This document shows positions 1 through 35,095 of a DNA stretch of 35,095 nucleotides, one piece after another. This DNA is from a virus: positions 1 through 35,095 of IMG/VR virus record IMGVR_UViG_3300022665_000254; one strand, written 5' to 3'. Both the position numbers and the translations under genes were made by a program. A model generated the notes under the pieces. That model was not told the origin of the DNA. It did not search any database and was given only the letters and a program-made list of their open reading frames with translations. Each line of letters starts with the position of its first letter. Position 1 is the stretch's first letter.

Positions 1-144
1 GGGTCGCTCACAGTTTCCGATCTCTATGTTACAGACGATCGGGGTTGACAAGATGTTCAAGAGCCACGCGATCTTTGAGAAACTGAGGAGATTCGTGGAC
101 GAGAACATGAGGAAGTTCTTCGATAGGGAACTCAATTTCGAGAT
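1..144 (+). repeat. Left arm of a 144-bp perfect inverted repeat
   Basis: Bases 1-144 match the reverse complement of 1498-1641 with no mismatch. Identity ends at 145, where C replaces G. The outer limit is unknown because the window starts here, so the true repeat may be longer. Read on the plus strand, this arm carries the end of the GpZ-like gene found at 1473-1641 on the minus strand. Confidence 0.95.
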
Positions 145-297
145 CGTCCGCACCTCCATCACTCCCCATCCGAAGATCAACTGCAATGTCCCACGCAGTT
201 GCTTCGGCGAGGCGTATAGTTTCGCATGCATCGCACCTTCGCCCACTCCGTTGATCTCGATCGTATCGAGTTCCAACCACACCTTGTCTGCGTTCAT
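1..297 (-). CDS. Hypothetical protein, 3' part replaced by the inverted repeat and running off the window
   Basis: The ATG at 297 overlaps the stop of the upstream membrane-protein gene as ATGA, the commonest junction type in this phage, so I prefer this frame to the competing GTG-started frame at 280. The protein starts MNADKVWLELDTIEINGVGE and stays open for 99 codons to base 1. Only about the first 51 codons (297-145) are native sequence. Bases 144-1 are the inverted copy of 1498-1641, so the apparent C-terminus is antisense to the GpZ-like gene and is probably not the natural end. I recognise no family. Confidence 0.5.
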   Translation of the reverse strand, partial: MNADKVWLELDTIEINGVGEGAMHAKLYASPKQLRGTLQLIFGWGVMEVRTISKLSSLSKNFLMFSSTNLLSFSKIAWLLNILSTPIVCNIEIGNCERP

Positions 298-824
298 GCC
301 GTTTCCCTTCTTTGACTCACCTTGACCGCCATGACGTGCTCTATCAACGATCCTACGAGCAATACTCCGATCCCGAACACGAGGTCTCCCTCTCTCACCA
401 AGAACAGCCATCCGGTAGCGGCGACGACTTCGACCGCGCTGAACCCGATGACCTGAGGCTTTGCGATCGCGTTAAGGAATCCCTCGTGCCTGAACACGTT
501 ATCGCTTATCGTATGTTCGATGACGAGCGCGCCGAACAGGAAGGGCACGGCCCATCCGACTCCCGCCCCGTTCGCGAGCAGCAGCCAGACGACCCATATC
601 AATCCTTCGATCACGCTGAACAGGATGATCTCCCTCCCGGGACCGTCGAGGTTCGAGAGCTTAAATCCCCGGACGACGTTGTACGTGATCGTGTGCTCGA
701 CGATCAGGAAGGCCGCGAGGACGACGGGTGCGAGAACGAACATTCCCCGATCAGCCAGCGCCAGCCACACCGCGAGCCCTACCACTTCGATCACTGTGAA
801 GATCACGATTCCGATCTTGTTCAT
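294..824 (-). CDS. Six-TM membrane protein made of three repeated two-helix units
   Basis: The 176-residue protein is almost entirely hydrophobic. It contains three copies of a roughly 50-residue unit, at about residues 4-53, 64-113 and 123-172. Each unit has the pattern F-[ST]-[VA]-[IV]-E, then W, then a loop, then [LI]-IEH followed by a basic end. The conserved Glu of the first helix and the Glu-His of the second (VEHT, IEHT, IEHV) recur in all three. Two helices per unit gives about six membrane segments. The start at 824 has an excellent AAGGAGGAGAC ribosome-binding site, and the stop overlaps the next start as ATGA. Function unknown: the regular intramembrane Glu/His could suggest a channel, ion-binding or superinfection-exclusion role, but that is inference. 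Confidence 0.75.
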   Translation of the reverse strand: MNKIGIVIFTVIEVVGLAVWLALADRGMFVLAPVVLAAFLIVEHTITYNVVRGFKLSNLDGPGREIILFSVIEGLIWVVWLLLANGAGVGWAVPFLFGALVIEHTISDNVFRHEGFLNAIAKPQVIGFSAVEVVAATGWLFLVREGDLVFGIGVLLVGSLIEHVMAVKVSQRRETA

Positions 825-841
825 GTCTCCTCCTTAAATAT

Positions 842-914
842 CGGCGGGCGATCGGTCTTCCCGATGCCGTTAGCTTCGAATACAGCATCGCATCGCGTTC
901 TCACACGCCCGCCG
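842..914 (-). other. Nine-bp inverted repeat in the short gap before the six-TM gene
   Basis: The gap 825-927 has no credible gene. It contains CGGCGGGCG at 842-850 and its exact complement at 906-914. In the minus-strand mRNA these could pair across about 55 nt, just upstream of the AAGGAGGAGAC site of the six-TM gene. There is no T-run, so it does not look like an intrinsic terminator. It may set RNA structure near that start. Confidence 0.35.
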
Positions 915-927
915 CAGTTCGGTTCAT

Positions 928-1080
928 TCAAAATAATATCGCGATGTCTATTGCGATGCTGCCGATGAGGATGATCCCCATCACAATCACCAACAAAACG
1001 ATCTCGATGATTCGTCCGGATCGTTCGTACTTCCTCCACGGCGGCCACTTCCGCCAGTCCACCTTCGACAGGTCCCTCAT
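928..1080 (-). CDS. Single-TM membrane microprotein (50 aa)
   Basis: The ATG at 1080 overlaps the stop of the zinc-knuckle gene as ATGA. The product starts with a strongly basic, Trp-rich stretch (MRDLSKVDWRKWPPWRKYER). One long hydrophobic helix rich in Ile, Val and Leu follows and runs almost to the end. Basic N-terminus plus a single helix suggests an inner-membrane peptide with the N-terminus inside. No family recognised; a holin-like or signalling role is possible but unsupported. An overlapping 75-residue frame at 821-1048 has no matching overlap junction and an Arg/His-rich composition, so I rejected it. Confidence 0.65.
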   Translation of the reverse strand: MRDLSKVDWRKWPPWRKYERSGRIIEIVLLVIVMGIILIGSIAIDIAILF

Positions 1081-1286
1081 CGTGTCGCCTCCAACTTATC
1101 GATGATTTCCTTCATCTCCTCGATCGTCGCGTTCAAGGCCCTCAGGCAATCCGCGTCCATCTCGTGAACCATTTCATGAGCTGGCATACGTGCGTGACAA
1201 TACGCGCACCGGGGTTTGCCATCCCGTGTCCCTTCATACTGAATCATGAATAATGGAGGAAATAGGCTTGTCCGATCGAACTTCAT
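1077..1286 (-). CDS. Small zinc-knuckle-like protein (69 aa)
   Basis: A strong GGAGGGAGAC site precedes the ATG at 1286. The protein has a CAYC motif (Cys27, Cys30) followed by His-rich sequence and Cys47, which could make a CCHC or CCCH zinc site, then a Glu/Lys-rich helix to the end. It lies between two membrane microproteins and overlaps the next one by ATGA. Function unknown; phage proteins of this size with one zinc site often bind nucleic acid or a host protein, but nothing here says which. Confidence 0.65.
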   Translation of the reverse strand: MKFDRTSLFPPLFMIQYEGTRDGKPRCAYCHARMPAHEMVHEMDADCLRALNATIEEMKEIIDKLEATR

Positions 1287-1302
1287 GTCTCCCTCCGCTC
1301 CT

Positions 1303-1476
1303 TCATAGTCTGCACTTCCCGAACAGGATCAACTCCCCGATCTTCCACAACCGCTTGAAGACACCTCGAATGCCGCGATCGTCGAACTTCAGCCAGACTC
1401 CTTCGGCTTCCACGTGTACGTCTCTTAACACGTATCCTTGGTAGCCGATATCGCTCTTTTCGTCAGGTTTCATCAT
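1303..1476 (-). CDS. Hypothetical protein (57 aa)
   Basis: Tandem ATGs at 1476 and 1473 overlap the stop of the preceding reading frame and follow an AGAGGAAACG ribosome-binding site. The product reads MMKPDEKSDIGYQGYVLRDV and ends in a basic, Trp/Phe-containing stretch (RGVFKRLWKIGELILFGK). No known domain. The coupling and ribosome-binding site support a real gene despite its length. Confidence 0.6.
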   Translation of the reverse strand: MMKPDEKSDIGYQGYVLRDVHVEAEGVWLKFDDRGIRGVFKRLWKIGELILFGKCRL

Positions 1477-1589
1477 CGTTTCCTCTGTGCTTTGACCATC
1501 TCGAAATTGAGTTCCCTATCGAAGAACTTCCTCATGTTCTCGTCCACGAATCTCCTCAGTTTCTCAAAGATCGCGTGGCTCTTGAACAT
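1473..1589 (-). CDS. C-terminal part of the GpZ-like tail protein, in the shifted frame
   Basis: Read from its own ATG at 1589 this is a 38-residue basic helical peptide (MFKSHAIFEKLRRFVDENMR). In the same frame, open back to about 1650, the preceding residues are FPISMLQTIGVDKMF, which resembles the LPI-x-LxG-x-x-V-x-M end of the minor-tail-Z family. I therefore read it as the missing C-terminus of the gene at 1594-2016, separated by a one-base shift in a run of five Gs. There is no good ribosome-binding site directly before 1589, which argues against an independent gene. Most of it lies inside the right arm of the inverted repeat. Confidence 0.55.
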   Translation of the reverse strand: MFKSHAIFEKLRRFVDENMRKFFDRELNFEMVKAQRKR

Positions 1590-1641
1590 CTTGTCAACCC
1601 CGATCGTCTGTAACATAGAGATCGGAAACTGTGAGCGACCC
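1498..1641 (-). repeat. Right arm of the 144-bp perfect inverted repeat
   Basis: This is the exact reverse complement of bases 1-144. It covers the last codons of the frame-0 GpZ-like gene and most of the shifted-frame C-terminus. It sits inside an ordinary gene series, so this copy looks like the resident one and 1-144 like the displaced one. Confidence 0.95.
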
Positions 1642-2016
1642 CCGGAACACGTTCACCCGGCCACTCTTCTTTCCCGTCGCCACGAACGCTTCCTTGATCA
1701 CCTTCCTCCGACCGCGCCTGATCTGTACCGCCACGCCCGATGCCGTCGGTCTTGCCTTGAACAGGATGACAGGCAACGGTCGACCCCTGACGAACAGCGT
1801 CGCGATCCGCCTCGACGGTCTCGCCTTGATGATCTTGAAATTGGGATCGAGATCACCCTTCTTGATGTTGTAGGTCGCTCTGATCTCTTTGCTCACGTGT
1901 GCCTTCGTCGACTTCGCGATCTTATTCAACGCCCTGACCTCGACCTTCGGGAACTGCCGGGCCAACTCCTTGAGGTTCGCGCCGTCCTTGAACTTCATCC
2001 GCACGTCGAATGGCAT
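1594..2016 (-). CDS. GpZ-like (prophage minor tail protein Z family) protein, frameshifted near its end
   Basis: The 140-residue product has the basic pattern of the phage minor tail protein Z family: A-x-N-K-I-A-K-S-T-K-A-x-V-S-K-E-I-R near residues 30-47, a YxIKKGDLD segment, and a GRPLPVILFKARPTASG-type strand. In lambda, Z finishes the head-proximal end of the tail. The sequence leaves family-like sequence at a GGGGG run (about 1641-1645) and ends after GSLTVSDLYVTDDRG. Removing one base would give about 180 residues ending with the product described at 1473-1589, closer to family length. The start has GAGGAGGG and follows the HNH stop directly. A tail gene inside the recombination operon, far from the tail module, is odd. 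Confidence 0.6.
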   Translation of the reverse strand: MPFDVRMKFKDGANLKELARQFPKVEVRALNKIAKSTKAHVSKEIRATYNIKKGDLDPNFKIIKARPSRRIATLFVRGRPLPVILFKARPTASGVAVQIRRGRRKVIKEAFVATGKKSGRVNVFRGSLTVSDLYVTDDRG

Positions 2017-2412
2017 CTAAGCATCCCTCCTCTCGATCTGCTCCTTGACCGTTTCACCGCTCTCCTTCGACTGATCAATGACGTCCTTCGAGCCCTTCTT
2101 CCTGTTGCACGACGCATGAACGAGGCTCCGGTTCCTGTCCGTATTTTCTCCGCCTGCCGACAACGGCTGGTGGTGGTTGACCTCGAGTAATCTCATCTCC
2201 GTTGGTTTCATAAATTCGTTGCATATCGGGCAAACGCCGCCTTGTCGGAAGAACATCGATCTCTTCTTCGCGGTCGTCGTGTATGTTCTTCCCTTCGGGT
2301 CTACGAACTTTCTGTGGCGTGCATATTGCCTCGCGGCCGTCACTACTTTGAATCGACCTTCCTCGCGCTCGATCTCCTCTAAGACTCGCACTATGTCGCT
2401 GATGCTTTTCAT
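2017..2412 (-). CDS. HNH endonuclease
   Basis: The C-terminal half carries a standard zinc-containing HNH fold: CPIC, then a beta hairpin with LLEVNHHQPLSAGG (the catalytic His pair), then N-x-x-NRSLVHASCN with the second zinc pair C-x2-C/C-x-x-C, ending in RKKG. The N-terminal half is basic and helical (AARQYARHRKFVDPKGR) and probably binds DNA. I place the start at 2412 (MKSISDIVRVLEE), because this ATG overlaps the stop of the 30-residue microprotein as ATGA; a longer frame starts at 2490. Phage HNH proteins help terminase cut DNA or act as homing nucleases. Distance from the terminase genes leaves both open. Confidence 0.85.
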   Translation of the reverse strand: MKSISDIVRVLEEIEREEGRFKVVTAARQYARHRKFVDPKGRTYTTTAKKRSMFFRQGGVCPICNEFMKPTEMRLLEVNHHQPLSAGGENTDRNRSLVHASCNRKKGSKDVIDQSKESGETVKEQIERRDA

Positions 2413-2501
2413 GAGCACGCTCGAATCGTCACAGTGATGGCGACTCCGAGAAGAACCAAATACCCGAGCCAGAATGCGAGGATTCCCCACTCTATTTTCA
2501 T
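2409..2501 (-). CDS. Membrane microprotein (30 aa)
   Basis: A 30-codon frame runs from an ATG at 2501, overlapping the stop of the upstream gene as ATGA, to a TGA that overlaps the HNH start as ATGA. The product begins MKIEWGILAFWLGYLVLLGV and is a single hydrophobic helix with a short polar end. Coupling at both ends and a clean membrane profile support it strongly for its size. Function unknown. Confidence 0.6.
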   Translation of the reverse strand: MKIEWGILAFWLGYLVLLGVAITVTIRACS

Positions 2502-3085
2502 ATCTTTGACATCTCCACGAGACTTTCCATCGTCCACAGTTCCTCGATCTTCACACGATACATGTCGTGCGTCGCCGTCCTACCCTGATTCCCAATGACT
2601 TGTCCTTTCATTTTGAAATCGCAAAGCATCGAAAATTCGCTCTTGAGAAGCCATCCGAGAATCGCCGCCGTCCGATCCTCCAGAAAATAATAAATCCAGA
2701 CGTAAGCGTTGACCGCATTATCCCTATCATGCTGATCCTTCCGCACCCCCAACTGATACTCCGGAATGATCACTCCCGTACTTCTTCCCGCCGTCTTCAC
2801 GTCAATCATCTTTGATTCGCCGATCCGAATGTCCACGATCGCAGTTGCGGCCGCCTCAATCACCTTGTCATCAGCTCCCTTCGGCCATCTCGTGAACCTC
2901 TCGCATCGCTCCCAAATCTTGGGCACTTCTTTCAACCACTCCTCAACCGCGTCTTCACCGAGGATGCTGATCCACGGGTTTTTCTGAAACGGACTGTGCA
3001 TATTCAATCGATCAATCTCCGCACGTCTTCGCTTCGCGTCTTCAACTTCATCCTCAGAAAATCGAATACTCCAAAAAAATCGCAA
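2498..3085 (-). CDS. PD-(D/E)XK nuclease-like protein
   Basis: The 195-residue protein has a D-x9-D-V-K pattern at residues 85-97 (AIVDIRIGESKMIDVKT), as expected for the core of a PD-(D/E)XK nuclease. It is followed by YQLGVRKDQHD and a hydrophobic strand AYVWIYYF. Together these resemble phage proteins annotated as restriction-like nucleases. It starts with TTG at 3085, preceded by a strong AGGAGGATAA site. It lies just after the glycosyltransferase and just before the membrane microprotein. Target unknown; if the neighbouring genes modify phage DNA, this could cut unmodified DNA, but that is inference. Confidence 0.55.
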   Translation of the reverse strand: MRFFWSIRFSEDEVEDAKRRRAEIDRLNMHSPFQKNPWISILGEDAVEEWLKEVPKIWERCERFTRWPKGADDKVIEAAATAIVDIRIGESKMIDVKTAGRSTGVIIPEYQLGVRKDQHDRDNAVNAYVWIYYFLEDRTAAILGWLLKSEFSMLCDFKMKGQVIGNQGRTATHDMYRVKIEELWTMESLVEMSKI

Positions 3086-3096
3086 TTATCCTCCTC

Positions 3097-3828
3097 TCAT
3101 ATTCCCGAGATCGGGCTTCGCACTCTCACTTCGTATCGCTTCTTAGGATTCGTCCACACCAATTCCGACCCCCATTTTTTCTTCAGCATCTCGATCGCCT
3201 CCGTCTCCATCTCCATCGTTCGATACGTCCTGCATCCTCCGACCGTATCATGATGATCTGTGTAGAAGGAATACTTGTTGAATCTCAATACGCATCTATG
3301 CCGATACAATGACTGAAGACTGAAATCGTAGTCTTCTTTCAACCGAAATCGCTCATCGAATCGCTGACCGTCATCGATGATTCCCATCAGATGTCCCGCG
3401 ATGAAGCTTTGAAGAGAGAATGGACTGTATTCTCGATAGGTCTTCCCATCATTCGTCACTTGAAAACCCCATAGATTCGTCCCGATCGCCTCCGCCATGT
3501 CGAACATATTCAACACGAGATGAAGGAATCTTTCAAAATCGACTGGTATACCGACTCCAGGTTTTCCCTTCTCGAACTTCGCGAATACTTTGAGATCGTC
3601 ATCCATCATTAGAATTCTTTTTTCACCCATTGTCCATGATCGATTCAGGATCCAATTTCTTGTTCTCGTTATACCTACAATCTCATCTGGAACTCCGACA
3701 ACTACTTTGTGATGCTTCTTGTAATCTTTCTCTTCCGATTCCGGACAGAATATCGCAACACTTTCCGTCACGAATCTCGTCGTCTTCACCATTCCCGCTC
3801 GACCCTTCGATGGTATCGCGAAGATCAC
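3097..3828 (-). CDS. TAGT/GREB1-like glycosyltransferase
   Basis: The protein starts VIFAIPSKGRAGMVKTTRF, the IPS-x-x-R-A nucleotide-sugar-binding start typical of the TET-associated glycosyltransferase (TAGT/GREB1) group. A VPDEIVGITRTRNWIL segment follows, then RILMMDDDL (acidic metal-binding triad at about residues 76-78), then LKEDYDFSLQS near 163. I choose the GTG at 3828: it overlaps the methyltransferase stop as GTGA and has an AAGGGGG site, whereas the longer frame from 3864 overlaps by 40 bp. Phage members have been linked to glycosylation of modified bases (established family knowledge). No TET-like oxygenase or base hydroxymethylase is in this window, so the acceptor is unproven and could be another molecule. 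Confidence 0.65.
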   Translation of the reverse strand: MIFAIPSKGRAGMVKTTRFVTESVAIFCPESEEKDYKKHHKVVVGVPDEIVGITRTRNWILNRSWTMGEKRILMMDDDLKVFAKFEKGKPGVGIPVDFERFLHLVLNMFDMAEAIGTNLWGFQVTNDGKTYREYSPFSLQSFIAGHLMGIIDDGQRFDERFRLKEDYDFSLQSLYRHRCVLRFNKYSFYTDHHDTVGGCRTYRTMEMETEAIEMLKKKWGSELVWTNPKKRYEVRVRSPISGI

Positions 3829-4496
3829 GATGCCCCCTTCCACGCATATATCATTCTGGTCCAAGCACGATCAATCTTCTCTCGATTCGGCTCTTTGACG
3901 CCATCAAAATTCTTTTTCAAAATCTCGACCGTCTCGTGGTAATGATCCAATCGCGTCTGTCTTGAAATCATGTTGAAATGGAATTCTATGGCGATTCTCT
4001 CGACTCCTGACCAATCCTTGATCGCTGGAAGGAGAATGATCTCCGATCCTTCACAATCCATTTTGATTTTATTCGGCTGAATCCGATCTATTACACCATT
4101 GACATCTCTTGCGATCACTCTGATACATTCGCGTCCTCGTTTTTTGAGCGTCGTCCCGTTCCCCGTATTTGTCTTGGCCAGATAGAAATCAATCCATCCA
4201 TCCTCACACCACAACGCCGAATCAATAGACGTGACATTGACGATCGCATTCAACGCCAGATTTTTCCTTAATAATTCAAACTCTCGCGGACTTGGTTCGA
4301 ATGCCCAAATATGTCTGACGAACTTCGACGCAAGAATCGAGAATGATCCGATATGAGCTCCCACGTCCAGAACTCGATCTGATCTTCTCAACTTTAATGG
4401 TTTAAGATAGAGATTTTCCCTCGCGACTTCACGAATGATGATCTCATCATATTTTCCCTCACGTATCTCAAACTTCCCTCCCTTCACCATGATCAT
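3825..4496 (-). CDS. FkbM-family SAM-dependent methyltransferase
   Basis: SAM-binding motif I is clear (RVLDVGAHIGSFSILASKF, residues 41-59). It is followed by the acidic AFEPSP motif at 65-70 and the FkbM signature IKMDCEGSE near 144-152, then IAIEFHF. These are the diagnostic blocks of Methyltransf_21/FkbM O-methyltransferases, which act on sugars and other small acceptors. The ATG at 4496 overlaps the ParB-like stop as ATGA; a second ATG lies two codons in. Its coupling to the glycosyltransferase suggests that it methylates the sugar that enzyme adds, or a precursor; this is inference. Confidence 0.8.
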   Translation of the reverse strand: MIMVKGGKFEIREGKYDEIIIREVARENLYLKPLKLRRSDRVLDVGAHIGSFSILASKFVRHIWAFEPSPREFELLRKNLALNAIVNVTSIDSALWCEDGWIDFYLAKTNTGNGTTLKKRGRECIRVIARDVNGVIDRIQPNKIKMDCEGSEIILLPAIKDWSGVERIAIEFHFNMISRQTRLDHYHETVEILKKNFDGVKEPNREKIDRAWTRMIYAWKGAS

Positions 4497-5161
4497 TTCC
4501 TTGTCCCTAAGACTTTCAACAGAATCTTCCCTTCAATCACTCTTCCGATTCCCGTCCTCATATATCCGACCCTCGAATCCAACGCCTTCACGCCTTCGAT
4601 CGCCAACTTTTCCTCCACGACATTCCAATCGAATGAATTATTGAACACGAAGACAACGTAATTCGACTCCTCCATCATCTCCGTCGTGAACGCGATCTCC
4701 GGAGACTCCTCTTCCTTCTTCTTTCCTTCACCCAGATCGTCCATCAAATCATCGATATTCAACCCTTCAATTCTTTCTCTCTCAACGCCTTCCAGATTCG
4801 CAATCACCTTCTCCGTGATGAAATCACCTTCAATGAACGGATTGTTTGCCGCTATGTTAGCCGCCGCATGCTTCAACTCATCCCAATCAACCAATCGAAC
4901 CGGAAATCGCGCTCCCGTAGGAAGTACAACGGAATTATTTTCAATCTTTACTTGATCTCCAAATCTCTCCAACATGACCTTGATTCTCTGGTGACCAGAT
5001 ACGAGACATTCATTTCTGATATTCAATACAATTCCCGAAAGATCACCGAACTCCTCGATCGATACCTTTAGACCCCGTAACGCCTTGCTGCCTATCTTCC
5101 GAGCGTTGCTTTCCCATGGTTTCAGTTCTTCGACTGATTTCAGTTTGTGGTTCAGATTCAT
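4493..5161 (-). CDS. ParB/sulfiredoxin-like domain protein
   Basis: The N-terminal 120 residues match the ParB-like nuclease domain common in phages: the first strand carries ELKPWESNARKI, then LKVSIEEFGDLSGIVLNIRNE, the conserved VSGHQR box, then VDWDELKHAAANIAANNPFIEGDF. The C-terminal 100 residues (Lys/Glu linker then YVVFVFNNSFDW) are not recognised. A GAGGAGAATTGG site precedes the ATG at 5161. Such phage proteins can be DNA-binding, nuclease or nucleotide-using enzymes. It sits just downstream of the candidate RNA at 5178-5588 and heads the methyltransferase/glycosyltransferase group. Confidence 0.8.
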   Translation of the reverse strand: MNLNHKLKSVEELKPWESNARKIGSKALRGLKVSIEEFGDLSGIVLNIRNECLVSGHQRIKVMLERFGDQVKIENNSVVLPTGARFPVRLVDWDELKHAAANIAANNPFIEGDFITEKVIANLEGVERERIEGLNIDDLMDDLGEGKKKEEESPEIAFTTEMMEESNYVVFVFNNSFDWNVVEEKLAIEGVKALDSRVGYMRTGIGRVIEGKILLKVLGTRK

Positions 5162-5177
5162 CCAATTCTCCTCGATT

Positions 5178-5588
5178 TCAGCTCCAGAGGGTTGAGGTCG
5201 GTTCTCGCCCGCCCCTCCTCAAGGATGGTTCTCGCCGATTCATCATTCGTCGCCACGCTTTCGTTTTCGTGCCCGGCTATTTTTCAGCCCCGTCGGGTAT
5301 CGATCGTCCTTCATCGCTGATGGTAGGCCGGGGTTCTCGTCGGCCTTCTCGCGTGGTTGCGCTCAGTCTCGCGCCCCCTTCATCGCTTTCCCATCAGTCC
5401 CCGTCCCGCTCATCGCAGGAAGAACCGCAGGCATCTACTTGCGCGCCCTTTCGGGTGACTCCGCGCTTTCGTCGTCTCATCCTACTTACGCGACGATCTG
5501 TTCCAACTTCACAACTCCATACCCTACCGCCGTAAGTGACCAGCATCCGCGAACTCTGAACGAGTCGCTCCTGCTCTGTCACCTACGG
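5178..5588 (-). ncRNA. Candidate structured non-coding RNA
   Basis: About 440 bp between two genes holds no convincing frame, unusual for this compact genome. Read on the minus strand it has many self-complementary segments. An 11-bp helix (one G-U) pairs 5578-5588 with 5530-5540 and encloses a further hairpin at 5549-5568. GCGCG/CGCGC (5462-5466 with 5441-5445) is stacked on a CCC-GAAA-GGG tetraloop stem (5446-5455). Other helices are 5341-5346 with 5325-5330, 5286-5289 with 5275-5278, and 5217-5222 with 5192-5197. CGAGAACC occurs three times (5332-5339, 5227-5234, 5200-5207). I see no group I or II core, tRNA fold or OMEGA-type partner gene. Only short arginine-rich frames (e.g. 5394-5582) exist here. 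Confidence 0.45.
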
Positions 5589-5603
5589 TTTCGGGGATTC
5601 AGG

Positions 5604-5783
5604 TTAAATCCTTGCCTTGATTGCTCTATCGACGATTTTCTTGAATAACATCGCGGCGTCTGCTTCTGTCAGATTTTTTTCTTCTAAATCCTTCTTGATT
5701 TCGGAATGTATTTTGTCCAATCTTTCCCGCGTGGTCGCCCAATCGATTTTCGTTGTCAATTCGTCATATCTGTTTGACATCAT
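5604..5783 (-). CDS. Small helical protein resembling the RecT C-terminal tail (59 aa)
   Basis: Tandem ATGs at 5783 and 5780 follow a GAGGACGG site, ten bases after the RecT stop. The 59-residue product is charged and helical, starting MMSNRYDELTTKIDWATTRE. Its second half (LTEADAAMLFKKIVDRA) resembles the last helices of RecT just upstream (LRQKDADVLFGKIKEKF): same spacing of the Asp-Ala, Leu-Phe and Lys-Ile pairs. It could be a free-standing copy of the RecT tail, perhaps binding the same partner. No named family. Confidence 0.7.
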   Translation of the reverse strand: MMSNRYDELTTKIDWATTRERLDKIHSEIKKDLEEKNLTEADAAMLFKKIVDRAIKARI

Positions 5784-5793
5784 CCGTCCTCAA

Positions 5794-7053
5794 TCAATCT
5801 TTTTTCAGCTTACCGAATTTCTCCTTGATCTTGCCGAACAGAACGTCCGCGTCCTTCTGTCTCAGCAATCCCTCCGCGAGATTCCGCTCGACTCCCAACT
5901 GCATTTGATCCAACTTCACGCTTGAATTCGATTCAACGATCATGCGTAGTAGATTCTCATTTTTTTGACTGAGCTTGTCTTCCTCGATCTTACTCAACAC
6001 TTCCGCATCCCTCTTCTTCAATTCAGCCGTCGTCTCGGCAGGTATCTTTGCTTCCGACTTCTCTTTCTTCGTCTCTTCTTTTACCTTGGGAACCGTGACA
6101 AGTCCCTCGGTATCCGTGTCTTCCGCCGTCAGGTGTGTCTCGTAGATTCCTTCTTCTTCACCGGCTGGTTGTCGGACTTCTTCCATCTCCGCATGTTTCA
6201 CTTCTCCCGTCTCGTCGTCGACATAGAGTTGCTGAGGGACGTCCGCTCCCACCAACTCATCCAACTCCGCCGCCCTCTCGAATTCGACCGAAAGCGGAAG
6301 GTACTTGGCTAATCTCCTCACGACCGTCTTCTTGCACATCTCGTCAACGTGAATCGACCAGATAGAATGCTGTCGATCCCTCGCCCACGATTTACTCAAG
6401 GCCCGGACACGCTCGATCTCCGTCCTGTCCATGACGTCGAAGATCGTCCGCTTATCGATATCCGCGTATGCGTATGCGTAAATCGGGAATTGAGAATCCG
6501 GTGACTTGAGAACTTCCTCTTGATTCGGATTGGTGGGCCGGGGCGTGGGTCTGTGTTTGAGGAAGGCGCTCGTGCCGTACTCGAACTCGAAAAAATCCCA
6601 TTCGTGGACGACCTTGCTCGTGATCAACGCTCCGCACTTGGATGCCAGCTTGATCAACCCCCTGTAACCTACGAGGAATTGCGCTTGTCGCTTGAATGGC
6701 ACAAGGTATGCTTCTCCGAGCGTCTTGTCAAGGCGAAGATCGAGTTGAACCGCCTGAATCACCGCTGCTGCGATTGACTGGGGCGTACATTCAAGCAACT
6801 TGGATTCGCTTCTCAATAACGTCAACGCCGTCGAGATCAGATAGTCGACGCTGACTCTCCTGTTCGGGATCGCCTTGTCCAACGTGGGCTTGATCTTCTC
6901 GAACAACTCCTTCACCCTTTTCCCCTTCTCCTCGACCTCCGCAAATTCGTTCTTCGTTTGCTGTCTCGCGATCGCCGCGTTCGTTTCGTTCTGACGCCTT
7001 GTCTTCACGTCAGCGAGACGTTCGGCCACACCTTTCTCCGTGTCCGTCGACAT
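5794..7053 (-). CDS. recT: RecT-family single-strand annealing protein
   Basis: Residues about 45-265 match RecT: ALTLLRSESKLLECTPQSIAA, then AVQLDLRLDKTLGEAYLVPF, the GYRGLIKLASKCG box, and a C-terminal core with KTVVRRLAKYLPL. RecT coats single-stranded DNA and anneals homologous strands. The remaining 150 residues are an acidic, Lys/Glu-rich linker and a helical tail, making the protein (419 aa) much longer than typical RecT (about 270). AGGAGGAGTGAAAA precedes the ATG at 7053. The YqaJ exonuclease gene ends four bases upstream, the classic exonuclease/annealase pair for phage recombination. Confidence 0.93.
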   Translation of the reverse strand: MSTDTEKGVAERLADVKTRRQNETNAAIARQQTKNEFAEVEEKGKRVKELFEKIKPTLDKAIPNRRVSVDYLISTALTLLRSESKLLECTPQSIAAAVIQAVQLDLRLDKTLGEAYLVPFKRQAQFLVGYRGLIKLASKCGALITSKVVHEWDFFEFEYGTSAFLKHRPTPRPTNPNQEEVLKSPDSQFPIYAYAYADIDKRTIFDVMDRTEIERVRALSKSWARDRQHSIWSIHVDEMCKKTVVRRLAKYLPLSVEFERAAELDELVGADVPQQLYVDDETGEVKHAEMEEVRQPAGEEEGIYETHLTAEDTDTEGLVTVPKVKEETKKEKSEAKIPAETTAELKKRDAEVLSKIEEDKLSQKNENLLRMIVESNSSVKLDQMQLGVERNLAEGLLRQKDADVLFGKIKEKFGKLKKD

Positions 7054-7056
7054 TTT

Positions 7057-7989
7057 TCACTCCTCCTCTCGCTTGATGATGAACTGCCGAGATTGCTTCT
7101 CGGTCATATAAATCGTGCATACTTCCGGGATTCGTGCCTTCATGGCTTTCAAATCTATGGTGGTTCTCTTGATCGTCTTCCACGTCGCGAGGATTCGACC
7201 CTCTGACGACAATATCTCCGCCTCTCCCATCCGCAATTTCAATGCGTCCTGAATCGTCTTTTCGGTATGCTCGAATCTTCGCCTCCGTTCCACCAACTGT
7301 TTCAATTCTGTCACCAATTCGACACTTGTGACATCCGCCTCGACGATCGCCTCCGGCTTCGACGTCACCAACTCGTAATCTCTCACCGTCGACGCTGGCG
7401 CCAACTTTGTACATACGTTGTCACTCCAGAACTCGAATAGAATTCTATTCTGCCGTTCGATCTGATCTTCGTCCGGTTTGATCTCGAACATCTGCAATTT
7501 CCTACCATCGATCAATATCACGATCACTCCCCAAAGAAATCCAGTGACGTAGAATTGATGCTGAACCTGCACGAAATGTTCAATCGGTATCGCTTCCTTC
7601 CACGTCTTTGCATAGAACGACGAGGTGGTTTTGATCTCAAGGATTCCCGGTCCGATACCATTCCCGCGTCCCCAAATCACCCGATCCAGATTGCAACGCA
7701 TGAAGGGCGTCGTAGGATGCACCCTGATCTTGTGGTCTCTCCTCACCAAATCCCCTGTCCTCTCCGCGTACGCCTGCGCCACGACCGACTCTAATCGCCT
7801 TCCCATCTCCATCGCCTCGTTGTCTTCCTGTTCGATCAGATCAGTCGACGTCTTCTCCTTCCACACTTCCAACGGGCTCCTCCACCGAGATAGTCCGAGA
7901 ATCGCCGCCACGTCCGATGATCCGATTCCCTGCTGTCTCATCCTCAACCAAGTTTCTTGATTCACTCCCTTCGTCGATATATGATTCAA
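7057..7989 (-). CDS. YqaJ-family (lambda-exonuclease-like) 5'-3' exonuclease
   Basis: The 310-residue protein has the YqaJ viral recombinase layout: an N-terminal W-x-x-x-R-Q-x-GIGSSDVAAILGLSRW box, MGRRLE at 62-67, catalytic Asp at about 102 (NLDRV), LEIKT at 117-121 (Glu and Lys of the PD-(D/E)XK core), and QVQHQFYVTG at 141-150. It would resect duplex ends to give 3' tails for RecT, encoded next. A TTG at 7989 with GGAGGGAGACGAGAG upstream is my start; a GTG nine codons in is an alternative. Its first 149 bases lie inside the end of the preceding gene in another frame. Confidence 0.92.
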   Translation of the reverse strand: MNHISTKGVNQETWLRMRQQGIGSSDVAAILGLSRWRSPLEVWKEKTSTDLIEQEDNEAMEMGRRLESVVAQAYAERTGDLVRRDHKIRVHPTTPFMRCNLDRVIWGRGNGIGPGILEIKTTSSFYAKTWKEAIPIEHFVQVQHQFYVTGFLWGVIVILIDGRKLQMFEIKPDEDQIERQNRILFEFWSDNVCTKLAPASTVRDYELVTSKPEAIVEADVTSVELVTELKQLVERRRRFEHTEKTIQDALKLRMGEAEILSSEGRILATWKTIKRTTIDLKAMKARIPEVCTIYMTEKQSRQFIIKREEE

Positions 7990-8287
7990 CTCTCGTCTCC
8001 CTCCGTTCGTCGTTCTTGACTCGTTGTAGAAAACGTGCCACGATGTTTCTCAAGAACGCCTCGCGCACGAATTGGTTGCTCTCCATGATGTTCAGCTCCG
8101 CCTTTCCGATCCGCTCCTCTATCTCCTCGATCCTCTGCTCATAGTAGATTGTCGCGTCTCGCCATCCCCGCGTATACGCCTCGTTCCTTTCGTTCTCGAT
8201 GAACGCCTTCGTCGACGTATAAGCAGAGTATCCGATCACCCATCCGCAGAACATCAAGAACGGTATCAGGAACCATTTAGGGACCAT
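7841..8287 (-). CDS. Single-TM coiled-coil protein whose end overlaps the exonuclease gene
   Basis: From the ATG at 8287, chosen for its GGAGGACGAG site (a TTG at 8302 extends it), the product starts MVPKWFLIPFLMFCGWVIGY, an N-terminal membrane anchor. A long charged helix with coiled-coil character follows (YYEQRIEEIEERIGKAELN). The last about 50 residues are acidic, low-complexity and encoded over the start of the YqaJ gene in another frame (149 bp shared). The topology recalls membrane-anchored spanin-like or scaffold proteins, but its place in the recombination operon gives no clear function. Confidence 0.65.
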   Translation of the reverse strand: MVPKWFLIPFLMFCGWVIGYSAYTSTKAFIENERNEAYTRGWRDATIYYEQRIEEIEERIGKAELNIMESNQFVREAFLRNIVARFLQRVKNDERRETRVESYIDEGSESRNLVEDETAGNRIIGRGGDSRTISVEEPVGSVEGEDVD

Positions 8288-8309
8288 CTCGTCCTCCGAC
8301 AATTAAAGA

Positions 8310-8379
8310 TGCGCGGAGTCTCATTTCGGTAAGTGCGTAGGTCTTAAAGAAAGGAGACCTACCTGAGAGCATCCGCGCA
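8310..8379 (-). promoter_or_regulatory. Three-helix RNA element carrying the complement of two ribosome-binding sites
   Basis: In the 99-base gap between the HTH gene and the membrane coiled-coil gene, the minus transcript can form three nested helices: an 8-bp outer stem (8310-8317 with 8372-8379), a 5-bp stem (8319-8323 with 8364-8368), and an 8-bp hairpin (8337-8344 with 8355-8362) with a 10-nt pyrimidine-rich loop. Bases 8351-8363 on the plus strand are identical to the 13-base mRNA leader just before the ATG at 8977, and 8348-8360 match 13 bases of the leader of the gene at 9292. The transcript of this element is therefore antisense to both ribosome-binding sites. The element also precedes the site at 8292-8297. 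No poly-U tail, so not an ordinary terminator. Confidence 0.5.
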
Positions 8380-8386
8380 CCCAAAT

Positions 8387-8668
8387 TCATCTTTTCTTTT
8401 TCCGATATACGCCAGTCGTGAATTTCCGGAGTTGATATCGAAGATTCCCCTCGCTCACTCCGACTCGCTTCGCCGCCTTGATCTGATTTCCTCCTTCGAT
8501 CCTCAACGCCGTGAAGATAAGATTTTTGAAGATCGTTCGCGTGATCCCTCGCACGTCGATATCGCGTCCTTCGTAGAGATTGATCACCGCGATTCCTTCC
8601 GCGTTCTTACCATTGAGATTTTTCTTGAGAATCTCAAGTTGTTCAATGATCTTTTCGATCTGATTCAC
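8387..8668 (-). CDS. Fis-type helix-turn-helix protein (93 aa)
   Basis: An N-terminal helical segment (EKIIEQLEILKKNLNG) is followed by a C-terminal Fis/NtrC-type HTH. The match is ALRIEGGNQIKAAKRVGVSE then a recognition helix NLRYQLRKF, with the usual G-N-x-x-x-A-A-x-x-x-G/V pattern. It then ends in basic residues (KKKR). GTG start at 8668 with a GGGAGGAAACG site. Being early in the operon from the promoter at 9316-9344, it is the best candidate here for a phage transcription regulator or nucleoid-type DNA-binding protein. Confidence 0.8.
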   Translation of the reverse strand: MNQIEKIIEQLEILKKNLNGKNAEGIAVINLYEGRDIDVRGITRTIFKNLIFTALRIEGGNQIKAAKRVGVSEGNLRYQLRKFTTGVYRKKKR

Positions 8669-8683
8669 CGTTTCCTCCCTTCA

Positions 8684-8977
8684 TTAGAGCAAATCCCCTT
8701 CCATCTCTTCCCTATCCTGACCCGGTTTCAAACACACACAGATCGTCTCCTCGCATACCGGACAACTCTCAAGAGACGAGACTGTTCTCGGATCATTCTC
8801 CGCCGTATATCCGCATTTCGTACATTTCACAGCGCGCCTTGCCTCTCCTCGAAACACAAGCCGAAACAAAGAGAGCCGGCCGCACAGAGGACACGGCTGC
8901 GTTTCCTTCACCCACTTCGTCGAATTCAGATTCGGATATTCCAACTTGATATGGTCGATGATCTGTTTCTGATTCAT
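8684..8977 (-). CDS. Multi-zinc-ribbon protein (97 aa)
   Basis: Eight cysteines form four pairs: C29/C32 (CPLCG), C52/C55 (CTKCG), C72/C75 (CPVC) and C80/C82. The first two pairs are spaced like one zinc ribbon, and the last two could make a second site. The N-terminus is helical (MNQKQIIDHIKLEYPNLNST). AAGGAGACCTACC directly precedes the ATG at 8977, the site matched in antisense by the element at 8310-8379. Function unknown; zinc ribbons of this form often bind nucleic acid, including primase-type domains. Confidence 0.75.
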   Translation of the reverse strand: MNQKQIIDHIKLEYPNLNSTKWVKETQPCPLCGRLSLFRLVFRGEARRAVKCTKCGYTAENDPRTVSSLESCPVCEETICVCLKPGQDREEMEGDLL

Positions 8978-8998
8978 GGTAGGTCTCCTTGTTTGATT

Positions 8999-9292
8999 TC
9001 ATTCCACAGCGTTGTTACAACTCACCTGATATGCAAGGATTTGCTTCTGTGTGAACTTGTGAAATTTCCCCGCCTTCCAATATCCATAAAAACTCGCCCA
9101 CGTTCCCGGCCAATCCTTGCCTACATATCTCGAAAGAGATACGACACCTTGATCGAAAATCGTATAGGCATGAACATAAGAAGACAGATTGTCTCTTGAT
9201 ATCTTCTCGGCAAATTCGACGAAATCCTTCATCGTCTTCTCACCGTGATACTTGAAAGACTTTCGACTCTCTTTTCTTCTGGGTTCTTTCAT
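8999..9292 (-). CDS. Hypothetical first gene of the second operon (97 aa)
   Basis: The first gene after the promoter at 9316-9344, with AGAAAGGAGACCTGAG before the ATG at 9292. The N-terminus is basic (MKEPRRKESRKSFKYHGEK). The rest is mixed and aromatic (TWASFYGYWKAGKFHKFTQ) without a known motif. An internal ATG at 9232 is an alternative start but lacks as good a site. Position suggests early expression. Confidence 0.7.
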   Translation of the reverse strand: MKEPRRKESRKSFKYHGEKTMKDFVEFAEKISRDNLSSYVHAYTIFDQGVVSLSRYVGKDWPGTWASFYGYWKAGKFHKFTQKQILAYQVSCNNAVE

Positions 9293-9315
9293 CTCAGGTC
9301 TCCTTTCTGATATAC

Positions 9316-9344
9316 AATATAAAGAAAACCGACGTTTATGTCAA
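9316..9344 (-). promoter_or_regulatory. Near-consensus sigma70 promoter of the second operon
   Basis: On the minus strand a perfect TTGACA (9344-9339) is followed by a 17-base spacer and TATATT (9321-9316). Transcription would start about base 9309, giving a leader of about 17 bases with AGAAAGGAG before the ATG at 9292. It lies in an AT-rich, gene-free 163-bp gap after the holin gene. It would transcribe the regulatory, recombination and modification genes from 9292 leftward. No operator-like palindrome is obvious. Confidence 0.8.
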
Positions 9345-9455
9345 ATTCTGACGAGGAGAGAAAACAGAAGCGTAGCTATCCCTATTGAACAATCTGACGA
9401 AAAACTTTATTTTGCTACTATGATTGGATTTTTGGATGAAACCGGAGAGATCAAC

Positions 9456-9911
9456 TCACTTCTTGAGCGCGTTCTTCTTGTCCTGACTTCTATAGTAACC
9501 ATAGAGGCCAAAACCCGTCCCGAAAACCGCCCACAGTGCAACCGGCAATACTATTGGTTCAAGTGTCTGGCCCGTTACCAGTTGATAGGCCGGAAGGAAA
9601 ATATAGTTGAAGATGATGATCACGTAGAAAATGTAGTTGAATGTCGGACGGTTGCGGCGGACGTATGCGTCTTCGCTTTGTAGTTCAACGGTTATCATTT
9701 TGCGCAAGTCTTTCATATCCTCCATGTACGCCTTCTCCGTCTCGAGCGCCAACTGTTTCTCCGCCTGAGCGGCCGCGAGCGTGATCTCCATCATCGCGAT
9801 CTTGTTCTTCTGCTTCTCGTCGTCGCTCGTGAAGAGATTGTCAAGAACCTTCCCCGCCGTGGAGACGACCGTGTCCAATCCGCCGCTCAAGATTTTTGTG
9901 AAGATCGACAT
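9456..9911 (-). CDS. Holin of the gene-transfer-agent 3TM type
   Basis: The 151-residue protein has an N-terminal amphipathic start, a charged Ala/Glu helix (AAAQAEKQLALETEKAYMED), the RNRPTF motif, then two strong membrane helices (FNYIFYVIIIFNYIFL and IVLPVALWAVFGTGFGLYG) and a basic tail. This is the layout of the GTA_holin_3TM family, which lets the muralytic enzyme cross the membrane. It lies next to the M15 peptidase gene and ends the late unit. AAAGGGAAATC precedes the ATG at 9911. Confidence 0.82.
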   Translation of the reverse strand: MSIFTKILSGGLDTVVSTAGKVLDNLFTSDDEKQKNKIAMMEITLAAAQAEKQLALETEKAYMEDMKDLRKMITVELQSEDAYVRRNRPTFNYIFYVIIIFNYIFLPAYQLVTGQTLEPIVLPVALWAVFGTGFGLYGYYRSQDKKNALKK

Positions 9912-9935
9912 TTCGATTTCCCTTTCCGTCTGGCG

Positions 9936-10388
9936 TCAAGCCAACTTGTAGATCGTCTTCCCTTCGTCATCATGAATCGCGATCATCTTCATCTGCCTGT
10001 TCACCTTCTTTTCTATATGTGACACGTGGACCCAACTTTCAAACTCATCGATCACTTGGTCGTAGGGAAGCTCCAGAGACACGATCTTGTCGAAGAGCTC
10101 CCGGGAGGTCATGCCGATCGCCCTGACGTCGCCTGCCTCGCCTCTGGGATGCTGAGAGGTATCTGACGAACCGATGCCGCTATTGACCATGTAAGACCGG
10201 TATCCACTCGTCACGATGATTGGCACTCCGATCGCGTCCCTGAGCGGCTGCAGCACGTGCTCGCAGAGCAACTTCAGGGCCGACACAACGGCCGGCGGCG
10301 CTTCGTTGCTGATTCGGTGACGCATCGCGTAGTCACTCCGCGTCATCTCCTCGAGCGAAAAGTTCTTCGTCAACTGCATCTCGATCAC
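9936..10388 (-). CDS. M15-family peptidase, probable endolysin
   Basis: The sequence has the peptidase M15 (D-Ala-D-Ala carboxypeptidase, M15_3) signature: TSGYRS at 60-65, SQHPRGEAGDVRA with putative zinc ligands His80 and Asp87, LPYDQVIDEF at 108-117, and WVHVSH (His121/His124) for the remaining zinc ligand. Such phage enzymes cleave peptidoglycan cross-bridges. The GTG at 10388 overlaps the preceding stop as GTGA; ATG at 10379 is an alternative. It has no signal peptide, consistent with release by the holin encoded downstream. Confidence 0.88.
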   Translation of the reverse strand: MIEMQLTKNFSLEEMTRSDYAMRHRISNEAPPAVVSALKLLCEHVLQPLRDAIGVPIIVTSGYRSYMVNSGIGSSDTSQHPRGEAGDVRAIGMTSRELFDKIVSLELPYDQVIDEFESWVHVSHIEKKVNRQMKMIAIHDDEGKTIYKLA

Positions 10389-10672
10389 CTATGGTTTGTG
10401 ACCGCCCTGAATGCCTCGTGAATCGACGTCACGACGTGAATCGCTCCCGTCTTCTCGAGCCGATCCTGTTCCATTGAAACCTTGCCGCGCGATCTCCCGG
10501 GACTGGGAATTTTGAACTCCAAGGCCACCCACTTTCCTTCCCCCGTGTAAACGAATGCATCGGGTGTGCCTCTCGTGTTCATGGTCGCGCGGCGATTGCT
10601 CGTCTCAATGACGATGAATCTGAGCTTCCTGAATTCCCTCACGCAAGTTCGTTGCAGCTCTCGCTCGCTCAT
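10385..10672 (-). CDS. VRR-NUC-type nuclease
   Basis: From the ATG at 10672, overlapping the preceding stop as ATGA, the protein is 95 residues. It shows the compact phage VRR-NUC core: helix SERELQRTCVREFRKLRF, NTRGTPDAFVY (Asp), WVALEFK (Glu and Lys of the PD-(D/E)XK site), MEQDRLEKTGAIHVV and a final helix. VRR-NUC proteins are structure-specific nucleases, often acting like Holliday junction resolvases. Here it may debranch DNA before packaging, although it sits in the lysis region. The longer frame from 10735 lies over the preceding gene. Confidence 0.82.
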   Translation of the reverse strand: MSERELQRTCVREFRKLRFIVIETSNRRATMNTRGTPDAFVYTGEGKWVALEFKIPSPGRSRGKVSMEQDRLEKTGAIHVVTSIHEAFRAVTNHR

Positions 10673-10923
10673 TCGTGGTGACCCAATTCCAATCCCCGAA
10701 TCCTGTCCTCCAGCTTTTCGACGCGATGTTCCCACTTCTGTTCGATCGTCTCCTTGATGTCCGTGACGCTCATCTCGACGTACTCCAGCGTGGTGCTGAT
10801 GTCAGATGCCCACCACACGGCCGTGGCCGTCTGAGCCAGTAGAAAGAGCACCACCGGGATCGCCCATTTGAGCTTCATGGTCATGTCGTTCATCTTCTGA
10901 TACTGATCGGACAGATTCATCAT
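10669..10923 (-). CDS. One-TM coiled-coil protein, lysis-associated
   Basis: The 84-residue product has a polar N-terminus (MMNLSDQYQKMNDMTMKLKW), one membrane helix (AIPVVLFLLAQTATAVWWA), and a charged heptad-like helix to the end (IEQKWEHRVEKLEDRI). This resembles haemolysin XhlA-like or spanin/holin accessory proteins; the location beside endolysin and holin fits. The ATG at 10923 overlaps the previous stop and has AAGGAGACC upstream. Confidence 0.72.
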   Translation of the reverse strand: MMNLSDQYQKMNDMTMKLKWAIPVVLFLLAQTATAVWWASDISTTLEYVEMSVTDIKETIEQKWEHRVEKLEDRIRGLELGHHE

Positions 10924-11270
10924 GTCTTGGTCTCCTTCTTCTTGGCCTCAGCGCTCCGGAGTGCGTCGATCAGGTAGTACCAACCACTTCCGGCCATGCG
11001 CCCGTTCTTACGGATTTCCGCGATCCCTCCCTCGATGAAGGTGATTTCCGCGGCCTCCATCTCCATCTTGGCCTCTCCGTCGGTCAGGGCGTCGAGCTTC
11101 TCCCTGATCGAATGGGCGAGGAAGGTCTCGGTATCGCCATTCTGCGGCGTCGACTCGAGCACTATGGCGAGGAAGTTCTTGAAGAGGTTCCGCTTCTCTC
11201 CGGTTGGTTTGCCATCCGGATCGGTCACAGGAACGGACTTTTCGGGTATCTTGATGACTTTCGTCGACAT
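10920..11270 (-). CDS. Hypothetical protein (116 aa)
   Basis: The start is set at the ATG at 11270 (MSTKVIKIPEKSVPVTDPDG) because GGAGG lies seven bases upstream; a GTG two codons earlier also exists. The protein is acidic, soluble and mixed alpha/beta, with a Pro-rich N-terminus and a helical C-terminus (ALRSAEAKKKETK). It matches no family I know. The 3' end overlaps the one-TM protein start as ATGA. Confidence 0.65.
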   Translation of the reverse strand: MSTKVIKIPEKSVPVTDPDGKPTGEKRNLFKNFLAIVLESTPQNGDTETFLAHSIREKLDALTDGEAKMEMEAAEITFIEGGIAEIRKNGRMAGSGWYYLIDALRSAEAKKKETKT

Positions 11271-11281
11271 CTGCACCTCCG

Positions 11282-11539
11282 TCAGTTTTGTCCCGGGATT
11301 TTCCCTTGACTATTTTTGATCGCCCGTTCGATGGCCCGCTCCGGTTCGTCACGTTTCTTCAGACCGATCGTCACGGTCACGACGTTGCCGCACTTCAAAC
11401 ACTTTAGCATCATCTCGGCGTCTATTTTCAGATGGCATGGCATCCGACCGCTCGTGAAAATTTGAAACAGCATCGCATTGCAACGACCACAGCTGATCGA
11501 GATTGCAGGTTCCATCGGTGTCAGCGCGTATTCGCTCAA
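11282..11539 (-). CDS. Com-like zinc-ribbon protein (85 aa)
   Basis: Two cysteine pairs, C17/C20 (CGRCN) and C47/C50 (CLKCG), separated by a beta-rich stretch, make a zinc ribbon. The arrangement recalls the Mu-type Com translational regulator, whose ISCGRCN-like start and LKCxxCG second knuckle are similar. The TTG start at 11539 overlaps the upstream stop as TTGA, with AAGGAAAAC before it. RNA- or DNA-binding is likely; equating it with Com is tentative. Confidence 0.65.
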   Translation of the reverse strand: MSEYALTPMEPAISISCGRCNAMLFQIFTSGRMPCHLKIDAEMMLKCLKCGNVVTVTIGLKKRDEPERAIERAIKNSQGKIPGQN

Positions 11540-11760
11540 GGGATGTTTTCCTTCGTTTTCATCTTGTTGAAGTATGCCGTGACGACGCCTTGGATCGCCG
11601 CGTTCTGTCCCGTCGGCTGGTCGGCGGATTCGAGGTTCTTCGTGCCCACGAGCTCCGTGTTCACGTCGTCCCTGACCGTGTACGACATCTCGACCACCGT
11701 GAGATTTCCAGCGTCATCAAACGTGATCACCAGATATCCGCCCGCCGATTGCTTCGCCAT
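11536..11760 (-). CDS. Small hypothetical protein after the tail fibre (74 aa)
   Basis: Starts at the ATG at 11760 behind AGAGGGAATAG. The first half is beta-rich (GGYLVITFDDAGNLTVVEMS) and the second helical and polar (AAIQGVVTAYFNKMKTKE). It directly follows the repeat fibre gene, the usual place for a fibre chaperone or assembly factor, but nothing in the sequence shows this. Confidence 0.65.
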   Translation of the reverse strand: MAKQSAGGYLVITFDDAGNLTVVEMSYTVRDDVNTELVGTKNLESADQPTGQNAAIQGVVTAYFNKMKTKENIP

Positions 11761-11775
11761 TCTATTCCCTCTGCA

Positions 11776-13728
11776 TTAGAAGTTCACGAAGACAGGTATG
11801 TATTTCGTGACGGTGCCATCTTTGATCCTTAGCCAAGTATCGTGAGTCGCGAGAGCTGCACCGATTCTAAAGTGTTGTATCGTCTGAGCTACTCCCACCG
11901 CCACTTTCGCATTGGTGAACGTCACCGTTCCTGCTATTCCTGCAACATCTCCATCTGCTCTCAATACCTGCGCTCGCAGTGCAAGCGCAACATCAGCACC
12001 GGTGGAATCGAGGCGCATACGTTCTACACCACCCGCCGTTAATCCAAGAACATCGGTTGTGACTCTATACATCCCCACGTTTGTATCAGCACCAAATGTG
12101 TATGTTGGGGCAACCGCAGTGCCGAGATCGTTTTTGATCCCGCCTCCAACTCTGAGCGCTCCGTTCACGTTTAATAGATCACCCTGATCTACCGTAGTCC
12201 CGATGAGGATGTTACCACCGGGCAACATACGCATATTTTCCCCGCCGGCTGTCGTAAACCCCAGAGTATCGGTCGTCACTCTGAAAATCCCAGTATTCGT
12301 GTCAACGTGAAATGTTAATGTTGGAGCTGCCGCAGTGCCGCCGTCAACCTTCACCGCGCCGACTACTCTCACGGAACCATTCACGTTTAATTGATCTCCC
12401 GAATCAACGGAGGTTCCCATCGAGATGTTGCCGCCACCGAAAATGATCATTTGCAGTGTCGTTCCAACGTCATCAGTATAGAATCTGAGATCATTAAATC
12501 CGATCAGCTTGTCCAGTCCCAACAGATTTTGCTCTGCGCCGGTTGCGGCGATCCTCGTGTTCCCACCTATCACGTGCAATCTGAAACTACCGGGACTTCC
12601 ACCGATGCCAACATTTCCATTGGCGATAATGCGCATCGCCTCCACGCCAGCCGTCGTGAACCCGAGGATGTCCGTCGTGACCCTGAACATTCCCGTGTTT
12701 GTATCGACGTTGAACGTCCATGTCGGAGCGGCTCCAGTGCCAACGTCGGTCTGTATCCCTTGAACCACTCTGAGTTGACCATTCACAATCAATTTTTCTC
12801 CCTGATCGACCGTCGTTCCGATCAGGACGTTACCGCCGGGCAGGATGCGCATCTTTTCTGATCCAGCAGTCGTGAATCCAAGAGTGTCGGTCGTGACTCT
12901 AAACATACCTGTATCTGTATCAGTGTTGAACGTCCACGTTGGAGCGGGACCCGTGCCGAGGTCGGTTTGTATCCCTTGGACTACTCTGAGCTGACCATTC
13001 ACAATCAACTTCTGCCCCTGATCGACTGTCGTTCCCATGAGGATGTTACCATTGGGCAGGATGCGCATATCTTCGGCATTGTTTGTTCCGAACACGATTC
13101 TTTCTGACGTGAACGTTCCGATGATCAACGCGCCATCGTCGGCCATGAGGAGCGTGTTAGATGTCATCGAATTTGAGAGAAGCGTCTCCGAATAGGAAGC
13201 CCCGTGCGCTCTAATGGTTAAGATGCCCCCGTTGAGGGCGCTGTTCTGCACCGTGTGAATAACTCTGAAAGCGACGGCGGTGTTGGTGAGATTCATCCGT
13301 GTGATGATGGTAGCATCTGAAGCTGTTATATCGCCAGTCGCGGTAATCGCACCACTGATGATGCTTCCCGATCCGATGTCGAGGTTCGCCTGCCAAACGG
13401 GATCGCTCCCGTTCGACTGGAAGACCGTCTTGTCCGCACCGATTGCGAAGCGTGACCATTTCGGCGTACCATTACCGACGATGATGTCGCCTCGAACTAC
13501 TGCTGCTGCGAGTGTATCTGTGTGCGTAACAGAAAGGAAATCGTGAGGATTGCTACTTGAAGTATTCCATGAGAGTTTCCCGTTGGCATCGGTGAAGAGG
13601 AATCCGCTCGCGACCGGACTCAACGGAAATTCATAGGCCGAATCCCAATGTGCCTTCCCGCCACCCTTCGAGATCAAGAGTCGTTGCGCTTCAACTATCT
13701 CGTCAATCGTTTCTTCGATCGTCGCCAT
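11776..13728 (-). CDS. Tail fibre/receptor-binding-type protein with 72-residue repeats
   Basis: An N-terminal helix (EETIDEIVEAQRLLISKGGG) and a stretch typical of phage fibre proteins (FLFTDANGKLSW, VFQSNGSDPVWQ) come first. Four related units of about 64-72 residues then occupy residues 218-568. Each has G-N-x-L-I-G-T-T-V-D-Q-G, L-x-V-N-G-x-L-R-V, and D-T-x-T-G-M-F-R-V-T-T. A diverged insert lies between units two and three. The C-terminus (about 575-650) is distinct and may form the tip. This beta-rich design is common in trimeric fibres that bind the host surface. No intramolecular chaperone is recognised. Fibre neighbours lie upstream, lysis genes downstream. Confidence 0.8.
   Translation of the reverse strand: MATIEETIDEIVEAQRLLISKGGGKAHWDSAYEFPLSPVASGFLFTDANGKLSWNTSSSNPHDFLSVTHTDTLAAAVVRGDIIVGNGTPKWSRFAIGADKTVFQSNGSDPVWQANLDIGSGSIISGAITATGDITASDATIITRMNLTNTAVAFRVIHTVQNSALNGGILTIRAHGASYSETLLSNSMTSNTLLMADDGALIIGTFTSERIVFGTNNAEDMRILPNGNILMGTTVDQGQKLIVNGQLRVVQGIQTDLGTGPAPTWTFNTDTDTGMFRVTTDTLGFTTAGSEKMRILPGGNVLIGTTVDQGEKLIVNGQLRVVQGIQTDVGTGAAPTWTFNVDTNTGMFRVTTDILGFTTAGVEAMRIIANGNVGIGGSPGSFRLHVIGGNTRIAATGAEQNLLGLDKLIGFNDLRFYTDDVGTTLQMIIFGGGNISMGTSVDSGDQLNVNGSVRVVGAVKVDGGTAAAPTLTFHVDTNTGIFRVTTDTLGFTTAGGENMRMLPGGNILIGTTVDQGDLLNVNGALRVGGGIKNDLGTAVAPTYTFGADTNVGMYRVTTDVLGLTAGGVERMRLDSTGADVALALRAQVLRADGDVAGIAGTVTFTNAKVAVGVAQTIQHFRIGAALATHDTWLRIKDGTVTKYIPVFVNF
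12025..13077 (-). repeat. In-gene tandem repeat, four 216-bp units
   Basis: DNA encoding residues 218-568 of the fibre protein. Units one and two (13077-12646) are nearly identical over long stretches; units three and four (12432-12025) are more diverged. A roughly 210-bp non-matching insert lies between. Such repeats can change fibre length by recombination, and this phage encodes an exonuclease/annealase pair. Confidence 0.8.
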
Positions 13729-13731
13729 CTG

Positions 13732-14487
13732 TCAATCCTGCGTGATTGTGACGATTGGAGCCGACAAGCTCGCCGTTGGACCGCCCGCAACAACAGATAA
13801 TTCTACGAATACCTTAAACACGTTGTCGTTCGCGAAGGCGGATATGTCAACTTCAATCACCACCTCCGGCGCTGCCGCGTAGGCAGTGTTTGTTCCCGTT
13901 GCGTCTATGATGGTTCCCGCGACGCTCAACCTTACTCGCCAAGTCCCGCTCGTCGTTTTGGCATCGGCGACCAACTTGCATTTCGTATCGTCGGCCACTT
14001 TTCGGAAGAAGAACTGCACCTTCTGCACGGTTATCGTCGAGGTCTCCGTCCATTCCGTCGAGGCCGGCGGTGTGTTGCCGGGCGCCGTTCCCGCCTCTTT
14101 GATGTCACCATAGATTTGCCGACCAGTGGCTTTGAAGTTAGTCGAGATTTCGGCCGAGGTAGCCGCGTCCGCCGCCAACTCGGTCGACGTGATTCCGCCC
14201 GCCTTGACTCGCATCTTGTTTGCGCTGAATTCCAGCGTCGACTCGTCAACCGTCGCCGTACCGCCAGTCTGAACAAGGTTCGCTCCCGTGACGACGTTTA
14301 CCTTATGCGTACCAGACGGATTGTGTTCCAGACCGATCGCCTCATCCACCTTCTGCATATCGCCGTTTCGACCGCTATTGTTTAGATCGTTGAGCGGGGT
14401 CGTCGAATCCGTCTTCGTACCCGCCGGAATATCGTCTCCCTTATCAGCGTTGATGATCTTCAGGAATCTCGTTCTCGTGATCGACAT
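13732..14487 (-). CDS. Tail fibre-like structural protein (251 aa)
   Basis: The N-terminus resembles phage fibre adaptor sequences (NADKGDDIPAGTKTDSTT, with DEAIGLEHNPSGTH). A low-complexity middle (TSTELAADAATSAEISTNFK) leads to a beta-sandwich-like C-terminal domain with SGTWRVRLSVAGTIIDATG. The middle T-S-x-x-L-A-A-D-A-A-T motif is common in trimeric fibres. It starts at 14487 behind GAGGGAGGGATAG. Probably links the tail tip to the repeat fibre; exact role inferred from order. Confidence 0.65.
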   Translation of the reverse strand: MSITRTRFLKIINADKGDDIPAGTKTDSTTPLNDLNNSGRNGDMQKVDEAIGLEHNPSGTHKVNVVTGANLVQTGGTATVDESTLEFSANKMRVKAGGITSTELAADAATSAEISTNFKATGRQIYGDIKEAGTAPGNTPPASTEWTETSTITVQKVQFFFRKVADDTKCKLVADAKTTSGTWRVRLSVAGTIIDATGTNTAYAAAPEVVIEVDISAFANDNVFKVFVELSVVAGGPTASLSAPIVTITQD

Positions 14488-14498
14488 CTATCCCTCCC

Positions 14499-15737
14499 TC
14501 AATCGTTCGTCCACGTCGCGTAATCTATACACCACCCCGTGAGCTTCGAGACCACTCCGTCCGTCAGCTCCGTCGACTCGAATCGGAGGATCAAGCCCTT
14601 GTGTCCCTGCGCCGGCCCGATCAATCCGAGCGTTATCTCATCCTCCGTCAAGAACACGTTGAAGACTCTCGGATTATCCGACCTCGGCTTGAAAAATAGA
14701 TCGCCGTGTTCGAACTCGTTCAACAGGGTCCGGAGATCGAGCAACGTATCCCCGACCACCTTGCTCGAATAATCAAGTTCGAACGTCGCCCTATATCCCT
14801 TGTTCTCTTTTAAGAGCTTTCCCGTCCCGAGCTTGTGAATGATCCTATCTGGTTGATATCGCTCAATCTCTCCGTCGTTCTGTGGAATCGGAAGTTCGAC
14901 GTTGATATCCTCGATCCAGAATCGGATTCCGTTTGGTGGCTGGCCGTCAGCCTCCCAACCATCTTCCATCTTCAATTCCGTGTTCGAGACGATTTCCGTG
15001 ATCCGCGTCTTGCCTTGGTTGGTGAGTCTTCCCGAGGCATCGAAGATCGTCCACGTCGCGTGGACCATCGTGCCGACCCTGATCTCGTTGTTCGTCGTGA
15101 AACTCGCCCCCGCTTCTGTCAGTCCCGTCGCCGTGTACGTCGTGATCTCATGCTTGTAGTCCACCAAAACTTGAACACCGACTCCGGGAGCCGTCGTGAA
15201 CGTGACTGAGATCGTGCCCGTCGAGTAAGTGATCGTTCCAGAACTTATGCCGGCCCCAGTTATGTTGCCCGCGCCGTCGTCTGTGCCGGTCACGGCGCCC
15301 GCCGTCACCGTGACACTAAAGGGAATCACGGGCACGTTCGCGAGAGTTGCGGCGAACGTGACTTGCGCGCCGTCGCCCGTTCCGATCAGCTCGCCCGTGA
15401 CCGTTCCGACGCCGGAGACGTATCTCATCTTGTAGGAGAAGAACTCCTTGCCGTCCGTCGGTTTGTGATCGCCCTGCCAGATGTCCACCGTGTACGTCCC
15501 GCCCGCCACGTCGGTGATCTTCCCGTTCGACGTTTTCGCGTCGTTCCCCGTTCCCCAAGTAACGTATGCGAGGTTGGCATCCTTCGTTTTCGGATCAGTC
15601 TCGAAATCCGCGCCCGCCTCCGCGACCGTCGTCAGCGTGTAGGTGGTCGCGCCAATCGACTTCCGCTTGAGCGACTCTTCCGTAACGTATATCTGTGGCC
15701 TGCCCGTCCCATGGATCGTTCTCGTCGTCGTCGCCAT
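14499..15737 (-). CDS. Tail structural protein with Ig-like/beta domain
   Basis: Residues about 115-200 carry a unit seen in many phage structural proteins: GTGDGAQVTFAATLANVP, then VTAGAVTGTDDGAGNITGAG and TYSTGTISVTFTTAP. The first 110 residues and the C-terminal 110 (LRTLLNEFEHGDLFFKPRSD, FNVFLTEDEITLG) look like a distal-tail or baseplate scaffold, giving about 412 residues. The ATG at 15737 overlaps the preceding TAA. It lies between the hub-like gene and the fibre genes, so a tail-tip/fibre-attachment role is likely but inferred. Confidence 0.65.
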   Translation of the reverse strand: MATTTRTIHGTGRPQIYVTEESLKRKSIGATTYTLTTVAEAGADFETDPKTKDANLAYVTWGTGNDAKTSNGKITDVAGGTYTVDIWQGDHKPTDGKEFFSYKMRYVSGVGTVTGELIGTGDGAQVTFAATLANVPVIPFSVTVTAGAVTGTDDGAGNITGAGISSGTITYSTGTISVTFTTAPGVGVQVLVDYKHEITTYTATGLTEAGASFTTNNEIRVGTMVHATWTIFDASGRLTNQGKTRITEIVSNTELKMEDGWEADGQPPNGIRFWIEDINVELPIPQNDGEIERYQPDRIIHKLGTGKLLKENKGYRATFELDYSSKVVGDTLLDLRTLLNEFEHGDLFFKPRSDNPRVFNVFLTEDEITLGLIGPAQGHKGLILRFESTELTDGVVSKLTGWCIDYATWTND

Positions 15738-16987
15738 TAGCTCGTGCTTTCCCCTCTGAGCGTCGTCGTATTTTCTCTCAATTTCTTTCTTACTCTCGTT
15801 ACCTGATATCGTTCTCCGTTGAAAGGATTCGGAAAAGACAATCCAAGTTGATCAAACAACTCCACTTCGACTCCCACGATTTCCGCATCTATCGTCCGTC
15901 TCGCCCTCATCAAGGATTTATTCTGTTCGTAGAATTCCTTGAATATCTTCGTGAGATCGAACGCCTGCGTCTGAACGTCGAACAAATTGAAGAAGTTGAT
16001 GGGGACGGAGGAGAAATCGATCGATAAGTTAGAAAATCTCTCGCGCGCGATGATGTTGCCCTTCGCGTCGAAAATCCTCGTGTCAGTGAATGGGATCGTG
16101 ATCCCGAAATCATCCACCACGTCCAGCACCGGATACACTACCTCGCCAATCATCGCCGTCGTTCCAAGTTTCACCTTCAACGACTCGAAGCTATCCGGAT
16201 GATACCCTCTGAAGATTGAAATGAATTCCGGCAATCGAAATGTACCACTCGTCGATTTGCTTCGATTGATCACTTCGAGATTGCCCTGACCGTTGAGTCG
16301 CCAGAAGATATTGAAGCGTCGACCGACCAGATCGAAGATTTGCAACCCCGTCGTCGATCTGCTCGGCCTTTCGTCCGAATTGTCGAGACTCATAGATATT
16401 CTCGCCGCCGGGAGGTCGAAGCGCACGAGCTTCCTACTCGGAAAATATCCGTCCTTCGGTGAGAGTGATCGCCCCGCCAATTCCAAGATGCCCGACAAAA
16501 AATCCTCGAGCCAATAACTCTTGTAATTCCAACCGTCCTTCGGGTCCCAATACTCTCCCAGAATCGCCGCATTGTACCAAGCCAACAACGCACCGTCGTT
16601 CCTCGTCAATCTCGAGCTTATGAAATCTCTGATTTCGTAGATATCCAGTCGTTCCATCTCTCTCGCCAATCTCTTCTGCAGGTCTATCGCCGAGAATTGA
16701 CAGACCTTGTCGAACTTATCGAATCTGATGCTCGGGATATCAACGAAACCATTGAAATGTATCAGACCGTCCTTGCGAATTTGAACCTGAAAGAATTGGT
16801 CGATCGATGTGATGTTCCCGAACAGCGTGGTGAACGTCTCGTCGAGGTTTGAGAGGTCTATCCTGACATCGCCTACCTCCGGAACGTGCAACTGATTCTC
16901 GAACTGCGTCGTGATCTCGCCGATCCCGTCCTCCAAAATATAGGTATCCTCATCGTATGTCGTTCCATCGATATCGAGTTCGATCAA
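15737..16987 (-). CDS. Distal tail / baseplate hub-like protein
   Basis: The first about 110 residues are beta-rich and resemble the start of tail hub proteins: VRIDLSNLDETFTTLFG, IRKDGLIHFNGFVDIP, CQFSAIDLQKRLA. A central region (LQIFDLVGRRFNIFWRLNGQGNLEV) recalls the gp27/gpD-like ring fold. It directly follows the tape measure. TTG start at 16987 overlaps the tape measure stop as TTGA, with AGGAGACAATT upstream. Family assignment rests on this pattern and gene order; I cannot separate a Dit-like from a hub-like identity. Confidence 0.6.
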   Translation of the reverse strand: MIELDIDGTTYDEDTYILEDGIGEITTQFENQLHVPEVGDVRIDLSNLDETFTTLFGNITSIDQFFQVQIRKDGLIHFNGFVDIPSIRFDKFDKVCQFSAIDLQKRLAREMERLDIYEIRDFISSRLTRNDGALLAWYNAAILGEYWDPKDGWNYKSYWLEDFLSGILELAGRSLSPKDGYFPSRKLVRFDLPAARISMSLDNSDERPSRSTTGLQIFDLVGRRFNIFWRLNGQGNLEVINRSKSTSGTFRLPEFISIFRGYHPDSFESLKVKLGTTAMIGEVVYPVLDVVDDFGITIPFTDTRIFDAKGNIIARERFSNLSIDFSSVPINFFNLFDVQTQAFDLTKIFKEFYEQNKSLMRARRTIDAEIVGVEVELFDQLGLSFPNPFNGERYQVTRVRKKLRENTTTLRGESTS

Positions 16988-18480
16988 AATTGTCTCCTAC
17001 TTCTCGTGATCGTGAAATCCGGGAACGTCTTCTGCTGAAATTCCTGCCCCTCGATCGTTCCCTCAAGGACCACGTTGATGCCCGGTTGTCCTCGTTTCCC
17101 AAGCGTTGTCGTCGTTTCGCCACCGCCAACCGTGACCGCTCCCGCCGCCGCTCCGATAGGCCCCCCCGCCGCGAAGCCCAACGCTCCACCAACGAAATGT
17201 CGGATGCCAAGTTGGATGAATGACGCCGCGATCGACCTGAGAATCTGATCAATCTCAATCTTCGCGCCGAACATCGCGCTCACCATTCCTGACGCCGCCT
17301 GCTGAAAAGAACTCTCGATCAGGAAGCCGACGTCAGCCGCAGTGACCGACAAATCCACGAACTGTTCCTTGACTTCATCAACTGCCGTCACGACATCTTC
17401 GATCCCTTCTGGTTTCGGCAACTTCGGCAACTTGACCTTGAGCCGTTCGGGTTGCTTCTTCGCCAACTTCTCCGTCGCTTTCACCAAGTCGAGCGTCGCC
17501 ACTTCTATTTTTTTCAACTCCCCGACGCCCGTGCCTCCGAAACTTACCACCGCATCAACAAGGTCCTTGCTATAAGTTACCACCAACTTCTCTGCTGAAT
17601 TCACCAATCGTCGAAATGTCCTATCCGATGAGATGCCGAGAAAATCCATGCCCTCCTCGACCAACGCGAGCGGTTTCAGAATCGCCGCGAACAGTGCCGC
17701 GAACGCCAACTGGACTGCTGCGATGACCGACATCATCGTCGGTCCCAAAATATCAACGACGGCCCGAAGTGCCGGTAAGACTTTGATGAGGATGTCCTTC
17801 ACCAAATCGCCCACGACTTCTCCCGTGTCGCCGAGCGCCGCATTGAAGATCGCGATCTGTCCGGCGCCCGTCGTTCCGAACGCCTCCGCCTGACCGCCGA
17901 TCGCCGTCGTCAACTGTTCAATGATCGAAATGGCTCCCCTCTGTTTGATGTCCGCCATGTCCAATCCCTTGATGTATCGTCCCAACATTCCCGTACTTCC
18001 CGCGAACGCGTCAGCCATCACTCGCGCTGCCGACTTTATATCCGTCTTCATCACGACCGCCAGATCAGCGGAGAGCAGCGTCGCCAACTTCAGAGACTCA
18101 CCTTGAAGACCCATCACCGTCAACTGCGCCATGACCGCGAGAGTCATCTCGTCTCCGATGCCCGTCACTTCCTGCATACTCGAGGCAAACTTCTTCAGAT
18201 CATCTATCGCTTCCTTGGTCACTATTCCACGAGCTCGGAGTGCCGCTGACAATGATGCCTCCGCTTCTTCTTGAACATTCGATAGCGAGATGAACTTCTT
18301 CATCGCGAGCGCCATTCCCGCAGCCGCAGCAGCCGCGACTACCCAACTCTTTGCCAATCCTCCAAATCTCGCGCTCAACGCCTTCGTTCTCTTGCCCACT
18401 TCATCGATGTCTCGACCCGTCCGCTTGAGGACTTGTCCGCCCTTCTCCGTGATCACTATGTCGACTCCGACCTTCGCCAT
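16984..18480 (-). CDS. Tail tape measure protein
   Basis: The 498-residue protein has the features of a tape measure: a heptad-rich start (GQVLKRTGRDIDEVGKRTKA), alanine-rich membrane-like segments (WVVAAAAAAGMALAMKKF, SVIAAVQLAFAALFAAIL), a helical middle including MQEVTGIGDEMTLAVMAQLT, and a Gly/Ala-rich end (GGALGFAAGGPIGAAAGA). Using the usual rule of about 1.5 angstroms per residue, the tail would be about 75 nm (inference). I prefer ATG at 18480 in a TGATG junction; GTG at 18483 is the longer alternative. The position between chaperone-like and hub-like genes fits. Confidence 0.88.
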   Translation of the reverse strand: MAKVGVDIVITEKGGQVLKRTGRDIDEVGKRTKALSARFGGLAKSWVVAAAAAAGMALAMKKFISLSNVQEEAEASLSAALRARGIVTKEAIDDLKKFASSMQEVTGIGDEMTLAVMAQLTVMGLQGESLKLATLLSADLAVVMKTDIKSAARVMADAFAGSTGMLGRYIKGLDMADIKQRGAISIIEQLTTAIGGQAEAFGTTGAGQIAIFNAALGDTGEVVGDLVKDILIKVLPALRAVVDILGPTMMSVIAAVQLAFAALFAAILKPLALVEEGMDFLGISSDRTFRRLVNSAEKLVVTYSKDLVDAVVSFGGTGVGELKKIEVATLDLVKATEKLAKKQPERLKVKLPKLPKPEGIEDVVTAVDEVKEQFVDLSVTAADVGFLIESSFQQAASGMVSAMFGAKIEIDQILRSIAASFIQLGIRHFVGGALGFAAGGPIGAAAGAVTVGGGETTTTLGKRGQPGINVVLEGTIEGQEFQQKTFPDFTITRSRRQF

Positions 18481-19166
18481 CACGTTCCCTTCAACTCTTC
18501 TTGATCGAACTCGAACATGAGATTCTTTATGTAGGTCACCTTCTCCTGAATCACGTATCGTCTGTCAGAATCGTAGCTCTCCTGCATCAGACCCTCGTAA
18601 TGCTCGAGCGTCGTGAAGAAGTCGCTGTGAAGCGAGTCGATCATCGTGAAAATTCTCACCGCCTCGAAGTTCCCGGACATTAGTTGGATCGCGGATCGCC
18701 TATAAATCTTCCCATTCATCTTAATCGCATGAACCTCCACACCCTTCTTCTGGCGGTTCAGCAGCCACATCAGCCGCGTGAAGAGCCACAGGTTCTCTTT
18801 TTCCTTCTCGACCTTCCTCGCATATCCGCTCCGGATCGTCGCCAAGTGCTCCATGATCTCCGTCTTCTCGAGCAGCGTCTCCTTGAATCCCATGTCGTAG
18901 TCGAGCACGTCCCTCAGGTTCTTCTCCGTGAACTCGATCGGCTTCGGCGGCTCCGTCGCCGTCTCCACTCCGCTCCATCCCGTGATCATCCAGACCAACA
19001 TGTCCGTCGGTAGGTCGAGCATCCCTGATATCGGCCCATCCTCGCTAACTGAGACGCCGAATTTTTGCATGAACTCCGCGATGACGGAATATCCGGGCAA
19101 TCGGTACTTGATGACCGCCCCGTCGAACTCGCAGGTCTTCTCTTGCCAGCTCGGTCTGATCCTCAC
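18480..19166 (-). CDS. Tail assembly chaperone-like protein
   Basis: It lies between the tail tube and tape measure genes, where lambda gpG/GT-type chaperones are found. The N-terminal half contains a chaperone-like stretch (VWMITGWSGVETATEPPKPI, then FTEKNLRDVLDYDM). The C-terminal half is helical and charged, about 228 residues in all. No obvious slippery sequence or second frame for a programmed frameshift product was seen, so it may be a single-product version. GTG start at 19166 behind AAGGAACGATC. Confidence 0.6.
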   Translation of the reverse strand: MRIRPSWQEKTCEFDGAVIKYRLPGYSVIAEFMQKFGVSVSEDGPISGMLDLPTDMLVWMITGWSGVETATEPPKPIEFTEKNLRDVLDYDMGFKETLLEKTEIMEHLATIRSGYARKVEKEKENLWLFTRLMWLLNRQKKGVEVHAIKMNGKIYRRSAIQLMSGNFEAVRIFTMIDSLHSDFFTTLEHYEGLMQESYDSDRRYVIQEKVTYIKNLMFEFDQEELKGT

Positions 19167-19178
19167 GATCGTTCCTTC

Positions 19179-19736
19179 TTACGTGTCGAGCTCGGTGAAG
19201 TATTCCCCGGCCGTCAGCGTGATGATCGGAGTGCTCGTGGTTGTTGGCAGCGCGATGTTCGCTCCGGTTCCGGCGGTGTCGAATATCCTCGTCGCCGGAG
19301 CCTTGAGGTACCGGAACTCGATCGTTATCCCCCCCCCGCTTGCGGGTCTCTGGTTCTCTCCGCTCGGGATGAACACCTGTCCGAAGCCGATGTGCTCCCT
19401 CAGCTTCCCGCTTGCCTTGCCCTTGTTCCAATACAGCGCGTAGAACTTGTCCCTGATCTCGATGATGAACTTCGAGGCGTTGATCGACTGCGCGAGTTGG
19501 AACGTCATGTTCAGCGCGTCCATCCCGTGCGTCTGCCTGACCTCCTTGTTCTCGAGCGTGAATTCGTCGGCTGCCAGTCCGATGTTCTCCTGCGAGGTCA
19601 TGACCTCGCCCAAGTCATGGAAGGTGTCGGGCGTCCCCAATTCCGACAGGTCGTCCTCTACCTCGACGAGTTGGATGTCGTTCCCTCCCGCGCCGATGAT
19701 CTCGCCCTTGTCTCTGGTTATGAAATCGATTGGCAT
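19179..19736 (-). CDS. Major tail (tube) protein
   Basis: About 185 residues, acidic and beta-rich, starting MPIDFITRDKGEIIGAGGND. It contains a LENKEVRQTHGMDALNMTF segment resembling tail-tube proteins and ends in a loop-rich tail. It sits between the tail terminator-like and chaperone-like genes, the usual place of the tube protein. Identification rests on size, composition and order more than on a diagnostic motif. Confidence 0.65.
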   Translation of the reverse strand: MPIDFITRDKGEIIGAGGNDIQLVEVEDDLSELGTPDTFHDLGEVMTSQENIGLAADEFTLENKEVRQTHGMDALNMTFQLAQSINASKFIIEIRDKFYALYWNKGKASGKLREHIGFGQVFIPSGENQRPASGGGITIEFRYLKAPATRIFDTAGTGANIALPTTTSTPIITLTAGEYFTELDT

Positions 19737-19757
19737 TTCTCTTCCCTCCTCTTGTTG

Positions 19758-20201
19758 TTATGTCTCGCCCAATCTTGCCGTCCTGTAATTCACTTGAAAT
19801 CTCACTATCGCGCCCGTCATGAGCCTCTCGCTTTGATCCCTCATTTTCTCGTGGCCGATCAAGTGCGTCCTGTGTGCCTGATCCGTCCACGTTTCGTCTT
19901 TTCCCGCCGCGTTGATCACATCCGCGATCATCTTCCTGATTTCCGTCGTCGAATCAGCCGGCTTCGCCACGATCTCGACCTCGAGATTCATCGTATGGTC
20001 ATCTATACCCATGAATTCGTCGACCGGAACGTCGTCCGAGACATCTCTCACGATTGCGGCCGGAAGCTCGTTCTCGTCGATCTTGTTCGACTTCCACTCG
20101 AAGACGTTGTTGCCGAGGTCCGTGTGGTAGCCGCCACTGATCAATATCGTCTTCAGTTGCGTGACGACGTTATCAACGATCGTCTGTTCTTTAATTGCCA
20201 C
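19758..20201 (-). CDS. Tail terminator / minor tail U-like protein
   Basis: The 147-residue protein opens with a helix (QTIVDNVVTQLKTILISGGY), then TDLGNNVFEWKS, then beta strands including MNLEVEIVAKPADSTTE and a final helix/strand. This layout is typical of gpU-like tail terminators, which cap the tube and join it to the head. It directly precedes the tube gene. Confidence 0.65.
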   Translation of the reverse strand: MAIKEQTIVDNVVTQLKTILISGGYHTDLGNNVFEWKSNKIDENELPAAIVRDVSDDVPVDEFMGIDDHTMNLEVEIVAKPADSTTEIRKMIADVINAAGKDETWTDQAHRTHLIGHEKMRDQSERLMTGAIVRFQVNYRTARLGET

Positions 20202-20208
20202 TTATCGC

Positions 20209-20592
20209 TCAGGTCACTTTGCGCAAGTTGCCAACCGTGAATTCGACCTCGTGAAATCCAGTCTTCGCGCCCGAATTGTACGTGTATTTGAACATCGCTC
20301 TGTGCTCCTCCGTGGATCTTCCGTTCGTAAGTATATTGTCGAGAGGATCGAGTGTCATAATGAGGTTGCCATTTGCATCGACTGTCCCGCCTCCAGTATT
20401 AAGCACATTCACGTCATCTCTCGAATTCAGGATGTTTCCATTCGAAATTTTATAGAGCGTCAACGTCAACGTTGTCAGATTCGCCGATGGAACCGCTACG
20501 CCAGCTTCATCCTTGATAACTGCCGTGATTCTTGACGTTGAACTTTGGGGAACAAGCGCGTCGATGATGTCCAGATTCTTATTCGTCGCCAT
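20209..20592 (-). CDS. Phage structural protein with Ig/BppU-like fold (127 aa)
   Basis: Beta-rich sequence with ITAVIKDEAGVAVPSANLTT, LTLTLYKISNG and FKYTYNSGAKTGFHEVEF strands, resembling small Ig-like modules in phage baseplate upper proteins and neck decorations. It lies between the 20-residue-repeat gene and the tail terminator-like gene. The actual role is unknown. Confidence 0.55.
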   Translation of the reverse strand: MATNKNLDIIDALVPQSSTSRITAVIKDEAGVAVPSANLTTLTLTLYKISNGNILNSRDDVNVLNTGGGTVDANGNLIMTLDPLDNILTNGRSTEEHRAMFKYTYNSGAKTGFHEVEFTVGNLRKVT

Positions 20593-20593
20593 T

Positions 20594-22237
20594 TCAAGGC
20601 TCCATTTCCACGTTATCGAAATGTGGGCGCTTCATTTTTGTTGAGGTAAATCGAGGCGATTCCGTTTCCACGTTATCGAAGTGCGGGCGCTTCATTTTTG
20701 TTGAGGTAAATCGAGGCGATTCCATTGTCACCTTCGCAAACCTCGGACGGAGAATCTTGACTTCCGTCAGTGAGATTGCGCCCACTGCCACACCAATCGC
20801 GCCCCTTGTGATCGGTTGAGCAAGATCTGTCTCATCAACCTGACCGGCAGTAACGATCTTGACAGCCGTGAGTATCTGAGCGAGTTCGGTTTCTACGGCC
20901 TGACGAATAAGTCGATGTTTAGGAGCCCAAGTTATCGACTGAGCAAGTTCGGTTTCTGTGGCTTGACCAACTCCCTTAGTCTTCAGTACGGACACGGCTT
21001 GGACTGAATCAGTCTCTACGGCCTGACCGATCGCAACCGTTTTTTGACTTGAAATGGCCTGCGCCAGATCAATCTCAGTTGTTAGATTGACCAAACGATG
21101 TTTTGGAGCCCACGCGACCGCTTGAGCCAGCTCGGTCTCTGCTGCCTGACCAATTTCAATAGTCTGACCAGCCGCGAGCGTGACTGGTTGAGCAAAGTCT
21201 GTCTCTGTAACCTGTCCGATCAGCTTGGTCTTGAGGACAGAGATGGATTGAGCCAGTTCGGTCTCCGTCACTTGACCAATCGTCTTCGTCTTTTCCGTGC
21301 TAACTGCTTGGGAAAAGTCTACCTCCGTAACCTGTCCGATGGCAAGCGTCTTCTGAACCGTTATCGCCTGAGCGAGTTCGGTCTCTGTGACCTGACCGAT
21401 GGCTTTGAGTTTCGCTACACTGACAGCTTGGGCGAGTTCGGTCTCTATCGCTTGACCGATGGCTTTGACCTTCACTACACTGACAGCTTGGGCAAGTTCG
21501 GTTTCCGTTGCTTGTCCTACAGCTTTCAGCTTCGCAGCACTAATCGCTTGAGCAAGTTCTATCTCGGTTGTCTGACCGATAAGACGATGTTTGGGAGCCC
21601 AAGCAATAATCTGAGCCAGATCAATCTCAGTGCCTTGACCAATCGTTTTCGCCTTCTCGACAACGATTGTCTGAGAGAGGTCTGTCTCGATCACCTGATT
21701 AACGAGCCGATGCTTGGGAGCCCAAGTTATGATCTGAGAAAGATCGGTCTCAACAACTTGACCAACCACTTTCGACTTTCCTACGGAGATGCTTTGAGCA
21801 AGATCAGCTTCTGTGACTTGACCAACTACCTTGGTCTTAACGGCAGTAATAGCTTGGGCTGTACTCGTCTCTATCGGCTGGCCGATGGCTTTCAGTTTGC
21901 CTACGGCAACGGCCTGAGCGAGGTCAGTTTCTGTGACCTGACCGATTGTAATTGTTTTCCGTGCAGTTACCGCCTGAGATGTGTCGGTTTCTACTGGTTG
22001 ACCGACCACCTTCGATTTCAACGGAGCGATCGTCTGGGAGAGATCAGTCTCGGTCGTCAGGTTTATCAAGCGATGTTTTGGAGCCCACGTTATTCCCTGA
22101 GCGAGATCAGTCTCTACCGCTTGCCCAATTGTAACGCTGATCCCTGCCTCAACAGGAACCAACGCCCCAAGCAGGACGGAGATGAGGATACGTCCTGGTG
22201 ATGAGTACGACTGAATAGGCCAGCGAAGTAGGTTCAT
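20594..22237 (-). CDS. Tandem-repeat protein: 22 copies of a 20-residue unit
   Basis: I set the start at the ATG at 22237, which overlaps the preceding stop as ATGA; the product is 547 residues. After a 37-residue hydrophobic-rich start (MNLLRWPIQSYSSPGRILIS), residues 38-484 are 22 units of 20-22 residues with consensus I-G-Q-x-x-E-T-[DE]-L-A-Q-[AS]-[IV]-x-x-x-K-x-K. Five units carry WAPKHRL instead of the usual end. Residues 491-547 hold a different repeat of 20 residues with RPHFDNVE. Similar GQ-x-x-ETD-x-AQ repeats occur in proteins of other phages as I recall. Function unknown; surface, neck or fibre decoration is plausible. Confidence 0.75.
   Translation of the reverse strand: MNLLRWPIQSYSSPGRILISVLLGALVPVEAGISVTIGQAVETDLAQGITWAPKHRLINLTTETDLSQTIAPLKSKVVGQPVETDTSQAVTARKTITIGQVTETDLAQAVAVGKLKAIGQPIETSTAQAITAVKTKVVGQVTEADLAQSISVGKSKVVGQVVETDLSQIITWAPKHRLVNQVIETDLSQTIVVEKAKTIGQGTEIDLAQIIAWAPKHRLIGQTTEIELAQAISAAKLKAVGQATETELAQAVSVVKVKAIGQAIETELAQAVSVAKLKAIGQVTETELAQAITVQKTLAIGQVTEVDFSQAVSTEKTKTIGQVTETELAQSISVLKTKLIGQVTETDFAQPVTLAAGQTIEIGQAAETELAQAVAWAPKHRLVNLTTEIDLAQAISSQKTVAIGQAVETDSVQAVSVLKTKGVGQATETELAQSITWAPKHRLIRQAVETELAQILTAVKIVTAGQVDETDLAQPITRGAIGVAVGAISLTEVKILRPRFAKVTMESPRFTSTKMKRPHFDNVETESPRFTSTKMKRPHFDNVEMEP
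20601..20720 (-). repeat. Two tandem 60-bp near-identical repeats
   Basis: Bases 20601-20660 and 20661-20720 differ at only three positions. They encode the last two copies of the RPHFDNVE-type unit. The near-identity, against the far more diverged 22-copy array beside them, points to recent duplication. Confidence 0.92.
20786..22126 (-). repeat. 60-66-bp coding tandem repeat array (22 units)
   Basis: DNA for the 22 units of 20-22 residues. Most units are 60 bp, with a few of 63-66 bp where WAPKHRL or an insertion occurs. Because the period is a multiple of three, frames on the other strand stay open, which explains the long plus-strand frame at 21098-22201. Confidence 0.9.
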
Positions 22238-22917
22238 GGATGCCGATATGGTGCAGTTATTAAGTCTGGAATAGCAGCTACTGCTGCCGAAGGCCGAAAC
22301 GCGATTGTAGCTGCATCCCACGGATCAGATCCACTTGCGCCAAACGCCCCGGGGTTCTCAGCCCCTGCCGACGCTTTTTCAAACGAGGCCATCATGCTAC
22401 ACGCATTGTCAACACTGGATGTATTGTCATGTGCGAGTAAGTCAGTGTAGCCAGTGGGCGCGGTGATCGAGTCCGCAATGTTGAGGTCATCGAGCATTCC
22501 CAGTGAGAACACCAGCGCCCCATCCGTAACCGTCGTAATTTCTGGCGAGTCGGGATTCCCAGTTCCAGCAGCGGACGCAGGTCCGGCATCCAAGGGTGTA
22601 GTCGCATCCGCCCCACGCCAAACTTGCAGAACTCCGGCAGTTTGTTCATTGCCGCTCGTCTGTTGAAACGTCACGAGGGTATCAGGCGTTGACCCCAACT
22701 GTTTCCAGCCGCTGTCATGGCCAGGGTCAATCGCGGAGTGATCCGTTTCAATATCTGTATACCCCGCAGTCTGTACACCTGGAGACACTGCTTGATCAGC
22801 CGCATGGGCGTAGATTACAATATCCCCTTCGATGGGTGAACCGGGTAACGTCACATCCTGATCCGTGCTATTGGCGACAATGTTAAACTCGACCTCGCCA
22901 ACCTTGGTCCACGGCAT
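22234..22917 (-). CDS. Beta-rich structural protein (227 aa)
   Basis: The protein is acidic, Ser/Thr/Gly-rich and beta-rich (VGEVEFNIVANSTDQDVTLP, IVIYAHAADQAVS, GVLQVWRGADATTPLD). It resembles lectin- or Ig-like phage surface proteins without a firm family. In GC content and codon choice it looks different from the tail genes beyond, as do its neighbours up to 24.9 kb. It ends in an ATGA overlap with the repeat protein. Confidence 0.6.
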   Translation of the reverse strand: MPWTKVGEVEFNIVANSTDQDVTLPGSPIEGDIVIYAHAADQAVSPGVQTAGYTDIETDHSAIDPGHDSGWKQLGSTPDTLVTFQQTSGNEQTAGVLQVWRGADATTPLDAGPASAAGTGNPDSPEITTVTDGALVFSLGMLDDLNIADSITAPTGYTDLLAHDNTSSVDNACSMMASFEKASAGAENPGAFGASGSDPWDAATIAFRPSAAVAAIPDLITAPYRHP

Positions 22918-22929
22918 GACTTGACCTCC

Positions 22930-23370
22930 TCACTCATCCCAAACTACATACCAGTCGAGAATCTGGCCTGTGCCGGTTGCTACAATAATGCCAATTCCAT
23001 TAGCGACCCCAACAGGTATCCTGAGTCCATTATCTCCAAATGTCCAAATGACTCCTGCACCAATTGCTGCACCAAGCCGCGCTCGATAGCCGAGATCGTC
23101 TCCAAGCGTGGGAGCGCCTGTATGTGTGTCGAAGGCGGTACACTGCACAGGGCCACCATCTGGGTCATGTTCTGCCTCAGCGAGTCCTGCCCCCTGTGTG
23201 CCTGCACTGGTCAGCCTAACCAACTTGACCGCAACGGAAGTCACTGTAGTGTTGAATAGGCCCATCTCACGAATTTTCGCCCCGACTCCAGCAATGGAAT
23301 AGAGCGAGCCGATCGGTAAGGTCGTAGAACCCGCGCCAACGGATTCTACTCCAGAAGAAAATCGTGGCAT
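22930..23370 (-). CDS. Hypothetical structural protein (146 aa)
   Basis: Glycine- and Val-rich, probably a beta protein: SSGVESVGAGSTTLPIGSLY near the start and NGIGIIVATGTGQILDWYVV at the end, with SVAVKLVRLTSAGTQGAG between. The end resembles small phage surface beta proteins. Its ATG lies one base after the stop of the next gene upstream. Confidence 0.6.
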   Translation of the reverse strand: MPRFSSGVESVGAGSTTLPIGSLYSIAGVGAKIREMGLFNTTVTSVAVKLVRLTSAGTQGAGLAEAEHDPDGGPVQCTAFDTHTGAPTLGDDLGYRARLGAAIGAGVIWTFGDNGLRIPVGVANGIGIIVATGTGQILDWYVVWDE

Positions 23371-23371
23371 C

Positions 23372-24061
23372 TTATATCCTCCAAGGTATAGCTGTTCTCA
23401 CTACCCGAAACACAAAGTCACTTGGTTGTTCAGGTATAGTAATTGGCTGTGCAGTATCAACTTCAACAGTCTGCCCTACAAGTCTGTTTTTAGGAGCCCA
23501 TGCAACAATCTGAGACAGATCAGTTTCAAGTCCCTGACCAATGACGACTGTTTGTCCAGCACAAGTTCCAGCATCTTCCGTAATTGGACTTGTGTGCTCG
23601 GTGTCTACTGTGCCGGTTTCTATTACCACAGTTCCCACGTTCATGGTATTACTATTTCTGAATCTATAGACGTAAGATATTCGATCACCGCACACCTCTC
23701 CCGCCCACGCTACTCCTGCAGGGCTAAAAGTAAATACTTGCACAAGACTAAGTTCCTGTTCAGCAGTAAATGCACCAATCTCCTGTTCAGTACACGCTGA
23801 ATTGATGCGTCGCACTGCTATACTAAGAAAGATTTTCATCTGAGCGGTGGTCACATTAACTTCTACTGTGTGAGCCGTTTCCTCCCACGCATCAGAGTTG
23901 GGAATGCCGGACAGTGTATAAACAAACGAATCTTCTGTTGCCCCCGCAGCTACTGCCACAGTAATTGAACCTGCGCCCTCTGTGCCAGCACTGATTACCT
24001 TATCAAAATCCGCACCGCCAGCACAATCAGAATTCGCCGCTTTGATGATGTAGACAGGCAT
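23372..24061 (-). CDS. Structural protein sharing the GQ-ETD repeat
   Basis: Residues about 1-165 form an unrecognised Cys-containing beta domain (AANSDCAGGADFDKVISAGT). Near residue 173 two units of the same 20-residue repeat as the big repeat protein appear: GQGLETDLSQIVAWAPKNRL then GQTVEVDTAQPITI. Sharing the repeat, even its WAPKxRL variant, links the two genes in origin and suggests that they act in the same structure. The ATG at 24061 overlaps the stop of the preceding gene. Confidence 0.65.
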   Translation of the reverse strand: MPVYIIKAANSDCAGGADFDKVISAGTEGAGSITVAVAAGATEDSFVYTLSGIPNSDAWEETAHTVEVNVTTAQMKIFLSIAVRRINSACTEQEIGAFTAEQELSLVQVFTFSPAGVAWAGEVCGDRISYVYRFRNSNTMNVGTVVIETGTVDTEHTSPITEDAGTCAGQTVVIGQGLETDLSQIVAWAPKNRLVGQTVEVDTAQPITIPEQPSDFVFRVVRTAIPWRI

Positions 24062-24390
24062 TAGATTTCGTAATCCTCAAATGCTGTCTTACTTATTCTG
24101 TTTACTTCTTCTGGTGTTGCCCATTTCCCCTGCTTGAAGCAACATCTTGGGTATCTTCGCTTGTTTTCCTCAACACTATCGCTATTAGAACCGAAAAGTT
24201 GAAGACCGTCAGAAAAATACCAGTCGTCTCCACTGAACGATAAACGTGTTGGACGACCTTGACCATCCAACTTGTCATAATAAACCATCATGTGCAGTAC
24301 ACCGTCTTTCGGCGCAGCACAGAACTTACCATCGTGGACGGAAAAAACCAGGCCACCGATGTACCATATTTTCCAGCCGATGACTTTCAC
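24061..24390 (-). CDS. Hypothetical protein (109 aa)
   Basis: GTG start at 24390 with weak upstream purines. The protein is Trp/Tyr/Gly-rich at the start (MKVIGWKIWYIGGLVFSVHD), with a polar end (WATPEEVNRISKTAFEDYE). No family recognised. It stands out among neighbours in being small and less obviously structural, so it may be an accessory gene. Confidence 0.5.
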   Translation of the reverse strand: MKVIGWKIWYIGGLVFSVHDGKFCAAPKDGVLHMMVYYDKLDGQGRPTRLSFSGDDWYFSDGLQLFGSNSDSVEENKRRYPRCCFKQGKWATPEEVNRISKTAFEDYEI

Positions 24391-24412
24391 TTAATCCGTT
24401 GCACATTCAGAG

Positions 24413-24886
24413 TCATGAGGCACGGAAAAACCCAGCAGTGGCAATCTGCATGGTAATGTCCGAGCCATCGGGAACTACTACAAAATCATGTTGAGTCATC
24501 GGGACAATGTCCACGTCCGTTCCAGCAGCCGTGTCGTTGTCGTAGCCGAAGACGGCGTCGTTGAATCCGTCGCCAGCAGCAACAGATGTAAATGTCTGGT
24601 CGGGAACGTCGATGTCAGCCCGGTCGTTTGTGTCGTCATAGGTGATGACGATCCCACCCGTATCGGTGAGCGTCTTCCTCCCATAACCCGCGTTCGTGAC
24701 CTCGTTCGTCGTTCCCACGAGAACCGCCGCGAAGTCATCCTTGTCCTCCAGAACGGCGTCTGTCTCGATCCCCGCCGTTGCGAGGATCATGATGATGTAC
24801 GCCGAAGCTGCTGGATCATTTGCGTTCACCCGTTCGGCGAATTCTGTTACACGCCCTTTCGAGATATTATAGACGAAATCTGCCAT
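24413..24886 (-). CDS. Hypothetical structural protein (157 aa)
   Basis: Starts MADFVYNISKGRVTEFAERV and carries a VTNAGYGRKTLTDTGGIVIT strand pair and a DIVPMTQHDFVVVPDGSDIT end. As I recall, this pattern recurs in many environmental phage structural clusters without known function. It lies between connector-type genes and the composition-shifted block. Confidence 0.65.
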   Translation of the reverse strand: MADFVYNISKGRVTEFAERVNANDPAASAYIIMILATAGIETDAVLEDKDDFAAVLVGTTNEVTNAGYGRKTLTDTGGIVITYDDTNDRADIDVPDQTFTSVAAGDGFNDAVFGYDNDTAAGTDVDIVPMTQHDFVVVPDGSDITMQIATAGFFRAS

Positions 24887-24887
24887 A

Positions 24888-25265
24888 TCATTCCTCCTTC
24901 TTGCAGTCGTAATAGTTATTTATCCGATACCCCGCCGGATTTTCCTTGTCCGGAGACAGTTTGTCGGGGTGAAGCGTCTTGACGTGGATTTGTGCAACCG
25001 TACCACCAGCCTCAATTTGGATTCCACAATGGCAGCAATAGCAACCGGGCAGTCTTATGACATCATAGACAGTCTTCGGTTTTGTATCGAAGACAATCCG
25101 TGTTCCTATGCGCGTTGCCCATCCCTCCGTTATCGCTCTTTCCAAGAATTTCGGAGAGAAGCCCTGCCGCTTTGGTGCAAGAGGGATTTCAATGTGGTCA
25201 AGCGGCCACGATGTCCCTTTCTTCGGTTGTGAGCCGCTTCGATCTGCAACCTTTCTGATGATCAT
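24888..25265 (-). CDS. Hypothetical Cys-rich protein (125 aa)
   Basis: The only unusual motif is a tight CYCCHCG cluster (Cys75, 77, 78, 80) after RLPG, perhaps a zinc knob; one more Cys lies near the end. The first half is basic and soluble (KKGTSWPLDHIEIPLAPKR). The ATG at 25265 is preceded by AGGGGTGCTGG. No known family. Confidence 0.6.
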   Translation of the reverse strand: MIIRKVADRSGSQPKKGTSWPLDHIEIPLAPKRQGFSPKFLERAITEGWATRIGTRIVFDTKPKTVYDVIRLPGCYCCHCGIQIEAGGTVAQIHVKTLHPDKLSPDKENPAGYRINNYYDCKKEE

Positions 25266-25316
25266 GCCAGCACCCCTTTTAGTTATTTCATAGCATCCCG
25301 ATTTTATTGACTGAGA

Positions 25317-25613
25317 TCAATCCTTGCTCAATCCGATATCTGTCATTCCATTTATGTCGGGTCCGATCTCCGTCACCTTGTAGGTCACGTCCTTGATCTT
25401 CATCGTCGCGTCGTTCGTCGCGTTCGCCACGTCCGTCGATTTGCACCTCGCCGTAATCTCCGCGTTGACGAACATCGTCTGACCCACTTCGAACTCGGCG
25501 GGTACCGGATCGAACAACACGAGGATCGTCACCGGGTCCTCTCCCGAAGCGGTATAGATCGCCTCCTCGGCAAAATCCTCCTTGTCGAGGAATTCGTCTA
25601 CCGGCTCAAGCAT
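25317..25613 (-). CDS. Head-tail connector-like protein (gpFII-like)
   Basis: The 98-residue product is beta-rich with an acidic start (LEPVDEFLDKEDFAEEAIYT) and a DVTYKVTEIGPDINGMTDIG end, which fits small head-tail joining proteins of the gpFII type. Position after the capsid and decoration-like genes agrees. No catalytic site. Family level only. Confidence 0.55.
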   Translation of the reverse strand: MLEPVDEFLDKEDFAEEAIYTASGEDPVTILVLFDPVPAEFEVGQTMFVNAEITARCKSTDVANATNDATMKIKDVTYKVTEIGPDINGMTDIGLSKD

Positions 25614-25635
25614 CTGTTTTGATTTCGCTCAGGTC

Positions 25636-26022
25636 TTACGTGTACTGTTTCTGTCCTACGACCGTCACTGACCCATCGAAGGTCGGTGATGTACCCGTCA
25701 GCGTCGCCACGGCTCTAATGAACTTCCTGACGGCCCGTGTATCGACTGAGATTGACTCAAACGCCGCCGCAGCGTCCGTGACCTGCGTGAACGCCTTCGC
25801 CGGAGAAAGATCGGCGTAGGTGCTATCGTCGGCTGAATCCTGAATCTTCACGTCCAGCGTCGGACTCGTCCCGCCGCCCGCGCCGTAACTCAAAGTGAGT
25901 TTCAGCACTCCCTTGTAGTCACTGACGTTGACGCCCGTTCCGTCGTTGTTGACCGTCTGACGTGCTCCTCCGAGCAATTCAAACGGCGCCAATTCTCCAT
26001 GGACATCAATCGGTGCTGCCAT
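25636..26022 (-). CDS. Small head/structural beta protein (128 aa)
   Basis: Ala/Thr/Val-rich beta protein: an opening (MAAPIDVHGELAPFELLGGA) then LKLTLSYGAGGGTSPTLDVK and a RAVATLTGTSPTFDGSVTVV end. Such proteins occur close to capsid genes in many phages and may decorate the head or form the neck. AGGAGAAGACAG precedes the ATG at 26022. Function inferred from place only. Confidence 0.6.
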   Translation of the reverse strand: MAAPIDVHGELAPFELLGGARQTVNNDGTGVNVSDYKGVLKLTLSYGAGGGTSPTLDVKIQDSADDSTYADLSPAKAFTQVTDAAAAFESISVDTRAVRKFIRAVATLTGTSPTFDGSVTVVGQKQYT

Positions 26023-26040
26023 CTGTCTTCTCCTGAGTCG

Positions 26041-26265
26041 TTAGTTTTTCTTGGTTGTTTTCTTCTTCGCCGTCTTCTTCACGGTCTTCTCGATTTTCGG
26101 GACCGCACCCACCGAGGGATTCGTCGACTCCGCGACGATCGGAAGCGCAACCGCCTTCCCCGCCCTCTTCAGTATCCCGAACGTCGCTTCGTCCACGTCC
26201 ATGACATCGCCGACGAACGCTGGCGTGCCGGAGATGGCCGTGTCCTCGATTATTTTGATTCGCAT
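26041..26265 (-). CDS. Small Lys-rich head protein (74 aa)
   Basis: The true start is the ATG at 26265, with GAGGAGG before it, inside a longer open frame. The product has a small beta fold (MRIKIIEDTAISGTPAFVGD, VDEATFGILKRAGKAVALP) and a Lys/Thr tail (KKTAKKKTTKKN). This compact SH3-like layout with GD-V-x-D-V-x-E is widespread right after phage capsid genes. The basic tail may touch DNA or the capsid interior; that is inference. Confidence 0.75.
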   Translation of the reverse strand: MRIKIIEDTAISGTPAFVGDVMDVDEATFGILKRAGKAVALPIVAESTNPSVGAVPKIEKTVKKTAKKKTTKKN

Positions 26266-26282
26266 CGATCCCTCCTCAGCTC

Positions 26283-28574
26283 TTACTGAGCGCCGGAATC
26301 GGTCGATATCGTGAAGCTCTCGGCGTGTCTGATCGCGATATCCGTGTGCAACGTCACCGTGATCTCGATCTGACCCGTTTTCTTCAACGAGAACGGATCG
26401 ACCACGACGTCGATCCCCGCCCAATCGGCCAAGATCACGTCGTTGAAGTTTCCGAAGATCACCTTGCTGCCCGGGACCTGCTGCGTCGAGAATGCCGGGA
26501 ACCCGTTGACCGTGTTGGCCGGCGTGTCCCACAGGTAGATCGCCTGACCAGATTCCTTGACGGTCGTCTTCCACTTCCCACGAACCGTCGCGTCCGTGAG
26601 ATAAGCGAGCGCTCCACGCGCTGCGCTCTTCTCTCCGACCTTCGTCTCGAACGAGACGACCTCACTCCACGTCACCGGAGGTGCTCCGAACGTCACCGAG
26701 TTGACTCCCGTGATGTTCAGGATTCCCTGTGGCTCTCCGTTGTTGCCCGATCCGTTGATCGCCGCCAAATCCTTCGCGATCGCGAGGACCTGCATGATGT
26801 CGTCCCTCACGAACGCCTCGACATCGATCGACGCCTGCATCAGCAGTTCCTTCGAGTACGCCGTGTCTCCCACGAGTCGATGAGGCGTCAGGAGAACCTG
26901 AGAGAACGCTTGATCCGATGCCGTTGCAGTTCCCGTCTCCGGCAACCACGTAGCAACTGCGCCTCCCGTTACCTTCGGGATCGCCACGTTGCCGACGAGT
27001 CCAGCCAACGGCCTCGCTCCCATCTGGGCGATCACCATCTTGTTCCGCAGAAGTTCGATCATGCTCGCGCCGAGGACGTCCGTCCCGACCAGATACCCGC
27101 CCTTCGTCGCGTCCGTCACGTTCAGGGCGCGCTTTCCGAGCACCACGTCGTGTGGCATGATGAATCCGACCATTCCGCCCGGTTCGCTTCTCCCGTACGC
27201 CTTCGCGGCCGCACGTGAAGCTTCCCGCTCCAAACCCTCGAGCTTCCCCGTCATCGCGATCGTGTGGAGTGCCCGCACGAGCGAGTAACTTTCGATCTCC
27301 TTCTCCGTCATCCCGATCCGCGTCTTCGGGCTGTCCCCCTCGTCGTTGTCCGTCTCGATCGGCGGCTGATCGCTCATCCTTCCGAGGACGGTCCGGTTGA
27401 ATTCGTCCGTGCTCGTGCCTTCCGCGATCGCCTTCTCCCTCAGAGAAGCCATGTCCTTCACCCGACCGTCGAATCTCTTCGCCGTCTCGTCGATGTTCGA
27501 CATCCTTTCCCGTTCCGCCTCCCTCTCCTCCTGCCGAATCTTCCCGACGTCGAGTTCTATCCTTCCGGAATCATTCCCGGTGTTCGTTTTTTCTGCCATC
27601 TCGTTTCTCCCCTCTGTTGTTGTTTGTGGTTCTTTCTTTTTTTCCCATCCTTCGCTCCGCCCGACTCCCACCGAATCATCTGCCGCGACGGAAACAAGAG
27701 ATATCTCCAACGGCTCCCAATCTCCGACCGTGAACCGTGAGGGCTTATCGTCTTCCTTCTTGACGAGATGAATCTCGTGTATCCGAAAATTCATTGAAAT
27801 TTTCGTCCTGATTCCATCCTCCACGTCCTGCATGATCTCGTCACCCAAGAACGACCGCGAGAACCTCAATTTCGCTCTTCCCACATTATCGTCGTCGATT
27901 CGAGCTGATTCGATTACGCCGATCTGCTTGTCGCGGTCGTGCTCGAGCAAGAGCGGAGCTCCGTTGTTCAATCTTTCCAATCTCACCGATCCCGACGAAT
28001 GATCCAACACCTCGATGCCGAACCACCGCTCGACTTCTATCTCCGACGAGAATGCCACTTCAATCGTTCTGTCGTTAATCTTATGCTTATGCTTCAGTCT
28101 GAATTCTCGCGTGTGAACTTCTTCGAGTACTCGCGACATCATCTCCGCATCCGACCCGTCTGACTTCTCCTTTCCACTCGCCGCCTCGAATGAGATCGGT
28201 TTGACGTCGTTGTCCTTGAGCCATTTCTTCGCCTGCGCGACTGTCCAGCTCTTCGTCGGGAATCGGATCGACTGCGGTATCGGATTGTCGGACGGCTTCG
28301 CCGCTCCCTTCAACTTCCCCCAGATCACGTCAGCCGTCGCCGGGACCTTCTTCGACCCGAAGATCGTCCCGTCCTTCACCCTCCGGAACGTTTCCCCCAC
28401 GAAGTCCGCCGGGTTCTTCAACCTCGCCGCGTGCTCGTTCGGGAATGGTCTTTGCTGGATGATCGCTCCGACTTCCTCCATGCTCATTGCTTCCTCGGCG
28501 GGAATTCCAAAATCCAACGTCCCGCTGTTATTTGCAATATTGCCGGTCGTGGTGATGATTTCAAATTCATTCAT
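26283..28574 (-). CDS. Fused prohead protease and HK97-fold major capsid protein
   Basis: One 763-residue frame joins three modules. Residues about 40-135 are a phage domain with NEHAARLKNP and KKWLKDNDVKPISFE. Residues about 150-305 are an HK97-type prohead protease with His212 (LLLEHDRDKQIG) and Ser292 (EPLEISLVSVAAD). After a charged, helical linker (330-430), residues about 430-763 are an HK97-fold capsid protein (GGYLVGTDVLGASMIELLRN, VAIPKVTGGAVATWLPE, a long central helix, FSTQQVPGSKVIFGNF). A plausible internal ATG at 27599 with GAGGGGAGAAACGAG would give the capsid part alone. The fusion needs self-cleavage for head maturation. Confidence 0.9.
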   Translation of the reverse strand: MNEFEIITTTGNIANNSGTLDFGIPAEEAMSMEEVGAIIQQRPFPNEHAARLKNPADFVGETFRRVKDGTIFGSKKVPATADVIWGKLKGAAKPSDNPIPQSIRFPTKSWTVAQAKKWLKDNDVKPISFEAASGKEKSDGSDAEMMSRVLEEVHTREFRLKHKHKINDRTIEVAFSSEIEVERWFGIEVLDHSSGSVRLERLNNGAPLLLEHDRDKQIGVIESARIDDDNVGRAKLRFSRSFLGDEIMQDVEDGIRTKISMNFRIHEIHLVKKEDDKPSRFTVGDWEPLEISLVSVAADDSVGVGRSEGWEKKKEPQTTTEGRNEMAEKTNTGNDSGRIELDVGKIRQEEREAERERMSNIDETAKRFDGRVKDMASLREKAIAEGTSTDEFNRTVLGRMSDQPPIETDNDEGDSPKTRIGMTEKEIESYSLVRALHTIAMTGKLEGLEREASRAAAKAYGRSEPGGMVGFIMPHDVVLGKRALNVTDATKGGYLVGTDVLGASMIELLRNKMVIAQMGARPLAGLVGNVAIPKVTGGAVATWLPETGTATASDQAFSQVLLTPHRLVGDTAYSKELLMQASIDVEAFVRDDIMQVLAIAKDLAAINGSGNNGEPQGILNITGVNSVTFGAPPVTWSEVVSFETKVGEKSAARGALAYLTDATVRGKWKTTVKESGQAIYLWDTPANTVNGFPAFSTQQVPGSKVIFGNFNDVILADWAGIDVVVDPFSLKKTGQIEITVTLHTDIAIRHAESFTISTDSGAQ
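27599..27616 (-). promoter_or_regulatory. Possible internal ribosome-binding site for the capsid part
   Basis: Just upstream of the codon for Met326 (27599-27597) the mRNA has GAGGGGAGAAACGAG, a good ribosome-binding site. Initiation here would give a 438-residue scaffold-linker plus capsid protein, in frame with the fusion. This recalls lambda C/Nu3, where an internal start also separates protease and scaffold products. Confidence 0.45.
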
Positions 28575-28575
28575 G

Positions 28576-30150
28576 TCACTCTTCTCCGTTCGTTGGTTCG
28601 ACTTCTTGCACGTTCTTGATCATGTCACGCATCTCTTGGAGTTTGCTCATGGCCTCTTCTTCCTCCTCAGATGAGAACCCGCCCGCCGCTGGCGCTTTTT
28701 TCTCGTCGAGCTTCAACTCCAATCCATGCTCCTTCGCCAACGCCTTCTCCTGCTCGAGCTCCCGGTAGATTTCCTCGATGTCCCTTCCCATCTCCGCCAC
28801 GACCTGAGTCGCCGTCGTGAATCCCGCTCGAACCTCCAATATCTTCGCATCCACGTCCTTGAGCGGATCGACCCACGACCACCGTCTCCCGACGAACATC
28901 GGGTTGTTGAACTTCTCGAATTTCGCCATCGGCAGCTTGATCGCCCCCGCGATCATCGTCGATTCGAGCCACGACTCGAACACTGGTTCCAAGAACGCCT
29001 CGATGAAGAACTGCTGGCTCATCTTCCACATCTCCCGCTCGTCGACCAATCCTGCGCGGATCGAACTGAAGTTCACCTTCTCGAGGTCGTTCGCCAGCAT
29101 GTTATAGCTCACGCTCAATCCACTCGCGATTCCCCGGAGCGTCTGCTTCGTGAACGCCTCGTGCTGCGCGTTCGGAAACTCCGGCTCCCACGACTCGAAC
29201 TTCAATCCCGCCGGCAGCTTCTCCATCGCTCCCGGTTCGGCCTCCATGAAGAAGTTCTCGTTCGCGTCCTTCTCGCCGACGTACTCGGCCGAGACCTCCG
29301 GCTGCGTCACGAAGAAGCCCATCTTGGCCGCCGCGACCCTCGCGTTGACCAGCGTCGCCTCCTCGTATCCTGACAACATTTTCAATCGCGCCATGCTCGT
29401 CACCAGCCACGATATTCCCCGTGTTTGATCGATGAACTCTTGGTCGAAAACGTGGAGGACGTCCCTCGCCGGCATCCTTCTCCTTTCCAGCGTGAGGGTG
29501 ACTCCGAACACTTCCTGCTCCTGCTTCGGAATTTTGATATGGTAAGCCACCGGCCGCCTCGCCGGGTCCAGCTCGACGCCCATCTTCACGACGTTTTTAT
29601 TCGGCAACTTTATGTTGTAGAGGTCATCCAGCGCCTCCGGAGGCACGACCTCCAGCCGGAGGCCGAACCGCGAAGACGTGTCCATGTGCTTCACGATGAT
29701 CGCCTCCCCGTCCCGCGCCACGTACCGCATCACCATGTCCTGAATCGCCCTGAAGGAGTGCCTTCGGCTGATCGAACAATGTTCTCTTCTCGACCACGCT
29801 CGCCACGCCCGCTCGATGATCGTGTTCGCCACGAAATCCGGCTTATCCGTGTTATCCTCCACCACTTTCGACTGCAATCCGAAACCGTGATGACCCACGA
29901 CGTTCGTCCTGCATAGTTGCATATATCGCTTCGCGTAATCGTCATTCTGAACGCGCTCTCTCGCGCGACTGCGCACGATGACCAATGCGTTTCGGATGTC
30001 GGAGTCGACGGTCATCTGGCTGCTGGTCCAGTCGGCCTTCAATCGATCGACCTGAGCTGCTGCGAAACTTCGGAGTGATTGTACCGAGGTGCGCGCCCGC
30101 AGATAGGCGGGTCCGAACCAAATCGTGCGCAGGATGTCTCTGAAACCCAT
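28576..30150 (-). CDS. Portal protein, lambda gpB family
   Basis: The 524-residue protein matches the lambda-type portal: a basic N-terminus with RSRARERVQNDDYAKRYMQL, NVVGHHGFGLQSKV, then AWRAWSRREHCSISRRHSF, and ISWLVTSMARLKMLSGYEEA, with a long C-terminal helical barrel and a Lys/Glu-rich end. The dodecameric portal would fill the head vertex and engage terminase. I choose ATG at 30150 (TGATG overlap); a TTG one codon before also exists. The capsid fusion follows directly. Confidence 0.9.
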   Translation of the reverse strand: MGFRDILRTIWFGPAYLRARTSVQSLRSFAAAQVDRLKADWTSSQMTVDSDIRNALVIVRSRARERVQNDDYAKRYMQLCRTNVVGHHGFGLQSKVVEDNTDKPDFVANTIIERAWRAWSRREHCSISRRHSFRAIQDMVMRYVARDGEAIIVKHMDTSSRFGLRLEVVPPEALDDLYNIKLPNKNVVKMGVELDPARRPVAYHIKIPKQEQEVFGVTLTLERRRMPARDVLHVFDQEFIDQTRGISWLVTSMARLKMLSGYEEATLVNARVAAAKMGFFVTQPEVSAEYVGEKDANENFFMEAEPGAMEKLPAGLKFESWEPEFPNAQHEAFTKQTLRGIASGLSVSYNMLANDLEKVNFSSIRAGLVDEREMWKMSQQFFIEAFLEPVFESWLESTMIAGAIKLPMAKFEKFNNPMFVGRRWSWVDPLKDVDAKILEVRAGFTTATQVVAEMGRDIEEIYRELEQEKALAKEHGLELKLDEKKAPAAGGFSSEEEEEAMSKLQEMRDMIKNVQEVEPTNGEE

Positions 30151-30704
30151 CAAGATGCGTCCCTCATTCTCGCCAAGATCAAACCGCCCGGTTGGAACCC
30201 CTTATCAACTCTTTCCTTCTTCTTTTCCGTGATGATCTTTTCGATCAACTCGTTTCTCAACTTGAAGAGAACCGATAGAGGAGGTCTCGTCAACGTCCGT
30301 CCGGCGACCGTGATCGCCTCGACCGGACGAACCGTGTAGTCGGTGATCGCTTGTTCGACTTGATCGAGCCAGATTTGGAGCTTCGTTCTCGACTCGAATC
30401 CCGCCAACTCCTCCTGCAGATCGGGCGTGACTTCGAGTCTTCCCTCCGTGACCGTGAACTCTTCCGTTCCTTTCTTGACTCTACCGAGATAGGAGTAAAT
30501 TCCCTTGACGAGCTTGTCGGTGTCAGTTGTGGAGAGTGTTATATCGAAGGCTTTTCCGTTGGCGACTGCTACTATGTCGAGTTTCGAGTCGCCTAGGAAA
30601 TAATAGGTGAGCACCCATCCGTCGTCGGCCGGGTAGTCGGCGGAGTAATCCTCGCTCCATTCCACGGTATCGCCGCGTCGGAATTTATCGGGTTCGTTTG
30701 CCAA
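30150..30704 (-). CDS. Head-tail joining protein with gpW-like C-terminus
   Basis: Residues about 105-155 (WLDQVEQAITDYTVRPVEAI then VAGRTLTRPPLSVLF and a helix) match the pattern of gpW: a helix, a V-x-x-x-G-R-T hairpin and a second helix. The first 100 residues are an extra beta-rich domain (GDTVEWSEDYSADYPADDGW) with no family I recognise, making the protein longer than gpW (about 70 aa). It sits between terminase and portal, where lambda has W. TTG start at 30704 with GTGGGAATC. Confidence 0.6.
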   Translation of the reverse strand: MANEPDKFRRGDTVEWSEDYSADYPADDGWVLTYYFLGDSKLDIVAVANGKAFDITLSTTDTDKLVKGIYSYLGRVKKGTEEFTVTEGRLEVTPDLQEELAGFESRTKLQIWLDQVEQAITDYTVRPVEAITVAGRTLTRPPLSVLFKLRNELIEKIITEKKKERVDKGFQPGGLILARMRDAS

Positions 30705-30723
30705 TCAGATTCCCACTGAACGT

Positions 30724-30757
30724 AAAAAAACCCGACCCCCGCATGCGGATCGGGCTT
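30724..30757 (-). terminator. Intrinsic transcription terminator
   Basis: On the minus strand a G/C-rich hairpin is followed by seven T residues (30730-30724). The outer stem pairs 30750-30754 with 30731-30735 (GCCCGA-type), and the inner stem pairs 30745-30748 with 30739-30742. A short T run follows. It ends the transcript from the promoter at 30803-30831 and also that from the upstream coiled-coil genes. The next gene starts 20 bases later, so expression of the portal region needs read-through or antitermination. Confidence 0.85.
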
Positions 30758-30796
30758 TTCAATCAACGAACGAAACAGAGGCGCGGAGTGCGCCGT
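30724..30796 (-). ncRNA. Candidate short RNA between promoter and terminator (about 73 nt)
   Basis: From the predicted start near 30796 to the terminator is about 73 nt with no gene. The RNA would begin with a GGCGC-ACTCC-GCGCC hairpin (30780-30794), a single-stranded linker (TTTCGTTCGTTGATTG), and the terminator hairpin. This is the layout of a small regulatory RNA, or of a leader whose end controls entry into the structural genes. I see no obvious target. Confidence 0.45.
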
Positions 30797-30802
30797 GAAG
30801 GG

Positions 30803-30831
30803 AAATTACGAAGTTATCACAATGGTGTCAA
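30803..30831 (-). promoter_or_regulatory. Sigma70-type promoter upstream of the terminator
   Basis: Minus strand: perfect TTGACA (30831-30826), 17-base spacer, then TAATTT (30808-30803), which matches the -10 at three of six bases including first and last. It lies in the gene-free 234-bp gap 30705-30938. The rest of the gap (30832-30938) holds a strong GGAGGTGAT site with only very short frames (8 and 22 codons). Confidence 0.55.
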
Positions 30832-30938
30832 TAGGTGGGCCTGACATAATGTGTCGGGATTCTGCTGCGTGTTTTCTGCGGATGCGACCGCCGCATTTAC
30901 TTATCAGGATAATCCATTGGCATCTCCCATCACCTCCC

Positions 30939-31190
30939 TCATCTCTCCTCCAGTTCAGCAAGGACTTCTTTGAGTTTGGCGTTTTCGGCTTCGAGTGCTT
31001 CAACTTCTCGGTATCTTCTCTCATGTGTTTCTATCCATTCTATTCCTTCTTTAGTTATACTGTCAATCCTTCTGTCGGCTTCGTCGGCGTGGGCAAGCAA
31101 ATCTTGAATTATACTTTCTGCCCCAAGCTGATTGATAAATTTACGTTGTTTGGCCAGTTCTTTCCGCTGTTCTTTCGTGAGCCAAGTCAT
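30939..31190 (-). CDS. Coiled-coil protein (83 aa)
   Basis: Helical, highly charged protein (MTWLTKEQRKELAKQRKFIN, then EALEAENAKLKEVLAELEER). The end resembles the end of the preceding gene (ALTELEGK), and the matching DNA (CTGAACTGGAGG-type) suggests related sequences. The ATG at 31190 overlaps the preceding stop as ATGA. AT-richer than the packaging genes on both sides; with the downstream terminator it looks like an accessory (moron-type) pair. Confidence 0.65.
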   Translation of the reverse strand: MTWLTKEQRKELAKQRKFINQLGAESIIQDLLAHADEADRRIDSITKEGIEWIETHERRYREVEALEAENAKLKEVLAELEER

Positions 31191-31594
31191 TTCCCCTCCA
31201 GTTCAGTAAGGGCTTTTCTGGCGCGGTCGCCGCCATCTACACCTTCCCAACCAAATTGTTCGTTTGTTTTTCCATCAACGAGCTTAATCCAATTCTCTTT
31301 ATTCGCATAAAATCCCAACTCCGCTTTCATCTTCTCCATCTTTTCCAGCAAGTCTTTGCCTGCGGATGAAGAAAGGGTGCGTTGTAATACATTATGTGGT
31401 TCTTTAAATCCGAAACCTTCGTATGCAGAATCGTTGGCCAGCTTTCCGAGTCTAAAATTTAATTCTATAAGAATGGCCCTCATCTCTGCGTTGGTTGCTT
31501 CACTCTTGAGGAGTTTGGCTTCGAGGTTATCAATCTTCAGCAACAAATCCTTGTCTATTTCGCTCGCGTTAATAACAATGGTTTTTCCAGTCAT
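31187..31594 (-). CDS. Coiled-coil protein (135 aa)
   Basis: Leucine-zipper-like start (SEIDKDLLLKIDNLEAKLLK), then NAEMRAILIELNFRLGKLAN, ending in a less regular part (ENWIKLVDGKTNEQFGWEGV). No family recognised. ATG at 31594 has AAGGAGGCAGAG upstream. The low GC compared with terminase and portal DNA suggests separate origin. Confidence 0.65.
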   Translation of the reverse strand: MTGKTIVINASEIDKDLLLKIDNLEAKLLKSEATNAEMRAILIELNFRLGKLANDSAYEGFGFKEPHNVLQRTLSSSAGKDLLEKMEKMKAELGFYANKENWIKLVDGKTNEQFGWEGVDGGDRARKALTELEGK

Positions 31595-31610
31595 TTCTTC
31601 TCTGCCTCCT

Positions 31611-31838
31611 TCATGGCCGGATCGGCCAACTGTTCGACCGTCTGAAGACCCTCTTGGCGGGCCGGGACATCTCCTCAGTGGGCTTCGGTTTCAGTGACAC
31701 TACCTCCTTGATGTCGACCGCGGTCACGGTCGAGAGGATCACGTTCACGACCTCACTCACGCTCCGATCGAGCTCATGCGACACCCTGATCATCTTCTCG
31801 GTGTTGTCCGTATTCAACTGAACGTGGTAGGTTCTCAA
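31611..31838 (-). CDS. Small hypothetical protein after terminase (75 aa)
   Basis: A possible ribbon-helix-helix-like start: MRTYHVQLNTDNTEKMIRVS then HELDRSVSEVVNVILSTVTA, with a basic, Pro-rich end. TTG start at 31838 lies seven bases after the terminase stop with only weak upstream purines, so the start is uncertain. If a ribbon-helix-helix protein, it would bind DNA, but I could not confirm the fold. Confidence 0.5.
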   Translation of the reverse strand: MRTYHVQLNTDNTEKMIRVSHELDRSVSEVVNVILSTVTAVDIKEVVSLKPKPTEEMSRPAKRVFRRSNSWPIRP

Positions 31839-31845
31839 CGGGCGG

Positions 31846-34800
31846 TCACCAGTTGTGCACCCATCCTCTCCGTCGTCCCTTCAAGCGAGCCGCGGCCAAT
31901 GGTCGCCTCCGTCCTTCCTCTGGTTTCCGTTCGTCCTTCTTCGCTTTCTCCGCGCTCTCCGTCAACGCTTCTGCGATCCTCTCCACGTTCGCGTTCAAGA
32001 GCGTGAACGCCGCGAGCGCGTACGTCTCGCAATTTCCCGCAATGAAACTCTTGCCATTTCGACGGCAAATAAGCGTTGCATTGGGAACTGTGGCGCAATA
32101 GACCTTCCCGTTGTAGATCACACGTCGTCCGATGAATTCCCGCTTGCCATTCCCACCTCCATCAAGCGATCCACGCTTTGCCTTGCATTCTGTAACATGG
32201 TATTGCGTGCGAGTGTTTTTGCCAGTTCGTCCTCGGATCAGATAGGGTTGAGCTGATTTTGTGTGTATGTTGCTGGCGCATCCGATCTTGATGAAGAGTT
32301 CCTGAATGTCATCGGCCAATCGCTGACTGATTGTCGCGTATGTACGAAATGGCCGTTGTCCCGGCCTTCGTTGTGTCCAACCATCTCCCGAAATCGCGGC
32401 ATCGAGGAAGCGTTCGATGATTTCTGGGGATGCGTCCTTGATCCATTGTGGCACTCGCTTATTGATTGCGCCGTGACCGCATTCTCGAACCAGATTGAAC
32501 GCATCCTTCCGTGTGATGATTATTTGCCGAGCTTGAGCAACGTAGGAACGCCAGCCAAGTCTCTTGATGAGCGCGTTGATTCGATCTTGTTTGATGCCGG
32601 CATTCTGACTGATGATCACGCGGTATCGAACATTGCCCTGTGTCCGCGACCGCTGAGAGGATGAATGGCCCTCAGATACGTACCATCCGAAAAATTCAGC
32701 CGAATCTCCTTGAATGTGACGGTCCACGGAATGATTTCCTATCCAGTGCGTAGTCAACTTGAGCGTGTGATGAATCGTCAAATCTTCCGCCGCAACAATC
32801 CCATCTGGTGGCGTAAGATTCCAACGTCGCAAGCCGTTTCCAATGGCTTCCTGTCTCTTTTTCGCGGCCACCATGCGGTGCCTCGGAGTCGCCATGATGT
32901 CTAATCGGCGACCGCTGAAATGGATCAATTCGCCATCATAGTCTCTGACAATCAGATGCAACGGTCTTTGATATTCAAGCTGATCAACTGCAAGATTGAC
33001 AGTCGCCAATGCGTCGATTTTCTCAAGATCGGCAAATCGCTTCCAGCCATTCTTGGTAAGTACCTCAGTCTGATCGTCGAAACAATCGAGCGCCTCGTTC
33101 CTCGCCCTGATCTTCCGCCACACCCTCGTCGGAAAGTTATCCCTTGAGAACTTCACCACCTGTTTCTCCGCCGTCAACTGACTCAGATACTCCTCATCCG
33201 CGAAGGCGTTGAAGTGCATCTTCCCCGGTCCGTCCTCCTCGATCACCAATCTCGAATATATCAACTCCTTCACCGTATCGACGCCGATGAGGAATAGGGC
33301 GACTCTCTGCCGATTGTTCCGAGATGGTCGCCCCACCACCGGCCTGCCTCCGCCCGCCATACCCTTCACAGCGAACGTCCTGCGAGCGGAGCTTCCCCTT
33401 CGCTTCACGTACGCGTACACGTTCTGTGTGAAATGTCCGCCGCTATCCACGCACGTCGATGCGATCCTCAACTTGACGCCGCTCTCGTGAGGCCACTCCC
33501 GGCCAAGAAGGTCATCGAGCAACGCCCAGACAGACGAATGTCCGGGCGATCCGTACAGCGTCTTGTACTCGACGAGCCAACTCTCATCCGCTTTCCCCCA
33601 CGCCTTCACGACGACTTCCAATCTATCATCCTGCACGTCGACCCCGCACGTGAGGACCACGCCGCCACTTGGAATCGAAACGTAGTCCTCAACTCGTTTG
33701 ACGAGTGCATCGTGCGAGATCGTGTAACTCTCCTCGTCCTCCCATACCTCTCCCGCCGTCGTATTCACCCAGACCCTCAGCGTCTCCGTTCGCTTCTTCG
33801 CTTCGAGATGATCCTTCACGATCTCCATCCACGACGACCAAGGCGAATATAATTCGTTGATATGGAACCCCGCATGATGTTCCACCTCCGGTCTCATCGC
33901 CTTCCACGCACCACGCCTCACCACTTCATCCCGTTCGTCTTCACCTATCTCCGCGCCGCAATTCTCGCAGGAATAGTAAGCCCATGACCCGTTTTCATTG
34001 TCGAATTTCAGGAACCCGCGATCGACTCTGCCGTTCTTCAACGTCTTCCAGAATGTCGATGCCGGAGAAAATAGCAGGACCTGCCTGTGCTTGCATTTCG
34101 GGCATGGTACGAAGAAATGCCTCTGATCGGATTGGTCCCACTCGAACTCGATCCTCGATATCCCCTTCACGCTCGGCGTCGAAGTCAGGATGATCTTCCT
34201 ATTCCAGAATGTTTTCGTCCGCTTCGTGCCGAGCTTAACGGGGTCTCCCTCCGATCCTGCACTCGGAGGATATCGATCGACTTCATCAAAAATGACGATC
34301 CTGATTGGTCTCGCAGCCAGAGAAGCCGGAGAATTCGCTCCTGCCATCGTGATATGACCGCCCGGGAACGTCTTATGCAACGTCTCGTTCGTCGAATCCT
34401 TCGCCCTCGGGTCTTGCACCAAGCCTCGCAAACAGACCGTATCCCTGAACATTGGCATCAATCTATCTTTCGAGAACGACCTCGCCATATCCAATGTCGG
34501 TTGGATGACTAATATCGGACTCGGATCATGTTTCACGTGGAACGCTATGATGTTCTCGATCACCGACGTCTTGCCAATCTGACCGGAACTCATGATCATC
34601 TGAGTCTCGATCATTGGATCCATCGTCGCATCCATCATCTCCCGTTGATATTCCGCCCGATCCGTTCTCCACTGACCCGGCTCCGACGAACTCTCCGGAC
34701 TCAACTGCCGATTCTCATCCGCCCATCCGCTCACCGTCAACTTAGGCGGTGGCTTCATTCTCGCCCATGCTCTCGGTAACGCGCCTCTTATAAGTTCTCG

Positions 34801-34851
34801 GAGCGCTTCTGGCGGCGATGGGTATCCTTGAGATTTCATGTAATGCCTCAT
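31846..34851 (-). CDS. terL: Terminase large subunit (GpA family) interrupted by an intein
   Basis: The two exteins (residues 1-589 and 941-1001) add up to 650 residues, normal for GpA-family TerL. In order: LTVSGWADENRQLSPE (start of the conserved part), a Walker A-like SSGQIGKTS at 88-96, Walker B VIFDEVDRYP at 187-196, two CxxC pairs (CPKCKHRQ and CENCGAEI), and the nuclease start GVDVQDDRLEV. The conserved NEALDC motif is split after NEALD by the intein, and CETYALAA follows. The end is RRRGWVHNW. A weak site precedes 34851; ATG at 34839 with GAGG is a good alternative. It overlaps the TerS gene by about 110 bp. Confidence 0.92.
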   Translation of the reverse strand: MRHYMKSQGYPSPPEALRELIRGALPRAWARMKPPPKLTVSGWADENRQLSPESSSEPGQWRTDRAEYQREMMDATMDPMIETQMIMSSGQIGKTSVIENIIAFHVKHDPSPILVIQPTLDMARSFSKDRLMPMFRDTVCLRGLVQDPRAKDSTNETLHKTFPGGHITMAGANSPASLAARPIRIVIFDEVDRYPPSAGSEGDPVKLGTKRTKTFWNRKIILTSTPSVKGISRIEFEWDQSDQRHFFVPCPKCKHRQVLLFSPASTFWKTLKNGRVDRGFLKFDNENGSWAYYSCENCGAEIGEDERDEVVRRGAWKAMRPEVEHHAGFHINELYSPWSSWMEIVKDHLEAKKRTETLRVWVNTTAGEVWEDEESYTISHDALVKRVEDYVSIPSGGVVLTCGVDVQDDRLEVVVKAWGKADESWLVEYKTLYGSPGHSSVWALLDDLLGREWPHESGVKLRIASTCVDSGGHFTQNVYAYVKRRGSSARRTFAVKGMAGGGRPVVGRPSRNNRQRVALFLIGVDTVKELIYSRLVIEEDGPGKMHFNAFADEEYLSQLTAEKQVVKFSRDNFPTRVWRKIRARNEALDCFDDQTEVLTKNGWKRFADLEKIDALATVNLAVDQLEYQRPLHLIVRDYDGELIHFSGRRLDIMATPRHRMVAAKKRQEAIGNGLRRWNLTPPDGIVAAEDLTIHHTLKLTTHWIGNHSVDRHIQGDSAEFFGWYVSEGHSSSQRSRTQGNVRYRVIISQNAGIKQDRINALIKRLGWRSYVAQARQIIITRKDAFNLVRECGHGAINKRVPQWIKDASPEIIERFLDAAISGDGWTQRRPGQRPFRTYATISQRLADDIQELFIKIGCASNIHTKSAQPYLIRGRTGKNTRTQYHVTECKAKRGSLDGGGNGKREFIGRRVIYNGKVYCATVPNATLICRRNGKSFIAGNCETYALAAFTLLNANVERIAEALTESAEKAKKDERKPEEGRRRPLAAARLKGRRRGWVHNW
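32032..33084 (-). other. Intein with LAGLIDADG homing endonuclease (351 aa) inside TerL
   Basis: Residues 590-940 of the TerL frame. It starts CFDDQTEVLTKNGWKRFADL (Cys1, block A), has TPRH (block B, Thr66 and His69), LAGLIDADG-like FFGWYVSEGH at 131-140 and FLDAAISGDGW at 226-236, and ends VYCATVPNATLICRRNG then FIAGN before Cys941. So the last Asn and the +1 Cys needed for splicing are present, but the penultimate residue is Gly, not the usual His. The site is the NEALD/C motif, a conserved functional part of terminase. The endonuclease may still be active. Confidence 0.9.
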
Positions 34852-35095
34852 AAATGTACTTCTCGAGCAACGCCTCGATCTGACTCGGCTTCTTCTTTCC
34901 GACCAATCTCGGAGCCGCCTTCTTCGGTATCGCCAACATCTTCGCTCTCGTCGCTACGAGAATTCTCTCGATCTCTCGAATCACGTCCGGGATCGAGACC
35001 AATTCTTTCTTCCGCTCCGCGAGGTCTAACTGTTTGATATCCGCCAACGCCGAATGCAATCTCGCCCTCGCCTTCTGTTCACCCTCACTTCCCTT
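34742..35095 (-). CDS. terS: Terminase small subunit (Nu1-like), 5' end outside the window
   Basis: The frame is open to the right edge (12 codons before the first TTG at 35059), so the start is missing. The visible part, KGSEGEQKARARLHSALADI then DLAERKKELVSIPDVIREIE and MLAIPKKAAPRLVGK, is the typical central/C-terminal part of lambda gpNu1-like small terminases (L-A-x-I-P-x-x-A-A-P-x-L). The N-terminal HTH, if present, would lie outside. The end overlaps the TerL start. Confidence 0.82.
   Translation of the reverse strand, partial: KGSEGEQKARARLHSALADIKQLDLAERKKELVSIPDVIREIERILVATRAKMLAIPKKAAPRLVGKKKPSQIEALLEKYIYEALHEISRIPIAARSAPRTYKRRVTESMGENEATA

Follow-up and report, generated by a model that had tools for sequence, protein, structure and literature searches.

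The window analysed here, the whole 35,095-bp stretch of a viral record, carries nearly all of its genes on the minus strand. Within one minus-strand operon the order of transcription is a RecE-like exonuclease, a RecT-like annealing protein, a 59-aa ORF, a 442-bp gap, a ParB-like protein, an FkbM-type methyltransferase and a TAGT glycosyltransferase (TET-associated glycosyltransferase family). The gap, bounded upstream by the 59-aa RecT-tail-like ORF and downstream by the ParB-like gene, is the largest empty interval of the operon, and the segment that drew attention (5178-5588) lies inside it. The coordinates of all features are collected in Table 1. Comparison of the 59-aa ORF with the adjacent RecT suggests a possible duplication of the RecT tail.

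Table 1. Genes and sequence features in and around the gene-free interval, in window coordinates.
Feature	Position	Strand	Details
RecE-like (YqaJ) exonuclease	7057-7989	-	PF09588, E 1.7e-36
RecT-like annealing protein	5794-7053	-	PF03837, E 2e-35
59-aa ORF, like C-terminal tail of RecT	5604-5783	-	upstream flank
Non-coding intergenic interval, 442 bp	5162-5603	-	GC 0.59; 63% purine on minus strand; six frames without coding signal
ParB-like protein	4493-5161	-	phrog_620, E 2.3e-16; downstream flank
FkbM-type methyltransferase	3825-4496	-	PF05050, E 4.3e-11
TAGT glycosyltransferase	3097-3864	-	PF20691, E 2.5e-23
Strong 5′ hairpin, 59 nt	5530-5588	-	outer 11-bp helix CCGTAGGTGAC/GTCACTTACGG, then AGCA/TGCT, then GCGACTC/GAGTTCGC
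Predicted multi-branched region closed by GGGTAT/ATACCC	5295-5524	-	5519-5524 pairs with 5295-5300
CCC-GAAA-GGG tetraloop stem	5446-5455	-	can stack under GCGCG/CGCGC; local fold -12 kcal/mol
C-D′-C′-D box-like array	5363-5414	-	GATGA-12-CTGA-GATGA-13-CTGA; spacers of 12 and 13 nt
CGAGAACC, copy 1	5332-5339	-	loop of AGGCCG/CGGCCT hairpin
CGAGAACC, copy 2	5227-5234	-	
CGAGAACC, copy 3	5200-5207	-	
Shine-Dalgarno GAGGAG of ParB-like gene	5168-5173	-	3′ end of interval; identified by sequence
Second strong intergenic hairpin	8303-8386	-	upstream of RecE-RecT unit; z -4.86

The initial annotation had described the gap as free of genes, and this proved correct. Each of the six frames had a negative codon-usage score (-0.04 to -0.18); the immediate neighbours score +0.14 to +0.24 in their own frames. 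The three minus-strand frames are interrupted by 4, 8 and 8 stops, and the plus strand owes its long open frames to a pyrimidine bias. Translated pieces of the interval gave no more than marginal matches to Pfam and PHROGs families, and a comparison of its six-frame pieces with 2.7 Mb of related loci gave no match. The possibility that an ORF was lost by mutation, leaving residual sequence with chance structure, gains from a length that would suit a small phage gene and from the observation that the place ahead of ParB is taken by genes, not by a spacer, in most relatives. Residual codon bias is nevertheless absent from every frame, the database and related-locus searches gave the results just described, and a strong hairpin is not expected of decayed coding sequence, so that we regard this origin as quite improbable.

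No intrinsic terminator (GC stem plus T-run) is predicted on the minus strand between 4000 and 8500, and no sigma-70 promoter on that strand inside the interval, consistent with the placement of the gap inside the operon. Neither a tRNA nor a tmRNA was found in the whole window. Sequestration of the ParB Shine-Dalgarno sequence was considered and rejected, its accessibility (0.36) falling inside the range of other genes.

At the 5′ end of the segment lies a hairpin whose outer 11-bp helix (5588-5578 paired with 5540-5530) encloses nested stems, as the initial annotation had pointed out. This element forms 22 bp with a predicted energy of -37 kcal/mol (z -4.45), none of 200 shuffles being as stable, and its pairs have a probability of 0.99-1.0 in every sequence context tried. 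Among the 318 minus-strand 220-nt windows across the genome, the one holding the hairpin has the lowest z (-4.2); its 80-nt window ranks in the top ten of 3502 drawn from both strands. It begins ~15 nt past the stop codon of the 59-aa ORF, is not followed by a U-run, and precedes ~370 nt of further untranslated sequence.

Folding of the complete segment on the minus strand gave -162.9 kcal/mol, with z values of -3.06 and -2.7 in two shuffle sets; the corresponding values for the plus strand were -1.55 and -1.85. When the 5′ hairpin was removed, the remaining 366 nt folded with a z of -1.1, and 27 of 200 shuffles were as stable. Ensemble diversity, positional entropy and the counts of confident and long-range pairs fell in the range of shuffles, also for the whole segment. 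Nearly all of the excess folding stability therefore comes from the 59-nt hairpin: one hairpin exceeds chance, and an ornate 410-nt fold apparently does not. The description of the stretch as a large structured RNA is thus only partly supported. The segment illustrates how a single hairpin can produce a low minimum free energy over a GC-rich gap. A second gap in the window (1287-1593), considered as another structured element, showed only ordinary structure (z -1.54).

Downstream of the hairpin, the predicted fold contains a multi-branched region whose closing GGGTAT/ATACCC helix has a pair probability of 0.86-0.94. The z of this region is -2.4, a value biased by the choice of its boundaries from the fold, and long confident pairs are no more frequent in the segment than in shuffles. 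The GAAA tetraloop stem on a GC helix that had been noted earlier is present in a local fold; in the full fold its pair probability is just 0.62. The three repeats were likewise located, as copies of CGAGAACC, and few shuffles of the segment (85 of 3000) contain an 8-mer in triplicate. Other repetition comprises a recurring GCGATGA word, three copies of GGTTCTCG and two copies, 77% identical, of a 22-bp direct repeat.

A search with 4227 Rfam families (including ROOL, GOLLD, HEARO, introns and tmRNA), run at the gathering threshold and at E<=10, returned no match at gathering threshold in the window, in agreement with the earlier failure to assign the segment to a known RNA. The top sub-threshold match was to sR17, which coincides with the C-D′-C′-D array and has an E of 0.022 with a score of 20.4 bits against a gathering threshold of 36. 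The spacing of the array resembles that of archaeal C/D box sRNAs; it is the sole array of its kind in the window, and none of 5000 segment shuffles has one, in a test devised post hoc. Unlike genuine members of that class, it scores below threshold and has imperfect C boxes, which read GCGATGA and not RTGATGA. An unrelated control also gave a weak C/D match (sR44, E 0.56). Moreover, the gene products of the phage include a peptidase M15 endolysin and a GTA-type holin, which points to a peptidoglycan-containing bacterium lacking C/D machinery as the host. An archaeal-type C/D box sRNA is thus scarcely credible, and this candidate was rejected.

The initial annotation had proposed that the segment may belong to a new phage RNA family. 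Searches by blastn, nhmmer and a covariance model built on the 5′ hairpin detected no homologue among 50,697 phages and 72,556 plasmids, in ~2.7 Mb of related-gene loci or in 50 whole viral records; all of these gave short chance matches at most. The covariance model matched nothing at E<1 in any set searched except the window itself. Two gaps considered as homologues were discarded: that of locus L220 is unstructured (z +1.5) and unalignable, and that of Streptococcus phage Javan291 contains a tRNA-Tyr and not the RNA of the segment. A GGCGAGAACC-N-GGCGAGAACC pattern returned 19 matches in viral contigs, most of which were unrelated arrays or repeats within open frames; none resembled the segment. 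Separately, five loci (L266, L268, L270, L271 and L273) contain alternating GCGAGAACCC / GCGCGAGCCC arrays with a 36-nt period, possibly coding for Arg-Glu-Pro repeats.

Comparison at the protein level identified only distant relatives, the best identities being 56% for terminase and 42% for each of RecT and TAGT. Scans with the single proteins ParB, RecT and RecE found no relative in the collections searched, and a portal scan found one, at 37% identity. Judged by sequence comparison, the phage appears to be without a close relative in these collections, and the absence of a homologue is not proof.

Another possibility is a dedicated large structured RNA of a new class, either cut from the operon transcript or contained in it, which could work in trans or serve the ParB-methyltransferase-TAGT genes as a cis leader. 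The non-coding, purine-rich transcribed strand, the lower whole-segment z on that strand (about -3, vs about -1.7 on the plus strand), the confident helix closing the multi-branched region and the repeated CGAGAACC and GCGATGA words all argue for such an RNA. Stability and structural definition outside the 5′ hairpin nevertheless equal those of shuffles, and the Rfam and homologue searches were empty; on balance we consider it a possible but somewhat unlikely explanation. Its more specific form seems to us improbable, namely a lineage-specific ~440-nt RNA of two domains (the 5′ hairpin and the GGGTAT/ATACCC multi-branched domain) in which CGAGAACC loops would bind a phage or host protein and control ParB-methyltransferase-TAGT, which would make it the founding member of a new class of phage RNAs. 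The ornate RNAs ROOL and GOLLD of phages have folds supported by covariation and often lie near tRNA islands (PMC12286853). Like them, the segment is a large non-coding stretch of a phage genome; unlike them, it has no Rfam match, no homologue and no tRNA in the window, and it mostly folds as its shuffles do. If a large RNA were real, it would join the few ornate phage RNAs and tie one of them to a DNA-hypermodification cassette.

The arrangement of related loci bears on what occupies this position. Across 56 ParB-TAGT loci the median distance between ParB and the gene ahead of it is -1 bp; eight gaps exceed 100 bp, four exceed 250 bp and none exceeds 400 bp. A long spacer is not a fixed part of the ParB-TAGT hypermodification cassette, and the suggestion of a new RNA family is unsupported, since the cassette usually lacks a spacer, most of the segment folds like shuffles, and without a homologue there is neither family nor covariation. 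The position of the segment is a module boundary. Locus L173 shows RecE-RecT upstream of ParB together with a gap of 243 bp, and a terminator-like hairpin is discernible there by eye. The tRNA-Tyr of Javan291 lies in a gap of 534 bp before ParB-TAGT by that phage's own annotation, and a second tRNA-like stretch is visible by eye in the same gap (L003 5546-5850). Annotated gaps of >400 bp also occur in other phages of this kind, VP882 and ep3 among them, and unannotated genes may account for some of these. Throughout most of ~90 loci (L168-L257) the ParB-like gene adjoins TAGT, often with terminase close downstream, an arrangement that is a conserved hypermodification-packaging neighbourhood. 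The present phage adds a case in which the ParB-TAGT cassette follows a long untranslated region that is absent from most relatives.

The segment might alternatively function as DNA, as an operator, a replication origin or a set of ParB-like binding sites, given its inverted repeat and its GGTTCTCG/TTCATCGCT direct repeats. As DNA, the hairpin sequence forms a near-perfect inverted repeat on either strand (the plus-strand 80-nt window has a z of -6.0), the three GGTTCTCG copies and the 22-bp direct repeat provide further repetition, and a ParB-like gene adjoins the segment. Yet neither an AT-rich unwinding region nor a GC-skew switch was found in the interval, with its GC content of 0.59, the repeats lack regular iteron spacing, and the fold signal of the whole segment is greater on the RNA-sense strand. 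A DNA element is therefore, in our assessment, unlikely.

The segment is real; on present evidence it is most likely an ordinary regulatory spacer parting two blocks of phage genes, and not a proven new RNA family. The single explanation that we favour, tentatively, is an untranslated boundary region of the operon whose 5′ hairpin serves as an mRNA element. The segment would part a RecE-RecT-59-aa unit from a ParB-methyltransferase-TAGT unit and would be co-transcribed with them from the minus strand. Its hairpin may act as an RNase III processing site or as a 3′-end block against exonucleases that delimits the recET message, and the remaining GC-rich, purine-rich sequence would serve the ParB gene as a leader or spacer. 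This boundary reading is consistent with a non-coding gap whose excess stability is driven by a hairpin that forms in all contexts, and with a minus strand that lacks promoter and terminator within the segment. The relatives point the same way, in that some of them (L173, Javan291) likewise have a module boundary ahead of ParB and phages of like kind (VP882, ep3) have annotated gaps of comparable scale.

Intergenic hairpins that direct RNase III cleavage or stabilise mRNA are found in phage operons, among them the early and late messages of T7 and the sib element of lambda. The hairpin described here resembles these as a long, stable intergenic stem just past a stop codon with no U-run after it. 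It differs in the length of untranslated sequence that follows, and cleavage here is putative.

A second strong hairpin, on the far side of the RecE-RecT unit, lends further support to the boundary reading. It shares with the 5′ hairpin a 10-mer, CGCGGATGCT, and a 9-nt pattern, CACTTACSG; equal word sharing occurs in about 0.6% of random same-strand pairs, and the sharing was spotted post hoc. Despite these common words the two hairpins differ in architecture. The antitermination RNAs of the HK022 put sites, which sit directly after early promoters, offer a parallel in that two sequence-related hairpin elements occur in one phage genome; the parallel ends with the absence of a predicted promoter here and the unlike architectures of the two hairpins. 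Other points also weigh against a boundary region, since 442 bp is more than a processing hairpin needs, a spacer before ParB is missing from most relatives, and a spacer does not account for the CGAGAACC and GCGATGA repeats.

Elsewhere in the record, the gene for the terminase large subunit (31846-34851) contains an apparent intein at ~32035-33084, about residues 590-940, which starts with CFDDQTEVLTKNGW, ends with AGN before C and has a LAGLIDADG domain within. Positions 1-148 repeat 1494-1641 in inverted orientation with a single mismatch, which suggests that the contig end carries a fold-back or an assembly artefact. Finally, a canonical intrinsic-terminator-like hairpin with a T-run lies at 30720-30770, between two late-gene blocks, and its 80-nt window is also among the top ten.
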